From assembly GCA_016286365.1 (NCBI GenBank), contig JAEESN010000004.1:62001-126000 (forward strand): a stretch of DNA of 64,000 bases. The letters run 5' to 3'. The translations under genes and the position numbers were made by a program. The notes below the pieces were generated by a model that was not told where the DNA came from, searched no databases, and was given only the letters and a program-made list of their open reading frames with translations. Source of the stretch: Treponema sp. (GTDB taxonomy: Bacteria > Spirochaetota > Spirochaetia > Treponematales > Treponemataceae). Shown here in pieces: positions 1-64,000 of the stretch; position 1 is the stretch's first letter; each line of letters begins with the position of its first letter.

Positions 1-894
1 ACAGAAAAAGAAAAACTCAACTCTATGCTTGGGGAACGCGCAAAGGGCTTAAATATTTACTACCGCGGAAATCCTCCAAAATTCTGGATTAAAAAGCTTC
101 ACGTTTCGGGCTTTAATTTTGCCCTTAATATGACAGATATTTCTTCGGACATGGATGCTGTAGGTCGTCCTGCAATCGGTGAATTTAAAATTGCGATTAA
201 AGAAATTGACCACACAGGTACTGTAACTGTAGATACAAGAACAAATACAACTGAACCTTTAGTTGATGTAAGATATGTCTGCGACAAGCTTCCTCTAAGC
301 CTTACAACAGCTTCTTTTGGAGCAGAAGGTCTCCCTGGAGTTCCATCCCTTACTCAGTCTAAATCTACACTCGACTTTGATCTTGCAATCTGGGATGCAG
401 ACGGATTTAATATCACAGGAACAGGAAAGTTCACAGATATGGTTTTAATTGCCGCACCATTCACACCGGAATTCATCTCTAACATCTATATGAATACTCT
501 TGCAAAGATGAAGGCTATGATGCTCTCTGTTCAGATTGGATACAGGGCTTCGAGCGGCTTGAACGTTGGTCTTGATACAGATATCGATAAGCAGTTTATG
601 GCTGCACTTAAAGAAGAACTCAAGAATCAGCTTAGTGTACTCAAGAAAGATGTTGAAAAACAGATGAACGAAAAAATCAACGAGTACACAGGCGGTGCAA
701 TAAGCGAAATCGGTAGCTTTGATGATATCTATGCCACAATCACTGATTACTCTAATACTTCGAACAAGTTCAAAGATCAGCTCGAAGCAAAGAAAAAGCA
801 GGCTAATGATTACCTGACCGGAAAGGCTAACGAGGCAATCGACAGTGCAAAAAATAATGCTAAGGGTTACCTTAAAGGCATATTAAAACCTTAA
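1..894 (+). CDS. C-terminal part of a large uncharacterised envelope protein (possibly TIGR03545-like)
   Basis: The frame is open from base 1 into an ATG at position 25 and ends at a TAA at 894, so this is most likely the 3' end of a gene that begins outside the window. The visible part (about 297 residues) has no signal peptide or membrane segment. It is beta-rich at first, then becomes a charged helical tail rich in Lys, Glu and Asn (roughly the last 90 residues). The pattern resembles the C-terminal region of TIGR03545-type proteins, an uncharacterised family of bacteria with outer membranes, but I cannot confirm this without a profile search. A hairpin terminator follows directly. Confidence 0.55.
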   Translation, partial: TEKEKLNSMLGERAKGLNIYYRGNPPKFWIKKLHVSGFNFALNMTDISSDMDAVGRPAIGEFKIAIKEIDHTGTVTVDTRTNTTEPLVDVRYVCDKLPLSLTTASFGAEGLPGVPSLTQSKSTLDFDLAIWDADGFNITGTGKFTDMVLIAAPFTPEFISNIYMNTLAKMKAMMLSVQIGYRASSGLNVGLDTDIDKQFMAALKEELKNQLSVLKKDVEKQMNEKINEYTGGAISEIGSFDDIYATITDYSNTSNKFKDQLEAKKKQANDYLTGKANEAIDSAKNNAKGYLKGILKP

Positions 895-923
895 AACTAA
901 ACCTTAGCATTAATAAAATTTTA

Positions 924-962
924 GGAAGGTAAGCTAGACTTTGAACTCGCTTACCTTTTTTT
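924..962 (+). terminator. Rho-independent terminator of the first gene
   Basis: Perfect 9-bp arms, AAGGTAAGC at 926-934 and GCTTACCTT at 949-957, enclose a 14-nt loop and are followed by a T run to 962. The hairpin overlaps the last codons of the convergent chemotaxis receptor gene. There is no T run in the leftward direction, so it should act mainly on the rightward transcript. Confidence 0.75.
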
Positions 963-2838
963 GTATCCTCAATACTGAATCGATGTTTCCATCTGCCGAA
1001 GTATCTACCTTCTGGATTGTATCCTTGAGGTTTGTAATAGCCTCTATACTTTCCTTTACGGCAACTTCTGTTGAATGAGCGGCATCTACAACGGTGGTCA
1101 TGAATTCACGAAGCTGTTCTGCGCTGTCTGTTTCTTTTTCTGTAAGATTCTTGATTTCCTGTACGGCTTCCAGGACTTCTACGGCAGACTGCTGAGTATC
1201 GTTTGCACCTGTTCTCTGCTCTTCCATTGCGTCAAAGATAATCTTTACGTATTCGGCATTGTGCTGAACGCTTGCATTTACTTCTGTAAATGAAGAACCT
1301 GCCATTGTGATTGCGTCTACACCGGCTTTTACCTTTATAAGCATTTCGTCTATGCGCTTTTTGATGTCGGCAGCACTCTGTGCGGAAGAAGCGGCAAGAG
1401 AGAAAACTTCGCCTGCAACAACTGCAAATCCTTTTCCGAATTCACCGGCGTGTGCCGCTTCGATTGCTGCGTTCATAGAAAGAAGGTTTGTCTTACTTGC
1501 GATGTCCTGAATTACACCGACAATCTTTTTAACTTCGTCTGAGTATGACTGAATTTCCTGCATGGTCTGAACTGCTTTTCCGATTGATTCGCTACCGGTT
1601 ACACTCGAGCTTGTAAGAACTTCAGAAACATCCTGTGCTTTTTTAGCGGTTTCTGCTACCGAACCGATGTTTGCAGTCATCTCTGTAATGGCAGAAGAAA
1701 TTGACTGAATGGCCTTTGTCTGTTCAAGGACGTTTGTCTTTACATTTTCAAGATCTGAAACTAAAGAAGAAATATTTTCATCGGCTTCATAAATGAGTTC
1801 ATTCTGCTTCTGGCTGTTACTGTCGATCTTTTCGAGCGAAGTGGACATGTTTTCAAGAGCATAAGCCGCACTCGCCGCAGAATCAGAAATAAAGCTTGCA
1901 GTCTGAGAAACTGCATCTGTTCCGTTCTGCATCTCTATAATCATCGAAGAAAGCTTTGAAATCAAAAGGTTGATTGATGTTGTGAGCATACCAAAGTCAT
2001 CTGTCATTGTGATGTCGATACGGCCTGTTAAATCACCTTTTGCAGAAATATCTTCGAGCCTTTTTGCGGTTGCACGGATTCGTTTTGAAAGACCTCCGAT
2101 AAGCACAACGGCAGGATAGAACGAAAGAAGAACGCAGAAGAAGATACATTCAGCACCTTTAAGGAAGTAAGAATTCATTCCGTCTGCAGCTGTCATACCC
2201 TTGTGTGTCATATCAAAGAAGGCACCGTATGGAACCGAAAAAAGATTGATCGCAAAAAAGTATGCAATTACAAAAAGAGAGATAAAAATCGAAGTAGAAA
2301 TATTTATGTTCTTATATTTTTTATACTCTTCGAGCGAGCGGATTTTTAAAAGACGGCGGAAGCGTGCAAGATGATTATCCATCGCATTGATTGTAGAAAC
2401 CGCACAGATTCCTCCAAAACCACATGCCTGGGCTATAATAAAGAATACACGGCTTGGATAGAATTCTACACCGTTGAATTTAATTCCAATATATACAAGG
2501 ATTATCTGACCTATAAAAAAACCGAATACAACCGCATAAAGAGTCAGGTGCATAAGGTTTTTATAGCATCCAAGGCTTCGGTCAATTTCTTCGTGAGTAG
2601 GCTCATAACCTTCTGTCTTAATCTTTTTGATAAGACGGTCAAAGAAGAAACACATCTTCTTTGCAATCAGTGTCGCTACTGCAAGAAGAGCTGTGGTAAC
2701 TAATAATGTAGTCGAACATCCACTCCACATATCCTGTGGGGCATTATAAATAAACTCCAGTGCAAACCAACGTAAAAACATTACACAGATGTAAGTTACG
2801 GGTGCAAGTACAGACATAAAAGAAATAAAAACACTCAT
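934..2838 (-). CDS. Methyl-accepting chemotaxis protein with a six-helix membrane input region
   Basis: Transmembrane chemoreceptor that should signal through CheW/CheA to the flagella. It has about six hydrophobic helices (residues about 1-25, 40-60, 95-117, 128-148, 180-200, 228-250) and no large periplasmic domain. A HAMP-like segment (250-305) and a long methyl-accepting coiled coil follow. The signalling tip is the classical hairpin, with NAAIEAAHAGEFGKGFAVVA near residue 470. A longer reading frame starts at 2886, but it has no ribosome site and would overlap the promoter of the divergent regulator. The ATG at 2838 lies 6 nt from a perfect TATAAT, so I prefer it (634 residues). The ligand is unknown; the membrane-embedded input suggests sensing of membrane or energy state, which is inference. 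Confidence 0.9.
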   Translation of the reverse strand: MSVFISFMSVLAPVTYICVMFLRWFALEFIYNAPQDMWSGCSTTLLVTTALLAVATLIAKKMCFFFDRLIKKIKTEGYEPTHEEIDRSLGCYKNLMHLTLYAVVFGFFIGQIILVYIGIKFNGVEFYPSRVFFIIAQACGFGGICAVSTINAMDNHLARFRRLLKIRSLEEYKKYKNINISTSIFISLFVIAYFFAINLFSVPYGAFFDMTHKGMTAADGMNSYFLKGAECIFFCVLLSFYPAVVLIGGLSKRIRATAKRLEDISAKGDLTGRIDITMTDDFGMLTTSINLLISKLSSMIIEMQNGTDAVSQTASFISDSAASAAYALENMSTSLEKIDSNSQKQNELIYEADENISSLVSDLENVKTNVLEQTKAIQSISSAITEMTANIGSVAETAKKAQDVSEVLTSSSVTGSESIGKAVQTMQEIQSYSDEVKKIVGVIQDIASKTNLLSMNAAIEAAHAGEFGKGFAVVAGEVFSLAASSAQSAADIKKRIDEMLIKVKAGVDAITMAGSSFTEVNASVQHNAEYVKIIFDAMEEQRTGANDTQQSAVEVLEAVQEIKNLTEKETDSAEQLREFMTTVVDAAHSTEVAVKESIEAITNLKDTIQKVDTSADGNIDSVLRIQKKVSEFKV

Positions 2839-2844
2839 GTAAAG

Positions 2845-2850
2845 ATTATA
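2845..2850 (-). promoter_or_regulatory. -10 box of the chemotaxis receptor gene, 6 nt from its ATG
   Basis: On the minus strand TATAAT occupies 2850-2845, and the ATG begins at 2838, only 6 nt downstream. The -35 region is poor (TAGAAA at 17-bp spacing). If used, the mRNA would be leaderless. Confidence 0.5.
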
Positions 2851-2861
2851 AACCCTAATAC

Positions 2862-2889
2862 TTGATTTTTCTAGAAAATTATGCATAAT
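2862..2889 (+). promoter_or_regulatory. Promoter of the Fur/Zur-type regulator and zinc operon
   Basis: -35 TTGATT (2862-2867) and -10 CATAAT (2884-2889) with a 16-bp spacer. The expected start of transcription, near 2896, falls inside the palindrome at 2892-2914. That is the geometry of a repressor site. Confidence 0.6.
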
Positions 2890-2891
2890 TC

Positions 2892-2914
2892 AATTTGCGA
2901 CTAATTCGCAAATT
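2892..2914. promoter_or_regulatory. 23-bp palindromic operator, likely bound by the adjacent Fur/Zur protein
   Basis: AATTTGCGA (2892-2900) and TCGCAAATT (2906-2914) are perfect 9-bp inverted arms around CTAAT. The site covers the predicted transcription start of the regulator-zinc transport operon and lies upstream of the divergent chemoreceptor gene. Size, AT-rich arms and symmetry fit Fur-superfamily operators. Assignment to zinc rests on the downstream genes. Confidence 0.7.
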
Positions 2915-2928
2915 CAAAAAGGAAAAAC

Positions 2929-3327
2929 ATGGTTTATAACACCGAACAGAGAACTCTTTTATTAAATTTCCTCCAGGAACACCCCGATACAATGTTCAGC
3001 GCAAGACAGATTGAAGCTGCCATTAAAAATCACAGTATCAGCATAAGTGCCGTATACCGAAATCTTGCCGACCTTGAATCTGAGGGAAAAATCAAACGCT
3101 GCTCCCAAAAAGGTTCCCGCGAAGTTTTCTTTCAGTTCTTTGATAATCAGAGCTGCAAAAATCATATCCATCTTTTCTGTAAAAAATGCGGAAAAATCTC
3201 ACACATGGAAAATCATATTGCAGATGCCATTATAAACAATGTTGAACAGACTAACGGCTTTGAAATAAATAAGGGTGAAACAACTATTTATGGAATCTGC
3301 CGCGAATGTCACACTAAGGAGCAATAA
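2929..3327 (+). CDS. Fur-family metalloregulator, probably zinc-responsive (Zur-like)
   Basis: A 132-residue Fur-superfamily repressor. The N-terminal winged helix includes SISAVYRNLADLESEGKI as the recognition region. The C-terminal dimerisation part carries two CxxC pairs, CKKC and CREC, for the structural zinc, and an HIHLFC metal-binding stretch. It is the first gene of an operon and is followed by a zinc ABC transporter only 1 nt after its stop, so Zur is more likely than Fur or PerR. The ribosome site is AAAAAGGAAAAAC before the ATG. A perfect palindrome just upstream suggests autoregulation together with the transporter. Metal specificity is inferred from context. Confidence 0.85.
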   Translation: MVYNTEQRTLLLNFLQEHPDTMFSARQIEAAIKNHSISISAVYRNLADLESEGKIKRCSQKGSREVFFQFFDNQSCKNHIHLFCKKCGKISHMENHIADAIINNVEQTNGFEINKGETTIYGICRECHTKEQ

Positions 3328-3328
3328 A

Positions 3329-4393
3329 ATGAAATCTTTACTTAAAAAAATATCTGTGGGTGGTTTAATCGCCTGTACTTTATTTTCGTTTATCTTTTTT
3401 TCTTCCTGTTCTGCTAAAAAAACTGATACAAGCGGAAAACTCAAGGTAATCTGTACAATCTTCCCTGAATACGACTGGTTTATGAATGTTTCTGGCGAGG
3501 AAAATCCAAAAATCATTCCGTCTCTTCTTATAAAAAGCGGTGTTGATCTTCATAACTTTCAGCCTTCTACAAAAGACATGATTGATATTTCTGAATGTGA
3601 TTTATTAATCTACGTTGGCGGAGAGTCTGACGGATGGATTAAAAAAGCTCTTTTGAACAGCACAAATCCTAATCAGAAAGTAATCAACCTGATGGAAGTT
3701 CTTAAAGAAAACATTAAGGAAGAAGAGCTTGTGGAAGGAATGCAGGAAGAAGAACATCATCATGGTGAAGGCGAAGACCACAACGAAGATGAAGAGCATC
3801 ATCACGATGAAGGCGAAGAACACGAAGAAGGCGAACATCATCACCACGAAGAAATTGAATACGATGAACATGTTTGGCTTTCTTTAAAAAATGCAGAAAT
3901 TATTGTAAATGCAATCTGCGAAACACTCTGCCAGATGGACGGGGAAAATGCAGAAACATATAAGGCAAATGCAAAAAATTATATTTTGGAACTTAAGGAT
4001 TTAGACGGCCAGTACAAAGAAGCTTTAAAAAATCCATCTGAAAAACCTTTGATTTTCTGTGACCGCTTCCCGTTCCGCTACATGACTGATGATTATGCTC
4101 TTTCTTATTATGCGGCATTTAAAGGATGTTCAACTGAATCAGAAGCAAGCTTTGAAACAATCGTCTTTCTTGCAGATAAGGTTCGCGAAAATGATTCAGC
4201 TTACGTAATCAAAATTGATAATTCTTCTGAAAAACTTGCAGACACTGTAATTGCTACAGCCAAAAAACCTTCGTGCAGAATCATAACTTTGGATTCAATG
4301 CAGTCTACAACGCTTGAAGATATCTTTAAAGGAAAAACATATACTGGTACAATGAAGGCTAATCTTGAAGAACTAAAAAAAGTGATTCAGTAA
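3329..4393 (+). CDS. znuA: Zinc-binding lipoprotein of the zinc ABC transporter (ZnuA-like)
   Basis: A 354-residue cluster 9/A-1 solute-binding protein that captures zinc in the periplasm for the permease. The chosen ATG follows AAGGAG with good spacing; a longer frame overlapping the regulator is unlikely. Signal peptide with a lipobox at Cys27. A His/Glu/Asp-rich loop spans residues about 138-174, as in many ZnuA proteins, and His75 and His181 match the first two zinc ligands. Where family members usually have the third ligand (a His before the -DAFGY-like stretch), this protein has FCDRFPFRYMTDDY, so that His is absent. This variant form deserves attention. The next gene begins 30 nt later. 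Confidence 0.92.
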   Translation: MKSLLKKISVGGLIACTLFSFIFFSSCSAKKTDTSGKLKVICTIFPEYDWFMNVSGEENPKIIPSLLIKSGVDLHNFQPSTKDMIDISECDLLIYVGGESDGWIKKALLNSTNPNQKVINLMEVLKENIKEEELVEGMQEEEHHHGEGEDHNEDEEHHHDEGEEHEEGEHHHHEEIEYDEHVWLSLKNAEIIVNAICETLCQMDGENAETYKANAKNYILELKDLDGQYKEALKNPSEKPLIFCDRFPFRYMTDDYALSYYAAFKGCSTESEASFETIVFLADKVRENDSAYVIKIDNSSEKLADTVIATAKKPSCRIITLDSMQSTTLEDIFKGKTYTGTMKANLEELKKVIQ

Positions 4394-4423
4394 ACCTGAT
4401 TAAAACCGGTAAAAGGAATATAA

Positions 4424-5095
4424 ATGGCACAGCTTTCCTGTAAAAAACTTTCTGTAGGATACGGTTCAAATGTCCTCGTAGATTCCCTCTCTTTTTCTGT
4501 AAAGAAAGGTGATTATCTTTATATCCTTGGTGATAACGGCTCGGGAAAAACAACGCTCATGCAGACAATTCTCCACCTTATAAAACCGTTAAGCGGCGAA
4601 ATAAAAACCGGAGACGGACTTTTGTATGACGAAATAGGTTACCTTCCACAGCAGACAGAAGCCCAGAAGGATTTTCCTGCAAGTGTAAGGGAAATTGTTC
4701 TTTCGGGAAATCAGTCACGATGCGGCCGCCGTCCGTTTTACAACAAGGCCGAAAAAGAGATTGCCGTGGAAAACATGAAAAAGATGGGAATATACGACCT
4801 TGAAAAAAGATGTTACAGGGAGCTTTCGGGTGGTCAGCAGCAGAGGGTTCTTCTTGCAAGGGCGCTCTGTTCTACCCAGAAAATGCTTTTACTCGATGAA
4901 CCTGTTACCGGCCTTGATCCGGAAGCTACGGCAGAGATGTACGAACTTATAGAAGAGCTTCACAAAGAAGGAATTACAATCATCATGATTTCGCACGACG
5001 TAGATGCTGCTCTTAAATATGCTAGCCACATCCTTTACATCGGGAAAAACACATTCTTTGGAACACGGGAGGAATACTTATGCTGGAAAAAATAA
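4424..5095 (+). CDS. znuC: Zinc ABC transporter ATPase (ZnuC-like)
   Basis: A 223-residue ABC ATPase that powers zinc import. Walker A GDNGSGKTT lies at residues 36-44, followed by a Q-loop (LPQQTEAQ), the signature LSGGQQQR, Walker B LLLDEP and an H-loop (MISHDV). Length is normal for ZnuC/AdcC proteins. It sits between the binding lipoprotein and the permease and overlaps the permease by 16 bp, which suggests translational coupling. The substrate is inferred from the His-rich binding protein and the Fur-type regulator; manganese transporters of the same family are the main alternative. Confidence 0.92.
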   Translation: MAQLSCKKLSVGYGSNVLVDSLSFSVKKGDYLYILGDNGSGKTTLMQTILHLIKPLSGEIKTGDGLLYDEIGYLPQQTEAQKDFPASVREIVLSGNQSRCGRRPFYNKAEKEIAVENMKKMGIYDLEKRCYRELSGGQQQRVLLARALCSTQKMLLLDEPVTGLDPEATAEMYELIEELHKEGITIIMISHDVDAALKYASHILYIGKNTFFGTREEYLCWKK

Positions 5096-5913
5096 TCATG
5101 TACTTTCAGTATCCGATTGTTCAGAGGGCTTTTATTGTAGGAACTCTTATTGCAATAAGCTCTGCACTCCTTGGAGTAATCCTTGTTTTAAAACGCTTTT
5201 CTTTTATTGGCGACGGTCTTTCGCACGTAGCGTTCGGAGCAATGTGTATAGCAGGAATTTTAAATTTTTCGAACAATATGTATCTTATTCTGCCGGTTAC
5301 AATAATTGCAGCAATCCTTCTTTTAAGAACAGGACAGAATACAAAAATTAAAGGTGATGCTGCCGTCGCGATGATTTCGGTTGGAGCTCTTGCAGTAGGC
5401 TACCTTTTACTGAGCCTCTTTTCTAAATCCACGAACATAAGCGGTGATGTCTGCACTACCCTCTTTGGTTCAGTTTCAATTCTTACATTAAAACAGTCGG
5501 ATGTAATTATCTGTACTATTCTTTCGGTGGCGGTGATTATAGCGTTTATCATTTTTTACAATAAAATTTTTGCCGTAACCTTCGACGAAAAATTTGCAAA
5601 GGCGGTCGGCACACACACTTCGGTATACAATCTTGTAATCGCTGTAATAATAGCAGTAATAATCGTTCTTGCAATGAATCTTGTAGGTTCTCTTTTGATT
5701 TCGGCTCTGGTGATTTTTCCGGCTCTTTCTGCAATGCGTGTGTTTAAAAGCTTTAAGGCTGTTACAATCTGTTCTGCAATTTTTTCTGTAATAGCGGCGG
5801 GAACAGGTCTTTTAATAGACATAGTTGCATCAACTCCGGCAGGTCCTTCCATTGTAGCAGTTGACATTGCGGGCTTTTTGATTTTTAGTATAATCGGAGC
5901 TGTAAAAAAATGA
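5080..5913 (+). CDS. znuB: Zinc ABC transporter permease (ZnuB-like)
   Basis: A 277-residue polytopic membrane protein of the ABC-3 permease family, which forms the zinc channel with ZnuC. There are about eight hydrophobic helices. The family-typical stretch FSFIGDGLSHVAFGA is near residues 40-54, and the conserved NLVGSLLISALVIFPAL segment is near residue 205. It overlaps znuC by 16 bp and the following lipoprotein gene by 4 bp (ATGA). No truncation is visible. Confidence 0.92.
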   Translation: MLEKIIMYFQYPIVQRAFIVGTLIAISSALLGVILVLKRFSFIGDGLSHVAFGAMCIAGILNFSNNMYLILPVTIIAAILLLRTGQNTKIKGDAAVAMISVGALAVGYLLLSLFSKSTNISGDVCTTLFGSVSILTLKQSDVIICTILSVAVIIAFIIFYNKIFAVTFDEKFAKAVGTHTSVYNLVIAVIIAVIIVLAMNLVGSLLISALVIFPALSAMRVFKSFKAVTICSAIFSVIAAGTGLLIDIVASTPAGPSIVAVDIAGFLIFSIIGAVKK

Positions 5914-6506
5914 AAAAACTCGTTCTTACAATTGCATTTTTTCTTCTGCTCATAACCGGCTGTAATAAAAATAAAACACAGGGTCTTGTAACAAGCACAC
6001 AGCCGACGATTGATGACATTGTTTCAGCTGATAATCAGGATGCACCGATTGTAGTAATGCCAATTCCTACAGAAGAAGTAACACTTTCCATGGGAACTAT
6101 CCCTTCTCAGAAAGAAATGTACGATGCAATGATTAAAACTTTTACTCCATCCTCAAAGGTTGACCTTGATTTATCTGTAATGACTTCTTCGATGATTTAT
6201 TCGATGGTTTTCGAAATGCTTTTAATGCCCGAATCTTACGAAGAAAAAAATCTAAAAGTTAAGGGAAACTTTGTTGTCTATATTTCGGAAGAAACAGGCG
6301 ACAGACATTTTGCAATCATAATTCCGGATGCGACACAGTGCTGCCAGCAGGGACTCGAATTTGTCTGGTTTGGAGAAGACAAAAAATATCCCGAAGATTT
6401 CCCGAAAATCGGTCAGGAAATCACTCTTACCGGAAAGTATAAATGTATGTACACCGATGAAGGATTTTTAATCACCTTTATAGAAGCCACAGACATAAAA
6501 GCCTAG
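5910..6506 (+). CDS. Uncharacterised lipoprotein at the end of the zinc operon
   Basis: A 198-residue protein with a lipoprotein signal peptide; the acceptor Cys follows LLLITG at residue 18. The mature part contains a paired-cysteine motif, ATQCCQQGLEF, followed by a beta-rich region ending GQEITLTGKYKCMYTDEGF. This resembles a small OB-fold-like domain, which is inference. It overlaps znuB by 4 bp, so it is almost certainly co-expressed with zinc uptake. A role in periplasmic zinc handling is plausible through its position and Cys residues. No firm family could be named. No convincing terminator is seen in the 94 bp that follow. Confidence 0.75.
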   Translation: MKKLVLTIAFFLLLITGCNKNKTQGLVTSTQPTIDDIVSADNQDAPIVVMPIPTEEVTLSMGTIPSQKEMYDAMIKTFTPSSKVDLDLSVMTSSMIYSMVFEMLLMPESYEEKNLKVKGNFVVYISEETGDRHFAIIIPDATQCCQQGLEFVWFGEDKKYPEDFPKIGQEITLTGKYKCMYTDEGFLITFIEATDIKA

Positions 6507-6600
6507 CCGTAAATTAAACAAGCCGGGCTTTTACATCACATTTTTGGAACTTCAATTTTCAACTTCAGTCTTCAAGAGGCAATCAGACTCCGGTATTCAA

Positions 6601-8442
6601 TCAGAATACGTCAAAGTTATAAATGGAAATACCGATTCCAAGAGTTCCGTATCTGTAGTTACCCTGAGTTTTTCTTAAAGAATAAATAAAATTATCCTGG
6701 TAGAAAGTCTGGATACCCAATTTATAGTTATTATCTTTCTTAATCTGAATACAAAGCCCTGCATTCCATGCCCATCCACCGGCAGGACTACTTGTAATAA
6801 TATCGAAAAGTGCTACCACAGAAGCATTCGGAGTAACAACAACATAGTCCCCAAGATTCATATTAAATGCGGTACACACACCAAGCTGCATAAAGAAATG
6901 GTTTACTCCCTCTTTATACTGCCAGCTGTAACCAAATGTTCCCGAAAAAGCTTCCTTTTGAAATTCAAGACCATTGTAGAACGCACCACAATAATAATCA
7001 TCTTTATTGTCCGAAGCGAACATCGGAACAAGAACTCCAACGCAATTTATTTCACGGACTTGTGTATCAAAACTGATAATGTTTGAACGCTTCTTAGTAT
7101 AATCATATTTTGCTTCAAGATTATAATCAGTACTTCCCGGAGCATAAGAAATTGTTTTAATTCTCCACAAACCAAATTCTTTTATCCAGGTAGATTTAAC
7201 CGTATTGTCTTTTTTATCTTCTTTACATACCAATGTTACTTCATAAGTATTATCTTTTCCGGCTGTAACACTTTCTACCTTATATTTATAATAGCGGGGC
7301 TTAGAACTATTGCCTCCCTTTTTTACAAATCTGTATTTATTATCAACAAGGCGCACAAGTGCACTCTTTCTGTCTGTAACGCTGTAATTATTTTCATAGT
7401 ACCAGGAGCGGACATCAATAAGAGTATTAAGTCTGTTAAACTGCTCGTAAGTGATGGAAGAAGCATATTCATTCGAAATATATTTTATGGCATCTGCATT
7501 AAAACTTGTGCTTCCTAACTCTCCATAAGACCATTCATAATACTTTGAAAGAATCTTACAGAATTCTTCTGCTGCTTCTTTTACTACTTTTTCCTGATCC
7601 TTTTCGGGATTAAAAGCTGAATCAAGGAATTTCTGTACAGTTTGTGCAGGAATTGTAAAACCGGCTAAATCTCTGCTTCTTGCCTTCCATGTGTTTACGC
7701 CGACTAACTTATATCCAAGTTTAGATTCAGAATCGGGGATGAGTAATGGACCGCCGGAGTTTCCTGAATCAATTGGAGCTGTGTGCTGGATTACATAAGA
7801 AACAGATGGATCTATGAGCTCTTCGATTTCTGCTTTTCCGTTACTTATGTTTCCCTTAGAAAATTGCCACGAAGGTTTTTTCTGTAAAGAAGGGAATCCT
7901 GCCGAATAAACTTCTGTTCCATCTTTGAGTAAACCTTTATAAAATTCAATTCCTTCTTTTAATATTTTTTTATCTTTGAGCGAAATTATAGCAAGGTCAA
8001 GAACATCCGAAATACAAAGAACCGGAAGATCATCATATAAAGTTTTTTCACCTGTTTTAGGGTCAATCAGTTCAAAGGCAACAAGCTCTGCATCTCCAAC
8101 TACATGGCGATTTGTGATTACATAATTCTTTCCGTCCGGAGCAACGTATATAAAACCGGAACCAAACATCTTTGTGTTTATTTTTTTGTCGTATCCCTGG
8201 TTTTCTTTATCTTTAGAATCTTCCTCTTCTTCCTCGTCTTCTTCTTCGTCTTTCTTTTCGTCCTTTTTTTTCTGCGAAGACTTTGCTTTATTTTTATTAA
8301 TCGTCTCCTGCATTTTTTCTTCATCAAACTTCATTGCGTTTTCTGTTTTCTGAGGGCGGACAACACCTACAAAAGAATTTACCTGTGCAAATACAAGGTC
8401 TCCAAAAAATAAAATCAATAATAAAACAAATATCTTTTTCAT
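6601..8442 (-). CDS. Exported trypsin-like serine protease with a C-terminal barrel-like region (paralogue 2)
   Basis: A 613-residue S1C-type (HtrA-like) protease. Signal peptide (residues 1-19, VFA cleavage), a Lys/Glu/Asp-rich linker (about 50-80), then the catalytic domain with His113 (NRHVV), Asp149 (LDLAII) and Ser229 (GNSGGPL). The catalytic triad is complete. There is no recognisable PDZ domain. The C-terminal 180 residues are rich in aromatic beta-strand patterns and end in aliphatic and aromatic residues (FDVF), suggesting a small outer-membrane beta structure. It lies 14 nt after a clear paralogue and is the last gene of a three-gene operon. Likely roles are envelope protein quality control or digestion of external protein; this is not determined by the sequence. 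Confidence 0.8.
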   Translation of the reverse strand: MKKIFVLLLILFFGDLVFAQVNSFVGVVRPQKTENAMKFDEEKMQETINKNKAKSSQKKKDEKKDEEEDEEEEEDSKDKENQGYDKKINTKMFGSGFIYVAPDGKNYVITNRHVVGDAELVAFELIDPKTGEKTLYDDLPVLCISDVLDLAIISLKDKKILKEGIEFYKGLLKDGTEVYSAGFPSLQKKPSWQFSKGNISNGKAEIEELIDPSVSYVIQHTAPIDSGNSGGPLLIPDSESKLGYKLVGVNTWKARSRDLAGFTIPAQTVQKFLDSAFNPEKDQEKVVKEAAEEFCKILSKYYEWSYGELGSTSFNADAIKYISNEYASSITYEQFNRLNTLIDVRSWYYENNYSVTDRKSALVRLVDNKYRFVKKGGNSSKPRYYKYKVESVTAGKDNTYEVTLVCKEDKKDNTVKSTWIKEFGLWRIKTISYAPGSTDYNLEAKYDYTKKRSNIISFDTQVREINCVGVLVPMFASDNKDDYYCGAFYNGLEFQKEAFSGTFGYSWQYKEGVNHFFMQLGVCTAFNMNLGDYVVVTPNASVVALFDIITSSPAGGWAWNAGLCIQIKKDNNYKLGIQTFYQDNFIYSLRKTQGNYRYGTLGIGISIYNFDVF

Positions 8443-8456
8443 ATCTTTCTCCTGTT

Positions 8457-10238
8457 CTAATTACTCCAAAAGAATAACAATCCAATTCCAATGCTTCCGA
8501 TGTGGAAACTGTCGTATTTTCTATTTACCGGATATAAATATTTATCTTTATAGAAAACATTTACACCCACGGCCTGTTCTTTCCAGATAAGCTTAAGTCC
8601 CCCAGTCCATGAAAATCCACCTACAGGTTCATCGCAGATTAAACATGTATTTAAATTAACCTGTGCATATGGTTCAACAAGAATCGGATCTAAATAAAGC
8701 GGAAGCATTATTCCCGCTCCAATGTCGTATAAGAAATAGCTGTCCCAGTCAGTTGCCTGCCATTCAATCGAAGTAGAAAAAATAAAATAGCTTATGTCCA
8801 AAGCAATGGAAAAAGAAACGCCCGAATAATCAGAGCCATCCTTTTCTGTAACAAGTGGTTTTAAATAAGAAAGTGTATACTCCATAGCCGGAAGTTTATA
8901 TATGAGGTTCTGCGTTTTTACAGATTTATCTGAATCTATACTGTATTTTTTTTCGTTAGAAAATTTTTCACTTCCCTTTGTATAAGACATCTCTTTAATT
9001 ACCCAGATATTCATCTCTGTTACCCAGGTAGATTCAATCACGTTTTTACCATCCGAAGTTTCAAAAACTACTTTATAAGAATCGTGATTTTTCTTTTCGA
9101 TGCTTTTTACAGTCACTTTCGCGATATTTGTATCTTTTACACTTTCGAAAGTTTTATATTTATTCCATACATTCATTGCAAGGAAAGTTCGTTTGTAAAG
9201 CGGGATGGCCGGTTCCTGAATCTGATAGATAAGATAATTTGAATTTGCATATTTCTTAAAAAGATTTTCGAACTGCTTGTAAGTCATTTTGTTCATATCT
9301 TCCTGGGCAATATACTTCTGAAAATCCTGAGCCTGTTTTGTCTTTTTCCCAAGATTCTGCGCAAATTCTTCTGTAAGCTTTTTTAAAACTTCTTCGTTAT
9401 TTTCCTTATTAAAATATTCGTTTAAGAATTTCTGAACCGTAACAGCCGGAATTGTAAATGCCGTAAGACTGCGTGACATATACTTCCAGGTATTTACACC
9501 CGCAACCCGATAACCGCTTTTTGCTTTAGAATCTACAACTAAAAGAGGGCCACCCGAGTTACCCGGATCTATAGGAGCTGTATGCTGGATGATGTATGAG
9601 TAATCAGGATCTATAAGCTTTTTTTCAAAAATACGTTCGTTAGAAATATTTCCTTTTGCAAGCTGCCATGCCGGTTTATCTCCAAGGGCCGGGAATCCTG
9701 CAGAAACAACATGCTCACCATCTTTTAAAAACTCTGTGTATAATTCAAGTCCGTATTTAAATGGCTTTTTACCCTTTGGAAAAGCAAGAAGAGCAAGGTC
9801 TATGTTATTGGAAAGGGCAATAACTTCGAGGTCTGTATATAAAGTTTTTTCTTTTGTTTCGGGATCTATGAATTCAATCGAAGCATACTTGAAATTTTCC
9901 ACAACATGATGATTAGTAATTACATAGTTAGTACCATCTTTAGTTACATAAACAAAGCCCGAACCGAATATGTCTGCAACAATCTTTTCTTCGTATCCCT
10001 GATTTTCTTTTTTATCATCGTTTTTTTCTTCTTCTTCCTCTTCTTCCACGTACTCGCCGGATTTCTTCTTTTTGTCGATTTCCTTCTGCCTCTGATCCTT
10101 AAATTCTTTTTTAATCTTAAGGTCAGATTCTGAATACTGAGGGCGCACAATTCCTACAAAATCGTGAATCTGCTGGGCAAAAAAGCTCTGAAAGATAAAG
10201 AGAAAAACAACAATAAAAACTGATTTTTTAAGTTTCAT
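8457..10238 (-). CDS. Exported trypsin-like serine protease with a C-terminal barrel-like region (paralogue 1)
   Basis: A 593-residue paralogue of the following gene, with the same order of parts. Signal peptide (FFA cleavage near residue 21), shared start of the mature protein (FVGIVRPQ here, FVGVVRPQ in the neighbour), acidic/basic linker with a run of Glu near residues 65-71, and a protease domain with His111 (NHHVV), Asp147 (NIDLALL) and Ser228 (GNSGGPL). The C-terminal region again looks like beta strands ending in an aromatic residue. The two copies arose by tandem duplication but have diverged strongly in their C-terminal halves, so they may differ in location or substrate. The gene starts 2 nt after the upstream TPR gene. 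Confidence 0.8.
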   Translation of the reverse strand: MKLKKSVFIVVFLFIFQSFFAQQIHDFVGIVRPQYSESDLKIKKEFKDQRQKEIDKKKKSGEYVEEEEEEEKNDDKKENQGYEEKIVADIFGSGFVYVTKDGTNYVITNHHVVENFKYASIEFIDPETKEKTLYTDLEVIALSNNIDLALLAFPKGKKPFKYGLELYTEFLKDGEHVVSAGFPALGDKPAWQLAKGNISNERIFEKKLIDPDYSYIIQHTAPIDPGNSGGPLLVVDSKAKSGYRVAGVNTWKYMSRSLTAFTIPAVTVQKFLNEYFNKENNEEVLKKLTEEFAQNLGKKTKQAQDFQKYIAQEDMNKMTYKQFENLFKKYANSNYLIYQIQEPAIPLYKRTFLAMNVWNKYKTFESVKDTNIAKVTVKSIEKKNHDSYKVVFETSDGKNVIESTWVTEMNIWVIKEMSYTKGSEKFSNEKKYSIDSDKSVKTQNLIYKLPAMEYTLSYLKPLVTEKDGSDYSGVSFSIALDISYFIFSTSIEWQATDWDSYFLYDIGAGIMLPLYLDPILVEPYAQVNLNTCLICDEPVGGFSWTGGLKLIWKEQAVGVNVFYKDKYLYPVNRKYDSFHIGSIGIGLLFFWSN

Positions 10239-10240
10239 TT

Positions 10241-11470
10241 TTACTCTCCAAGCATATCCTTTCGGACTGCGTCACATTCACTCTCCATTTTTGTATTTTC
10301 TGCTTTTTTAAATAATCTTTTTGCTTCTGCCAAAGCTATAGATGATTTTTCCCGGTTTCCTTCCGTCATAAAATAAAACTGAGAAAGATAATAATTCAAA
10401 TAAGCTTTTCCTTCGTTGTCTTTAATAACTTTAAGATTTCTTTCGCAGAATGCTATAGCCTGTGAAGGCTGCTGATTCGTATAAAAAAGATTGATGCACG
10501 AATAAATTGTATATGCAGTCGGTTCTGTTTTTACGGCACTGTCTACAAAAGAGTTTAAATCATCCTTTGAATAATCAGCCGGGAAGAAAAAGCAGAGTTC
10601 TGCAAGATGAATATAGGCTCCGCTCTTTTTTGGATATTTTTTGATTGCCTCGCGTAAGACTCTGTCTGCATCTTTTCCGTTGTTGTTCCAGCAGTAAGCG
10701 TCGGAAAGAATCATATAGGCATCGTAGTGATAGTCGGGATTTTCTTCCGGATTATCAACTGCTTTTTGTGCTGTATTGATTGCCTTTTCGTATTTCTGGC
10801 ACTGCATTAAACACACAGTATAGTTATACCAGTAGTTTCCGTTTTTCGAAAATTCTTGAGTGAGTTTTTCGTAAATAGTTTCTGCCTTATTAAAATCCTT
10901 GTTCGAAGTATACACCTGGGCAAGCGAGGCAAGAATAAATTCATCATAGACTTTTTTATTTAAAGCCTTTTCGTAAGTTTTAAGCACATAAGGCATTACT
11001 TCGTCTGGGGTTTTCAGCCACTGCTTTCCGTAACGCTTAACCGCATCATAATAATAATTTGCAAGGGCAAGCTCTAAAACGATTGAATTGCCGTGTTCTT
11101 TTTTATATTTCTGAATTATTTCTTCCGGACCATCTTCGTTGTAGGCAATATTAAAATCACCTTCTTTTGTGCGCACATCGTAAAGAGTCTGACCTTCCTT
11201 AAGATTTACAAAGGCAAACATCTTATGCATGATGCTCTGGGCAAAATACTGAGTACACACTTCTACATATTTATAGATGATATATTCATTTTCGCAGGAA
11301 GCAACAAGGGAATAAGCCTTCTGATACTGACCTTTCTGAATAAAAGCGTCGCAGTCTTTGATTGTGGAAAGAGTTTTTTTATCTGCGCCATCGTAAATAT
11401 CCCATTCTTTACAGAACAAAGAAGAGGTACAGAGCAGCAAAGAAAAAATGATTAAATAAACTTTTTTCAT
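10241..11470 (-). CDS. Exported tetratricopeptide-repeat protein
   Basis: A 409-residue protein with a Sec signal peptide (residues about 1-20, then KEWD) and several TPR-like helical repeats through the middle and end, for example YWYNYTVCLMQCQKYEKAIN and the repeat that follows. TPR arrays bind partner proteins. It is the first gene of the operon with the two protease paralogues and probably acts with them in the periplasm, which is inferred from gene order only. Start chosen at the ATG preceded by AAGGAT; a promoter candidate lies just upstream. Confidence 0.75.
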   Translation of the reverse strand: MKKVYLIIFSLLLCTSSLFCKEWDIYDGADKKTLSTIKDCDAFIQKGQYQKAYSLVASCENEYIIYKYVEVCTQYFAQSIMHKMFAFVNLKEGQTLYDVRTKEGDFNIAYNEDGPEEIIQKYKKEHGNSIVLELALANYYYDAVKRYGKQWLKTPDEVMPYVLKTYEKALNKKVYDEFILASLAQVYTSNKDFNKAETIYEKLTQEFSKNGNYWYNYTVCLMQCQKYEKAINTAQKAVDNPEENPDYHYDAYMILSDAYCWNNNGKDADRVLREAIKKYPKKSGAYIHLAELCFFFPADYSKDDLNSFVDSAVKTEPTAYTIYSCINLFYTNQQPSQAIAFCERNLKVIKDNEGKAYLNYYLSQFYFMTEGNREKSSIALAEAKRLFKKAENTKMESECDAVRKDMLGE

Positions 11471-11495
11471 AAGGTTATCCTTCTTTTTTTATTTT

Positions 11496-11525
11496 AATAT
11501 AACAATCCGAATTTTGCTATAACAA
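11496..11525 (-). promoter_or_regulatory. Promoter candidate for the TPR-protease operon
   Basis: On the minus strand, -35 TTGTTA (11525-11520) and -10 TATATT (11501-11496) with an 18-bp spacer. The ATG is about 25 nt downstream, preceded by an AAGGAT ribosome site. Confidence 0.45.
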
Positions 11526-11558
11526 AACAGAATTCTAATAATATTCATAGAATATTTC

Positions 11559-11586
11559 TTGCTTTTACAATAAGGCATGCTATAAT
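11559..11586 (+). promoter_or_regulatory. Strong promoter of the 46-residue protein gene
   Basis: -35 TTGCTT (11559-11564) and a perfect -10 TATAAT (11581-11586) with a 16-bp spacer. Transcription would start near 11593, just before a leader hairpin. Confidence 0.7.
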
Positions 11587-11595
11587 AAATCCGTG

Positions 11596-11615
11596 GGGCA
11601 GTCGATACCCTGTCC
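11596..11615 (+). other. Leader hairpin in front of the small protein gene
   Basis: GGGCAG (11596-11601) pairs with CTGTCC (11610-11615), including one G-U pair, around an 8-nt loop. It sits at the 5' end of the predicted transcript, where it could stabilise the mRNA. No known riboswitch was recognised. Confidence 0.4.
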
Positions 11616-11646
11616 TGCTTAATCAACTATCTAGCGGAGGCACAAT

Positions 11647-11787
11647 ATGATTTATACTGTAAAAAGCAAAATCAATGGTACTGTAATCACTACAGAAGAA
11701 AAGGCTAATAGCGAATCAGAAGCAAAAGCTCGCGTAAAGAATCGCTATAAAGATCAGAAAGTTGAAAATATTCAGGTTGTCAAATAA
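11647..11787 (+). CDS. Small 46-residue protein of unknown function
   Basis: Starts MIYTVKSKING and ends ENIQVVK. A GGAGG ribosome site ends 6 nt before the ATG. The gene has its own consensus-like promoter, a leader hairpin and a strong terminator, so it forms a complete monocistronic unit of about 280 nt. The protein is highly charged (Lys/Glu/Arg), has no cysteine, signal peptide or membrane segment, and alternates predicted beta strands with one amphipathic helix (residues about 21-34). I do not recognise a family. The quality of its signals suggests high expression. Confidence 0.7.
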   Translation: MIYTVKSKINGTVITTEEKANSESEAKARVKNRYKDQKVENIQVVK

Positions 11788-11829
11788 GGGAGCGTAACCA
11801 AAAATAATTAATCATTTTATATAGCACAA

Positions 11830-11866
11830 AACCCCTGGTTTTCTTAAATCAGGGGTTCTTTTTTTG
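11830..11866 (+). terminator. Rho-independent terminator of the small protein gene
   Basis: Perfect 8-bp arms AACCCCTG (11830-11837) and CAGGGGTT (11850-11857), a 12-nt loop, and a T run at 11859-11865. Confidence 0.85.
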
Positions 11867-11868
11867 CC

Positions 11869-11914
11869 TTGACCTGAATCTTTTTTTATATATGATTAAC
11901 AGATGGAAAAATAA
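11869..11914 (+). promoter_or_regulatory. MATE gene promoter and in-frame mini-ORF
   Basis: -35 TTGACC (11869-11874) and -10 TATGAT (11891-11896) with a 16-bp spacer. Six nt after the -10 box comes an ATG-GAA-AAA-TAA mini-ORF (11903-11914), in frame with and 3 nt upstream of the MATE start, which itself begins ATG-GAA-AAA. The mini-ORF could drive reinitiation or be a duplicated start. Confidence 0.5.
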
Positions 11915-11917
11915 GTC

Positions 11918-13255
11918 ATGGAAAAAAATCTTACACAGGGCAGCATCCTAAAAAACATCATCACTTTTTCTCTCCCCTTTCTTTTTTCTTATTTTTTACA
12001 GACTCTTTACGGAATGGCAGATTTATTCATCGCGGGGCAGTATAACGGTGCAGAAGTAATCACGGCAATAAGTGTAGGAAGCCAGATTATGCACATGCTT
12101 ACGGTGATTATTGTGGGTCTTGCGGCAGGAGGTTCAATCCTCATAAGTCAGGCTGTTGGAGCAAAAGACGAAAAAACTGCTTCTAAAGTTACCGGAAACA
12201 CAATCACTTTATTTTTTATTCTTTCTGTTTTTTTAACCTTTATTCTTTTGATTTCGACTAAGAGAATAATCAGCCTTGTTTCCACACCCAAAGAAAGTAT
12301 TGAGCAGACTTTCGGTTATTTACAGATTTGTTTTACGGGAATCCCTTTTGTTATTTTTTATAATGTGATTGCATCCATGTACAGGGGAATCGGTGATTCT
12401 AAAAGCCCGATGATTTTTGTAATTATTGCGTGCACGCTGAATATTATCCTTGATTTTATTTTTGTGGGATTATTCGGAATGCAGGCAAAGGGTGCGGCAG
12501 TTGCAACGGTAATTTCACAGGGAGTGAGCGTAATCATAAGCCTTATTGCGATTATAAAAACAAAAGCTTTCAGGCTTCATAAAGATGATTTTAAACTGGA
12601 AACAAAGATTACATCGCGGATTTTAAAAATCGGGCTACCGGTTGCTTTTCAGGAAGGATTCATTCAGATTTCGTTTATAGTAATAACAGTGATTGCAAAC
12701 AGACGGGGTGTAAACATTGCAGCAGCCGTAGGAATTGCAGAAAAAATCATATGCTTTTTATTTTTGATTCCTTCGAGCATGCTCACTTCCATAAGCGCAA
12801 TAGCCGCACAGAATATTGGAGCCGGATTTTTTGACCGCGCTAAAAAAACTTTCTGGACTGGAACTGCAATCGCCGTATGCATTGGAGCTGTTTTTACAGT
12901 CTTGTTCCAGTTTATCTCGCCTTTTGTAATAAGCCTTTTTACTTCCCAAAGCGAAGTAGTAGTTTACGGAACTCAATACCTAAGGGCATATGTGATTGAC
13001 TGCATAATCGCTGCAATACATTTCTGTTTTTCGGGATATTTTACTGCAATGGGAAAATCGCTCATCTCGTTCATTCATAATTCAATTTCCATCGTAACCT
13101 TCAGGATTCCGGGAGCCTGGCTTGCTTCTAAATTCTGGCCCGAAAACCTCTTTCCGATGGGACTTGCAGCACCGTGTGGAAGCCTTCTTTCTGTAATCAT
13201 CTGCTTTAGCGTACTTTGTTACATGCAGCGCAAAAAGTTTACAAGCCGCACTTAA
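11918..13255 (+). CDS. MATE-family multidrug/cation exporter
   Basis: A 445-residue inner-membrane protein with about twelve hydrophobic helices arranged as two related halves, as in MATE antiporters that expel drugs or metabolites using Na+ or H+. Family-typical features include the N-terminal Gly/Ser-rich PFLFSYFLQTLYGMADLFI region, GGSILISQAVGAKDE near residue 75 and the second-half start GLPVAFQEGFIQISF. Length is normal. The substrate cannot be told from sequence. It stands alone with its own promoter; the biotin transporter behind it has a separate promoter candidate. Confidence 0.88.
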   Translation: MEKNLTQGSILKNIITFSLPFLFSYFLQTLYGMADLFIAGQYNGAEVITAISVGSQIMHMLTVIIVGLAAGGSILISQAVGAKDEKTASKVTGNTITLFFILSVFLTFILLISTKRIISLVSTPKESIEQTFGYLQICFTGIPFVIFYNVIASMYRGIGDSKSPMIFVIIACTLNIILDFIFVGLFGMQAKGAAVATVISQGVSVIISLIAIIKTKAFRLHKDDFKLETKITSRILKIGLPVAFQEGFIQISFIVITVIANRRGVNIAAAVGIAEKIICFLFLIPSSMLTSISAIAAQNIGAGFFDRAKKTFWTGTAIAVCIGAVFTVLFQFISPFVISLFTSQSEVVVYGTQYLRAYVIDCIIAAIHFCFSGYFTAMGKSLISFIHNSISIVTFRIPGAWLASKFWPENLFPMGLAAPCGSLLSVIICFSVLCYMQRKKFTSRT

Positions 13256-13266
13256 TCTGCTATATT
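13238..13266 (+). promoter_or_regulatory. bioY promoter, nearly abutting the start codon
   Basis: -35 TTTACA (13238-13243) and -10 TATATT (13261-13266) with a 17-bp spacer, overlapping the end of the MATE gene. The ATG at 13274 is 7 nt past the -10 box and has no ribosome site, which predicts a leaderless mRNA. Confidence 0.55.
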
Positions 13267-13273
13267 CATTTTT

Positions 13274-13879
13274 ATGAAAAACAGATTCACATTAACACTT
13301 TCTTTTACAGCACTTTTTGCAGCAATCATCTGTGCAGGAGGTTTTATCCGCATTCCTCTTGGTGTGATTCCTGTAGTTTTACAAAATGTACTCTGCATTT
13401 TATGCGCAGTATTAATCGGCGGATACAAGGGAGCTTTTCCAACTGCCCTCTTTTTGCTTGCGGGTCTTACAGGGCTTCCGGTTTATTCAGGAGGAACCAG
13501 TGGAATTGCAGCGTGGATGGGACCAACAGGTGGATTTTTCCCAGGCTATTTAATCGGAGCAGTTATTGCAGGTCTTATAGCAGGCCGCCCTTGTGTTACA
13601 GAAAAAAAAGATTTTAAAACTATACTCCGCTTAAGTCTTGCAGTTCTTGCGGGTATGATAATTTTATATATTCCGGGTGTAATAAGATTTTCTTTCTGGG
13701 CAACAGCGGGCGGAAAAGTTCCTGCAGATAAAACAGCCTTAAGCTATACACTTTCTGCATGCGTTATTCCCTTTATCCCGGGTGATCTTTTAAAAACTGT
13801 GATTGCAGTTCCTGTGGCTTTAAAATTGCGCCCGGTTCTTGCTTCATACCTTTATAAAGATGATGATAAAAATAAATAA
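13274..13879 (+). CDS. bioY: BioY biotin-binding subunit of an ECF transporter
   Basis: A 201-residue hydrophobic protein of the BioY family, the membrane S-component that binds biotin. Recognisable features are AGGFIRIPLGVIPVVLQNV near the start, the GLTGLPVYSGGTSGIAAWMG loop with GPTGGFFPGYLIGA, and a final IPGDLLKTVIAV helix. The genes for the ATPase and the transmembrane coupling protein follow with overlaps, giving a dedicated BioMNY transporter. The start has no ribosome site but lies next to a -10 box. No BirA site was recognised upstream. Confidence 0.92.
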   Translation: MKNRFTLTLSFTALFAAIICAGGFIRIPLGVIPVVLQNVLCILCAVLIGGYKGAFPTALFLLAGLTGLPVYSGGTSGIAAWMGPTGGFFPGYLIGAVIAGLIAGRPCVTEKKDFKTILRLSLAVLAGMIILYIPGVIRFSFWATAGGKVPADKTALSYTLSACVIPFIPGDLLKTVIAVPVALKLRPVLASYLYKDDDKNK

Positions 13880-14582
13880 TCTTTCTAAAACATTTTATAC
13901 CTCTGGCGAAGGAAAAAAAGCCCTTTCTAAAATTAATCTTGATGTAGCCGAAAAAGAATGCGTTGTAATTGCAGGCGAAAACGGATCCGGAAAGTCTGTC
14001 TTACTTTCTATAATCGCAGGTCTTGAAGATGCAGATAAAGGTTCATCCATACAGGTAAAGGAAAAAGCGGGACTTGTCTTTCAGGAAGCAGAAACTCAGA
14101 TTCTTGGAGAAACACCCCGGGAAGACATCGGCTTTGGACCAAAAAATCTTGGATGGAAAAAAGATAAAGTCGAACTTGCGGTAGAAAATGCCCTTAAAAA
14201 AACGGGGCTTACAGAAAAAAAAGATTACCCTGCAAGACTTCTTTCGGGCGGAGAAAAACGAAAGCTTGCGGTTGCCTGCCTTCTTGCAATGGATCTTCCA
14301 CTCATAATGCTTGATGAACCTTTTGCAAACCTTGATTACAGCGGAGTAAAACAGGTAACCTCGCTCATCAAAGAGCTTAAAAAAGAAGGAAAAACAATAA
14401 TCATCTGTACACACGAAATAGAAAAATGCCTTGCTCTTGCAGACCGTTTTGTAGTTCTTTACAAGGGCGAAAAGGTTTACGACGGACTTCCTTCAAAGGC
14501 ACTTAAAACTGATTTAGAAAAATGGAACATAAGAAATCCATTAACATCATATAAAGAAGTAAAAGATTTAATATGGGAATAA
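13860..14582 (+). CDS. bioM: ECF transporter ATPase (BioM/EcfA-like)
   Basis: ABC ATPase of about 240 residues powering biotin uptake. Walker A GENGSGKSV, Q-loop VFQEAETQI, signature LSGGEKRKLAVA, Walker B LIMLDEP and H-loop CTHEIE are all present. Translation starts inside the end of bioY at the ATG at 13860 or at 13863; a frame opening at 13839 is less likely because the conserved domain begins at MIKINNLSK. It overlaps the next gene by 10 bp. A single ATPase gene suggests a homodimer, as in dedicated BioMNY systems. Confidence 0.9.
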   Translation: MMIKINNLSKTFYTSGEGKKALSKINLDVAEKECVVIAGENGSGKSVLLSIIAGLEDADKGSSIQVKEKAGLVFQEAETQILGETPREDIGFGPKNLGWKKDKVELAVENALKKTGLTEKKDYPARLLSGGEKRKLAVACLLAMDLPLIMLDEPFANLDYSGVKQVTSLIKELKKEGKTIIICTHEIEKCLALADRFVVLYKGEKVYDGLPSKALKTDLEKWNIRNPLTSYKEVKDLIWE

Positions 14583-15361
14583 AACATAAAAACCCCGACT
14601 GCTACACATTCTCTTATAAAAGCGGAAATTCATTCGTTCACCGCCTTCCCGCCTGGATTAAACTTTTAGTGATTCCCCTTTTGAGCATAATTTTTTTAAA
14701 TCTTAATCCGGTTTTTATACTCTTTTTTTTAATCTTTCAAACCCTTCTTTCTTTTTACTGCCAGTTTACCCTAAGAGAACAGCTTAAGGATTTACGTGCA
14801 GTTCTTTTTTACGCTTTTTTTCTATTAATTGCAAAACTCGCAGGCACACTGATTCCTTTTCTTAGCGATGGGAACGCCTTAAAAGAATTTATTCCCCTAC
14901 TCCCTGATTTTTTTATTGGAGAAAAAGAAACCGGGATTCTATTATTAAAACTTTTGTGCCTTATGCAAAGCGCATCTATTTTATTTAAGACTTCTACACA
15001 GCTTGAAATCCGCGAAGGATTGGAAAAGATTGAGATGAGTGTGAGGAAGATAATTGGAAGGCGTAGCGGGAAACGGGCGCCGGAAGAGATTTCCGGAGAT
15101 GAACGATTGATTCAAAGGGCGCCGGAAGAGATTTCTACGAATGAACACTTTATTCAGCGGGCGCCCGTGGCAGAGGCGGTTTCGGTTTTTATCTGTTTTA
15201 TTTCTGAGGTTTCGAAAAACTGGTACAGGATAAAAACCGCATGGTACGCGAGGGGCGGCAGGAAAGGGGCGAAAATGCTTGTTGTTTTGCTTCCGGTTTT
15301 GTTTTCTGTCGGGATGAAGGACGCATTTAACCTTTCAAAAGCAATAAACGTAAGAAAATAA
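14573..15361 (+). CDS. bioN: ECF transporter transmembrane coupling protein (BioN/EcfT-like) with an internal repeat insertion
   Basis: A 262-residue membrane protein joining the BioY subunit to the ATPases. It has hydrophobic helices at residues about 28-62, 75-95 and 120-137 and a final helix near 234-247. The ATPase-coupling Ala-Arg-Gly motif is present in TAWYARGG (about 221-228). Oddly, the cytoplasmic coupling region carries two 14-residue tandem repeats beginning RAPEEIS (168-181 and 182-195) and a partial third (RAP at 196). Family members normally run through this region without them. The frame is intact, so the protein is probably functional. Confidence 0.85.
   Translation: MGIKHKNPDCYTFSYKSGNSFVHRLPAWIKLLVIPLLSIIFLNLNPVFILFFLIFQTLLSFYCQFTLREQLKDLRAVLFYAFFLLIAKLAGTLIPFLSDGNALKEFIPLLPDFFIGEKETGILLLKLLCLMQSASILFKTSTQLEIREGLEKIEMSVRKIIGRRSGKRAPEEISGDERLIQRAPEEISTNEHFIQRAPVAEAVSVFICFISEVSKNWYRIKTAWYARGGRKGAKMLVVLLPVLFSVGMKDAFNLSKAINVRK
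15074..15166 (+). repeat. 42-bp tandem repeat inside bioN
   Basis: Two 42-bp units (15074-15115 and 15116-15157) and the start of a third (15158-15166). Each opens with GGGCGCCGGAAGAGATTTC or its close variant. The repeat is in frame and more GC-rich than the surrounding gene. Confidence 0.8.
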
Positions 15362-15387
15362 AAAATTCACTATATTGTGTTTTTTTA

Positions 15388-15416
15388 ATGACGAATTCCT
15401 TCTTTTATAGTATAAT
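15388..15416 (+). promoter_or_regulatory. Promoter of the HAD hydrolase-SpiroCoCo operon
   Basis: -35-like ATGACG (15388-15393), 17-bp spacer, perfect -10 TATAAT (15411-15416). The ATG follows 5 nt later at 15422 with no ribosome site, so the message is probably leaderless. Confidence 0.55.
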
Positions 15417-15421
15417 TTATT

Positions 15422-16105
15422 ATGCATTCTAAAATTTTGGGCGAAATAGACGCTGTTGCATTTGATATAGACGGAACTCTTTACAGGGAAAGCAAGCTGA
15501 ACATCAGAATTATACCTCATTTCCTGTCTCATATCATTTTCTTCAGTAAGTATGGACTTGCACGTAAAGAATTGCGTCGTCAAGATTATTATCCTGATTT
15601 CAACAAGGCTCAGGCCGAATTGATGGGAAAATATCTTAAGTGTTCTCCAGAAGAAGCACAGGAAAAACTCGACAAAATTGTTTACACCGGGCTCAAACAC
15701 TATTTCACAAAATTTAAGGCATGCAGGAATGCGCTTGAGTTAATCATCCGTCTTAAAGAGGCGGGCGTAAAGATTGCGGTTCTTTCTGATTTTCCGCCGG
15801 AACAAAAGGGAGACATCTGGGGAATAAGACCGTACTGTGATCTTGCAATTGGTTCAGAAGAGATTGGTTCTCTTAAACCATCTGCACGGGTTTTCTCAAC
15901 ACTTTCCGAAAAACTTGCAACACCTGCAGAAAAAATTCTGTATGTCGGTAATCACCACCAGTATGATGTGGTTGGTCCTAAAAAGGCCGGGATGAAGGCA
16001 GCATGGATTATTTCGCCGGTAGAAGCTTTATTTGGAAAAAAATCAAAGGTTGCGGATATCACGTTTTCGCGCTATTCACAGCTTGAAAAAATCTTATTTG
16101 ATTAA
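15422..16105 (+). CDS. HAD-superfamily hydrolase
   Basis: A 227-residue phosphatase-like protein. Motif I is DIDGTLYR near residue 16 (nucleophile Asp and general acid Asp), motif II is AVLSDFP, motif III is the Lys in LKPSARVF, and motif IV is VGNHHQYDVVGPKKAG with a single acidic Asp. A helical cap lies between motifs I and II. These are soluble phosphatases of small phosphorylated metabolites; the substrate is unknown. It is followed 29 nt later by the SpiroCoCo gene and is probably co-transcribed with it. Confidence 0.85.
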   Translation: MHSKILGEIDAVAFDIDGTLYRESKLNIRIIPHFLSHIIFFSKYGLARKELRRQDYYPDFNKAQAELMGKYLKCSPEEAQEKLDKIVYTGLKHYFTKFKACRNALELIIRLKEAGVKIAVLSDFPPEQKGDIWGIRPYCDLAIGSEEIGSLKPSARVFSTLSEKLATPAEKILYVGNHHQYDVVGPKKAGMKAAWIISPVEALFGKKSKVADITFSRYSQLEKILFD

Positions 16106-16134
16106 ACTTTATATTTTGGGTGGGGAAATAAAAA

Positions 16135-19100
16135 GTGGAACTTGTAATTTCTATTCTCGTAGCCTCTGCAATCGCGGCTGGCATCTCAATCTATCTTCAT
16201 GAAATGGACAAAAAAAATAACGCTATCGAAAAAGTTAAGCGTTATGCAGACAAACGTCAGGAAGATCTGGCTGGATTCTACAAAACTGTAGAAGGAAAGG
16301 TAAATCTTCTTATTACGGAATTCGATTCACGTCAGAGTCAGGCAAATGCGGCAGTAAAACTTCTGTCACAGCATTATGATGAATTCAACGAAAAGGTTAA
16401 AACCCTGGACGAAAATATCCGTGCCATTCAGGATATAGAAAAGCAGATCGATAAATATGAGCTTTTGATGAATGACTTAAACGATATGACAGGCAAGGTA
16501 GAAGAAAACCTTAAACGCATTCAGAAAGAAAGCCACGTTATTGACGGTCTTACAGGAAAACTTACAAAGCAGCAGGAAACTGTTGAACTCATCGAAAAGA
16601 GAATTCCACAGGTTTCTGAACACTTTTCTAAACAGAACGCAGAACAGCTCAAAGCTGTGGGTACTACCCTCCTTGAACAGTATAAAATCTATGCAGATAA
16701 ACTTGCACAGGATATCAAACAGGCACAGTCTGATTCAGAATTTGCACTCGAAAAAATCAAGCAGGAAATTCAGACTGCATATAACGAAGCCGCATCACGT
16801 GCAGATACACTCGAAAACACTGCATTCGAACACTTAAGTCAGCAGGCTCAGCAGAGATCGGACAACTACATCAAAAAGCTCAATGCTCAGAGTCAGAAGC
16901 TCGACGAAGAACTCGAAAGCCGCTTTGCAGAAACATCAAATACTATTACTGCAAAATTCGACAGCCATGTAGAAGAACTTTCATCAAGCTATTCACAGAA
17001 GGTTCAGGCTTTACACGACAAATACGATAATCAGCTTAATTCAATCATTGGTAAAAACGACGGAATCATCGCTAAAATCGAATCTAAGTTCGACGAAGAC
17101 TTTGCTAAAATCTCCGAAAAATATGATTCACAGCTTGCTGCAATCACAGAAAGAAGCGACAAGGATTATCAGCAGATTGTGGACAATTACACTTCAAGCT
17201 TCCAGTCATTCAATACAAAATTCAACGAACAGCATCAGAAAATGCAGAATGACTTTAATCACGCAATCAGCACCCTTTCTTCTGCAAGTACAGATAAGCT
17301 CAACGGTCTGGAAGACAAGATCAATTCAGAAATCAAGGCATTCGAAGACGGCTACACAGAAAGAATCAATTCTCTTAATGTAAACTGCTCTAATCAGCTT
17401 GATTCCCTTTTGAATGACTACACAACACGCGTTAATTCTTTTGAAGATACATTCGGTTCTAAGGTTTCGGCACTCGAAGCAGACTACGCAAAACGTACAA
17501 ACGAAATGGAAAGTCAGCTCAACGACATCAAAGACCGCTACTCTGGCGAAGAATCTGGTGTTCAGAACGAAATTTCAGAAAGACTTCATGCTCTTGAAGA
17601 TTCATTCAAGGAAAGAATCCAGGCTGTTCAGGATACACTCGCAGATGGAATTGATCAGTGTGAAGTAACTTCTAAAGACATTCAGAAGAGCGTTGATTCA
17701 AATGCTACTAACCTCGAAGCACTCAAGAACGAACTCAATGCTCAGGTTGATACAATCAACGACAAGTTCCAGAAACTCTACAACGATGCACTTTCTTCTG
17801 CAGATATAAGACAGACAGAAGCTATTCAGGACTTTAATAACCGCGCTAATACAAATGTAGAAAAATATGCAGGCATTATTCAGGAAAAGATTGCAACTAT
17901 GCAGGCTAATCTTACAGAAACTTTAAAGAATATTGCTATGCAGGCTAACACTTCTGTTCAGGAAGCTCAGGATACAATCGATACATTGAACAAACAGTGC
18001 AACAATGCTTCTAACCGCGTTGAAAACCTCAAACCTGAAATCGATGCTAAGATTGCAAGTGTTAACAGCATCCTCGACGACTTTAGGGCACAGACAGATG
18101 CTAAGCTCGAAAACCTCAACAAAATCATCACTGATTCTGTTAAACGTGCTGTTGCAGAAAGCGAAGGACGTCACCTTACAATCCTCGAAGGTATTGATGA
18201 ACAGATTGATGCTTACAAGAAAGAGATTGAATACAAGGTTGCTCAGATTGAAACTTCGGGAGCAGACGTTGACACCCTCGAAAGAAGTATCAGAACTGCA
18301 ATGCAGGATGTTCAGAAAAAAGTTCTTTCGGACTTCAACACATTTACTTCTGACCAGAAAAAACGCCACGAAGAATTCTCAAGAGAGATCAAACAGGATT
18401 CAGAATCTATCCACGAAAGATTACAGGAAATCGATGCAAACCTGGACAAACTCCGCGACACTGCATCTGGCAATATGAGTACTAAACTTCATGAACTCGA
18501 AGTTGAATACGAAACAAATCTTTCTAACTGGAAGGAAGATCTTGATTCTAAACTCAACGCACTTACACAGGAATATGAATCATCAAGAAAGTCTGTAGAA
18601 AGCGAATACCTCGAAGGTCTTCAGAACTATATCAATGAACTACAGGATAAGACTTCTGATAACCTTTCTAACATCGTTCAGACACTCGAAAGCACAAAGA
18701 ACGATATGCAGACAAGCATCCAGGATATGCAGACTACACTCACCGATTTCCAGAGTGACACAAGAGACAGACTTGAACAGATTACTCAGGATGCAGAAAC
18801 AACTATCCGCGAAAAACTTGAATCTAACTCTGATACAATCCACAACAGCATGGCTAAGGTTCAGGCACAGATTATCGAAAGTCTTCAGTCATTCGAAAAC
18901 GGAGTTACTACAAGACAGGAAACAGGAAACTCTGCAATCGATGCTGCAATCGAAGAATTCAATCAGTGGAAGGATAAACTCAGAAGTCAGTTTGATGAAT
19001 CTTCTGAATCATTCAACCAGGAACTCCAGGGCTTTGAATCTACTACATCAGAAAAACTTTCCGAAGCAGAAGAACGCTCGGGCCAGATTCTTGTTAAACT

Positions 19101-20202
19101 TAAGAACATGTACACTCAGATGCTCACAGAAACAGAGCAGAGAGTTCAGGCACAGAATGCAAATTCTGCACAGACAATCGCACAGCTCAAAAAAGATATT
19201 GAAGACGCAGAAGAAACCAATGCTACAAATCAGGCTAAGTTCAAGTTACAGCTCCAGGCTGATACAGAAGAAATCCAGGGTAAGATGGATGATCTTAATA
19301 AGGAACTTGACCAGATCAGACAGAACATCAATCAGTTCGAAAAGGCTGACCAGATGAGCCGTGACCTTTCAGATAAGATGGAAAATCTTGAAGAATCGTT
19401 CGACCGCATGGAAGAATATGGTGAAACTGCAGACCGCTTTAATGCTCAGTACGGAAAGATTGTTAAGATGAACGACGATATCTCTAAACAGATTTCTGTA
19501 TTCGAAACTCAGAAAACACGCGTTGCAAACCTCGAACAGAAATTTGCACAAATGCTTTCACTTTCAGACACCATCGACGAAAGACTTCGAACACTTCATA
19601 CAACAAGCGACGACGTTCAGTCTATGGAAGTTGCAGTCCGCGATTACAAAGACAAGCTTGAAGCTATTTCTGCTCAGTTCGAAAGACTCGAAAAGAAGGA
19701 TGATGTTATTAACCGCGTAATGAAAGATGTTGATTCTTCATTCACACACCTTAAGACACTCGAAACTAAGATTACAGACTGCGCTAGAATGGTTACATCT
19801 CTTCCACAGGAAATTAAAGATGTTCAGGCTAACGTTGACCGCCTTCTTCAGAATGGACCTAAGATTACAGAAGCTGCTTCTAAACTTGGAAACCTTCAGG
19901 GTGCTCTTACAGATACAGAAAAACGCCTTGCAAACCTCCAGGAAGAAAACGGAGAAATCAAAAAGGCAGAACTTCAGCTTGAAAAACTCAAGCGCGAAAT
20001 CGACAACAAATTCGAAGTTCTCCACGCTATTACACAGCAGGAAGAAAAGAAAAAGGCTCCTGCTAAAGAAACAAGCATTTCTCCTCAGGAAAGAGAAACA
20101 ATCCGTGCACTTAAACGCGAAGGATGGACAATCAACGAAATTGCTTCACGCTTTAAGAGAACACCGACAGAAATCGACCTTCTTCTTTCTCTTCCAGAGT
20201 AA
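16135..20202 (+). CDS. SpiroCoCo-type giant membrane-anchored coiled-coil protein
   Basis: A 1355-residue protein starting at GTG, preceded by a GGTGGGG ribosome site. An N-terminal membrane anchor (residues about 3-20) is followed by about 1290 residues of nearly unbroken heptad-type coiled coil rich in Gln, Asn, Ser, Glu and Lys. A short C-terminal helix-turn-helix-like segment reads IRALKREGWTINEIASRF and ends in IDLLLSLPE. The architecture matches the spirochete-specific SpiroCoCo family of unknown function. The C-terminal end resembles that of the motility protein SwrB, so a link to cell architecture or flagella is an inference. The gene has biased codon use and uniform composition, consistent with high expression. 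A bidirectional terminator follows. Confidence 0.85.
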   Translation: MELVISILVASAIAAGISIYLHEMDKKNNAIEKVKRYADKRQEDLAGFYKTVEGKVNLLITEFDSRQSQANAAVKLLSQHYDEFNEKVKTLDENIRAIQDIEKQIDKYELLMNDLNDMTGKVEENLKRIQKESHVIDGLTGKLTKQQETVELIEKRIPQVSEHFSKQNAEQLKAVGTTLLEQYKIYADKLAQDIKQAQSDSEFALEKIKQEIQTAYNEAASRADTLENTAFEHLSQQAQQRSDNYIKKLNAQSQKLDEELESRFAETSNTITAKFDSHVEELSSSYSQKVQALHDKYDNQLNSIIGKNDGIIAKIESKFDEDFAKISEKYDSQLAAITERSDKDYQQIVDNYTSSFQSFNTKFNEQHQKMQNDFNHAISTLSSASTDKLNGLEDKINSEIKAFEDGYTERINSLNVNCSNQLDSLLNDYTTRVNSFEDTFGSKVSALEADYAKRTNEMESQLNDIKDRYSGEESGVQNEISERLHALEDSFKERIQAVQDTLADGIDQCEVTSKDIQKSVDSNATNLEALKNELNAQVDTINDKFQKLYNDALSSADIRQTEAIQDFNNRANTNVEKYAGIIQEKIATMQANLTETLKNIAMQANTSVQEAQDTIDTLNKQCNNASNRVENLKPEIDAKIASVNSILDDFRAQTDAKLENLNKIITDSVKRAVAESEGRHLTILEGIDEQIDAYKKEIEYKVAQIETSGADVDTLERSIRTAMQDVQKKVLSDFNTFTSDQKKRHEEFSREIKQDSESIHERLQEIDANLDKLRDTASGNMSTKLHELEVEYETNLSNWKEDLDSKLNALTQEYESSRKSVESEYLEGLQNYINELQDKTSDNLSNIVQTLESTKNDMQTSIQDMQTTLTDFQSDTRDRLEQITQDAETTIREKLESNSDTIHNSMAKVQAQIIESLQSFENGVTTRQETGNSAIDAAIEEFNQWKDKLRSQFDESSESFNQELQGFESTTSEKLSEAEERSGQILVKLKNMYTQMLTETEQRVQAQNANSAQTIAQLKKDIEDAEETNATNQAKFKLQLQADTEEIQGKMDDLNKELDQIRQNINQFEKADQMSRDLSDKMENLEESFDRMEEYGETADRFNAQYGKIVKMNDDISKQISVFETQKTRVANLEQKFAQMLSLSDTIDERLRTLHTTSDDVQSMEVAVRDYKDKLEAISAQFERLEKKDDVINRVMKDVDSSFTHLKTLETKITDCARMVTSLPQEIKDVQANVDRLLQNGPKITEAASKLGNLQGALTDTEKRLANLQEENGEIKKAELQLEKLKREIDNKFEVLHAITQQEEKKKAPAKETSISPQERETIRALKREGWTINEIASRFKRTPTEIDLLLSLPE

Positions 20203-20234
20203 TAAGAAAATTTTATACATCGAAGGTTAAAATA

Positions 20235-20271
20235 AAAAAACTGATTCTGAACTTCAGAATCAGTTTTTTTT
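20235..20271. terminator. Bidirectional terminator between the SpiroCoCo gene and ispF
   Basis: Perfect 10-bp arms CTGATTCTGA (20241-20250) and TCAGAATCAG (20254-20263) around ACT, with an A run before and a T run after, so it can serve both convergent transcripts. Confidence 0.88.
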
Positions 20272-20331
20272 ACACGGATAAAAACACTGCAGAATGCACA
20301 GGCAACTGCAATATGCATTTTCCTTCCACTC

Positions 20332-20805
20332 CTATTTCGAAATCAGACACGAGCAGTAAGCTTCTATTGCTTTTCCTTTTCCAACGTCGCCAAGTTTTTC
20401 GCCTGTCTTTGCTTTTACAAAAACCTGCGATGGTTCAATCTTCAAAACCCTGGCAATTGAGTTTATAACGTCCTGTCTGTACGGAATGAATTTTGGTTTT
20501 TCAAGCTTTATAACGCAGTCTATATTTTCGATTTTCCAGCCTTTTTGATAAACTTTTTCCATAACAGTGGAAAGTAAGAAAGCAGAATCAGCATCTTTCC
20601 ATTTATTGTCTTCGGGTGGGAAAAATGAACCGATATCTCCAAGACCGCTTGCGCCAAGAACGGCATCGGTAATCGCATGAAAAAGAACATCACCATCGGA
20701 ATGTCCGTCTTCGCCTTTATTAAATGGAATTACAACGCCTCCAAGAATGAGCTTCCTGCCTTTTACGAGCCTGTGTAAATCGTATCCTAAACCGGTTCTG
20801 ATCAT
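20332..20805 (-). CDS. ispF: 2-C-methyl-D-erythritol 2,4-cyclodiphosphate synthase
   Basis: A 157-residue enzyme of the non-mevalonate isoprenoid pathway. It converts the CDP-methylerythritol phosphate intermediate to the cyclic diphosphate with release of CMP. Signature residues are visible: GLGYDLHRL (metal-binding Asp and His), GGVVIPFNKGEDGHSDGDVL (second His), and the DIGSFFPPED loop. It overlaps ispD by 4 bp and is the last gene of a carD-ispD-ispF operon. IspD and IspF are separate here, not fused as in some bacteria. Confidence 0.96.
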   Translation of the reverse strand: MIRTGLGYDLHRLVKGRKLILGGVVIPFNKGEDGHSDGDVLFHAITDAVLGASGLGDIGSFFPPEDNKWKDADSAFLLSTVMEKVYQKGWKIENIDCVIKLEKPKFIPYRQDVINSIARVLKIEPSQVFVKAKTGEKLGDVGKGKAIEAYCSCLISK

Positions 20806-21533
20806 TTTTTAATCCTTTCTAAATCTTTTGGATAAGTAATCTTTATATTATCAGGGTCAGCGGGGACAACCCTCACTGTTCCTCCAAAATGTCCGTAGAT
20901 TTCTGTGTCATCGGTATATTCGTAATCATCGTTTTTGGCTTTTAAATTAAAATCATAAAGCTTATTAAAATCAAACCCCTGTGGAGTCTGAACACTCGAA
21001 AGTGTAATTCTTTTTAAATGCTTTACGATGCGGCCTTCTGAATCTATTTCTTTGATTGTTTCTACAGGGGTAAGCCCAGGAACTGCTCCGTCCCCTGTTT
21101 TTAAAACTGAATCGACAACAGCCTGTATAAGACTTTCGCTTACAAATGGGCGGGCCCCATCGTGAATCAAAACAATATCGCTTTTTCCATTCTGGTTTAT
21201 AAAATCAAGGGCTTTAAAAACAGAAGCCTGCCTTGAATCCCCACCTTCCACAAAACTTATATCTTTAAAAGCTTGTGATTTTACATCAGGGATAAGTACT
21301 GCTTTCTGCGATTCTTTAAGACCACCACATGGATAAGTCACGACAAAGTGCGAAAGGTTCCATTTATTTTTTTCTGCGGCCTTTAAAAAAGCTATAGCAC
21401 AGCTTGAAATAACTGTGCCATTTTTATAAGGAAGATATTCTTTTTTAATGCTGCCACCCATCCTCGAAGAAGAACCGGCGGCAGTTATTATTACTGAAAT
21501 TTTTTTTGAATTAAAAGAATTAGAACTGTTCAT
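20802..21533 (-). CDS. ispD: 2-C-methyl-D-erythritol 4-phosphate cytidylyltransferase
   Basis: Couples methylerythritol 4-phosphate to CTP in isoprenoid synthesis. The nucleotide-binding start is ITAAGSSSRMGG with a downstream catalytic Lys (KKEYLPY). The middle contains IVLIHDGARPFVS, and TPQGFDFNKL and DDTEIYGHFGG lie towards the end. The longer upstream frame back to 21590 runs through the acidic tail of carD and has no family-like sequence, so I place the start at 21533 (243 residues), overlapping carD by 14 bp. It ends overlapping ispF by 4 bp. Confidence 0.94.
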   Translation of the reverse strand: MNSSNSFNSKKISVIITAAGSSSRMGGSIKKEYLPYKNGTVISSCAIAFLKAAEKNKWNLSHFVVTYPCGGLKESQKAVLIPDVKSQAFKDISFVEGGDSRQASVFKALDFINQNGKSDIVLIHDGARPFVSESLIQAVVDSVLKTGDGAVPGLTPVETIKEIDSEGRIVKHLKRITLSSVQTPQGFDFNKLYDFNLKAKNDDYEYTDDTEIYGHFGGTVRVVPADPDNIKITYPKDLERIKK

Positions 21534-22191
21534 CGTCATCAAAATCTTCTGACTCGTCCATGTCGTCCGAAGAATCTGAATCATTATCATCTAAATCTTC
21601 TTCGTCATCCTGATCATCAGATTTTTCATTAACGTCATCCATTAAATCATCATCTTCGTCATCGTCCAATGGAAGAGTATGTTTAACTTTTGCAATTGCG
21701 CCTAAAGGTTCAAGCTTTGTGTGGATAGCCTGTTCAATTTCTTTAGGAGTTTTCTTTAAAGCATAAGCGATTTCGTCTTCAAGAAGTTTTTTTGCAGAAT
21801 CGTAGAGTTTGCGTTCAAGAATAGGAAGTTCTTTAACCTTGCTGCGGTTATATAAACAGCGTACAATTTCTGCAATATCGCTGATTGTTCCTTTTTTGAG
21901 AAGCTCGAGATTCATCTGATAGCGGAGTTTCCAATCGGAAGTAATAGGTTCAAAATCAGCAGAAAGAAGATCAAGTGCCTTCTGTGCTTCTTTTGCAGAA
22001 ACAATCTGACGTATACCAAGATCTTCTGCCTTTTCAACTGGAACCATTACAATCATATCAGAGGCTTCGATATAAATCTTATAATACATCATCATCTGAT
22101 CTTTAAAAGATTTTTCGAATATCTCTTTTACAATTCCAACACCCTGACTTGGGTAAACGACCTTCTGGTCAACTTTAAACTTTGTATCCAT
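21520..22191 (-). CDS. carD: CarD-family transcription factor with a long acidic tail
   Basis: CarD/CdnL proteins bind RNA polymerase beta through an N-terminal RID domain and help open promoters. The RID domain begins KFKVDQKVVYPSQGVGIV, and the helical C-terminal DNA-binding region follows. From about residue 175 the protein becomes an extremely acidic tail of Asp and Glu (about 45 residues). The start at 22191 is chosen because the RID domain begins there and a promoter lies between it and the upstream ATG. It heads an operon with ispD and ispF. Confidence 0.9.
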   Translation of the reverse strand: MDTKFKVDQKVVYPSQGVGIVKEIFEKSFKDQMMMYYKIYIEASDMIVMVPVEKAEDLGIRQIVSAKEAQKALDLLSADFEPITSDWKLRYQMNLELLKKGTISDIAEIVRCLYNRSKVKELPILERKLYDSAKKLLEDEIAYALKKTPKEIEQAIHTKLEPLGAIAKVKHTLPLDDDEDDDLMDDVNEKSDDQDDEEDLDDNDSDSSDDMDESEDFDDDEQF

Positions 22192-22201
22192 ATATACCCC
22201 T

Positions 22202-22230
22202 ATTATAGCACAAAAAAAACAAAAATTCAA
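22202..22230 (-). promoter_or_regulatory. carD promoter
   Basis: On the minus strand -35 TTGAAT (22230-22225), 17-bp spacer, perfect -10 TATAAT (22207-22202). The start codon is 10 nt further on, giving a predicted leader of only about 3-4 nt. Confidence 0.65.
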
Positions 22231-22240
22231 TTTTGTACTA

Positions 22241-22266
22241 CGTCATTGCGAGGCGCCTTCCGCGAT
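22241..22266. repeat. Possible remnant of an intergenic palindromic repeat
   Basis: CGTCATTGCGAGGCGCC followed by TTCCGCGA is reminiscent of the TCATTGCGAG-type intergenic elements seen in many bacterial genomes. It is only partial and has no clear second arm here. Confidence 0.25.
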
Positions 22267-22319
22267 TTTTACATGGTATGTATATTTAAAAATTGATTTT
22301 CGATGTTTTACATTATGGA

Positions 22320-22348
22320 TTGCTTAATAAGGTTATTTCAGATATATT
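22320..22348 (+). promoter_or_regulatory. Promoter of the DEAD-box helicase gene
   Basis: -35 TTGCTT (22320-22325), 17-bp spacer, -10 TATATT (22343-22348). The ATG at 22361 is 12 nt downstream, giving a predicted leader of about 6 nt. Confidence 0.5.
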
Positions 22349-22360
22349 TTAGGGACTTAT

Positions 22361-24253
22361 ATGGAAGAAAATACTATTATCGAAGATCAGATTGCTGAAT
22401 CTGACGAAAATGAAAATCAGAACGAAGAGACGGTTACTTTTGAAGATTTAGGACTTGATGAATACACCTTAAAGGCCGTACAGAAAAAGGGCTTTGTTAC
22501 TCCTTCTCCAATCCAGGTGCTCGCAATTCCGCGCCTTTTAACAGGGGATACTAATTTAATTGCAAGGGCAAGAACAGGAACCGGAAAAACAGCTGCATTC
22601 GGACTTCCAATCATTCAGTCTATAAGGGAAAAATCAAACCACGTAGAAGCTTTAATCTTAGAGCCGACACGCGAGCTTGCAGTTCAGACCTGCGAAGAGA
22701 TGAAGTCTTTTACCGCAAAGGATTTTCCTCATACAACAGTTTTATATGGTGGTGCTTCTTATGCCACACAGATCCGCGAACTAAAAAAAGGCGCACAGAT
22801 TGTTGTAGGAACTCCGGGAAGAATCAAAGATCACCTTGAACGAAAAACTTTAGACCTCAAGAATATAAAATATTTTATTCTGGACGAAGGCGACGAAATG
22901 CTCGACATGGGCTTTATCGACGATATCCGTGAAATTTTTGAACAGGCTAATCCACAAAGCAGAATCCTTTTATTCAGCGCCACAATGCCTCCTCCAATTT
23001 TAAAAATTGCCGGCGACTTTATGGGCGAATACGATGTAATCGAAGAAGCAAAGGTTATTGACGAAGCGCTTTTAATCGAACAGAAATACTGGCTTTTAAA
23101 AGAAAGCGATAAGATAGAAGCTCTTGTCCGCCTTATAGATATGTCTCCTGATTTTTACGGTCTTGTATTTACCACAACAAAAATGGATGCTGACCGTGTA
23201 GCAAAAGAACTGGACATGAAAGGCTACGAAGCAGATGCACTCCACGGAGACATCATGCAGAATCAAAGGGAAAAAGTTCTGGAACGCTTCCGCATGAAAA
23301 AAACACGCATTCTTGTTGCTACAGACGTTGCGGCACGCGGAATTGATATTTCGGGATTAACACATGTTGTAAACTATTCCCTCCCTTTTGATACTGCAAC
23401 CTATGTTCACAGAATCGGTCGAACAGGAAGAGCGGGAACTACAGGAATTGCGGTTACTTTTGTACGCCCCGAAGAAAGACGAAAACTCGGTTATTTTATT
23501 AAGAACGTTGAACGCGCCACAAAGAGTAAATTTGCAGAAGAAAAAGTTCCGAACGTTACCCAGGTTCTTGCAATCAAAGAAGAAAAGCTTATTTCGGATT
23601 TAAAGGCAAAGCTTTTTAAGGATGAAGAAGTTATTCCTGCCGATACAAAATTCGAAGAGCTTGCAGAAAGCCTTACAGAAAATCACGATGCTAAAAAAGT
23701 GCTTGCGGGTGTTCTTTCTATTCTATACGGTAATCAGCTTAGCCCGAAACACTACGGAAGAATCAGTGTAAAGGATATTAAATCGCTTGGTGAACAGATG
23801 AGGATTTATGTTTCTCTTGGTAAAAAAGACGGATACAGGGCAAAAGAAATTGCAGATTTCTTCTCTAACCTTCTTCACATGCCGGGCCGCCTTGTTGATG
23901 ACATTGATGTTGCACAGCAGTTCTCTCTTGTAAGCCTTCCTGTAAAGGATGCAAAAAAGGCACTTGAACTTTCTAAATCGAATAAAAAGCTTCCACACAT
24001 GCACATAGATGTAAAAGAGGAAGGACGCGGTTCAAGAAAGAAGGGAAAATCCGGCTCGGAAGGAAAATCAAACTCCGGTAAAAAAGCAGGCTCAGGAAAA
24101 AGCTCAAAATCATACTCTAAATCTGGAAAAACAGACTCAGAATCAAAGAAAAATAAGGCAAAAAGCGCAAAAAAAGGCACAGAAACTAAGAAAAAAAGCT
24201 CTGACGCAAGCGCATACAAGAAATCTGCCAAAAAAAATGTTGAAAGATTTTAA
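22361..24253 (+). CDS. DEAD-box RNA helicase (DeaD/CsdA-like) with basic low-complexity tail
   Basis: A 630-residue ATP-dependent RNA helicase for ribosome assembly or mRNA turnover. Present in order: Q motif (VTPSPIQ), motif I (ARTGTGKT), PTRELAVQ, TPGRI, a DEGD version of the DEAD box, SAT, and the C-terminal HRIGRTGRAG. After the core comes a DbpA-type RNA-binding domain (about residues 450-560, including RISVKDIKSLGEQMRIYVSL). A Ser/Lys/Gly-rich tail of about 65 residues follows. The motif II variant DEGD occurs in other members and should be active. Monocistronic. Confidence 0.93.
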   Translation: MEENTIIEDQIAESDENENQNEETVTFEDLGLDEYTLKAVQKKGFVTPSPIQVLAIPRLLTGDTNLIARARTGTGKTAAFGLPIIQSIREKSNHVEALILEPTRELAVQTCEEMKSFTAKDFPHTTVLYGGASYATQIRELKKGAQIVVGTPGRIKDHLERKTLDLKNIKYFILDEGDEMLDMGFIDDIREIFEQANPQSRILLFSATMPPPILKIAGDFMGEYDVIEEAKVIDEALLIEQKYWLLKESDKIEALVRLIDMSPDFYGLVFTTTKMDADRVAKELDMKGYEADALHGDIMQNQREKVLERFRMKKTRILVATDVAARGIDISGLTHVVNYSLPFDTATYVHRIGRTGRAGTTGIAVTFVRPEERRKLGYFIKNVERATKSKFAEEKVPNVTQVLAIKEEKLISDLKAKLFKDEEVIPADTKFEELAESLTENHDAKKVLAGVLSILYGNQLSPKHYGRISVKDIKSLGEQMRIYVSLGKKDGYRAKEIADFFSNLLHMPGRLVDDIDVAQQFSLVSLPVKDAKKALELSKSNKKLPHMHIDVKEEGRGSRKKGKSGSEGKSNSGKKAGSGKSSKSYSKSGKTDSESKKNKAKSAKKGTETKKKSSDASAYKKSAKKNVERF

Positions 24254-24259
24254 TTTTCT

Positions 24260-24287
24260 TTGATTTTTATCATTCACGGTTTATAAT
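24260..24287 (+). promoter_or_regulatory. Promoter of the SpoIIE-type phosphatase gene
   Basis: -35 TTGATT (24260-24265), 16-bp spacer, perfect -10 TATAAT (24282-24287). The ATG at 24296 is 8 nt downstream with no ribosome site, so the message is probably leaderless. Confidence 0.55.
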
Positions 24288-24295
24288 AAAAGAGT

Positions 24296-26401
24296 ATGCA
24301 TAAGAATAGGAAAATATATGCTTTTCTCTTTTTCATTCTGATTCTTTTTTCTTTTACTTCCTGCAAAAATAAACAGAAAAGAATCTATCTTAATGATTCT
24401 CTTTTGTTTTTTGAGGCACCACCCTATCAGGAATTGCAACATATCCAGGACAACAAGGATTTTATAAAACTCACACCCGATGTTGCAGATGACCTTACAC
24501 ATGCCCTTGTAAATGAAAATGATTACATCTGGGTTAAATCAACTTTTACTTTAGATAAAAGCCTACAATACAAAGACTTAGCCTTATACATTGCTTTTCT
24601 CCGCTCTGCAGATACTGTATACCTTAACGGAAGTCTTCTTGGGACCTACGGAGGATTTCCTACAGAGGAATACAGCTCCGGATTTAAAGCCCATTATTAT
24701 CCGATTCAAAAAGAGCTCTTAAATCAGGAGGGCGAAAACATTATCTTTATAAAAATCTGGCCGGGTCCTCTTGGAGCAATCTCGAGTGACATTTTTATCG
24801 GCGATCCTAAAGATACTTATATGCTTTCTGAACTTAAAAGCTTTCTTAATTCCAAAATAAATCTGATTTTTTCCGGCGCCATGTTTTTTGTTTTTGTACT
24901 CTATTTTATCATGCATATCGGACTTAAAAAATTCTTTGACAATATTGAATACATAGTCTTTGCACTTTTGAACCTTTTTACGATTCTCTTCCTCTTTCCG
25001 TTCTATTCGATAGAACTTCCCTGGATTTACAACATTGGTATTCCATATCTCACGATTCTTAAGATCACAGTGTGCTCGGGCGCATTCATTACAATTTATT
25101 TTGCAAACTCATTTATAATTTCTTTCCTAAAATATCCGTGGAAAAAGCATATTGCAGAATTGCGAATTATTCTTCTTGCAATTCCACTCTTCTTTACATA
25201 CTTTATTCCGACCTACAGAAGACTTATTGATTTTATCCCTTTTATTACAGCCTTCGTTCTCCTCCAGTTCTGCTTTAGTATCCCGCTTATTGTAAAAGCA
25301 TTAAAGTCTCCTGAAAAAAAGGTTTATGCTTATCAGCTTCTGGGAGGATTTGCTCCTGTAATCTTCAGCATTGTTATTGATGTTCTGATACGCTTTGTAT
25401 TTAAAATCAAAGCCTTACCATACTTTACGTTATATGGCTGGCAGATAACAATAATTATATTCCTCTGTTACCTTGTTGTACGCTTTAATAACGCTTACTC
25501 AAAGAACGCTCTTTTAAAGACAAAGCTCGAAGAGTTTAATGCAAACCTCGAAGAAATTGTAACCGAAAGAACAAAAGAACTTTCAGATGCAAACTTTGTT
25601 TTAACACGCGGACTCGAAGCAGTTTCTAACGTTCAGAATAATTTTATTCCCAATCCCAAAAATCAGTATCCTGGATGGGAAATCACCGCTTCATATTCAA
25701 TCCTTACAGATAATGTTTCCGGCGATATTTATGATTACTACACAAAAAAATCTGAACTTAAGGGAATAGGACTTTTTGATGTTTCGGGTCACGGTATTCC
25801 TGCTGGTCTTATGACTATCCTTGCTAAAGGAATTATTTCGCAGCACTTTATGAATTCACTCGAAAACAAAGATTCTTTAACTGATGTAATGAATAAAATC
25901 AATGAATCTTACATCAAGGAAAAGGTAAACGTAGAAAACTATATCACAGGACTTTTGTTCCGCTTTAGTGAGATTTCCAAGAAAAATACCTGCGATGTAG
26001 AAATCGTAAATGCCGGTCATCCTCATCCTCTTTATTTTGATGCAAAAGCAAATGACATTACAGAAATTGTATATAAAAATCCGGAAGAACAGTATGGTAT
26101 GATTGGTGTTGAAGGATTGAATGTTTCTTTCCCTGTAACAACGATTAAATCTTCCCCTGATGATATTTTTGTTTTATTCACAGACGGACTTATAGAAGCC
26201 CATGATAATACAAAAGAACAGTTTGGAATTGAACGCGTAAAGAAAATTGTTAAGGCAAATAAAAACGCTTCTGCACAGAACATCCTCGATGCCATAAATA
26301 AAGGATTTACTACATTCCTTGATGGAGAGCCTGTTCATGATGATATTACTGTAATCGTTGCTAAAAGAAAAAAAGCTTCCGACTTTATAGAAGAACTATA
26401 A
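24296..26401 (+). CDS. 7TMR-DISM-type membrane sensor with a C-terminal SpoIIE-like PP2C phosphatase
   Basis: A 701-residue signalling protein. A signal peptide with a lipobox-like FTSC (Cys23) is followed by a periplasmic jelly-roll-like sensor domain (about 40-185, with VYLNGSLLGTYGGF), about seven transmembrane helices (190-400), a short coiled coil (405-435), and a PP2C phosphatase domain (about 450-697). The phosphatase metal-binding acidic residues are visible in SGDIYDY, FDVSGHGIP, FTDGLIEA and DDITVIV. Such proteins usually dephosphorylate anti-sigma-factor antagonists or related partners in response to an external cue. No STAS or anti-sigma kinase gene is nearby. The ligand is unknown. 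Confidence 0.88.
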   Translation: MHKNRKIYAFLFFILILFSFTSCKNKQKRIYLNDSLLFFEAPPYQELQHIQDNKDFIKLTPDVADDLTHALVNENDYIWVKSTFTLDKSLQYKDLALYIAFLRSADTVYLNGSLLGTYGGFPTEEYSSGFKAHYYPIQKELLNQEGENIIFIKIWPGPLGAISSDIFIGDPKDTYMLSELKSFLNSKINLIFSGAMFFVFVLYFIMHIGLKKFFDNIEYIVFALLNLFTILFLFPFYSIELPWIYNIGIPYLTILKITVCSGAFITIYFANSFIISFLKYPWKKHIAELRIILLAIPLFFTYFIPTYRRLIDFIPFITAFVLLQFCFSIPLIVKALKSPEKKVYAYQLLGGFAPVIFSIVIDVLIRFVFKIKALPYFTLYGWQITIIIFLCYLVVRFNNAYSKNALLKTKLEEFNANLEEIVTERTKELSDANFVLTRGLEAVSNVQNNFIPNPKNQYPGWEITASYSILTDNVSGDIYDYYTKKSELKGIGLFDVSGHGIPAGLMTILAKGIISQHFMNSLENKDSLTDVMNKINESYIKEKVNVENYITGLLFRFSEISKKNTCDVEIVNAGHPHPLYFDAKANDITEIVYKNPEEQYGMIGVEGLNVSFPVTTIKSSPDDIFVLFTDGLIEAHDNTKEQFGIERVKKIVKANKNASAQNILDAINKGFTTFLDGEPVHDDITVIVAKRKKASDFIEEL

Positions 26402-26459
26402 AACCGAAAGCTCTAAATCTTATCTAAAATAGCTGATTATTTTTTTTTGTTCTGATATT

Positions 26460-27479
26460 CTATCTCTGAATACGACCCGAGCCGTTTCCACCGGCAAGCT
26501 TTTCTACTTCATCTACGCTTACCATGTTGTAATCGCCTTCGATTGTATGTTTAAGACAACTTGCGGCTACTGCAAATTCAACAGCGTCCTGAGTTGATTT
26601 TCCGTTCAAAAGTGAATAGATTAATCCACCTCCAAAGCTGTCTCCGCCACCTACGCGATCAACAATGTACATCTCGTATTCTTTACTAAAGCAGTAATCC
26701 TTTCCGTCGTATAAAAGGGCTGCCCAGTTGTTACGGTTTGCATTGATTGATGTTCTGAGTGTGATTGCAACTTTTTTGAACCCGAATTTATCGGCAAGTT
26801 GTTTTGCAACAGATTTATAGCCTTCTTTGTTTAATTTTCCGCTGTTGATGTCTGTGTTTTCGGCTTCGATTCCAAATACATCTTTTGCATCTTCTTCGTT
26901 AGAAATACATACATCTACATACTTACAGATTTCTGTCATTGCCTTGCGAGCTTCTTCGCGGGTCCAGAGTTTTCCGCGGTAGTTTAAGTCGCAGCTTACT
27001 GTAGCACCTGCTTCTTTTGCAGCCTTACAAGCCTGAATACAGATTTCTACCAGGTTTCCGCCAAGGGCCGGAGTGATTCCTGTAAGATGGAACCATTTAC
27101 AGTCTTTGAATATTTCTTTCCAGTTAAAGTCTTCGGGTTTTGCTTCGGCAATTGCGGAGTGTGCACGGTCGTAAATACATTTAGAACCACGCTGGCTTGC
27201 TCCCCTTTCGTTATAATAGATTCCTACACGGTCTCCGCCACGAACGATGTACTGTGTGTTTACACCATAACGGCGGAGGCTGTTTACGGCTGCCTGACCT
27301 ATTTCGTGTTTTGGAAGCTTTGTAACGTAATAAGAATCAAGTCCGAAGTTTGCAAGGGAAACAGCAACGTTAGCCTCGCCTCCCCCGAATGTTGATGTCA
27401 TTTTATCCACCTGAACAAAGCGGAAGTATCCTTCCGGTTCAAGGCGGAGCATTATTTCGCCAAATGTAACAGTTTTCAT
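26460..27479 (-). CDS. kdgK: 2-keto-3-deoxygluconate kinase
   Basis: A 339-residue PfkB-family sugar kinase that phosphorylates 2-keto-3-deoxygluconate to KDPG. The N-terminal part has FGGGEANVAVSLANFG and the C-terminal catalytic motif is RVGGGDSFGGGLIYSL, with the catalytic Asp in GGGD. A good AAGGAAG ribosome site precedes the ATG. The assignment to KDG among PfkB kinases is supported by the hexuronate genes directly upstream in the same direction (KDPG aldolase, uxaC, uxuB). It is separated from the aldolase gene by a hairpin-rich gap of 487 bp, so it may be expressed partly on its own. Confidence 0.9.
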   Translation of the reverse strand: MKTVTFGEIMLRLEPEGYFRFVQVDKMTSTFGGGEANVAVSLANFGLDSYYVTKLPKHEIGQAAVNSLRRYGVNTQYIVRGGDRVGIYYNERGASQRGSKCIYDRAHSAIAEAKPEDFNWKEIFKDCKWFHLTGITPALGGNLVEICIQACKAAKEAGATVSCDLNYRGKLWTREEARKAMTEICKYVDVCISNEEDAKDVFGIEAENTDINSGKLNKEGYKSVAKQLADKFGFKKVAITLRTSINANRNNWAALLYDGKDYCFSKEYEMYIVDRVGGGDSFGGGLIYSLLNGKSTQDAVEFAVAASCLKHTIEGDYNMVSVDEVEKLAGGNGSGRIQR

Positions 27480-27506
27480 ATGTTCTTCCTTATATAAACT
27501 TATTTT

Positions 27507-27803
27507 CTTAAGGGAGGTCCCTTAAGGATCCCCTGTTTTATACATATTCTTTTTTTTAGGGAGGTCCCTAAAACCCCTTTTTTTAAATTTATTCTTTAGG
27601 GAAAGTCCCTAAAATCCTTTTTTTAAATCTATTTTTTAGGGGAGGGCCCCTAAAACCCTTTTTTTAAATTTATTCTTTAGGGGAGGACCCCTAAAACCCC
27701 CTTTTATTGGGAGAGGACACCCCCTCTACTTCGGAAGCGGAGGGTTTTCCTCTCCCAAACCCTCTTCTTCCCCGAGCACCGCTTAGGGGAATTTTCCCCT
27801 AAG
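27507..27803. repeat. Array of seven palindromic hairpin units, mainly of the TTTAGGGG...CCCCTAAA type
   Basis: Five units share arms of TTAGGGA or TTTAGGGG and their complements: 27507-27526, 27555-27572, 27595-27613, 27635-27654 and 27676-27695. The last four are each followed by a C-rich stretch, and most of these by a T run and AAATTTATTCT-like linker, giving spacings of about 40 bp. A larger stem follows, TTGGGAGAGGA (27707-27717) with TCCTCTCCCAA (27748-27758), and then CTTAGGGGAA/TTCCCCTAAG (27782-27803). Arms vary between copies but pairing is always kept, which points to selection for structure or a mobile palindrome family. With the second array this fills the gap between kdgK and the aldolase gene; no gene lies in it. 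Confidence 0.85.
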
Positions 27804-27840
27804 AACCCCTTTTTAAATGGGGATTGGTTGGCTGGCGTAT

Positions 27841-27954
27841 TGGACGGCTTATGATTCCATAAGCGTCCAGATTTATTTTTATAGGACGGCTTAAGCAGAG
27901 CTTAAGCGTCCAAAATCTTTTTTGGGGGACGGCTTAAGCGGGGCTTAAGCGTCC
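27841..27954. repeat. Three GGACGGCTTAAGC-type palindromic units
   Basis: Units at 27841-27869, 27884-27911 and 27927-27954. The left arm is GGACGGCTTAAGC (TGGACGGCTTATG in the first), and the right arm GCTTAAGCGTCC pairs with it, leaving one G bulged at the same place in each. In the first unit both arms changed together (TTATG with CATAA). Loops are 3-4 nt. Confidence 0.85.
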
Positions 27955-27966
27955 TGTAGTTTTCTT

Positions 27967-28605
27967 CTAGCCTCTTATTTCTTTTACTATTCCTGAAGCT
28001 TCTCGGGTCAGGCGTTCGATTTCGGCGAAGTTTCCGGAAGTTATGAGGTCGGATTTTACCATCCAGCTGCCGCCGCAGGCAAGGATTTTGGTGCAGGAAA
28101 GATAGTCGCGGACGTTCTGGGGGTTTATGCCGCCGGTGGGCATAAAGAGCATTTTGGTATAGGGAGCGCTCATGGCTTTTATCATTTTAAGGCCGCCGGC
28201 GTTTTCGGCTGGGAAGAATTTTACTACTTCTAAACCGTAATCAAGAGCCATTTCGAGTTCTGTCGGAGTCATGATGCCGGGGGTAATCGGGTAGTTTTTC
28301 TTGAGGCAGTATTCTACTACTTTTGGATTAAAGCCAGGGCTTACTATAAATTTTGCACCTGCTCCTACTGCTCTTTTTACCTGTTCTACAGATAAAACTG
28401 TTCCGGCTCCGGTAAGCATGTTTGGAAACTCTTTTGAGATAATACGGATGCTTTCTTCGGCTGCATCTGTCCTGAAGGTTACTTCGGCACAGGGAAGTCC
28501 GCCATTTACAAGACTTTGTGCAAGCGGTTTTGCATCATCTGCTTTATTCAAAACTACAACAGGGACAATCCCGGTTGAGCCTATCTGTTTAAGTACATCA
28601 TTCAT
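27967..28605 (-). CDS. eda: 2-keto-3-deoxy-6-phosphogluconate aldolase
   Basis: A 212-residue class I aldolase that cleaves KDPG to pyruvate and glyceraldehyde-3-phosphate. The active-site pieces are visible: AEVTFRTD (Glu and Arg), the TGAGTVL strand, FIVSPGFNP, and the Schiff-base Lys in VVKFFPAEN, followed by MPTGGI for phosphate binding. An AGAGG ribosome site precedes the ATG. It lies 19 nt after uxaC in the hexuronate operon. Confidence 0.94.
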   Translation of the reverse strand: MNDVLKQIGSTGIVPVVVLNKADDAKPLAQSLVNGGLPCAEVTFRTDAAEESIRIISKEFPNMLTGAGTVLSVEQVKRAVGAGAKFIVSPGFNPKVVEYCLKKNYPITPGIMTPTELEMALDYGLEVVKFFPAENAGGLKMIKAMSAPYTKMLFMPTGGINPQNVRDYLSCTKILACGGSWMVKSDLITSGNFAEIERLTREASGIVKEIRG

Positions 28606-28624
28606 AAAATGCCTCTTTTTAAAT

Positions 28625-30070
28625 TTATATCTTTTTTAAGAAAAAATCTTCTGCGTTTTTACAGGAAATATCTTTTACGATTTTTCCAAGCACTTCTTTC
28701 TGCCACGGGTATTCTCCGTTTTCCACAAGATTCCCTATGTAATTACATAAGATGCGGCGGAAGTATTCATGACGCGGATACGAAAGAAAACTTCTTGAAT
28801 CTGTGAGCATTCCAACATAACATCGCAAAACCGAAGTGCGTGAATATACCCTTATCTGTTCTTCAATTCCGTCCTTATGATCGTTGAACCACCATGCAGG
28901 ACCAAACTGACAGTTACGAAAATTGGCAGCCATTGTGGCAAGCGCTTCATTATCTTTTGGATTTAAGTTATAAAGAATTGTCTTTGCACCAGGTTCTGCA
29001 GAATAAATCGCATTTAAAACTGAACCAAGTTCAGAGATAAAACTAAAATCGTTCAGGCTGTCTTCGCCGATATTAATTCCGCTTTGTTCCTTCATCAAAG
29101 AATTATTGTCGCGCAGAGCACCCAGGTGAATCTGCATTACAAAGCCTTTCTGTGCGTAGAGTTTTCCAAGTTCAACCAAAACATATCCGCGGTATTTCTG
29201 GATTTCTTCGTCCTTAAGACTTTTTCCAATCCAGGCTTTTTCAAAACTATAATCAACATCGCTTTCGTCACAAGGAAGATAAAAATCACTTTCCAGGGAA
29301 TGGTCGCTTACAACACTTCCGTTCTCTTTAAAATAATCCATCCGCCTTCCAAGGGCTAAAATCATATCCTTTACGCTTTTAAATTTTCTGCCATCCATCT
29401 CCTGGAGCTTAGAAATATAATCACCGAAATTTTTATTCTGAGGATTTAAAACTGCATCTGGGCGGAAAGAAGGTCTTACCTTGCAATCTTTCCATTCAAG
29501 GCTCAATTTTTTATGCCATTCAAGGCTGTCTAAAGGATCATCAGTTGTACAAAGCTCACGAACGCCCATTTTTAATAAAAGCTTTCGCGGAGTGTAATCA
29601 TCTTTTAAAAGAAGCTCATTGCATTTATTCCAGATTTTAAGCGCATTTTGCTCAGTAAGAGGTTCAGTAATTCCAAAATAACGCTTGAGTTCCAAATGGC
29701 TCCAGTGATAGAGCGGATTTCCGATTGAGCCTTCCAATGTTTTTACAAAAGAAAGATAGCGTTCATAATCAGCTTTTTCTGCAGCCTCTTTTCCGCCTCT
29801 CTCTTCTATAGATTTTACACTTCCATCCTTATTCAGATGTCCTGTGATTAAGCCTTCATCAATTCCGAAAGCACGCATTGCCCGCCATTTATAATGATCG
29901 TGATCAAGCCATGCATTCGAAAGATTTCCAAGCGGTTTATCTTCATAAATTTCTTTTGGAGAAAGGTGATTGTGAAAATCAAAAATCGGTTCATTTTCTG
30001 CATACTCATGGAATAAGATACGAGCAGTTTTAGTTTGTAAAAGAAAATCATCATCCAGAAATTTTTTCAT
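28625..30070 (-). CDS. uxaC: Glucuronate (uronate) isomerase
   Basis: A 481-residue enzyme that isomerises D-glucuronate to fructuronate, or galacturonate to tagaturonate. The metal site near the start, PIFDFHNHLSPKEI, is typical, and the C-terminal SRSFLSYPRHEYFRRILCN is a family hallmark. Length is as expected. The gene overlaps the upstream serine hydrolase by 20 bp and precedes the aldolase, placing it inside the uxuB-to-kdgA transcript. Confidence 0.96.
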   Translation of the reverse strand: MKKFLDDDFLLQTKTARILFHEYAENEPIFDFHNHLSPKEIYEDKPLGNLSNAWLDHDHYKWRAMRAFGIDEGLITGHLNKDGSVKSIEERGGKEAAEKADYERYLSFVKTLEGSIGNPLYHWSHLELKRYFGITEPLTEQNALKIWNKCNELLLKDDYTPRKLLLKMGVRELCTTDDPLDSLEWHKKLSLEWKDCKVRPSFRPDAVLNPQNKNFGDYISKLQEMDGRKFKSVKDMILALGRRMDYFKENGSVVSDHSLESDFYLPCDESDVDYSFEKAWIGKSLKDEEIQKYRGYVLVELGKLYAQKGFVMQIHLGALRDNNSLMKEQSGINIGEDSLNDFSFISELGSVLNAIYSAEPGAKTILYNLNPKDNEALATMAANFRNCQFGPAWWFNDHKDGIEEQIRVYSRTSVLRCYVGMLTDSRSFLSYPRHEYFRRILCNYIGNLVENGEYPWQKEVLGKIVKDISCKNAEDFFLKKI

Positions 30071-31475
30071 AATTACCTCTTTTTGATTTTATAATCATAA
30101 TGATTCCTCCGGCAAAAGAAAGAATCACGCTTATTACGATTGTTAAAAATAAATCAGGAACAAAAGATTTTATTACCCATAGCGGAGTGTCAATAAAGAT
30201 TTTTGAAAATGTAAGAAGCAGTAAAGGCCAAAATAAAAATCCAATCACTCCCAGAATGATTTTTCTGATTTTGTGATTTGAGTTGAACCCGTTTTTAGAA
30301 CGAATTGCAAGCACAAATCCTAAAACAGAAACAGCGAAAATTATAAAATAAATCAAATCGTAAAGAAGATGGATTTTTCTGTAATCACTAAAGTTTACTT
30401 CATCAGGTTTTTCACCATCTAAAATTTTAAGGCTTGACCAGAAAGCAGAATCCATAAGATTATTCATACCAAATTCATCAGCACCATTAATCATAAAACA
30501 GACTGCAATATTTTTCTTTGGAAGAATGAACATATAAGTAATTCCATTTTCTACAAGACCACCGTGAAAGATAATCGGCTGCCCGCCATAATACATAAAA
30601 TTCCAGCCCATTCCATAAAGCGTATTATAACTGTCGCACAAAGGTATATTTTTATACCACATGGAGTTTATGCTTTCTTTTGTGATAATCTCCTTTCCAT
30701 CCGGAGTAAGGCCGCCGTTTAAATACATCCTTAAATATTTCCCATGATCGGCCGGAGTCGAAGCAATGTAACCCGCAGGCTCATGAAACCACGATTTTTC
30801 TGTAGGATAATCAGCTTCGCCTCTTATAAAAAAGCCAAAATAATTTCTGTTTCCTTTTAAAAGCTGATTAGAATTTTTAACAGAGAGTGCATCGCCAAAG
30901 GAACTATCCATTCCAAGCGGAGTAAAAATATTTTCTTTTATATATTCTTTGTATGATTTACCCGAAACCTTTTCTATAATTTTTCCAAGTAAGTCGTAAT
31001 TAACATTTGCGTATTCATACTTTCCGTAAGTCTCTGTGATTTTAAGATGTTTTTTATCGTAAAGCTTCATGTGTGTGTCAAAGCCGCTTGTGTGATTAAG
31101 AAGATTTAACACCGTAATTTTTTTTTCAAATTTATATTCAGGAAGGTATAAAGTAAAATCATCATCAAGATTGATTTTTCCTTTTTCTACAAGCTGCATG
31201 ATGCAGAGGGCGGTATAAGATTTACTCATTGAACCAATAAAAAACTGCTGATCCATACTTTTACACTGCCCGGATGTATAGCCATAAAGAGCACTATCAG
31301 GTCCTGTAATTAAAAATGCCATACCGGGAATATGATAAGCTTTAGTTATTTTTGAAAGATAATTATCAAAGTTATAAATTTGTGCTTTAGAGAGCGTGTA
31401 CGCATTTTTAGAAATTTCATCTGCATAACAAAAACCAGTAAGGGCGAGTAAAAAAATCAAGATATATTTTTTCAT
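30051..31475 (-). CDS. Exported serine hydrolase of the beta-lactamase/class C family with C-terminal membrane helices
   Basis: About 474 residues. A signal peptide (cleavage near CYA-DE) is followed by a penicillin-binding-protein-like catalytic domain. The Ser-x-x-Lys motif is in GSMSKSYTAL, the Tyr-x-Asn motif in YANVNYD, and the third motif appears as HGG (IIFHGGLVENG). After about residue 365 there are three or four hydrophobic helices, so the domain is tethered to a membrane. It overlaps uxaC, and a possible internal promoter (-10 TATAAT at 31499-31494) lies upstream. These proteins are esterases, peptidases or beta-lactamases. In a uronate operon an esterase acting on modified sugars is conceivable, but this is inference. 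Of two adjacent ATGs, the second has the better ribosome site spacing. Confidence 0.82.
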   Translation of the reverse strand: MKKYILIFLLALTGFCYADEISKNAYTLSKAQIYNFDNYLSKITKAYHIPGMAFLITGPDSALYGYTSGQCKSMDQQFFIGSMSKSYTALCIMQLVEKGKINLDDDFTLYLPEYKFEKKITVLNLLNHTSGFDTHMKLYDKKHLKITETYGKYEYANVNYDLLGKIIEKVSGKSYKEYIKENIFTPLGMDSSFGDALSVKNSNQLLKGNRNYFGFFIRGEADYPTEKSWFHEPAGYIASTPADHGKYLRMYLNGGLTPDGKEIITKESINSMWYKNIPLCDSYNTLYGMGWNFMYYGGQPIIFHGGLVENGITYMFILPKKNIAVCFMINGADEFGMNNLMDSAFWSSLKILDGEKPDEVNFSDYRKIHLLYDLIYFIIFAVSVLGFVLAIRSKNGFNSNHKIRKIILGVIGFLFWPLLLLTFSKIFIDTPLWVIKSFVPDLFLTIVISVILSFAGGIIMIIKSKRGNYEKISG

Positions 31476-31529
31476 CATAACTCCGTAATGCAGATTATAA
31501 TACTTATAGTGAGTATTGAAAATAAGCGC

Positions 31530-33143
31530 TTATATACTTTGAAGAACTCTTCTTACACTTCCCTTTTCTTTACAAAGCTCTTTGAATAAATCCTTAACGC
31601 GAGGGGCAAGACCCGCCTGGAATAAATCAACACCAAAGATTTCTTTACGGCGAAGAAGCTCATCAATTTTTGTAAGACTTTCATCAGAAACACCTTCTCC
31701 AAGCTTTACGCCTTCCACATATTTTTTTACGTCATCCAAAAGTGGATCAGGGTTTAATTCAAAAACATTGCCGTTATCATCAAGAGCCATAAGGTAACGA
31801 AGCCAAAGTGCAAACACAAGAGGAATTACTTTAAGGTTATCCAGGCTCAGTGATTTATTTTCAAGATATTTTTTGATTGTTTCTCCAAAACGGATTGAAA
31901 GCTTCTGACTTGTATCGCAGGCAATTCGCTGAGGGGTGTCCGGCATAAAAGGATTAGGAATACGGATGTTTACAACTTCATCAATAAAGTCGCGGGGTTT
32001 AATGATTCCGGGATCAACAACAACAGGAAGTCCTTCTTCGTAGCCAAGGCGTTTTACAAGGCGGAGTAAATCTTCATCCTTCATTTCGTCCGCAATCAAA
32101 GTGTAGCCAAGGAGGTTTCCGCTGATTGCAAGGAAGGTGTGAAGAGGATTAAGACATGTGCAGACTTTCATCTTTTCGACTTTGTCTACAGTTTCGCGGT
32201 TTGTAAAATAAAGTCCTGCCTTTTCGAGCTCTGGTCTTCCGTTTGGAAATTTATCTTCGATTACAAGATACTGGCATTCCTCTGCGTTTACAAAAGGAGC
32301 CACATAAGTTTTTTTAGTTGTGATTACAGGGTCGAGTTCTTCGATGCCGTCGTCTTTAAGAATCTGTTCGATTTTTGCATCCGGGCGCGGAGTGATTTTA
32401 TCGATCATTGTCCAAGGGAATGTTACCTTAGATTCATCGTTTATATATTTTAAAAATCCTGATTTACAAACGCCGCGTTTTTCCCATTCTGATGCAAACT
32501 CGTTTACGGCAGCATATAATTTATCTCCGTTGTGGGAGCAGTTATCCATACTCACCATTGCAACAGGAAGTTCACCGTTTACATAGCGTTCGTGGAGGAG
32601 TGTCACAACCTTACCGATGTATGATTTTGGAAGAACAGGGCCTGCATTAAAGTCATCTTCTACACCAGGCATGAACACACCTGATGCATTTTTTAAAAGA
32701 TAGCCCTTTTCTGTGATTGTAAAAGTTACCATCTGGAGAGATGGAGAGCGGAAGATTTCTAAGAGGCGAGCCCAGTCTTTTTCGTTAGAACTATCTGCAC
32801 AAAGCGCTTCCATGATTGAACCAACAACAGTTTTTTCTACCGAGCCGCTTGATTTTAAGGTAACAAGAGCACCGATGTTATCGTGGGGGCGGTACATCTT
32901 TTCGATGATTTCGTAATCATAGCCTTCTGCAACAACAAGCCCCCGGTCCAAAACACCTTTATTTAAAAGCTCTTGAACAACATTTGCCTGGAACGCGCGG
33001 AAAATATTTCCTGCCCCAAAATGAATCCAGAACGGCTTTTCCTTTGTCGATTTTTTTACATTTTCTATATCAAAAGAAGGAAGAGAATAGCCCTTAGCTT
33101 CCCATTCACCACGATTTTTTATACCTTCTGCCGAAAGCTTCAT
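31530..33143 (-). CDS. uxuB: Fructuronate reductase (mannonate oxidoreductase)
   Basis: A 537-residue member of the mannitol dehydrogenase family that reduces fructuronate to mannonate with NADH. The nucleotide-binding start reads FWIHFGAGNIFRAFQANVV. Further typical parts are SMDNCSHNGDKL in the middle and CLNPLHTFLAI with the catalytic Lys-x-x-x-x-Asn/His region. AGGAG precedes the ATG. It is the first gene of the leftward hexuronate operon. The dedicated dehydratase, uxuA, lies 13 kb away under a similar upstream palindrome. Confidence 0.9.
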   Translation of the reverse strand: MKLSAEGIKNRGEWEAKGYSLPSFDIENVKKSTKEKPFWIHFGAGNIFRAFQANVVQELLNKGVLDRGLVVAEGYDYEIIEKMYRPHDNIGALVTLKSSGSVEKTVVGSIMEALCADSSNEKDWARLLEIFRSPSLQMVTFTITEKGYLLKNASGVFMPGVEDDFNAGPVLPKSYIGKVVTLLHERYVNGELPVAMVSMDNCSHNGDKLYAAVNEFASEWEKRGVCKSGFLKYINDESKVTFPWTMIDKITPRPDAKIEQILKDDGIEELDPVITTKKTYVAPFVNAEECQYLVIEDKFPNGRPELEKAGLYFTNRETVDKVEKMKVCTCLNPLHTFLAISGNLLGYTLIADEMKDEDLLRLVKRLGYEEGLPVVVDPGIIKPRDFIDEVVNIRIPNPFMPDTPQRIACDTSQKLSIRFGETIKKYLENKSLSLDNLKVIPLVFALWLRYLMALDDNGNVFELNPDPLLDDVKKYVEGVKLGEGVSDESLTKIDELLRRKEIFGVDLFQAGLAPRVKDLFKELCKEKGSVRRVLQSI

Positions 33144-33180
33144 TTTAATACTCCTGTAAAGCCAGATAATTATATGGATA

Positions 33181-33227
33181 ATTATACACCAGTTTCCGCT
33201 AAAAAACTATTAACTTTACTACTAGTA
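33181..33227 (-). promoter_or_regulatory. uxuB operon promoter and TACTAGTA palindrome
   Basis: On the minus strand the -10 box is TATAAT (33186-33181), with a weak -35 (TAGTTT at 17 bp). TACTAGTA at 33220-33227 lies about 40 bp upstream of the -10 box. The same core lies 44 bp upstream of the uxuA -10 box, suggesting shared control by a uronate regulator. No regulator gene was found in the window. Confidence 0.5.
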
Positions 33228-33279
33228 TTCTAGCATATTAGTTACAGAAAATCTAGTTTTTTTGTGGGGAAATTTTAAG

Positions 33280-33324
33280 AAAAAAAAAATCAGGGAGATT
33301 GATTATAATGCAGTCTCCCTGATT
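33280..33324 (-). terminator. Terminator of the SUMF1-domain gene
   Basis: Perfect 11-bp arms AATCAGGGAGA (33288-33298) and TCTCCCTGATT (33314-33324). The A run to the left becomes a T run on the leftward transcript, immediately downstream of the gene ending at 33354. Confidence 0.85.
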
Positions 33325-33353
33325 TATTGATATGTTATTGTGAGATATTCGGG

Positions 33354-34460
33354 TTATTGAATCGAACGGGCTACGCGGAAGCCGAGAGATCTTTGACGAT
33401 GGTACTTATAATCATAGTTCCGATAAGAAACTGAAAGATCGGAAGCATTGCTAGTGCTGTAGAAACCGCCGCGACAAACACGCACATGTTCATCGGAGGC
33501 ATAGTCATTGTTGCACCATTCATTTACGTTTCCAGTCATATCATAAATACCCAGTGCGTTTGGCTTTTTCTTTCCTACCTCGTGTGTTACAAAAGAACCT
33601 TCAACTTGAGAGTTAAAATAATTCCAGGAAACTTCACTTTCATTATTGCTACCGGAATACTTATAATCCCATCCGCCGGCTACTCCACCACGGGCAGCCA
33701 TTTCCCATTCTGCTTCTGTAGGTAAACGAAAGCCGTTTGCACTTAAGTCGCATATCACATAAGAATTAATTCTTTCTTCTTTATGAGGGGTATAATTCCA
33801 TTTTTCCGGGTCAGTTTGTCCGTTAACAGAATAGGCAGGTGTAAGCCCCATTATCATACTGAGCTTGTTGCAAAAATATACGACGTCATACCAGCTTACA
33901 TTTTCTACAGGGCGCTTTTCCTGAACTTCACCGTCTTCAGGGTTGTAACTGTGAATACTGGGATTTTCCCCCATGACAGCCATATACAAATCCTGGGTAA
34001 CCTCATATTTTCCAATCATATAGGCATTAATAGTCTGAAAGCCTTCCGTACCTGCAAAATTTTCCATATTCACTTTCTTACCGGCTGGAATTACAGTTAC
34101 CATTTCTTCATTCATTCTTTTTATAGCCTGTTCCTTTGTTATAACCCAGCCTGCATAAAAGACTTTTTTCTGAGTCTCGCCTTTTTTGATGGCAGTAACT
34201 TTATCTCCGCTTAAATCCGGTTTGGTATACCAACCGTTGAATATATAACCTGGTCGAGCCGGTGCGGCAAGAGTAAGACCATCTTCTGCAGTATAAGTAT
34301 CGGGATTCGCCTTATTTTGAACACCACCGTTTAAATGCCATTCAATTGCATATTCAACTTTTGCAGCAGCATCAATCAAGACCGGCTGCGAAAAAGCAGG
34401 CATCACAAAAAAAGACAGAATAACAAAAAAACTAAAAGATTTAAAAAAGTTCGCTTTCAT
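33354..34460 (-). CDS. Exported protein with an InlB-type repeat and a SUMF1/formylglycine-enzyme-like domain
   Basis: 368 residues. A signal peptide (cleavage after AFS) is followed by a Listeria-Bacteroides-type repeat (about 38-105, with RPGYIFNGWYTKPDLSG and FYAGW), then a SUMF1 domain (about 120-366). SUMF1 hallmarks are KYEVTQDLYMAVMG, PVENVSWYDVVYFCNKLS, FRLPTEAEWEMAARGG, GNVNEWC and the final RSLGFRVA. In true formylglycine-generating enzymes a Cys pair lies near the end. Here the CRGGFYST region has Cys329 but not the second active-site Cys, so a catalytic role is doubtful and a structural or binding role is more likely. Monocistronic, with a good terminator. Confidence 0.88.
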   Translation of the reverse strand: MKANFFKSFSFFVILSFFVMPAFSQPVLIDAAAKVEYAIEWHLNGGVQNKANPDTYTAEDGLTLAAPARPGYIFNGWYTKPDLSGDKVTAIKKGETQKKVFYAGWVITKEQAIKRMNEEMVTVIPAGKKVNMENFAGTEGFQTINAYMIGKYEVTQDLYMAVMGENPSIHSYNPEDGEVQEKRPVENVSWYDVVYFCNKLSMIMGLTPAYSVNGQTDPEKWNYTPHKEERINSYVICDLSANGFRLPTEAEWEMAARGGVAGGWDYKYSGSNNESEVSWNYFNSQVEGSFVTHEVGKKKPNALGIYDMTGNVNEWCNNDYASDEHVRVCRGGFYSTSNASDLSVSYRNYDYKYHRQRSLGFRVARSIQ

Positions 34461-34601
34461 AAAAACCTCGAAAAACTAAAATGTGGAAAACTACTTTCTG
34501 ATAATAAATTATTGTAGCATGAATTTGGGATTTGTTAAATGGAAAAAATAAGGAACTCTGCACTCTGAAAATAGATTACAGTCTTTAAAGCATCTGTTTT
34601 A

Positions 34602-36065
34602 TTACCCCGTAATCTCCCAGTGTCCGTTTTTATTTGCACCCACGCGTTTGATTTTTCCTTCGGTTTTGAGCTTCTGAAGGATGCGGGTTATGGTGGCACG
34701 AGAAAGGCCAAGACGTTCGGAAAGCATTTCTTTAGTCAAAGACGGTTCCTGAAGTAAAGAGATGTAAACAAGTTCTTTTGAATCAGGTTTATGTTTTTTA
34801 TAACCGGGCGCTTTTTCTTTAATATCTAATCCGCCATAAAGACCATCATCAGTTTTATAAAGCTTTCCTTCCTGTTTTTTCTGCAGAAGTATTTTTGCCT
34901 CTGTGATACGCTCTTCAAGTTTTTTTACAAGGGCCTCTTTTTTAGAAGGAGACAAACGGCGGAGCGGAGAAAGAAAATCTTTATACCATTTTGAAATATC
35001 TTTTAGCGAAGAAAAATCAATAAGATGAGCAATCTTTTCCATTGGAAGAAGTTTAAACTGAGCAGACTGAGTTTGTTCAAAAGGCTTGGCTTCTATTCTG
35101 AAAGATGAAGTCATATCCATCTCGAAATCAAGCTTATTCAAAAACATCGATTTACCAGAATCATAAACAGGAGCAACACCAAGCCATTCAAGAGAATCAG
35201 AATCACGAAGAAAACTGATATTAAAGGAATGGCGGTCAACATTTGCGATGATAAAATCAAGGAGAAAAATTTTCAGAAGATCCGTTTCTGCATTCGGGAT
35301 ACCAAGCTCGTTACAGCGGAGGATCAATTTTTCGTAATCATATTTAACACCATCTTTAAGCGGAATGTCTTCATAAATAGAAGCAAGCGGAACCATCTCG
35401 GTATTCTGATCAACGATATCGGGACAGAGAGAAAAATAATTTTCATCACGAATTTCGAGAGTATAAGGGATGTGAGTGATATTAAGACGCCGGCAGATTT
35501 CAGTTGCAAGAACTTCGTTTAAAGGCTCCTGCTGTTCAGTCCCTGTTCCCGCCTTTTCAAGATAATTTATACCGTTTTTTCGAATCCATCTTTTTGGAAG
35601 CTCCCCACCTGTCGTATTATCAGGAGAAAATGATGATGAGTTTTTGTTCAGAGCCTTAGACCCCGAAACAAGCCTTAGTCCTATAGCACTGTCATATTCA
35701 TTCGTAAAAAAGTTGATGTCTTCCCACCAGATTTTTCCAAACTGCGAAAGCGGACACACCCAGTATTGATCCGAAAGACTCAGATAAAAACTCTTTTTTG
35801 CAAGCTCCTCCCCCGAATGAATCTCGAGCTCTAAAAGCATCTCTTTAAAACTTTTGCGGGTGTATGGAATGATTCTGTTACTGAAAAAATCCTCCAGCTT
35901 CTGACAAAGCGCATATTCATTTTCCGAAGACGCCCTGCCATCCGTAAAAAGATGCGGCGGCATATGAGCCACATTAAACACCTTTTTTATGCCCGTTATA
36001 CGATTTGAGTCATCTTCTTCATACTGAAGAATTGGAATGTTCTTTTTATGAAGTATATATTCCAT
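34602..36065 (-). CDS. HipA-like kinase fused to a winged-helix DNA-binding domain
   Basis: 487 residues. The middle has HipA/protein-kinase-like motifs: a candidate ATP-binding Lys in NYLEKAG (Lys171), the catalytic loop ANVDRHSFNISFL (Asp277, Asn282) and the metal-binding VYDSG (Asp302). The last 60 residues form a MarR/ArsR-type winged helix (LGLSRATITRILQKL). HipA kinases normally pair with a separate HipB repressor, but no hipB gene is adjacent; here the DNA-binding part is fused. A perfect 10-bp inverted repeat overlaps its own promoter, which fits autorepression. HipA kinases phosphorylate translation factors or tRNA synthetases; the target is unknown. Confidence 0.75.
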   Translation of the reverse strand: MEYILHKKNIPILQYEEDDSNRITGIKKVFNVAHMPPHLFTDGRASSENEYALCQKLEDFFSNRIIPYTRKSFKEMLLELEIHSGEELAKKSFYLSLSDQYWVCPLSQFGKIWWEDINFFTNEYDSAIGLRLVSGSKALNKNSSSFSPDNTTGGELPKRWIRKNGINYLEKAGTGTEQQEPLNEVLATEICRRLNITHIPYTLEIRDENYFSLCPDIVDQNTEMVPLASIYEDIPLKDGVKYDYEKLILRCNELGIPNAETDLLKIFLLDFIIANVDRHSFNISFLRDSDSLEWLGVAPVYDSGKSMFLNKLDFEMDMTSSFRIEAKPFEQTQSAQFKLLPMEKIAHLIDFSSLKDISKWYKDFLSPLRRLSPSKKEALVKKLEERITEAKILLQKKQEGKLYKTDDGLYGGLDIKEKAPGYKKHKPDSKELVYISLLQEPSLTKEMLSERLGLSRATITRILQKLKTEGKIKRVGANKNGHWEITG

Positions 36066-36070
36066 GATTT

Positions 36071-36117
36071 TGAGCCTATATTTTAAATATTATAGGCTCA
36101 TTTTGAAGGATTATCAA
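36071..36117 (-). promoter_or_regulatory. HipA-like gene promoter with overlapping operator
   Basis: On the minus strand -35 TTGATA (36117-36112), 17-bp spacer, -10 TATAAT (36094-36089). The inverted repeat TGAGCCTATA (36071-36080) and TATAGGCTCA (36091-36100) is perfect, with a 10-bp centre. It covers the -10 box and transcription start and ends 5 nt before the ATG. The -35 box overlaps the stop codon of the upstream helicase gene. Confidence 0.75.
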
Positions 36118-38993
36118 GGAATTTTTGAGGTTATGGGCTCATATCCTTTTGGAATCTGCACTTTTGGAGCAGGATCAGGGGAAAGATTGTTGATACGATA
36201 ATAATCTTCATTCCATATATGAAAATCACAACCTTTTCCATTATCCAGATAATTTGTGCAACCTAAGAAAAACCTTCCGTCTTTTTGTTGCTTTGCAATC
36301 AAATATCCATCGCACTTTTCACACTTCTGGATAGAAAGTTTTCCGGCTTCGATTTTGTTTGTCATAAAATCACAGACTTCGGGATCATTCATACAAATCC
36401 AGAGGTTCAAGCCGTATGCAGGTTTGATTTTTCTCTGCAAAGGATAGCCGCAGATAGGACAGGCTTTTTTATAGGTTGTACCATCCATAACATCTTCTTT
36501 CCATTCACCCTTGAGGACAACATTTTTGTAATCATGTTTAATCTCCAGAAGGAATTCAGAAGGATTACGCTCAGGTGCTATAAAATAAACTCTGTTTTTT
36601 GTACGGGTCATGGCAACATAAAAAAGACGACGTTCTTCTGCCGCTTCAATCGCATTATCAGTTTTTACGACATAATTTAATACAGGGTCATTTTCAATTT
36701 TTGAAGGAAATCCAAATATACCGTTTTTACCGTTTATTACGATTACATTATCATATCCAAGCCCTTTAGAAGCATGCGCTGTCATAAAGGTGATTTTTAA
36801 ATCGGGGTATGCAAGACATTTGATTTTTGTCTGTCCCCTCGTATATTCGAATAAACCAGACTGTTGTAAGTGGTCTCCTTCAAAATTATATCTTCCAAGA
36901 AGCAAAATTTCTTGTTTATTAATATCCTTATTTTCTTCTTTAGAAAACGCAACAATCTGTCCGATTGCAATCTCTACAGCTTTTGCCAAATTATATCTTA
37001 CGCCAGTTCTATAATCTGAATTTTTTTCTTTTTTAGTTGTATCATACGTATAAATAATAACCGGGTCTTTAATCGTCTTAGGAGATTTCAAAGTCTTCTT
37101 AATCTGTGTCTTATTTTTTTGAATAAAGTTTCCGGCAATATCTATTACTTCCTGAGAGTTACGATAAGTTTTTGTGATTTTAAGACATTCTGCATATCCC
37201 ATCATTTCCGAAAACTTTGTGAACAAGGTAATATCAGAACCACTGAATGCGTAAATAGACTGCCAGTCATCTCCAACAGCAATAATTTTAGCCGATGTCA
37301 CATCATGAAGAGCTCCGACTAAATCAAAACGCTGACGTGAAATATCCTGATATTCATCAACAATAATATATTTAAAATTTATCTGTTCACTGACTTCTTT
37401 CTTTTCCTTCAAAAGTCTTGCCGATTTATTAATCATATCTGCAAAGTCGATGGCATTATTTTCAGAAAGATAACGTTCATATTCAAGATAACATTCCTTA
37501 CAGATTCCAAGGAAAAGTTTTGTACGTACATTATCAGATTTTAAAATCCACTCATCAAACTGGCCAACAGTATAGCCATTTGTTTTGAAGTTTGAAATAA
37601 AGCGGTCAACAAGATTTAAAAGTTTTCGTACATATTGACTTCCATCTCTATTTTGAATCTTCTGGAATACTTCTTTATTATCGCGTGGTACTAAAACAAA
37701 GCCTGTATTTTCAAGCTGCTTTTTAAGATGTTCGAGTAAAGGTTTACCATCGTTGAATTCAGAGAAAGTATATAGCAAAGTTGTTCCATGCTTTTTATGT
37801 AAATCAACTTTATTGTGAACTGCTTCCTGGTATTTTTTTAATTCTGATTCTGAATATCGTGAATTCTTCCCTTCCTGTGTAATTCCAAAGTGTTCAATGT
37901 ACGCTTCTTTATCGCCCTGACGAATTAAGAAATCCGGAGTATAAGGCTTTTTTGCTCCATCAATATTGTATTTATAACGAGGCTCATATACGTAATCAAT
38001 ATTATTAAGATAAAGGAAATTCGCAATCTGAACTTCTTCCTGAGAACGAAGTACTTCATCCTGAATTGTGCGATGCTCTTTACTTCTGTTATTCATCAGG
38101 TCTACAGCAAATTTTACTTCCCCTACTTCACTTTTAAGGGTTGAATAATTTGAATTGGAAAGCTTTTCAAAAAGTTCTTCTTTATTTTTAACCTGGAGAG
38201 GCGGATCAAAATAAGTTGCAAAAAATGTGATTAAATCATCAACAACTTTTGGATTTTGTAACACAGTATCACGGAAATAATCTTCCAGGACAAAGTATAA
38301 CTTTTCGCTTTGAACAATATTTAATTTTTCTTCGCTATCTTTATTCAAGATTGCATTTCCGGTTGAATGGAAGGTCGCAATAGGGCAATCAATCTTTAAC
38401 TGTTTCTGGATTCTGTCTTTAAGTTCACCTACGGCTTTATTTGTGAAAGATACAACAAGAATATCCTGAGGATTTATGTGCTGCTTTTCTACAAGATATT
38501 TTACTTTGGCCGCAACAGTCGTAGTTTTACCTGCCCCGGCCCCGGCAATTACAAGACAATAATCTTCATCAGTCAGGACTACCTTACGCTGATCTTCATC
38601 AAGAAGAATATTCGGGTCACAATCTTTTAAAATCGAATCAAGATAATCTTTTTCACTTTCAAGTTTTCTGGAAACAAAATCTTTATTATGCTCTTCAACA
38701 AGATTTTTTACATCATCATATCTGTCTACAGCCGCAATAATCGCATCAGCTGGTATTTTATTTTTCTTACATAAATCGTTAAGTAAACCATCGGCCTTTA
38801 ACTGTTTGAAATAAGATATTGCGTCTTTACATTCTTCCTGTCGTTTAAGATATTCGCTTTTAGCAATATAAGAATCCGATTCCAGAAGCGTGTTCACATA
38901 AGAATCAAACTCATAAACAATCTTAATATTAGGATTTTCGCTGATAAAACTTTCGTTTTCTTTCGAATTGAAAAACTTATCAAGTAAAGACAT
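36114..38993 (-). CDS. UvrD/helicase IV-like superfamily 1 helicase with nuclease-like insertion and C-terminal zinc ribbons
   Basis: About 959 residues. Walker A AGAGAGKTTT lies near 150-159, motif II IIVDEYQD near 543-550, GDDWQSIYAFSG follows, then TAHASKGLGYDNVIV and the final VAMTRTKNRVYF. Between motifs Ia and II (about 313-410) is an inserted segment with an acidic residue, YTPDF and YIEHFGI. This looks like a PD-(D/E)xK-type nuclease with the last Lys replaced by His. The C-terminus carries two zinc ribbons (CPIC...C and CEKC...C) of the topoisomerase type. It could repair or process DNA, or act in phage defence. The next gene downstream, the HipA-like one, has its own promoter. Confidence 0.85.
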   Translation of the reverse strand: MSLLDKFFNSKENESFISENPNIKIVYEFDSYVNTLLESDSYIAKSEYLKRQEECKDAISYFKQLKADGLLNDLCKKNKIPADAIIAAVDRYDDVKNLVEEHNKDFVSRKLESEKDYLDSILKDCDPNILLDEDQRKVVLTDEDYCLVIAGAGAGKTTTVAAKVKYLVEKQHINPQDILVVSFTNKAVGELKDRIQKQLKIDCPIATFHSTGNAILNKDSEEKLNIVQSEKLYFVLEDYFRDTVLQNPKVVDDLITFFATYFDPPLQVKNKEELFEKLSNSNYSTLKSEVGEVKFAVDLMNNRSKEHRTIQDEVLRSQEEVQIANFLYLNNIDYVYEPRYKYNIDGAKKPYTPDFLIRQGDKEAYIEHFGITQEGKNSRYSESELKKYQEAVHNKVDLHKKHGTTLLYTFSEFNDGKPLLEHLKKQLENTGFVLVPRDNKEVFQKIQNRDGSQYVRKLLNLVDRFISNFKTNGYTVGQFDEWILKSDNVRTKLFLGICKECYLEYERYLSENNAIDFADMINKSARLLKEKKEVSEQINFKYIIVDEYQDISRQRFDLVGALHDVTSAKIIAVGDDWQSIYAFSGSDITLFTKFSEMMGYAECLKITKTYRNSQEVIDIAGNFIQKNKTQIKKTLKSPKTIKDPVIIYTYDTTKKEKNSDYRTGVRYNLAKAVEIAIGQIVAFSKEENKDINKQEILLLGRYNFEGDHLQQSGLFEYTRGQTKIKCLAYPDLKITFMTAHASKGLGYDNVIVINGKNGIFGFPSKIENDPVLNYVVKTDNAIEAAEERRLFYVAMTRTKNRVYFIAPERNPSEFLLEIKHDYKNVVLKGEWKEDVMDGTTYKKACPICGYPLQRKIKPAYGLNLWICMNDPEVCDFMTNKIEAGKLSIQKCEKCDGYLIAKQQKDGRFFLGCTNYLDNGKGCDFHIWNEDYYRINNLSPDPAPKVQIPKGYEPITSKIP

Positions 38994-39016
38994 AATACCT
39001 AAGCCTCTTTCACAAG

Positions 39017-39562
39017 TTAGAACACTTCATCCTGGGACTCTTCGACAGCGGATTTGTTGGTGAAGTCGTATTGGAGGACAAGACCGTATGTATCATAAAC
39101 TGAATAGGAATATCTTGTTTCATATAATAAAATACAGGATAAATCATCTTTTAATTCTTTCTCCCATTTTTCACAATAAAAACATGTACCTATGGAACTA
39201 TACTTTTTATCTTTCAATGAAATACCGACATCTACTTTCTCTGAAGAACCATAAGTTTTAGAAATGCTTACTCGAATTTCGGTATATGTATTATCGATAA
39301 CTGTTCTTGAACGATCTTCTTTACTTAATGCGATAATAGAATAAAGACCTTTTTCATTATCTACAAAAATCACATATTTTTCAAACAAAGGGTGTTTTTT
39401 TACAGGTTTTATATAATAAATATCATCTTTGTAAAACTCAGGTTCTTCTTCACATACCAGTTCAATATCTTCCAGCGTCATTCCCATCTTCAACCCAAAC
39501 GGTCCTGCAAAAATCGTAAAAGGAAGTAATGTAAATAAAAGGATAAGAAAAAGTTTTTTCAT
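39017..39562 (-). CDS. Exported protein of unknown function
   Basis: 181 residues with a signal peptide (cleavage at IFA-GP) and a mature start GPFGLKMGMTLEDIELVC. The GMTLEDI pattern recurs at the mature start of several small exported proteins of unknown role, which is a weak similarity from memory. The rest is a beta-rich domain with few cysteines. It has its own -10 box (TATAAT at 39587-39582) and an excellent AAGGAGG ribosome site. No functional link to the helicase, 23 nt downstream, is evident. Confidence 0.7.
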   Translation of the reverse strand: MKKLFLILLFTLLPFTIFAGPFGLKMGMTLEDIELVCEEEPEFYKDDIYYIKPVKKHPLFEKYVIFVDNEKGLYSIIALSKEDRSRTVIDNTYTEIRVSISKTYGSSEKVDVGISLKDKKYSSIGTCFYCEKWEKELKDDLSCILLYETRYSYSVYDTYGLVLQYDFTNKSAVEESQDEVF

Positions 39563-39608
39563 AGAAAATCCTCCTTAAAAAATTATAGCACGTTTTTACG
39601 AAAATACA

Positions 39609-40646
39609 TTATCTTCTTTTTTTATATGAATGATAATATCTCTTTCTATAACCATCGCTTGGTCTGTTTCTGTTATTTAATGAAGACTGATTTTCTAGAT
39701 ATCGAAATTGTCTTAACAGATAGTTATTATATTCTTGTTGTAATCCCTGTCTTAATCGTAAAGCTTGCATGACAACACAATTACCTAAATTAGAGGTAAA
39801 TGCATTATAGTTATTTCTAGCTACGCTTTTGAACATAACAACTTTATCATTTACAACAATATCTTTTCTTCGCCCATTCTCATGAACTACTAATGGGAGT
39901 TTATTTCCACAATGAACGCATCTTTCCCCTTTTTGATAAACACTATCTGCACAATGCAGACAATATTCTAAAGGAACAAATTTTAATAAATCCTGTTTTT
40001 GATCTGACAAAAGAGGACAGGCGATTGAATTATAATCTTGTATATCAAGTTTCAAGCCATATTGCAAAATTAATTCTTTCTTCTTCTCTACAAGATCATC
40101 ATCAGCATCATAAACCCAGCTGTAATTTTCTGGATTACATAATTCCTGTTCTAAGGTTTCTTTATCAATCATCTGATCTTTTAAATGGGAAATATCAATC
40201 TCTATAGCAGATGTCAACATTGATTTTATCTTTGCTTTCTTTTCATCATCAACGGCATGAGTAACATAAATTTCGACAATAAATTCTTTACCATCACAAA
40301 TTACAAGAATATCTGGAATAATGTTATCTAATCTCTGTTCAATTCGGACCTCATCTATTGGATATCTTTCAATAATTCCATTCTTCTTAAAAATCAATTC
40401 TTTATGTTCAAGAAAGAAATCTTTTGCCATATAATGTAATGCTGACTGATAGCCATGCTCACAATCAAAATCTTTACTCTTGTGAGCAAAATGATGTTCA
40501 TTAATCTTTCCATTATTTTTTGCAACTAAAGGCTGACAGCAACCAGGACACATACATTCACAGGCTAAACCATTTACAGCATCATCAATATAAACAACTT
40601 CTCCGTCTTTATTAATTCCACATGGGAGTTTAATATTATTATTCAT
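39609..40646 (-). CDS. CoiA-like protein with zinc-binding cysteines and a nuclease-like motif
   Basis: 345 residues. The N-terminus has a Cys/His cluster (CECMCPGCC at 29-37, then HHFAH at 51-55 and CEH) of the kind seen at the start of competence-protein CoiA-like families. This is followed by a PD-(D/E)xK-like core, IIPDILVICDGKEFIVEIYV (Asp112, Glu125), where the usual Lys is Tyr127. A four-cysteine zinc ribbon follows (Cys229, 232, 243, 246). Such proteins are predicted nucleases or DNA-processing factors. It is 12 nt downstream of the next gene to the right and probably shares its promoter. Confidence 0.72.
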   Translation of the reverse strand: MNNNIKLPCGINKDGEVVYIDDAVNGLACECMCPGCCQPLVAKNNGKINEHHFAHKSKDFDCEHGYQSALHYMAKDFFLEHKELIFKKNGIIERYPIDEVRIEQRLDNIIPDILVICDGKEFIVEIYVTHAVDDEKKAKIKSMLTSAIEIDISHLKDQMIDKETLEQELCNPENYSWVYDADDDLVEKKKELILQYGLKLDIQDYNSIACPLLSDQKQDLLKFVPLEYCLHCADSVYQKGERCVHCGNKLPLVVHENGRRKDIVVNDKVVMFKSVARNNYNAFTSNLGNCVVMQALRLRQGLQQEYNNYLLRQFRYLENQSSLNNRNRPSDGYRKRYYHSYKKRR

Positions 40647-40658
40647 TTTCGTTACCTC

Positions 40659-41300
40659 TTATCTGTTTCTATCAGCAATTTCAGACCATTCACCATATTC
40701 TTCACCATCGAAGGCACGTACCCAATAATATTTTGCCGGTTGCCTGTTTCCTCGGTAAGTGTACTTAATAGGCGAAAAAATCCCTTCAGCAAGAGGTTTA
40801 GCTGTTTTAATATTATTCTCGTCAGAATAATAAATCATGTATGATTCAGCATACTCTACTGAATCAAATGAAAATTCAACATTAATTCCAATACCAGGTT
40901 GTGGGATAATCCATGCGTAAAGATTCTGTGGAGCAGGAAGTAATATGATTTCATCCTCAATATGTTTTTTCGTATTATTTTTAGATCTTTCTTCATTTAC
41001 CAATGAATACTCGGATAGTCTAAGTAAAGCTTCATTAATACCATTTTCAATTTCACCTGCATTTAAAAGATCTTCCCATTTAGAAGCACCTGTCAACTTT
41101 GCAATGGTATGCTGAGCATTCATCAGGGAAAAAGTGAAATCTTTTTTTTGATGAGGAATGTTGAAAGTCTCAAAAATTTTTACTATATCGTAAGTCTCAG
41201 GTTTATATTCGAAAATTTGTTTTTCGTCATTATAAACCCGAGTTTTAAAATCTTTGAGAAGACGTTTTGCTTGTGATTTAAAATAATCAATATTAGACAT
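40659..41300 (-). CDS. Uncharacterised protein with a C-terminal fibronectin III-like domain
   Basis: 213 residues, soluble. The first 90 residues are helical and contain NAQHTIAKLTGASKWEDLL, a pattern also found in small helical domains of other uncharacterised proteins. The last 85 residues look like an FN3 beta-sandwich, with FSFDSVEYAESYMIYYSD and YYWVRAFDGEEYGEWSE. A TAAGGAGAAATATT ribosome site precedes the ATG. It is the first gene downstream of a strong promoter with a structured leader, and the CoiA-like gene follows. Confidence 0.7.
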   Translation of the reverse strand: MSNIDYFKSQAKRLLKDFKTRVYNDEKQIFEYKPETYDIVKIFETFNIPHQKKDFTFSLMNAQHTIAKLTGASKWEDLLNAGEIENGINEALLRLSEYSLVNEERSKNNTKKHIEDEIILLPAPQNLYAWIIPQPGIGINVEFSFDSVEYAESYMIYYSDENNIKTAKPLAEGIFSPIKYTYRGNRQPAKYYWVRAFDGEEYGEWSEIADRNR

Positions 41301-41478
41301 AATATTTCTCCTTATGAGTATCAGACATATTGTCCATCGTTTTCCCTATTAACTCTTAGCGACAACAATCTGACACCAAGAAAAAATATTTTATTGCACT
41401 GGATGGAATCTTCGTATAGGGCACCTAGCTTTCCAGTGAAGCTAAGATTATTCTATGTTGAGAGATAATTATTGTCAA
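41301..41478 (-). promoter_or_regulatory. Consensus promoter and structured, potentially pseudoknotted leader
   Basis: On the minus strand -35 TTGACA (41478-41473), 17-bp spacer, -10 TAGAAT (41455-41450). The predicted transcript starts near 41443 and has a leader of about 140 nt. It opens with hairpin TAGCTT (41444-41439)/AAGCTA (41431-41426). The hairpin's 7-nt loop CACTGGA (41438-41432) is exactly complementary to TCCAGTG at 41403-41397, so a pseudoknot can form. I do not recognise a known riboswitch class. Confidence 0.6.
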
Positions 41479-41503
41479 GGAAAAAATATAAGATTAAATG
41501 ATT

Positions 41504-41749
41504 TTATTCACTTATCATATCGTACAATTTTTCTTTGCCAGAGTCGATTTCGGTATCGATGGCTTTACATAAATAGTTATCGTCTTCCAGAAATAATGAC
41601 GAATCTGTCTGCATGAGTATACGATATGTTTCTGAACTCAAGATTTTTTTATATGCTTCTTCATGATTCAAATTCAAACGCTGCATAAGATGTTTTGTTA
41701 TATTGATTACGCAGAGTCCTTTTAAATGTTCAATTTTATCTTCACTCAT
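41504..41749 (-). CDS. Small DUF3791-like protein (module gene 3)
   Basis: 81 residues starting at the ATG at 41749; a TTG 12 nt upstream is less likely. The pattern HLMQRLNLNHEEAYKKILSS with later DSSLFLEDDNYL resembles small helical proteins encoded next to DUF3990 genes. It begins 2 nt after the stop of the DUF3990 gene, so it is certainly co-translated. A possible role is antitoxin or regulatory partner, which is inference. Confidence 0.65.
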   Translation of the reverse strand: MSEDKIEHLKGLCVINITKHLMQRLNLNHEEAYKKILSSETYRILMQTDSSLFLEDDNYLCKAIDTEIDSGKEKLYDMISE

Positions 41750-41751
41750 AA

Positions 41752-42303
41752 TCAATCCCAACTTATTTGTTTAATTTCTAAAATCAAACGGTCTGCCACT
41801 TCCTGTTTACCAACATAATACTGGATCCCAAGATTTTCTGGTTCAAGATATCCCAATAGTTTTGCTTTTGCTTCTTGGGAACCAACTTCTCCATAAAAGC
41901 CTCTCCAATATGAATTCAAACAAACCATTGTATCATCATCTGCTGTAGGACCTATTACTAAATCATAATCATGAGAAAAGTCTTTCTGCTCACGGCATTT
42001 AAGAATAAAATCAAGCCACTCTGTATCTGCTTGTTTGAAAATTTTAATATTCAAATCTTTTGAATAATCAACATCAATTTTTATTTCATATAATATTTCT
42101 TCAAATTGCCCCTTAGGAGCATTAGGTCGTCTTATAATTGATTCTTTATATTTTTTATGCATCATTCCAATTGCCTGACTCTTGGAAACAGCCATATAAA
42201 AACCACGTCCAAAATCTTTATTACTCCGACCTTTTGAGACATCAATTTTAAGAATTTTTTCTGCTGTACCGTGATAAAGAATACTATTAATATGCTGCGA
42301 CAT
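41752..42303 (-). CDS. DUF3990-family protein, possible ADP-ribosyltransferase-like toxin
   Basis: 183 residues. The start ILYHGTAEKI and the following DFGRGFYMAVSKSQA match the DUF3990 pattern, which, as I recall, belongs to the ADP-ribosyltransferase-fold group; His11 would sit at the NAD-binding position. A later DLVIGPTADDD is also typical. It overlaps the upstream small gene by 17 bp and is followed by another small gene 2 nt later. The sandwich of two small proteins around a candidate transferase looks like a toxin-antitoxin arrangement. The ART assignment needs a fold search. Confidence 0.7.
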   Translation of the reverse strand: MSQHINSILYHGTAEKILKIDVSKGRSNKDFGRGFYMAVSKSQAIGMMHKKYKESIIRRPNAPKGQFEEILYEIKIDVDYSKDLNIKIFKQADTEWLDFILKCREQKDFSHDYDLVIGPTADDDTMVCLNSYWRGFYGEVGSQEAKAKLLGYLEPENLGIQYYVGKQEVADRLILEIKQISWD

Positions 42304-42499
42304 ACTGATCAATTTCCTCTATCATTTCCTGAGCATTCATAGAATCAAAAATATCAGGACATTCTCCAACAAAATTTATAATATGATATTTTTTATCGAG
42401 GTCCAGAAATTGACTGGTTGAAAGAGAATGTGCTTTCTTATAATTTTCTGTAACGAGATACATGATATAAATTGTATTATTCAAACGCTTTTCACTCAT
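42287..42499 (-). CDS. Small DUF3791 protein (module gene 1)
   Basis: 70 residues. Features such as YIMYLVTENYKKAHSLSTSQ, DKKYHIINFVGECPDIFDS and the ending EEIDQYVAAY fit DUF3791, a small helical domain. An AAGGAGG ribosome site precedes the ATG. It is the first gene of the three-gene module, with a 13-bp palindrome (TTGTAATTTACAA) 45 bp upstream. Confidence 0.68.
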   Translation of the reverse strand: MSEKRLNNTIYIMYLVTENYKKAHSLSTSQFLDLDKKYHIINFVGECPDIFDSMNAQEMIEEIDQYVAAY

Positions 42500-42543
42500 T
42501 TCTGTACCTCCTTTTTACTTCTTTTAAAAACTAACACATATTT

Positions 42544-42556
42544 TTGTAATTTACAA
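42544..42556. promoter_or_regulatory. Palindrome upstream of the DUF3791/DUF3990 module
   Basis: TTGTAATTTACAA is a perfect palindrome with 6-bp arms and a single central base. A weak promoter (-35 TTGTTG, -10 TGTTAG) overlaps it. It is a candidate site for autoregulation, as in toxin-antitoxin operons. Confidence 0.35.
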
Positions 42557-42587
42557 CAAAAAATCGAACGATCATTTTCCCTATAAT

Positions 42588-43031
42588 CTACTCAAACCTC
42601 AAGTCAAACGCCTTCTTTGTGTCGCTTTTGAATCCGAGGCTTTCGTAAAATTTATGGGCTTCGGGGCGGGTGATGCCGGACTGGAGGATGGCTTTGAAGC
42701 AGTTATGCTGGCGGGCGATGTCCAGGGCCATCTGGATGACTTTTCTGGCGAGGCCCTGCTTGCGGTAATCTTCGTGGGTTACGACGTTTTCTATAAAACA
42801 GATGGGGCGATTCTGGCGGGTGAGGTTTGGAATTATCACACAGTAGCAGGTGGAAACAACACGGCCGTTATCGACTGCGCCAAGGTAATGAATGTTTTTA
42901 TTGTTTTCTATCTGATCTTCCCAAGTCTTTACGGATTGCTCAACGGTGATTCCTTTGTTTTCTACGGCAAGCTGAACGTAAAGCTCGACTAAAGATGGTA
43001 TATCATTTTTAGTAAGTTCCCTGAATTCCAT
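42588..43031 (-). CDS. GNAT-family N-acetyltransferase
   Basis: 147 residues of the GNAT fold, which transfers acetyl groups from acetyl-CoA. The acetyl-CoA-binding loop is VVTHEDYRKQGLARKVIQMA and the C-terminal HKFYESLGFKS is typical. The substrate is unknown. It lies 15 nt downstream of a second, unrelated GNAT gene and is somewhat richer in GC than its neighbours on the module side, which may hint at separate acquisition. Confidence 0.88.
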   Translation of the reverse strand: MEFRELTKNDIPSLVELYVQLAVENKGITVEQSVKTWEDQIENNKNIHYLGAVDNGRVVSTCYCVIIPNLTRQNRPICFIENVVTHEDYRKQGLARKVIQMALDIARQHNCFKAILQSGITRPEAHKFYESLGFKSDTKKAFDLRFE

Positions 43032-43046
43032 TTTTTTCCTCTTTAT

Positions 43047-43604
43047 TTATCTCTTTTCCCAAGTCTCGCGTGTGATTTCGCAGGTGAACTCTCCGGATGT
43101 GATTCCTGTCTTCGGGTAAGTTCTTGTGCCCTTGTCGTTGATGAGTGTCATCCCGATTTTTTTCATCACGCCAAAAGACGCCGCATTTTTGCAATCACAC
43201 TGAGCGAGGATTCGTTTTATATCAAGATTAGAAAAAGCAAAATCGATGAGCGCTTTTCCCGCTTCCGATGCAAACCCGCGCCCGCGATAATCCTTATGAA
43301 TAATCCAGCCAAGCGTTGCATAAGAGCCGTCATCACTATGACTCAAATCCGCATCACAGCCACCGATAATTTTTCCTTCATAAATAATCACAAACTCAAA
43401 ATCCTCAGCCGTTCCGTTTTCCCAAGCCTGGGCATTCTCTTTTACAAAACTGCAGGTTTCTTCAAAAGTATCGTTAGGGAGCCAGAACATCATCGTGATT
43501 CCCTTATCGCCCGCATATTCATGAACTTCTTTTTCGTCCCCTACCCTAACCGGTCTGAGCGTAAGATGAGGAGTTTTTAATTCGATTGATGGAGAGATTG
43601 CCAT
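43047..43604 (-). CDS. GNAT-family acetyltransferase of the RimJ/RimL type
   Basis: 185 residues. It starts with the RimJ/RimL-like LKTPHLTLRPVRVGDEKEV and has GWIIHKDYRGRGFASEAGKA as the acetyl-CoA-binding loop, followed by NAASFGVMKKIGM. Such enzymes acetylate protein N-termini or small molecules, including some antibiotics. It is placed between a KilA-N gene (stop 1 nt upstream) and another GNAT gene. Confidence 0.88.
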   Translation of the reverse strand: MAISPSIELKTPHLTLRPVRVGDEKEVHEYAGDKGITMMFWLPNDTFEETCSFVKENAQAWENGTAEDFEFVIIYEGKIIGGCDADLSHSDDGSYATLGWIIHKDYRGRGFASEAGKALIDFAFSNLDIKRILAQCDCKNAASFGVMKKIGMTLINDKGTRTYPKTGITSGEFTCEITRETWEKR

Positions 43605-43605
43605 A

Positions 43606-44025
43606 TTAAATTCCTCCGTTTTTATCAGAAATTGTCAGAATCTTTTGAGAAGAAAAATCAAGACTTTGAATTGTACGAAGCTGATTTAGAGCCATTTCGC
43701 GTAACATTTCCAATCGTTGTGGCTGTAAAATGTTTTGTTCAATATTCCATTTTTTTATTGAGAATGTAAATGCATTTGCTCCTGAAGCTTTTTTAACCCC
43801 CTCGAATTCGAGGGGGTTAAAATCTGGATTATGCATAATTTCCCATAATCCCAAAAATTCAATAACATCCCGATTTCGCATCCAATTTTGAATAACAGCC
43901 GCAGGATCATCACTTTTATAACGTGCTATATCTGTAAGTGAAATAAATTCATTTTCAAAATCTGTCGTATAAATCCCGATTTCAATTCCCTTAGCATATA
44001 TTGTATCTTTTATTATTTTATCCAT
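43606..44025 (-). CDS. KilA-N domain protein with a remodelled or truncated C-terminus
   Basis: 139 residues. The phage-type KilA-N DNA-binding domain is clear: ISLTDIARYKSDDPAAVIQN, NRDVIEFLGLWEIMHNPDF and FEGVKKASGANAFTFSIKKW. Typical relatives of this type are roughly twice as long and continue past the Lys-Lys-Trp. Here the sequence switches to a short unrelated helix (NILQPQRLEMLREMALNQ) and ends, so the domain looks cut and joined to another tail. A perfect 32-bp palindrome lies within the gene. It may be a phage remnant or still bind DNA. Confidence 0.72.
   Translation of the reverse strand: MDKIIKDTIYAKGIEIGIYTTDFENEFISLTDIARYKSDDPAAVIQNWMRNRDVIEFLGLWEIMHNPDFNPLEFEGVKKASGANAFTFSIKKWNIEQNILQPQRLEMLREMALNQLRTIQSLDFSSQKILTISDKNGGI
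43791..43822. repeat. Perfect 32-bp palindrome inside the KilA-N gene
   Basis: 16-bp arms with no spacer; the left arm is TTTTAACCCCCTCGAA and the right arm its exact complement. It encodes the FNPLEFEGVK part of the KilA-N domain. Confidence 0.9.
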
Positions 44026-44167
44026 TTTCTCTCATCCTAATTATTTAGAAAATAAATTCCTTCTCCGGATAATCCTGGGTAATTATTAATCTTCGTTATA
44101 AATATTTTATCATAAATAATGAAAAAAGAAATTAAGTTAGAAACTGAAAAATTTTTTTAATTTTTCC

Positions 44168-44198
44168 TTGACATTCCACTTGGTGGAAGGCTTAGAAT
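44168..44198 (+). promoter_or_regulatory. MerR-type promoter with a 19-bp spacer and central dyad
   Basis: -35 TTGACA (44168-44173) and -10 TAGAAT (44193-44198) are 19 bp apart, the over-long spacing typical of MerR-activated promoters. The spacer carries the dyad TTCCAC-TTG-GTGGAA (44174-44188). The ATG at 44206 lies 7 nt past the -10 box, so the mRNA is probably leaderless. Confidence 0.8.
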
Positions 44199-44205
44199 TA
44201 TAAAT

Positions 44206-44850
44206 ATGAAGATTTATCAGGTTGAAGAGCTTGTGGGCATCACTAAGAAAAATATCCGTTTTTATGAGGACGAAGGACTTCTTTCGCCCGAGCGGGACCC
44301 GGAGAACGGATACAGGGATTATTCCCTTAGGGATGTGGCCGAGCTTAAAAAAATAAAACTGCTCAGAAAGCTTTCGGTTCCAATCGAAGAAATCAGGCTC
44401 ATGCAGAAGGGAAAAATTGATTTTCATTCTGTGATGAATAATCAGATTGAACGGCTGGAAAAACAGAAGAACAACGCAGCGATGATGGAAGATTTTTGTT
44501 CCAGGCTGAAAGAAGAGACTCTGAATTTTTCTGACGTTGATGCGGAAGTTTATCTTGAGCAGATAAGCGAACTTGAAAAAGGAGGGTCGGAATTTATGGA
44601 TATAACCGGCAGGGATATTAAACGTAAAAAGAAAACCGGAGCATTTATTGCAGCCCTTGTTTTCTGTGTGATTCTGATTGCGGCACTTTTTGGAACTATC
44701 CAGACATTCACAGAAGTCAATGCGTTTAAAATTCCTTTGATTGTTTTACTGGCGTTAATCGTAACAGGATTAACAGGAATAATTATTGTACTTGTCCAGC
44801 GCTTCCGCGAAATCGAAGGTGGCGAAGAGGATGAGGCTAAAAAATATTAA
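44206..44850 (+). CDS. MerR-family regulator with two C-terminal membrane helices
   Basis: 214 residues. The MerR DNA-binding region is at the N-terminus (KIYQVEELVGITKKNIRFYE and DEGLLSPERD), followed by a dimerisation helix with few cysteines, so metal sensing is unlikely. Residues about 145-195 form two hydrophobic helices, and a short acidic tail follows. A membrane-anchored MerR protein would sense membrane or surface cues. It has its own MerR-type promoter and is followed 12 nt later by a YbjQ-like gene. Confidence 0.88.
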   Translation: MKIYQVEELVGITKKNIRFYEDEGLLSPERDPENGYRDYSLRDVAELKKIKLLRKLSVPIEEIRLMQKGKIDFHSVMNNQIERLEKQKNNAAMMEDFCSRLKEETLNFSDVDAEVYLEQISELEKGGSEFMDITGRDIKRKKKTGAFIAALVFCVILIAALFGTIQTFTEVNAFKIPLIVLLALIVTGLTGIIIVLVQRFREIEGGEEDEAKKY

Positions 44851-44862
44851 GGAGGCGGGATT

Positions 44863-45174
44863 ATGATTCTCGTAACTATCGACAATATTCCAGGCAAACA
44901 GTTCGAAGTTCTTGGAATGGCAAAGGGAACAATTGTTCAATCAAAAAATTTCGGTCGTGATTTTATGGCTGGCCTTAAGACTCTTGTGGGAGGCGAAATC
45001 AAAGGCTACACAGAAATGCTCAACGAAGCCCGTCAGATTGCAACTAAAAGAATGGTTGATGAAGCCCAAGCTCTTGGTGCTGATGCAATCATCGGTATAA
45101 GATACGGTTCATCTGCCGTTATGCAGGGTGCAGCAGAAATCGTTGCATACGGAACCGCAGTAAAACTTAAATAA
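44863..45174 (+). CDS. YbjQ/UPF0145-family protein
   Basis: 103 residues of the UPF0145 family, small beta/alpha proteins that form rings and are sometimes annotated as heavy-metal-binding. Typical elements are GMAKGTIVQSKNFGRD, the Gly-rich VGGEIKGYTEMLNEAR and DAIIGIRYGSSAVMQGAAEI. An AAGGAGG ribosome site is present. It is co-transcribed with the membrane MerR regulator, suggesting a response to envelope or surface stress. The biochemical role is unknown. Confidence 0.9.
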   Translation: MILVTIDNIPGKQFEVLGMAKGTIVQSKNFGRDFMAGLKTLVGGEIKGYTEMLNEARQIATKRMVDEAQALGADAIIGIRYGSSAVMQGAAEIVAYGTAVKLK

Positions 45175-45186
45175 TTTATTGCCCGG

Positions 45187-45290
45187 GGGATTTACGACAG
45201 ACTATGCATGATAAATCCTCCTTCATCAGTATACTCATAACCATTTCAAAATTTCCTGTGTTTGCTTTACGTAAATCCCTGTAGTATAAT
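45187..45290 (+). promoter_or_regulatory. Esterase gene promoter with distant inverted repeats
   Basis: -35 TTGCTT (45262-45267), 17-bp spacer, -10 TATAAT (45285-45290). GGGATTTACG (45187-45196) is the exact complement of CGTAAATCCC (45270-45279), which lies inside the promoter spacer. A further near copy (TAAATCCTCC) is at 45212-45221. The repeats could bind a regulator. Confidence 0.45.
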
Positions 45291-45352
45291 GGAAAAATCA
45301 ACTGTGTTACATGCGCAGAATAATTTGAATTAAACTTCAGGAGAATAATTAA

Positions 45353-46225
45353 ATGCTTAAAAAAATTTCTACAACATTAATTTTCATCATCGGCCTTACC
45401 GTATTGTTTACCGCATGTCCTAATAAAGAAGGTGAAGTAGTCGAAATCAATTACCCGACAAGAGATTACACAGTTGCAGAATCAAAACTGACAGAAGCAG
45501 ATCATTACAACAAACATGCTTTTGTGTATCTTCCAGCCGGTTACGACAAAATGAATAAATCAAAAAAATATCCTCTTGTAATTCTGATGCACGGAAGCGG
45601 TGGAAACGAATATCAGTGGGGATTGAATGAACCAAACGGCGAATTAAGACAGTATCTTGATACAAATCCTGATTTAGAAAAATTTATTCTTGTTACTCCA
45701 TCCGGTGTTTCGGACAAGACATGGAATGATAAAGTTGAATGGTCGAGCGAGGCCGGTTCTCATATGTTTGGAAGCGAGCTCAGAAATGACCTTTTACCTT
45801 TCCTTAAGAAAAATTTCAATATCTCTGATGACAGGGCCGACATGTGCATGGCAGGACTTTCTATGGGCTCTGAACAGACTTTCATGTATGGAATTGGAGA
45901 ATGTCTTGATATCTTTTCTACTTACGGATGTTTTGGAGCAACTCCAAGAAACAAATCACTTTATGAATGCCTTCCACCAGAAACATATATTAAAAATGTT
46001 GAACGCACATTTTTCAAAGACAAAGATTTAAAAATCAAATACTTCTTTATGACAAGCGGAACAGATGACGAAATTTTCTATCCCGGATATAAAACATGGA
46101 CACCTGTAATTTCCAAATGGGATAGAATCCAAACTTTTGACTGTAAAGAATACCCGGGCTTAAAACATGAACAGGCATGTTGGATTCAGAGCTTTAAAGA
46201 TTTTGGAGTAAAGATTTTTAAGTAA
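45353..46225 (+). CDS. Esterase lipoprotein of the alpha/beta-hydrolase (CE1-like) family
   Basis: 290 residues. A signal peptide with lipobox Cys near residue 22 (LFTAC) is followed by an esterase D/feruloyl-esterase-like fold: KYPLVILMHGSGGNEYQW, the nucleophile Ser in GLSMGSEQ, and the catalytic His in LKHEQACW. Its exposure on the cell surface or periplasm fits removal of acyl or feruloyl groups from plant polysaccharides, in line with the uronate pathway genes, but this is inference. CAGGAG precedes the ATG. Monocistronic with its own terminator. Confidence 0.85.
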   Translation: MLKKISTTLIFIIGLTVLFTACPNKEGEVVEINYPTRDYTVAESKLTEADHYNKHAFVYLPAGYDKMNKSKKYPLVILMHGSGGNEYQWGLNEPNGELRQYLDTNPDLEKFILVTPSGVSDKTWNDKVEWSSEAGSHMFGSELRNDLLPFLKKNFNISDDRADMCMAGLSMGSEQTFMYGIGECLDIFSTYGCFGATPRNKSLYECLPPETYIKNVERTFFKDKDLKIKYFFMTSGTDDEIFYPGYKTWTPVISKWDRIQTFDCKEYPGLKHEQACWIQSFKDFGVKIFK

Positions 46226-46261
46226 GTTGATGAGGGGATACACTACACAGCACATAATGAT

Positions 46262-46299
46262 AAAAAAAATGCACGAAATGTTTTTCGTGCATTTTTTTT
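46262..46299. terminator. Bidirectional terminator between the esterase gene and uxuA
   Basis: A 17-bp perfect inverted repeat (46262-46278 and 46283-46299) with the core ATGCACGAAA and flanking A and T runs, closed by a 4-nt loop. It serves both convergent genes. Confidence 0.9.
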
Positions 46300-46318
46300 G
46301 TCTCAATTTTTTTCCGAC

Positions 46319-47425
46319 TTATCTGTACAGCTTTACGCCGCTTCTGTCGATTGTCTTTTCGCAGGCTTCCCAAAGTCCCTGTAAATATGTTGCTCCAAGC
46401 GCTCTGTCGTATAAGCCGTAACCAGGCATTGCTTTTTCGCCCCAGATCATTCTTCCGTGATCCGGTCTGATTATTCCGTCAAAGCCTGTTTCGTAAAGTG
46501 TCCTTACAATCTTGAACATATCAAAAGTTCCGCAGCTTGAAAGGTGTGCCGATTCCTGGAAGTCCAAAACAGGATCATCAATTGCTGTATTAAACTTGAG
46601 GTTTCGAACATGAGCAAAATGGATTCTTCCCTGTGCAGCCTTAATGAATTCACAAAGGTCGTTTTTGCGGTTTGTTCCGTATGAGCCTGTACAGAAGGTT
46701 AATCCGTTATGTGGATTATCTACAGCCTTGAGCATTCTGCAAACCTTATTCTGACTTGTGATGATGCGTGGAAGACCGAATACAGGCCATGCAGGATCAT
46801 CGGGATGGATTGCCATATCGATGTTGTATTTATCGCACACCGGCATGATCGCTTTTAAAAAGTATACAAGGTTTTCAAAAAGCTTTTCTTCTGTAACATC
46901 CTCGTACATTTTAAAAAGCTCTTTTACACGGGCCATACGCTCAGGTTCCCAGCCCGGTAGAATAAAGCCGTTTGAATCTTTATCTATGGAAGCAAACATC
47001 TCTTCTGGTTTTACTCCGTCGATTGCCTTTGAGTTATAAGCCAGAACAGTTGAACCATCTTCGCACACGCGTGCAAGTTCTGAACGAGTCCAGTCGAAAA
47101 CAGGCATAAAGTTATAGCAGACCATGTGGATATCTTCCTGTCCAAGGCGTTCAAGAGTCTTAATATAATTTTCGATGTATTTATCTCGGTCACCGCTTCC
47201 GATTTTAATGTCGTCGTGAATGTTTACGCTTTCGATTCCGGCAATCTTTAATCCTGAATCTTCTACTTCTTTTTTAATTTTCTGAATTGCGCCAAGCTCC
47301 CATGCATCGCCCGGAACTGAATCATAAAGTGTTGTAATAACACCGTGAACTCCAGGCACCTGACGGATCTGCTGCAGGGTAACAGAATCAAAACCGGTTC
47401 CGTACCATCTTAATGTCATCTGCAT
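46319..47425 (-). CDS. uxuA: Mannonate dehydratase
   Basis: A 368-residue TIM-barrel enzyme that dehydrates D-mannonate to 2-keto-3-deoxygluconate, bridging uxuB and kdgK. Signature segments are MTLRWYGTGFDSVTLQQIRQ at the start, MAIHPDDPAWPVFGLPRII, TFCTGSYGTNRKNDL and FAHVRNLKF. The start at 47425 has an AAGGAG site; a longer frame to 47455 does not. It is monocistronic with its own promoter and operator-like palindrome, apart from the other uronate genes. Confidence 0.95.
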   Translation of the reverse strand: MQMTLRWYGTGFDSVTLQQIRQVPGVHGVITTLYDSVPGDAWELGAIQKIKKEVEDSGLKIAGIESVNIHDDIKIGSGDRDKYIENYIKTLERLGQEDIHMVCYNFMPVFDWTRSELARVCEDGSTVLAYNSKAIDGVKPEEMFASIDKDSNGFILPGWEPERMARVKELFKMYEDVTEEKLFENLVYFLKAIMPVCDKYNIDMAIHPDDPAWPVFGLPRIITSQNKVCRMLKAVDNPHNGLTFCTGSYGTNRKNDLCEFIKAAQGRIHFAHVRNLKFNTAIDDPVLDFQESAHLSSCGTFDMFKIVRTLYETGFDGIIRPDHGRMIWGEKAMPGYGLYDRALGATYLQGLWEACEKTIDRSGVKLYR

Positions 47426-47509
47426 ATAAAAATACTCCTTAATTGTACCATTCAAAAAAACAATGAGAAAAATGCATGATTTAATGATTTTTCAAATACT
47501 GTCAGATTA

Positions 47510-47565
47510 ATTATACCATCTGAACAAAAAAACCGCAACTAAAATACTTGTATACTAGTATATAA
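47510..47565 (-). promoter_or_regulatory. uxuA promoter and TATACTAGTATA operator
   Basis: On the minus strand -35 TTGCGG (47538-47533), 17-bp spacer, -10 TATAAT (47515-47510). The palindrome TATACTAGTATA (47551-47562), 17/18 symmetric when extended to 47548-47565, lies 44 bp upstream of the -10 box. The core recurs upstream of uxuB. Confidence 0.6.
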
Positions 47566-47577
47566 AAAAATGCCACA

Positions 47578-48636
47578 CTATTTCTTATCGATTGTATATT
47601 TAAACATTCCTATGGAAGTAAAAGTTGCAGATTCAAAGCGCCATCTTTTAATCTGTGCCGTAATCTCATCCTTAACTTTTGAACTGAGGAGGGCTGCTTT
47701 TCCAGAAAAGTTTACCTGACTTACGTTTCCGTTTTCGATTACGGTAAAGGTGATTTCAACTGTGATTGGAGTAACATCAACAGTCTCTGCTGCTTCTTTG
47801 GAAAGAGAAATTGCAGGCCGTGAAGGTTCCAGAAGAGATCTCATTGACCCATCCTGCATTTCTATCTGTAAGGTTCCCTGCGAAGTTTTTGCAGTCTTCA
47901 TGGAAGTCGTAGTTTTAGAACCATCAGTAGAAGCAGAATAAGATGATGCCGATGCAATTCTTGTAAGAGCCTGAGTTGTAGAAGCAGATGCATCTTGGGA
48001 AGTTGATGTAGAATTATTCTTTGATGTGCTTGTTTTATTTGTGTTAGTGTTACTTACAGTTCCTGCAGTTCCAGAAAAACTTGTTTCTTTATTTACAGTC
48101 ATATCGGAAGAAGAACGAGGGGTGCTTGTATTGGCATTTGTTGTATCCTGGAACATACTTTCGTCCCATACGGCAGCCTTTTTTGTACCATTGAGCTGAG
48201 CCGCAATCTGATCATCTACACTCTGAGCATAATCAACCGGGGCTCTTGAAGGAGTATCATAACTTTTAGACGAAGCCTGCGATGTATTCGACTGAGGTGT
48301 ACTTTTTGGACGCGAAGGATTTTTAATTATTGGAGCTGTTGTCTTAGCCTCTGCAACAGTCTGAACAACAGGAAGAGGAGCACTTTCTTCTTCGGGTGCA
48401 CTTCCCTCTTCGCCACCAACCACAGATTCAATCGGAACTTCTTTAGGAATATAGTGATCTTCGGGACTTAAAACAACCTGGACTGTAACATATCTTTCTT
48501 TTTCTTCTTTCTTTGGATTGATGAGTGCAAACACAACAAAAACAACAAGCCACAAAAATACCGTTGAACAAAGGCCAATCAAACGGCTTGCACTCTGAGG
48601 AACACTGTCTTTTCCAAACAAAGGAAGATATACCAT
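47578..48636 (-). CDS. TonB/TolA-like energy transducer
   Basis: 352 residues. One N-terminal membrane helix (about 18-40) is followed by a long Ser/Thr/Pro/Ala/Asn-rich periplasmic linker and a TonB-like C-terminal domain (about 275-350) containing VEITFTVIENGNVSQVNFSG and KVKDEITAQIKRWRFES. It should pass proton-motive energy from the ExbB/ExbD motor to an outer-membrane partner. It is the last gene of the cluster, 62 nt after exbD. The linker is unusual for TonB in being Ser/Thr-rich with little Pro-Lys repeat. Confidence 0.82.
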   Translation of the reverse strand: MVYLPLFGKDSVPQSASRLIGLCSTVFLWLVVFVVFALINPKKEEKERYVTVQVVLSPEDHYIPKEVPIESVVGGEEGSAPEEESAPLPVVQTVAEAKTTAPIIKNPSRPKSTPQSNTSQASSKSYDTPSRAPVDYAQSVDDQIAAQLNGTKKAAVWDESMFQDTTNANTSTPRSSSDMTVNKETSFSGTAGTVSNTNTNKTSTSKNNSTSTSQDASASTTQALTRIASASSYSASTDGSKTTTSMKTAKTSQGTLQIEMQDGSMRSLLEPSRPAISLSKEAAETVDVTPITVEITFTVIENGNVSQVNFSGKAALLSSKVKDEITAQIKRWRFESATFTSIGMFKYTIDKK

Positions 48637-48698
48637 AATTATCCTTAAACTATTCCCGGATTATTCCAAAATCATTCCAACACATCCCGGTAACCGGT

Positions 48699-49109
48699 TT
48701 ATTCCGAGGTCGTCCTTAAATTAATCACGCTGAACCCGGCTTCGCGGATTATATCAAATAAATGAACGATAGTACCGTTAGTTACATCAGCATCTGCTTC
48801 GAGCGAAACAGGAAACTGAGTTTTTTCTACTGTGCCTGTATCAAAATCTGCAAGCGCCTGACCAAGGGTATCCAGAGTAACTTCCTTATCGTTAAAATGG
48901 ATTTCTCCTGTTTTTTCTGCAGTGATTGTAATGCCCTGAACAGAAGTACCTTCGGCAGTGTGACTTGTAGGAAGATTTAATTTGATTCCCGGTAAAACAG
49001 CAAAAGTCGTAGAAACAAGGAAGAATAAGATAAGCTGGAAAACTATATCTATCATAGGAGTCATATCGACATTTGGCTGGATTCCGTTTCTTCTTGCTTT
49101 TAATTTCAT
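48699..49109 (-). CDS. ExbD/TolR-family protein
   Basis: 136 residues with one N-terminal membrane helix bearing the conserved acidic residue (NVDMTPMIDIVFQLILFFLV), which carries protons in ExbD/TolR, and a periplasmic domain. Length is normal. It overlaps the exbB stop by 1 nt and is followed by the TonB-like gene. Sequence alone does not tell ExbD from TolR. Confidence 0.93.
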   Translation of the reverse strand: MKLKARRNGIQPNVDMTPMIDIVFQLILFFLVSTTFAVLPGIKLNLPTSHTAEGTSVQGITITAEKTGEIHFNDKEVTLDTLGQALADFDTGTVEKTQFPVSLEADADVTNGTIVHLFDIIREAGFSVINLRTTSE

Positions 49110-49720
49110 CAGCTTACTCGTCCTGTAACGCGTAATACAACAGAAGTTACTAAAGCTTCCATTTCTACGATTCTCTTATTTACTCTTGAAACAAAATAGT
49201 TATGGAAAATAACCGATGGAATTGAAACACAAAGACCAGCAACAGTTGTTACTAAAGCTTCGGCAATTGAAGATGCGAGTAAAGTTGGATCTCCCATTGT
49301 TCCACCTGCGCCAAGTACACCGAATGCCTTGATGTTACCGGTTACAGTTCCAAGAAGTCCTAAAAGTGTGGAAATATTTGCGATTGTTCCAAGTGGTGTT
49401 AAAAGATGTTCAAACTTTGGAACTACAACATCCATTTCTGCTTCTACAAAGTCTCTGAGGTCACGTTCTTCGTAGTGGCGGCAGTCTAAAGCCTTCTGAA
49501 TAACCTGAGCCATTGGAGTTCCGGCTTCTACACATGAAGCATTTGCCGAAGCAAAATCCCTAACAGCAAGAGAGCTTGTTAATGCTGTTCTTAATTTAAA
49601 GTCTCTTTTTTGAATGTTGTAAAAATAAATACAGCGTTCAACAATAATGTAAGTAGCAATGATTCCACAAACAATAATTGGAATCATCAGTACTCCACCC
49701 GATTTAAGTGCGTCTAACAT
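49109..49720 (-). CDS. ExbB/TolQ-family motor protein
   Basis: 203 residues of the MotA/TolQ/ExbB proton channel family. Three membrane helices are visible near 10-30, 110-140 and 150-175; the last two include LLTPLGTIANISTLLGLLGTV and SIAEALVTTVAGLCVSIPSV. It forms a motor with the adjacent ExbD. An AGGGG ribosome site precedes the ATG. It is preceded 30 nt upstream by a barrel-like outer-membrane candidate. Confidence 0.93.
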   Translation of the reverse strand: MLDALKSGGVLMIPIIVCGIIATYIIVERCIYFYNIQKRDFKLRTALTSSLAVRDFASANASCVEAGTPMAQVIQKALDCRHYEERDLRDFVEAEMDVVVPKFEHLLTPLGTIANISTLLGLLGTVTGNIKAFGVLGAGGTMGDPTLLASSIAEALVTTVAGLCVSIPSVIFHNYFVSRVNKRIVEMEALVTSVVLRVTGRVS

Positions 49721-49750
49721 TTTATTCCCCTTAATTTATAGTATCATATT

Positions 49751-51421
49751 TTATAGATTTAGTTTTAACACAAGGGCTACCTTACCGCTATCCTGTACAT
49801 AACCGCCTGCGTAATTTCTATAATTATTCGTAATAAACTTTAATAAATCCTGTCCGCTTATTTCTAAAGCAATTGCATTATTAAATCTCTTTTCGAACGA
49901 AGCACCAAGAAGCGGAACATTATCTTCTGCTCCGATTGAACCTTCCGCATTCAGAGTAATCATCCAGCGGTCATCTTTAGAAAGACTGTTGAAGAAGCTT
50001 ACTCCAGCCTGATAGCAGTGTGCTCCTTCCAAAGGTTCTTTATCAAGGAAATTGATTTTATAATTTCCCCAGATTTTCATATAGTTATACATCCAGTCAA
50101 GACCGACGCTCAAAGAAAGTGCAGTTCGGGATACTTGAGTAAATGTATATATTCCATCATAAACAGAGCCCTTGTAATCAGGCACCCATAATCCGTGATT
50201 ATAGAATGTTCTTTTAAAATCAACTTCGTTTGTAAGATAGAGTTCATCAAAAACTTTATAATGAGCAAACACATTTGCAACTAAATCCGATGTATCTTTT
50301 AAACTTTCGTTTACAACTGCAAATCTATATTTTTTTTCGAGCTCATAAATTGTTGGAAGATAGGATTCAACACCGGTTTTTACACAGATATAAAAAGGAT
50401 CTTCCATTGTTCCGTAAGAATAGCTTGCAACAAGAGGAGCAATAACAAAGATGCTGTGTTCAAGATTCATAGCCCATGAAAGACCAAAATCAACGTTTAC
50501 AAGTGATTTACCGAATGCAAAATTTGCCTGGGTGTCAAAGCTGATTTTATATGGTGAGTTATACGGATTCTGATCAAAAATATTAGAAAGCTTAAATACA
50601 ATCGAAGAAAGAGCTGTGTCTCCTTTAGAAAAATCAAGGGTAAAAAAAACATCAGGTCTTATGTAGATTTCTGTTCCTTCTTTTACAAAGTCTTCAACCG
50701 TTGCATAAGTGAGCGCTGTCCTTGAATAAAAATCTGCATCGGTCTTTACTTCTAAAAGCTTATTTGTAAATTCTTTTTTCCACGAAAGATTTAAGAAAAT
50801 ATTTCTCTGATTTACCGAAAGTGCATTTCCACCCCTTCCCTGTAAACTGTTTTCGTAATCATAAAAAGAAAATATTCCGTCTATTGCCCAAAGTCCTTCT
50901 GCACTTGTATAAAAAGGAATGCATGCACAAAGCTCTGCCTGTCTTCTGAAAAACAAATCATCATCATCATCATTTTTAGAAAAGACTAAAGAATCATAGG
51001 CAAAATCAAAAAAGAAAGGAACAGGTTTTAAAAGGCCTGATTCACCCGCTTTTTCAGAAATCTCTCCATCAGCTTTTTTCTGAATCTTTATATTTCCTGT
51101 TACTGCAAACGGAAAAGCACCACCAATAATTCCTGTCTTAGAATAATCTTTGAAAAAATCAAAATCACCCTTGTCTGCAGGATTTCCCATAAGATTAATT
51201 TTTCTGCTTTCGGGAACATCCGGAACAAGTGTGCCATCGGGAGACGGAGTGCTTACATCATCAGAAAAATCAGGGCCAACTGCCTTCTGTTCAGGATTGT
51301 CCCCTGTAACTACGGTTTTTACATCCGGTAAAGAAATTGTGCTTTCGGCAGCAGTAAGAAAATCAGCCGCAAAAAAACTTAAAGCAAGTGTAAATAAAAA
51401 TCCTTTATATAATTTTTTCAT
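49751..51421 (-). CDS. Probable outer-membrane beta-barrel protein
   Basis: 556 residues. A signal peptide (MKKLYKGFLFTLALSFFAAD, cleavage near AA-ES) is followed by an Asp/Glu/Pro-rich segment (to about residue 65) and then about 450 residues of alternating aromatic and polar residues typical of long beta strands, ending in KVALVLKLNL. No TonB-box or plug domain was recognised, so it is not an obvious TonB-dependent receptor. Start chosen at 51421 because AGAGGAATAAAG precedes it. It probably partners with the ExbBD-TonB genes that follow. Confidence 0.75.
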   Translation of the reverse strand: MKKLYKGFLFTLALSFFAADFLTAAESTISLPDVKTVVTGDNPEQKAVGPDFSDDVSTPSPDGTLVPDVPESRKINLMGNPADKGDFDFFKDYSKTGIIGGAFPFAVTGNIKIQKKADGEISEKAGESGLLKPVPFFFDFAYDSLVFSKNDDDDDLFFRRQAELCACIPFYTSAEGLWAIDGIFSFYDYENSLQGRGGNALSVNQRNIFLNLSWKKEFTNKLLEVKTDADFYSRTALTYATVEDFVKEGTEIYIRPDVFFTLDFSKGDTALSSIVFKLSNIFDQNPYNSPYKISFDTQANFAFGKSLVNVDFGLSWAMNLEHSIFVIAPLVASYSYGTMEDPFYICVKTGVESYLPTIYELEKKYRFAVVNESLKDTSDLVANVFAHYKVFDELYLTNEVDFKRTFYNHGLWVPDYKGSVYDGIYTFTQVSRTALSLSVGLDWMYNYMKIWGNYKINFLDKEPLEGAHCYQAGVSFFNSLSKDDRWMITLNAEGSIGAEDNVPLLGASFEKRFNNAIALEISGQDLLKFITNNYRNYAGGYVQDSGKVALVLKLNL

Positions 51422-51472
51422 CTTTATTCCTCTCATCAGTTCTCTGATTATCAAATACATCTGGTCTTTTTT

Positions 51473-53575
51473 TTAGAAAAGCTTATCAACGTTTTTTGCC
51501 TGTCGTGAATCAGGATAAAGCTTTTTAAGAACATTTGCAGTCTCTCTTGCATCCGCTGTTTTTTTATCTTTAAGGAAGGCGTCTACAGCAGAATAAAGTG
51601 CAACAGCTTCTTCCGATGAAGTATCTTTAGAACTCAGGCGGTAATATTCAACAGCCTTAAGATAGTATTCTGCCTGCTTTGTTCCCTGCTCACCTTTTGC
51701 ATAAAATTCTGCAATCTTTCCAAGATAATAATATTCACGTGCATCGCGTTTTGCATTCGAATTATACAAAGGTCCTGCAATCTTTTTTGCTTCCGTGCGG
51801 TTATCATCTTTTACATACATCATAAAAAGCTCATAACCTGCAAGTCGACCTTCTACAGTAAAAGTTCCACCCTTTGTTTCGTATTCGGCCTGCTTTTCGG
51901 CCATCTCTTTGGAAGCACCATTTTTTACATTACCGATTACTTTGAGTTTAGCCGGAATGCCATCTGAAATTGCCTGATTCTTATAATTGTTCATCATAAA
52001 GTCGGCAGTCTTCTGTGCTTCGCTCATATTTTCAAGAGTGTAATATGCTTCAAAAAGATTTTTATATGCGCCGTAAGTGTAAATGCTTTTTGGAAATTTT
52101 ACGATTAAGTTTTTATTAAGCGAAACTGATTTTTCGTACTGTTTTGATTTAAGATAAGATTCACCGCCAAAGTAATACGAAGATTCAAGATATTTTCCGT
52201 TTGGATATTTAGAAATATAAGATGAATAACATTCAGCCGCTTTCTGATACTTCTGGTTTGTATAATAAATTTCACCGCGTTTATAAGAAGCTTCTTCTGC
52301 TTCATCTGTGCGTGGATAATCCTTTATGATTCTTGAATAAACTGTATCTGCCCTTTCGATGTCGGAAGTTTTAACATAGATATCTGCAATGAGCTTCCAG
52401 CATTCAAGAGCAAAATCTGATTTATCGTATGTATACTGCGAAAGAAGATTATAAGCCTTGTCGTATTCCTTACAGTCGATGTAAATTTCTGCGCAGAAAA
52501 GTGTTGCCTTCTGTTTTTCTTCATCCTTAAAACTGATTTTGATTAATTTTTCTGCTTCGACTGCAGCGCTTTTAAAATCTGAATCAAGAACGGCACATTT
52601 TGCTGCAAGTTCATATGCGCTTCGGGCAAAAGTTAATTCGGTTGTAGAGTTTGCAAAATTAGAAAAGAGTTTATACGCTTCTTTATATCTTCCCTGCTTG
52701 TAAACAGCATAAGCCTGATAGTATGTAGAAGAATCAACATAACCGTAGACAGAAGCATTTTTAGAAAGATATGATTTAAGATACTGCTCTGCGTTTCTCC
52801 ACTGCTTTGTATTTACGGCACATAATCCGCATAAATAATCTGCAAGCGGATGTTTAGATTCCTTTGCCTTTACTTCCGCACTCTGATACTTTTCCTGAAC
52901 AAATAAAAGCTTTGCATATTCAAAAATCTCATCATTCGAAAGTTTTTTATCTTCATAAAGCATTGAATAAAAATTTTCTGCTTCGCTGTATTTTCCGTTT
53001 TTCAAAAGAGCCTTTGCATAAATCAGGCGGTTATCGGGATTTTTAAAATCTACACGACCGGTCTTTGTAAGAAATTCTTTTAAAACCTGTTCTGTTTTTA
53101 CATAATCTTTTTCAAGAGAAAAATATCCCCACGCTGCAAGATAGACTGCAGATTCATCAGGATTTTCGATTCTGTAATATGCTTCAAAAGCCTTAGAAGA
53201 ATTATTCAATTGTATATTGCAGTAAAGAACAAGATAATAATATGAATCAGCAAGACCCGGAAGTCTTGAATTTCTTACAGATGATTCTTCTTTCTGTAAA
53301 TTTTTAAGAACCGATTCTGCTGTAGATTTAACTCTATCCGCATTAGCCGTTGCAGTAGTTGAATCAAGCTCATTCTTAGATTCATAGATGAGGCAGAAAA
53401 GTCTTTCATCGGTTGTGATATTCTGATCTTTTCTGATTTCTTCGATAAGTTGTTTTACGCCATTATAATCCTTCTGATTATATGCTTTTACAACAGATTC
53501 CAGACGCGCATTTTCTCCTGCAAAACAGAAGAAACCTAAAGTGGTGATTAAACAAACTAAAAATAATTTTTTCAT
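51473..53575 (-). CDS. Exported protein made of many tetratricopeptide-like repeats
   Basis: 700 residues with a signal peptide (GFFCFA cleavage near residue 19) and TPR-like helix pairs throughout, for example SYKRGEIYYTNQKYQKAAEC and the next repeat. The overall pattern resembles YbgF/BamD-type helper proteins that scaffold envelope complexes. It lies between an exported protein gene (5 nt upstream) and the barrel-like gene, so a scaffold for this energised envelope system is likely but inferred. Confidence 0.8.
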   Translation of the reverse strand: MKKLFLVCLITTLGFFCFAGENARLESVVKAYNQKDYNGVKQLIEEIRKDQNITTDERLFCLIYESKNELDSTTATANADRVKSTAESVLKNLQKEESSVRNSRLPGLADSYYYLVLYCNIQLNNSSKAFEAYYRIENPDESAVYLAAWGYFSLEKDYVKTEQVLKEFLTKTGRVDFKNPDNRLIYAKALLKNGKYSEAENFYSMLYEDKKLSNDEIFEYAKLLFVQEKYQSAEVKAKESKHPLADYLCGLCAVNTKQWRNAEQYLKSYLSKNASVYGYVDSSTYYQAYAVYKQGRYKEAYKLFSNFANSTTELTFARSAYELAAKCAVLDSDFKSAAVEAEKLIKISFKDEEKQKATLFCAEIYIDCKEYDKAYNLLSQYTYDKSDFALECWKLIADIYVKTSDIERADTVYSRIIKDYPRTDEAEEASYKRGEIYYTNQKYQKAAECYSSYISKYPNGKYLESSYYFGGESYLKSKQYEKSVSLNKNLIVKFPKSIYTYGAYKNLFEAYYTLENMSEAQKTADFMMNNYKNQAISDGIPAKLKVIGNVKNGASKEMAEKQAEYETKGGTFTVEGRLAGYELFMMYVKDDNRTEAKKIAGPLYNSNAKRDAREYYYLGKIAEFYAKGEQGTKQAEYYLKAVEYYRLSSKDTSSEEAVALYSAVDAFLKDKKTADARETANVLKKLYPDSRQAKNVDKLF

Positions 53576-53580
53576 TTTAC

Positions 53581-54948
53581 TTACTCAAGCTTTTCATAAA
53601 GACTAAATTTTTGAGAGGCACGCATTCGTGTAAAATAAACAAAGCTGTCTCCGTATATAAGAATAAAATCTTCAAGGCTCATCATTCTGCCGTTAAAGAA
53701 GACTTTACAATTGAATGCATTATCGTTGTTAAAATATGGAAGGAAGACTGCACACTTGTTGAACACTTTTATTTCCGGTTTTACATCCCTCGAAACTTCC
53801 CTGATTGCGCCAAGATAAACTGTATCGGGCTCGGTTGCCGCAAGAACATAAAGCAGTGATTTTACAAGTTTGATGTCGTATCCTGTATTTTTAATATAGT
53901 TGATTGTGTTTGAATTTCCTTCTTTTGTAACAGCCGAAGAAAATGGATTGATATTTACATCAACGCCGGACTCTGTATAAAGATACTTCCTTCCAGTGTT
54001 TACGGAAATTACTGCCGAAGCAATATTTCTTACCCAGTCAAGTGAAAAATAAAGACTGTTTTTCTGAGCAAGGATTCCCTGGTATCCGATGTCGTTTACG
54101 TTAACTGTACTTTGAACAAGTGGTCCTCTCTTAAGCCTTGTGTGAGAAACCGGGAAAACAAGACCATCAGCAACCCATTTTACACAGCCCGCATTAGAAA
54201 GATAGAGTCTGTCATCTTCGCCGCCAATAAGATCAAAAGGTTTTCCGTCTATAACATTGATCAGCTTATCGTCTTCGTCGTACATCGCATTATCAAGAAG
54301 CACGATTTTTGGAATAAGGCGGTTGATTTCGGAAATCATTGTGAGGGTTCCGTCGTATAAAGAATTATTTACAAGAACATAATTCCATGGGATTGATTTT
54401 TTAGTAAGTTTGATTACGTCGTCGAGTGATGCAGTATAGAATGTAGAAAAAGGAACACCGGTCGGACTTCCCTTAGAAGCGTAATAACCAAAGATGATTA
54501 AATCTGCAAGTGCAACTTTTCCATACTGTGTAAACTGAACATAAACCTCGCTGTCGCCTGTAAAATAATAACGGATGGAAAGAGGCTTTTCTGTTTTTTT
54601 GTCTTTTAATAAAACCCAGGTGCCGGGCAAAGTTCCCGGATATACGTATTCAGGAACCCGTGTTACTCCATCGTTTGAATATACATTTACTTCTGCAATC
54701 TTTCCGGCCGCAACTACAATCGCATAGGTTGAACTTGATTCCTCAATGGAAATTCTGAATTTCTGACCAGCCTGATTAGACCTGATTTCTGCAATGTTGT
54801 CGCGGATTTCGTCGAGCGATGCTTCGAACCAGGTTTCTACGAGCTCTTTTCTTATATCCGAAGAATCTGGAATTCCAAGTGAACTATATTCAGCGAAAAC
54901 ACTTGTGAATACAAAAAATAAAACTAAAAAAGCCAGTCTTCTTTTCAT
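53581..54948 (-). CDS. Exported protein of unknown function heading the Exb/Ton cluster
   Basis: 455 residues with a signal peptide (cleavage at VFA-EY). The mature protein is mixed alpha/beta, with GDSEVYVQFTQYGKVALAD and repeated beta patterns, and has few cysteines. No family is recognised. An AAGGTGG ribosome site precedes the ATG. A TATAAT (54967-54962) overlaps the end of the upstream giant gene and could serve as an internal promoter, but its -35 is weak. The close spacing (5 nt to the TPR gene) ties it to the same envelope system. Confidence 0.68.
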   Translation of the reverse strand: MKRRLAFLVLFFVFTSVFAEYSSLGIPDSSDIRKELVETWFEASLDEIRDNIAEIRSNQAGQKFRISIEESSSTYAIVVAAGKIAEVNVYSNDGVTRVPEYVYPGTLPGTWVLLKDKKTEKPLSIRYYFTGDSEVYVQFTQYGKVALADLIIFGYYASKGSPTGVPFSTFYTASLDDVIKLTKKSIPWNYVLVNNSLYDGTLTMISEINRLIPKIVLLDNAMYDEDDKLINVIDGKPFDLIGGEDDRLYLSNAGCVKWVADGLVFPVSHTRLKRGPLVQSTVNVNDIGYQGILAQKNSLYFSLDWVRNIASAVISVNTGRKYLYTESGVDVNINPFSSAVTKEGNSNTINYIKNTGYDIKLVKSLLYVLAATEPDTVYLGAIREVSRDVKPEIKVFNKCAVFLPYFNNDNAFNCKVFFNGRMMSLEDFILIYGDSFVYFTRMRASQKFSLYEKLE

Positions 54949-54962
54949 TCATTCCACCTTAA

Positions 54963-57900
54963 TTATAGATTTTCAGCCGGATCTGTATCTGTAAACGAAC
55001 TTCCTTCTGCATATCTTATTTCCGGCTCTACAAGTACTCCATTCGGAAGTCTTACCATTCCCTCTGAATCTTCATCCGGATGTTTTCCAATCGGAGCATT
55101 CGAAAGAAGAAGTTTAAGCCTGTTCAACTGATTAACCTCTGAGCTACCCGGGTCATAATCGATTGCACTGATGTTTGCATCCGGGAAGCGTCTTCTTAAT
55201 TCCTTAATCATTCCCTTTCCGGTTACATGGTTTGGCAGACAGGCAAAAGGCTGAACACAGGCAATACTTGGTGCACCTTCGTGAATAAGTTCAACCATCT
55301 CTGCTGTTAAAAACCATCCTTCGCCCGTAATGTTACCAAGTTGAACAATATCATCAACTCCCTTCATCATCTTATAAATATGATTAGGAGCAGTAAAACG
55401 CTGGCTTTTTTTGAGGTATTTTTTCATCTTGTTGCGGTAAAGCTCTAAGCCCCATACCAAAAGCTTTGCGTTTCTCTTTGTCTTTTTAGGGAAGGCAAGC
55501 TGGTCGTGACGGAAAATACCTGTTGCAAAAGTATAGAAGAAGAAGTCCAGTAAGTCAGGCATTACGCATTCAGCACCTTCTTTTTCGATTGTTTCTACAA
55601 TCTGATTGTTTGCCGTCGGGTGGAATTTAACAAGGATTTCTCCAACAACTCCAACGCGTGGCTTTTTAATCGGTTTAAGAGGAAGTGTATCAAAATCGCG
55701 GATGATTCCCCTTAAAAGTTTATGATACTGATGGCCCGAAACATGATTTTCGAACATTGCTTCGGCTCTTGCATTCCATTTTTCGTAAAGCTGATTAGCA
55801 GAACCAGGAACTGCTTCGTAAGGACGTGTCCTGTATAAAACACGCATAAGAAGGTCACCGGTAACAAGACACTTAACAAGGTTATCAAGAAGCTTTGGAG
55901 TGAACTTAAAGCCCGGATTTTTTTCAAAGCCCTGGGCACTCATACTGATAACCGGAACCTGTCCCCAGCCTGCATCGTTTAAGGCGCGGCGTATAAATCC
56001 AATATAGTTTGTAGCACGACATCCACCACCAGTCTGAGTGATGATGAGGGCAACTTTATCCAAATCATAATTTCCGCTTTCGAGTGCGCTTATCATCTGA
56101 CCGGCAACCAGGAGTGAAGGATAACATGCATCGTTATTTACATATTTCAATCCGGCTTCGATTGCCTTTGGATCTACTGCATCCAATACTACAAAGTTGT
56201 AGCCACCGCTTCTGAATGCCCTCTGCATAAGGCGGAAGTGAATTGGTGACATCTGTGGTCCTATGATTGTGTATTCTTTTTTCATCTCTTCTGTAAACAC
56301 AACGCGGTGATATGCAGAAGAATGGATTTCAGGCTTTCTCTTGCTTCTTCGTCTTGCCTTAACTGCTGCAATGAGTGAGCGGATACGGATACGAACAGCA
56401 CCAAGGTTACTTCCTTCGTCAATCTTTATGAGGGTGTACATGCGGCTCTTTGCGCGTAAGATTTCATCAACCTGATCAGCAGTAACTGCATCAAGTCCAC
56501 AACCGAATGATGTAAGCTGAACAAGTTCAAGGTTAGGCATTTCGCTTACAAACTGTGCGGCTCTGTAAAGTCTGTTGTGATAAACCCACTGGTCTATGAT
56601 TCTGAGCGGGCGTTCTATCTTTCCAAGATGTGCAACTGAATCTTCTGTTAAAACTGCAAGACCAAGACCGTGAATCATTTCCGGGATTCCGTGGTTGATT
56701 TCCGGGTCTAAGTGGTAAGGACGGCCTGCAAGTACGATTCCGCTTCCACCCTTTGTAATTATTTCTTCAAGCGCATCTTCTCCAGCCTTTCTTACATCCT
56801 CGTGGAATTTTTCCTGCTCTGCCCACGCTTTTTCTACAGCATCGTATATCTTCTTTTTAGAAAGGGCGGGGAACTTTGGAAGGAGCTCTTCGCACAATCT
56901 TTCTGCAAGGCGTGGTTTATCGTAAATCGGGAGGAAAGGATCCATATAAGTGATTGTAGGGTCCTGTCTTAATTCATCAACATTGTTTCTTAAAACTTCA
57001 GGATAGCTTGTTACAATCGGACAGTTATAGTGGTTTCCTGCCCCGGAATCTTCCTGTTTTTCGTACGGAGCACAAGGATAGAATATAAATTTGATTCCCC
57101 TCTGAATAAGGCTTACAACATGACCGTGAGAAATTTTTCCCGGATAACAAACCGATTCAGACGGAATTGTTTCAAGACCTTTTTCGTAAACATTTCTGCT
57201 TGAACGCTGACTCAAAATTACGCGGAAACCAAGTTCATTAAAGAAGGTAAACCAGAGCGGATAGTTTTCGTACATATTGAGTACGCGTGGAATACCAACA
57301 TCTCCCATAGGAGCTTCTTCCGGTTTTCTTGGAACGTAATTGAACAGGCGTTTATATTTCCATTCAAAAAGATTTGGAAGTGGACCTGCATCGTCGTCGC
57401 CGTCCAGTCCCGTATTCTTTTTGTTGCTTGCGTCTATGATATTTCCTTCAAGTTCGGCACCCTTTTCGCAGCGGTTACCTGTGATGAAGGTTCTCTTTTC
57501 TTTTCCTGTAGAGAAGGTGTTTATAGTAAGAAGACAATTGTTCTGACACTTTCCACAGCGCCTTAAATCGAGTTCTACGTGGAAGTTTTCAAGGTCTTTT
57601 AATGTTGCAATGCCGGATCTTACATCGTGAACAGTTCCTTCCGGCTCGCCAGGTTTTGGTTCCATTAAATCAAGCCACTGGTCGTATGCTATTAAGGCAG
57701 AACCATAAGCACCCATAAGACCTGCTACATCAGGGCGGTAAACTTCTACACCAGCAATCTTTTCAAAGGCACGGAGGATTGCATCATTAAAGAAAGTTCC
57801 TCCCTGTACAACAACCTTTTCTCCAATATCACTTGCCTTACGAAGCTTGATTACTTTGAACAAGGCATTTTTGATTACCGAATAAGAAAGACCTGCGGCG

Positions 57901-59474
57901 ATGTCTGCTACACTCGCACCTTCCTTCTGAGCCTGCTTTACACGGCTGTTCATGAATACGGTACAGCGCGAACCTAGGTCTACCGGCTTTTGTGCCATAA
58001 GGGCAATCTTTCCGAATTCCTTTACATCCATTCCCATTGTGTTTGCAAAGTTATCCAGGAAGGAACCACATCCGGAAGAACAGGCTTCGTTCAGCTGAAT
58101 GGAAACGATTGCACCGTCTTTCATGCGAAGACACTTCATGTCCTGTCCACCAATGTCGAGTAAGAATTCTACGCCCGGAACAAAGAAGTTGGCAGCGCGG
58201 AAGTGAGTAATTGTTTCAACTTCGCCTGAGTCTACACCAAGGGCTGCCTGGAATAAAGCTTCTCCATAACCTGTAGAAACTGCGCGCGCAATGTAAACAT
58301 CATCAGGAAGTTTGTTATATAAATCTTTTAAAACCTGAACGGCAAGTTCAACAGGATTTCCCTGATTGTGTGCATAGAAATCCCAGATGATTCTTCCGTC
58401 TTTATCTATAAGACATGCTTTTGTTGTTGTAGAACCAGAGTCCAGTCCTAAGAAAACAGGACCGTGAGTTTTATTTAAGTCTCCCCTCTTTGCCTTCTGC
58501 TCTGAATGGCGTACTTCGAATTCATCAAGCTCTGCCTGATTTTTAAAGAGAGGTTCAAGCCTCTGTACTTCGCTTAATTCTGCTCCGACAAGATTTTTTA
58601 ATGTCTCGCGGAATTCTGCAATTGTCGGGAATCTGAACGATTCATCGGCTCCAACAAATTTTCTTTCTGCACCAAAAGCACAACCGCTTGCAACAAAAAG
58701 CTGGCTGTCTTCCGGAACGATTATTTCTTCGTCTTTAAGTTTTAAGGTATCTATAAAGCGGAAACGAAGCTGGTCTAAGAAGTGAAGTGGTCCACCAAGG
58801 AATGCAACGTTACCACGGATTGGTTTACCGCACGCAAGTCCCGAAATTGTCTGGCTTACAACTGCCTGGAAAATAGAAGCGGCAATATCTTCTCTTCGAG
58901 CCCCTTCGTTAATTAAAGGCTGAATATCTGTCTTTGCAAATACACCACAGCGTGCCGCAATCGGATAAATCTGCTGTGCACCTTTGGCGAGCTCGTTTAA
59001 TCCTGTAGCATCTGTTTCGAGTAAGGCAGCCATCTGGTCAATAAATGCACCGGTTCCTCCGGCACATGTACCGTTCATTCGCTGCTCTACACCACCTTTA
59101 AAATATGTAATCTTGGCGTCTTCTCCACCAAGTTCAATTACTACATCAGTCTGTGGAATGAGTTTTTTTACGGAAGTTGTTGCGGCAATTACTTCCTGAA
59201 TAAAAGGAATATTGAGCCACTGAGAAACAGAAAGTCCACCCGAACCTGTTACCTTGATTGTTAAAGTCTGACCTGCTCCGACTGAACTCTTTTTTTCAAG
59301 AAAATCTAAAGCTTTATTAACTACATTTATAATTGTACTGCGGATATCTGCACGGTGGCGCTGATAGTCTCCGTAGATTAATTTATCATCATCATCAAGA
59401 ATTGCTACCTTTACAGTTGTAGAACCAACGTCTATACCAACTCTAATAGGAAGTAAATTTTTAAAATCACTCAT
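54963..59474 (-). CDS. Giant acyl-CoA dehydratase activase-like protein (BadF/HgdC-type)
   Basis: 1503 residues. Two ASKHA-fold activase domains in tandem: the first starts VGIDVGSTTVKVAILDDD, the second GLDSGSTTTKACLIDKDG, each with its own Cys-containing segment (NGTCAGGTGAF and NEACSSGCGSFLD) that could bind a 4Fe-4S cluster. A DUF2229-like domain with CESVCYPGK-like and CACA-type cysteine patterns follows, and the C-terminal part resembles the dehydratase component. Proteins of this build are ATP-dependent one-electron activators of 2-hydroxyacyl-CoA dehydratases or related enzymes. No separate dehydratase gene lies nearby. The start is near a -10 box with no ribosome site. The downstream Exb/Ton genes may be transcribed together with it. 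Confidence 0.88.
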   Translation of the reverse strand: MSDFKNLLPIRVGIDVGSTTVKVAILDDDDKLIYGDYQRHRADIRSTIINVVNKALDFLEKKSSVGAGQTLTIKVTGSGGLSVSQWLNIPFIQEVIAATTSVKKLIPQTDVVIELGGEDAKITYFKGGVEQRMNGTCAGGTGAFIDQMAALLETDATGLNELAKGAQQIYPIAARCGVFAKTDIQPLINEGARREDIAASIFQAVVSQTISGLACGKPIRGNVAFLGGPLHFLDQLRFRFIDTLKLKDEEIIVPEDSQLFVASGCAFGAERKFVGADESFRFPTIAEFRETLKNLVGAELSEVQRLEPLFKNQAELDEFEVRHSEQKAKRGDLNKTHGPVFLGLDSGSTTTKACLIDKDGRIIWDFYAHNQGNPVELAVQVLKDLYNKLPDDVYIARAVSTGYGEALFQAALGVDSGEVETITHFRAANFFVPGVEFLLDIGGQDMKCLRMKDGAIVSIQLNEACSSGCGSFLDNFANTMGMDVKEFGKIALMAQKPVDLGSRCTVFMNSRVKQAQKEGASVADIAAGLSYSVIKNALFKVIKLRKASDIGEKVVVQGGTFFNDAILRAFEKIAGVEVYRPDVAGLMGAYGSALIAYDQWLDLMEPKPGEPEGTVHDVRSGIATLKDLENFHVELDLRRCGKCQNNCLLTINTFSTGKEKRTFITGNRCEKGAELEGNIIDASNKKNTGLDGDDDAGPLPNLFEWKYKRLFNYVPRKPEEAPMGDVGIPRVLNMYENYPLWFTFFNELGFRVILSQRSSRNVYEKGLETIPSESVCYPGKISHGHVVSLIQRGIKFIFYPCAPYEKQEDSGAGNHYNCPIVTSYPEVLRNNVDELRQDPTITYMDPFLPIYDKPRLAERLCEELLPKFPALSKKKIYDAVEKAWAEQEKFHEDVRKAGEDALEEIITKGGSGIVLAGRPYHLDPEINHGIPEMIHGLGLAVLTEDSVAHLGKIERPLRIIDQWVYHNRLYRAAQFVSEMPNLELVQLTSFGCGLDAVTADQVDEILRAKSRMYTLIKIDEGSNLGAVRIRIRSLIAAVKARRRSKRKPEIHSSAYHRVVFTEEMKKEYTIIGPQMSPIHFRLMQRAFRSGGYNFVVLDAVDPKAIEAGLKYVNNDACYPSLLVAGQMISALESGNYDLDKVALIITQTGGGCRATNYIGFIRRALNDAGWGQVPVISMSAQGFEKNPGFKFTPKLLDNLVKCLVTGDLLMRVLYRTRPYEAVPGSANQLYEKWNARAEAMFENHVSGHQYHKLLRGIIRDFDTLPLKPIKKPRVGVVGEILVKFHPTANNQIVETIEKEGAECVMPDLLDFFFYTFATGIFRHDQLAFPKKTKRNAKLLVWGLELYRNKMKKYLKKSQRFTAPNHIYKMMKGVDDIVQLGNITGEGWFLTAEMVELIHEGAPSIACVQPFACLPNHVTGKGMIKELRRRFPDANISAIDYDPGSSEVNQLNRLKLLLSNAPIGKHPDEDSEGMVRLPNGVLVEPEIRYAEGSSFTDTDPAENL

Positions 59475-59481
59475 AATCTAT

Positions 59482-59510
59482 ATTTTAATGGTAAAAAACT
59501 AATTAATCAA
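59482..59510 (-). promoter_or_regulatory. Promoter of the CoA activase-like gene
   Basis: On the minus strand -35 TTGATT (59510-59505), 17-bp spacer, -10 TAAAAT (59487-59482). The ATG at 59474 is 7 nt downstream with no ribosome site, so a leaderless mRNA is likely. Confidence 0.6.
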
Positions 59511-59513
59511 CAA

Positions 59514-59542
59514 ATGCAAAAACCTGTAAAGAGGTGTATAAT
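59514..59542 (+). promoter_or_regulatory. Divergent promoter for the small exported protein gene
   Basis: -35-like ATGCAA (59514-59519), 17-bp spacer, -10 TATAAT (59537-59542). It is arranged back to back with the activase promoter; the two -35 boxes are 3 bp apart. The leader is about 50 nt. Confidence 0.5.
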
Positions 59543-59598
59543 ATATTATTCGCTGCGGGTTTTTCTAAATATTCTGATTATATTCTCTGGAGCCATAG

Positions 59599-60273
59599 AT
59601 GTTTCTTACAAAAAAAAGACTGCTTTTAGTTTTACTGATTACCTTTGTTTCCTTTTCTTTTATAATCGCAAAAACAAAACTGAACCCAGAAAAACATTCT
59701 CCTTTAGCAATCATGACTGTCTTTACAAATTCTACAATCAACTGGGAAAATGAAGATCCTGATGTAGAAATAAGATCTGCCAATTCCTGCGTACAGTTTC
59801 ATCCAGCCATAGAAAAAGAACTGAACGAAGTTTTTACAAAAACCGGTTTTAAACTCATAGATAAAAAAGACATCGTCAGCACGAAAGATTATAAAAACAC
59901 GGCGGAAAGCAATTACTACATTGGTCAGGATTATGTAGCCCTAGATGATTACAGACTCATCCCCGAAAAAAACCGTGCCGCAATCATAGTCAAAGAAAAA
60001 ACTGATGCAAAAACTTTTGCCTACATAAGCATCTTCCTGGAAAAAACAATGGCCGAAGGATATAACAAAAACGGAACCATGAAATGCCGTGTAACTGTTT
60101 ATGTTGATATTACAAACGAAAACGGCAGACTGATTACTTCTTCTAAATACACAGAGCTTTCCGAAAAATCAATCCAGGTTGTAGACGGGAAATACGACCC
60201 TCTTATGTTTGCAACCTTATTCCCAAAAACAATAAAGGCAGCAATCACAAATGCAATCGCTGCCTTAGGGTAA
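59599..60273 (+). CDS. Exported protein of unknown function
   Basis: 224 residues with a signal peptide (cleavage near IIA-KT). The mature protein has LAIMTVFTNSTINWEN near its start, then EKELNEVFTKTGFKLIDKKD and an alternating beta pattern ending in IKAAITNAIAALG. It has the look of a small periplasmic or lipoprotein-like domain with an FTNSTI motif, but no lipobox. Family unknown. Ribosome site CTGGAG before the ATG; transcribed divergently from the activase-like gene. Confidence 0.7.
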   Translation: MFLTKKRLLLVLLITFVSFSFIIAKTKLNPEKHSPLAIMTVFTNSTINWENEDPDVEIRSANSCVQFHPAIEKELNEVFTKTGFKLIDKKDIVSTKDYKNTAESNYYIGQDYVALDDYRLIPEKNRAAIIVKEKTDAKTFAYISIFLEKTMAEGYNKNGTMKCRVTVYVDITNENGRLITSSKYTELSEKSIQVVDGKYDPLMFATLFPKTIKAAITNAIAALG

Positions 60274-60327
60274 AGTGTTATAAAAAAGGATTATTATATT
60301 AAAATTTCCTTTCCGTAATTTTACTTA

Positions 60328-61002
60328 CTAGAAAGTAATTTTAACCTTAGGTAATGCAAGGGAAACTGAAATCTCAGCTTTGCCCGGTGTGCCGCTTGCT
60401 TTTGGAGTTGAACTTGTTCTTCTTGGTTCAACTATACGTACATTTGAAGGATTACAGCGGCGGTCCTTCTTTCTGCGTGCTTCTTCTGCCTTGCGTTTTG
60501 CTTCTGCAAGTCTGCGTGCTTCTTCAGCTTTTTTAAGTTCTGCACGGCGTTTTTCTTCTGCCTTGCGTTTTGCTTCTGCAAGCTTACGTGCTTCTTCAGC
60601 CTTTCTTTTTTCTTCTGCTTTCTTAAGCTCTGCAAGACGTTTTTCGTCGGCTTTCTTTAATTCTGCAAGACGTTTTGCCTCTTCTGCCTTACGTTTTTCT
60701 TCTGCCTTTTTAAGCTCTGCAAGACGCTTTTCTTCGGCTTTCTTAAGTTCTGCCTGACGCTTTGCTTCTTCGGCTCTACGGATTTCTTCTCTTCTTCTGC
60801 GTTCCGCATCCTCGCGGGTTTCTCTGGAACCTCTGCCAGATTTACCGTCATCAGTTACTACAGTTGTAGTTGTTGTAGTTACTGTTGTAGTAGTTGTTGT
60901 AGTTGTTTTATTTGCATTAATGTTGTTCTGTGCAAAAAGAGAAGTTGAGACAGCGAGTGCCATAAAAGATGCTGCCAGTGTAGTTTTAATAGTCTTTTTC
61001 AT
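60328..61002 (-). CDS. Exported low-complexity Lys/Glu/Ala helical protein (TolA-like middle)
   Basis: 224 residues. A signal peptide (MKKTIKTTLAASFMALAVST, cleavage FA-QN) is followed by a run of Thr (about residues 33-48) and then about 120 residues of a repeated 9-13-residue motif, ELKKAEEKR(L/K)A, that should form a long charged single helix or coiled coil like TolA domain II. The C-terminal tail (about residues 180-224) has one Cys (RRCNPSN) and ends SLALPKVKITF. The start at 61002 follows AAGGAG. It could span the periplasm. The repeats make the gene recombination-prone. Confidence 0.75.
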   Translation of the reverse strand: MKKTIKTTLAASFMALAVSTSLFAQNNINANKTTTTTTTTVTTTTTTVVTDDGKSGRGSRETREDAERRRREEIRRAEEAKRQAELKKAEEKRLAELKKAEEKRKAEEAKRLAELKKADEKRLAELKKAEEKRKAEEARKLAEAKRKAEEKRRAELKKAEEARRLAEAKRKAEEARRKKDRRCNPSNVRIVEPRRTSSTPKASGTPGKAEISVSLALPKVKITF

Positions 61003-61156
61003 AATTAACTCCTTAAGTAAAAACTTCTGAACGTTTTTCATCGTTCTTGTGTCTAATATACAATACATCGGGGCCTGCCACATGAAAATCAACTAAGATG
61101 TAAGTAAAGAATTAATAAGAAAAAATAAGGATTTATAAAAAATTTAAGAAAATCTG

Positions 61157-61951
61157 TTACCTTTTTAAAATATCTACGGTATGACTTCCCGCTCCAACAA
61201 GGTCAGGGCGTTCACAGATGGAAAGAACAAAGTCTAAAAAGCCCGAAAACTCTTCTTCTGTCATTTCGTTTAATTCGCGCCTCATAAAGTCGGCTGGTCC
61301 GTCTGCAGAGATGATTTTTTCCCGTTTTAAGCCTGCTTCCCGATTCAATTCATCTATATCGCTTAAGCGCACGTAATCGTAAAGTTCATCTTCGTTACAA
61401 ACTATATGATAATCATCTGAAAGACCTCCTTTTTCCTTTACCTGGGTAAACTTATGCTCTTTAAAACAATAAGTGATCACGCTGTATTCATTCATCACAT
61501 AGGCAGCAAGAATAAATCCGCCCGGTTTTGTAATTCTTTTTGCTTCTGCTAGGGCCTTTAATTTGTCTTCTTTTTTATGAAGATGATAGAGGGGGCCAAA
61601 AAGAAGTGTTACATCAAAAGTTTCGTCTTCCAGAAAGCTTAAATCCATTGCGTTTCCCTGCCAGGTTTTTATGTTTTCGTGTTTTGCGCGCAATATTTCA
61701 AGATTATGTTTTACAAGTTCTACGGCAGTTACATCAAAGCCTTCATGGCATAATTCGACTGAATATCTTCCCGTTCCTGCCCCGATGTCTGCGATTTTTA
61801 TTGTGGCATTATCTTTCCCTGCCTCTGATTTTATTTTTTCGAGGCATTCGTTTATGTATTTTAAAGAAACAGTAAATTCCACCTTTCCGTGGCGTGTTTC
61901 AAGTCTGTGTTCTTCGTGAAATTTATTATAATACTGTTCGATTTTAGTCAT
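61157..61951 (-). CDS. Class I SAM-dependent methyltransferase
   Basis: 264 residues. Motif I is IKIADIGAGTGRYSVEL near residue 50, followed by the acidic VTAVELVKHNLEIL and the post-I loop FDVTLLFGPLYHLHKKED. This is the standard Rossmann methyltransferase core; the substrate is not deducible. No neighbour gives a clue, since the genes on either side are an exported coil and adenosine deaminase. A -10-like TATACT lies 9 nt before the ATG on the minus strand. Confidence 0.87.
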   Translation of the reverse strand: MTKIEQYYNKFHEEHRLETRHGKVEFTVSLKYINECLEKIKSEAGKDNATIKIADIGAGTGRYSVELCHEGFDVTAVELVKHNLEILRAKHENIKTWQGNAMDLSFLEDETFDVTLLFGPLYHLHKKEDKLKALAEAKRITKPGGFILAAYVMNEYSVITYCFKEHKFTQVKEKGGLSDDYHIVCNEDELYDYVRLSDIDELNREAGLKREKIISADGPADFMRRELNEMTEEEFSGFLDFVLSICERPDLVGAGSHTVDILKR

Positions 61952-62081
61952 ATTTTTTTAAGTATATGAAAATTTGTGCGGAAGATAAAGTGATTTTTTG
62001 ATGATTATCCGGGCTTTCACGGGGCGCGATGTATCGGCCATATTTTGAGAGGTTTAATTTAATTGATTTAATAAAAGTGAA

Positions 62082-63095
62082 TTAATTAAATGCCTTTTCG
62101 ACTTTTTTACACCATTCTTCTTTTTCTGAGTCTGGAAGGAACGATGCATTAAAGCTGTTTTTTACAAGCTGTTTGATTTCTTCGAGAGTAAAGTTTAATT
62201 CTTTATAACAAATCCAGAATTCGTCGATTAAGGTTGTTTTAAAGAAAACAGGATCGTCTGTATTTATAGTTAAGAGCATGCCCTTGTCGTAGTAAGTTCT
62301 TACAGGATGATCCTTTGCTTCTTTTACAACTGCCTTTGTAAAGGTGTTACTTGTAATACAGATTTCTATTGGAAGCTGAGTGTCCACAAGATTCTGCATG
62401 AGTTTTTCATCCTGGATTGCTGTAGTTCCGTGTCCGATTCTCTGTGCGTGAAGAGCGTTGATTGCATCCCAGATTGATTCAGGGCCCACGTCTTCTCCCG
62501 CATGTGCTACAGCCTTATATCCTTCTTTAATTGCAAGCTCAAAAACTGGAGCAAAGTCTTTTGCAGGACCTTTCTGTTCTGCCCCGCCAAGACCTATACC
62601 AATAATATCTTCGCAAGGATATTCTTTTAAAAGCTTATAATTATTCATGGCATTTTCGCAGCCGAATGTTCTTGAAACATCCATTAAAAGCTTGATGCCG
62701 ATATTTTCTTTTTCTTTGATTTCTGTAATTTTTTTGTGGAAGATTTCTACCATTTTTTCATAGCTGAAACCTTTTTTGAGGAAAGCAGTTGGAGCAAAGA
62801 ATACTTCGCAGTAATTAATCTTATTTTCTACAAGATATTTTTTAAGATCATCAAAAACAAGGTTAAAATCGTCTTCTGAAGTAAATAATTCCTGAACCTT
62901 TAAGAAAGATTTAATAAACCCGTTCAAATCATCATAGGCAAAAAGCGCCTTCTGATCCTCTTTTGTCATTTCTGCGCCATTGCATTTTTTATACAATTTT
63001 TTAACAGATGAAAGAGTGATAACTGCTTCGAGGTGAATATGTAGTTCTGCTTTTGGAACGTTCAATAATAAATTTGTAAATTCAGACTTATCCAC
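62082..63095 (-). CDS. add: Adenosine deaminase
   Basis: 337-residue metal-dependent deaminase of the adenosine/AMP deaminase superfamily, converting adenosine to inosine. Metal ligands are visible in AELHIHLEA (His-x-His), in HAGED and in NTDDP; GHGTTAI carries the further conserved His. A frame starting at 63140 with TTG lacks a ribosome site. The GTG at 63095 is preceded by AGGGAG at 6 nt, so I prefer it. Stands alone. Confidence 0.92.
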   Translation of the reverse strand: MDKSEFTNLLLNVPKAELHIHLEAVITLSSVKKLYKKCNGAEMTKEDQKALFAYDDLNGFIKSFLKVQELFTSEDDFNLVFDDLKKYLVENKINYCEVFFAPTAFLKKGFSYEKMVEIFHKKITEIKEKENIGIKLLMDVSRTFGCENAMNNYKLLKEYPCEDIIGIGLGGAEQKGPAKDFAPVFELAIKEGYKAVAHAGEDVGPESIWDAINALHAQRIGHGTTAIQDEKLMQNLVDTQLPIEICITSNTFTKAVVKEAKDHPVRTYYDKGMLLTINTDDPVFFKTTLIDEFWICYKELNFTLEEIKQLVKNSFNASFLPDSEKEEWCKKVEKAFN

Positions 63096-63217
63096 GTCTA
63101 TCTCCCTGAACAATACTTTCCTTTTTATAGTATCGGACAAAAAATCACATTTCTTTAATTAAAAAGGTCGGTTATAAATCTGAATCCCGTGATGATGATG
63201 ACTGTAATTCTGGCTTG

Positions 63218-63258
63218 ATTCTGCCTTCTATAAGCTTTATTCTGCCTGTTATAAGCTT
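63218..63258. repeat. 20-bp tandem duplication at the argC 3' end
   Basis: ATTCTGCCTTCTATAAGCTT (63218-63237) and ATTCTGCCTGTTATAAGCTT (63239-63258) match at 18 of 20 positions with a period of 21. The second copy includes the argC stop codon and final codons, and the first copy lies just beyond it. Confidence 0.7.
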
Positions 63259-64000
63259 GTTCCTTCATCAAGTCCCATCATTATGTTCATACACTGAACA
63301 GCCGCTCCGCTTGCACCCTTTCCAAGGTTATCGAATCGGGTTGTGATTATGATGCGGTCGTCGTTACCATAAACAAAGATTTCCATATTGTTTGTACCTG
63401 CGAGTGTATTTGCAGGAATAAATGGTTCAGAGAGAACGCCTTCGCCCATAAAAGGAGCAACTTTAACAAAGCGACAGCCGTCATAATGCTTAGAAAACAT
63501 TTCCCATACATCGTGTGCGCTTACTTTTTTAGAAAGAAGACGTGCATGAAGTCCCACTGTAACCGTCATTCCCTGGAAATAATCACAGATATATGGAGTA
63601 AAAATAGGTTCAAAATCAAGACCTGAAATTATTTTCATTTCGGGAAGATGCTTGTGTCCCTGTGTGAGTGCATAAAGGCGGGGAGAATCAAGGGATTTAT
63701 CTCTTGCAGGGTCTTCGTACTGTGCGATAGCTTTTTTACCGGCTCCTGAATATCCGCTTACTGCATGAACAGCAACAGGATAATCAGAAGGCATAATACC
63801 GGATTTTACCAGGGGATAAAGGATAGCGATTGTGCCCGATGCATAACATCCAGGTACCGCTACCCTCTTTGAATTGATTATTTTATCGCGAAAGCTTTTA
63901 TCGAGCTCTGGAAAACCGTAAGCCCAGTCAGGATTAACACGGTGTGCGGTAGAAGCATCTATGATTTTTGTGTTCGGATTTGTACACAAAGCAGCAGATT
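63249..64000 (-). CDS. argC: N-acetyl-gamma-glutamyl-phosphate reductase, C-terminal part (cut by window edge)
   Basis: The frame runs in from the right edge and ends at a TAA at 63249, so the N-terminus is missing. The visible 250 residues carry KIIDASTAHRVNPDWAYGFP, the catalytic Cys in VPGCYASGTIAIL and, near the end, RFDNLGKGASGAAVQCMNIM. ArgC reduces N-acetylglutamyl phosphate in arginine synthesis. The sequence is closer to the shorter type of ArgC (DASTAHR). A TTG inside the frame at 63989 is not the real start. Confidence 0.93.
   Translation of the reverse strand, partial: SAALCTNPNTKIIDASTAHRVNPDWAYGFPELDKSFRDKIINSKRVAVPGCYASGTIAILYPLVKSGIMPSDYPVAVHAVSGYSGAGKKAIAQYEDPARDKSLDSPRLYALTQGHKHLPEMKIISGLDFEPIFTPYICDYFQGMTVTVGLHARLLSKKVSAHDVWEMFSKHYDGCRFVKVAPFMGEGVLSEPFIPANTLAGTNNMEIFVYGNDDRIIITTRFDNLGKGASGAAVQCMNIMMGLDEGTSL

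Follow-up and report, generated by a model that had tools for sequence, protein, structure and literature searches.

Ten hairpins fill the kdgA–kdgK gap

What has placed a block of ten hairpins between two neighboring genes of one sugar pathway, and do these structures act in the mRNA? The window, the whole 64,000-nt stretch of a gut Treponema sp. analyzed here (GCA_016286365.1, JAEESN010000004.1:62,001-126,000, forward strand) and the reference for all coordinates, encodes both genes on its minus strand, separated by a gap of 487 nt (490 by the alignment measure applied to relatives). The upstream gene, kdgA (27967-28605), is an ORF with an above-cut-off NCBIfam match to KDPG/KHG aldolase, and further upstream lie genes for glucuronate isomerase and a relative of fructuronate reductase. 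The downstream gene (26460-27479), preceded by the Shine–Dalgarno sequence AAGGAAG (27485-27491), was assigned by ORF and NCBIfam as a kdgK-type 2-keto-3-deoxygluconate kinase; NCBIfam matches it best to a KDPG aldolase/kinase fusion model, in the kinase half of that model, and the KDG kinase families score below cut-off. These assignments confirm a sequence-only reading of this DNA, which had placed kdgK and a KDPG aldolase gene on either side of the array. One NCBIfam KDPG aldolase/sugar kinase fusion model covers both proteins (26460-28605), KdgK by one half and KdgA by the other, which fits the tight coupling of both genes in relatives.

The array of about ten hairpins that had been read at 27507-27954 is present there with all of its features, and comprises six hairpins of type A, three of type B, and one long hairpin, all annotated on the minus strand. 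Type A consists of A1 (CTTAAGGG/CCCTTAAG, 27507-27526), A2 (TTTTAGGG/CCCTAAAA, 27554-27573), A3 (TTTAGGG/CCCTAAA, 27595-27613), A4 (TTTTAGGGG/CCCCTAAAA, 27634-27655), A5 (27676-27695), and A6 (CTTAGGGG/CCCCTAAG, 27782-27803), and the long hairpin (TTGGGAGAGG.../...CCTCTCCCAA, −31.8 kcal/mol) spans 27707-27758. Hairpins B1 (27842-27868), B2 (27884-27911), and B3 (27927-27954) carry one bulged base each. The spacing is 40–47 bp for A1–A5, with a period of 40–41 bp from A2 to A5, and 42–43 bp for family B. Compensating changes between family A copies are found as described, both in CTTAAGGG/CCCTTAAG versus TTTTAGGG/CCCTAAAA and in GGG/CCC versus GGGG/CCCC. Family B likewise retains its bulged G in all three copies and shows a paired change, TTATG/CATAA in B1 versus TTAAGC/GCTTAA.

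With loops of 2–8 nt allowed, perfect stems of 8 bp or longer number eight in the gap, compared with a mean of 0.16 and a maximum of 2 in 300 dinucleotide shuffles, and their density is 16.4/kb versus 0.09/kb in the remaining window. Folding the gap in both directions, a check that the sequence-only reading had proposed, gave z = −6.2 for the minus strand and −6.0 for the plus strand. The same reading had taken the paired changes as a sign of selection for RNA structure. This is plausible, but template switching during replication also creates and repairs perfect hairpins (PMC8794818), so compensating changes alone do not prove RNA selection.

A kissing-hairpin core element

A covariance model (R1) recognizes one discrete element of ≈100 nt within the gap, at 27707-27809 on the minus strand, which is the mRNA strand (99 bits, E = 2.4e-21). 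This core element, present as a single copy in its own genome, consists of a hairpin P1 (A6 above), a purine-rich linker, and a long hairpin P2 (27707-27758), the loop of which pairs with the 3 nt that follow P1; P1 and P2 are both identified by covariation. In the window, the contact joins CGG just after P1 (27779-27781, minus strand) to CCG in the P2 loop (27732-27734, minus strand), both positions again identified by covariation. Hairpin A5 adjoins the core element as a tail hairpin. The aligned copies follow a common plan, which on the mRNA strand gives P1 as GGGGTTCTTAGGG-loop-CCCTAAG, followed by three variable nucleotides, TGCTGGG, and the linker, and the P2 loop as GCTT-CNN-A-GTAGAGG. 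Within the near family, GTGC, GC-TC, and GTAG-GG are strictly conserved. The edges of the element are sharp, and the flanks of different copies are unrelated.

In alignment A3, which takes in some weaker opposite-strand matches, 97.3% of the helix cells are paired versus 76.0% after shuffling, 320 cells are double-changed versus 91, and the covariation score is 0.611 versus 0.223 (a value as high arose in 0 of 500 shuffles). Controls in which the pairing partner was slid scored at most 0.193, a slide by a single column being sufficient to abolish the signal. Alignment A1, restricted to direct copies, shows compensation in 19 of 28 pairs; the copies being related, such covariation counts are not counts of independent events. 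At the loop contact, pairing holds for 198 of 206 variable positions across 103 distinct copies, as opposed to 137 (maximum 153) in 5000 shuffles. The pairs are CCG/CGG (44), CGG/CCG (33), TCG/CGA (10), CAG/CTG (4), and GCG/CGC (2), counts that are inflated by orthologous sites and related genomes. Divergent relatives with differing neighboring sequence again show CAG/CTG, CGG/CCG, and TCG/CGA contacts.

The core element combines compensatory covariation in its helices with a tertiary contact, as expected of a structured RNA, and a covarying contact of this type is known from few intergenic repeats. Template switching, which repairs stems, does not explain a loop contact between separate structural parts, and in this respect it can be told apart from selection as a source of compensating changes.

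The core element is dispersed among treponemes

A blastn search with the whole gap matched 55 of 200 congeners. Almost all of the alignments fall on query positions 150–300, which correspond to the central ≈100 nt and the hairpin after it. By covariance model search, the core element occurs in 83 of 196 congeneric genomes, with copy numbers from 1 to at least 21, and at least 21 in five of them; genome-wide counts here come from pattern and model searches. Other genera of the family hold divergent copies (≈40–70 bits), as do a few other spirochetes, single-contig genomes included, and a pattern scan of named genomes returned matches only in records labeled Treponema or wider spirochete groups. 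That a dispersed structured repeat family exists, across a bacterial family with both oral and gut treponemes among its members, is well supported; that it acts at the mRNA level, and how it spreads, we infer. A 2017 motif survey is reportedly the source of another treponeme RNA, TD-2; our literature search, confined to the terms tried and to works other than that survey, found no description of the core element, and the family is apparently undescribed.

The arms of the hairpins are distributed otherwise. A pattern search of the own 2.68-Mb genome found no occurrence of the A motif, TTAGGG-N3-8-CCCTAA, outside the gap, and the B motif occurs neither elsewhere in this genome nor in any other congener searched. 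The sequence-only reading was right to suppose that a repeated palindrome family is involved, but it is neither A nor B, both of which are confined to the gap in their own genome, an outcome that satisfies one part of the refutation which that reading had set itself. The part that does recur is the central element at 27707-27809, which had not been separated from the rest of the array.

In other species, tail hairpins of the GGGGTTTTAGGGG...CCCCTAAGGA type follow the core element, and the type A hairpins are similar to them. Up to three stand in a row in G116 and five in the own genome. We infer that family A represents tail hairpins of the core element amplified by tandem duplication, and that family B arose as a private local amplification in which tandem duplication brought an unrelated hairpin to three copies. 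In G221 and G099 (L111, L113, L139, L140, L144), a further palindrome, AAAACTCGTTAAGCAAGG..CGCCTTGCGA, lies directly upstream of several copies, suggesting composite repeats.

Copies favor the mRNA sense and gene starts

Between co-directional genes, with orthologous sites grouped, 23 sites carry the element in sense and 4 in antisense orientation (p = 3e-4). Within 75 nt of the element, a start codon with a Shine–Dalgarno sequence occurs in 39 of 144 cases on the sense side and, mirrored, in 6 of 132 on the antisense side (p = 2e-7), and seven divergent copies end 14–20 nt before a start codon. Many copies have no start nearby, and about one-quarter are not sense to the downstream gene. The picture is of a strongly preserved fold, oriented with the mRNA and often placed just before the start of a gene. 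The bias in orientation and the nearness to start codons favor an element that is transcribed from one strand. Sites before kdgK, serA, and the genes for a fumarate-reductase-like flavoprotein and a [2Fe-2S]-type protein recur in several species, and the downstream genes showed no functional theme or common pathway. The flanking genes are ordinary ones, with no recurring transposase among them.

In an operon that encodes the [2Fe-2S]-like protein and the fumarate-reductase-like flavoprotein (L061, L062, L065, L054–L058), the element occupies one junction, the other, or both, depending on the species. The site in this operon is empty in G216 and filled in G065, and in G110 two successive junctions carry the element.

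Comparison with known repeats and RNAs

Like the REP/BIME elements associated with RAYT in enterobacteria and pseudomonads, the core element is a short, dispersed palindromic repeat that is found between genes or within operons, probably read in mRNA, and sometimes in arrays; unlike them, it is longer (≈100 nt) and has two hairpins with a loop contact. The Y1/RAYT transposase domain PF01797 was absent from 10 of 20 copy-rich genomes and present in 3 of 15 others, all counts being from draft genomes. We reject mobilization by a RAYT, as PF01797 is lacking in half of the copy-rich genomes and the RAYT-like gene of the own genome lies amid another palindrome. That gene (L080, G000:C29:76646-76969), a 281-aa frame and the only Y1/RAYT-like transposase of its genome, is found among palindromes of the GAGGGCTGTCCCCCTTGTC type, probably its own REP family.

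The BOX, RUP, and SPRITE repeats of pneumococcus (PMC3049150) are set apart, by features rather than by sequence comparison, in that the core element has no terminal inverted repeats or target-site duplication. C/GGGGTTC at its left end does not complement CTCCCAA at its right end, which rejects a miniature inverted-repeat transposable element with terminal inverted repeats, and the left-edge 5-mer is found again in 14 of 105 copies no more than 65 nt from the right edge, compared with a shuffled mean of 10.7 and a maximum of 20. Neither a transposase nor an integrase was linked to the core element, and searches of phages and plasmids gave no match. In viral contigs, one pattern had no match and another had one match, which the covariance model did not confirm. 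The attC sites of Treponema integrons (PMC3607928) share with the core element a structured form, a length of 63–132 bp, an extruded G, and multiple copies in treponemes; the core element, however, is dispersed singly and not in cassette arrays, and we reject its identity with attC since inspection of its ends revealed no AAC/GTT R-box triplets as defined in PMC3607928.

Rfam gave no match above the gathering threshold on the window or over the element in 10 copy-bearing loci, and weak matches such as Guanidine-II (20 bits versus a threshold of 32) were rejected. TD-2 RNA (RF03162, clan CL00124) is also a multi-hairpin RNA, of 98 model positions, and occurs in some of the same treponeme genomes, but it differs from the core element in sequence and helix layout. 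The two are not identical, the TD-2 matches in the divergent loci L311, L312, and L316 falling at positions other than those of the core copies. These TD-2 copies (L311:736-836, L312:1665-1763, L316:770-866) lie ≈1 kb or less from copies of the core element.

The kdgA–kdgK junction across relatives

The gap between kdgA and kdgK measures 5–19 nt in G001, G003, G010, G015, G026, G029, G033, and G034 and 102–615 nt in other relatives. The core element is also found at this junction in G014, G139, G158, and G209, and unrelated repeats are found there in G005, G009, G019, and G025. The presence of unrelated repeats at the same place in G005 and G009 makes the junction a recurrent landing site, in line with the nested insertion site that the sequence-only reading had listed among its options. 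Relatives with empty and filled sites at one junction, such as G003 (empty) and G139 (filled), provide natural before-and-after pairs; the kdgA tree is weakly resolved, and these states are compatible with gain or loss. The repeats in G005 and G009 (L017, L021) are of the GTCATT...CGGACTTGA and GAGTTCGGAATGAC types. In G025 and G019 (L010, L014), the junction holds long imperfect palindromes flanked by inverted repeats of the TAGGTGC/GGGGATAG type.

Origin and function of the hairpin block

The best explanation, to which we give about an even chance, is a gap built stepwise from the element and amplified hairpins, with the resulting structures acting in the kdgA–kdgK mRNA. Comparison shows that the two genes either once stood or, in many close relatives, still stand nearly adjacent, and that a dispersed element of ≈100 nt lies between them in this lineage. 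The element has a preserved fold (P1, purine-rich linker, P2, and the 3-bp contact), lies preferentially in the mRNA sense, and would spread as a nonautonomous repeat. Tandem duplication may then have multiplied its tail hairpin about five times toward kdgK, giving family A, and an unrelated hairpin three times toward kdgA, giving family B, with stems kept perfect by replication template switching, selection, or both. After transcription has started, the structures would decouple translation of kdgK, which has its own Shine–Dalgarno sequence, from that of kdgA, and the RNA block may stabilize the upstream part, tune downstream translation, or do both. BIME/REP and BOX elements are thought to stabilize upstream mRNA and/or tune downstream translation, and by analogy the core element would work most like these. 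It speaks against this explanation that copy number runs from 0 to at least 21 among congeners and that about one-quarter of copies are not sense to the downstream gene, a pattern unlike that of an essential regulator. If the core element does act on mRNA, it would constitute a portable module that rewires operons.

The strict conservation in the near family, the preserved loop contact, the strong sense bias, the seven divergent copies placed 14–20 nt ahead of a Shine–Dalgarno-preceded ATG, and the recurrence before the same genes in several species could also indicate a riboswitch-like cis-regulatory RNA, a reading that we regard as a tentative possibility. A global signal would cause P2 and the loop contact to form or open and thereby gate the nearby Shine–Dalgarno sequence, and the multi-copy spread would place many unrelated genes under one signal. 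Such an RNA would be an undescribed regulatory class in spirochetes, kissing hairpins before the Shine–Dalgarno sequence that spread in the manner of repeats and bring genes under one post-transcriptional control, and in this wider form, too, we consider it rather doubtful. The lack of a common pathway among downstream genes, the many copies distant from starts, and the gain or loss of copies between close relatives speak against it.

The stems themselves bear on whether the repeat is functional at all. Nearly all stem pairs are Watson–Crick, with G-U pairs in 26 of 2681 cells (≈1%) and A-C mismatches in 10. The low G-U share is less than we would expect for a constraint on RNA alone and leans toward DNA-level repair, and the excess of G-U over A-C (26:10) leans toward strand-specific selection; both may be at work. 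A functionless, selfish palindromic repeat with stems perfected by template switching (quasipalindrome correction) would account for the Watson–Crick stems, given that template switching is an established source of perfect hairpins and also maintains them (PMC8794818), and would suit the large swings in copy number among congeners and the tandem A and B amplification private to the own genome. We consider this explanation unlikely, as it leaves unexplained the covariation of a 3-nt contact between separate parts, the sense bias, and the excess of G-U over A-C.

That the hairpins are transcription terminators, as the sequence-only reading had suggested, or attenuators between kdgA and kdgK is highly improbable: 27300-28100 contains eight terminator-like patterns versus 1.8 expected, but every one in the gap is on the plus strand, and on the mRNA (minus) strand no stem is followed by a T run. 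On the plus strand, at 27554-27665, three A hairpins are closely trailed by a T run (CCCTTTTTTT type), where antisense transcripts from the plus-strand gene ending at 26401 could stop.
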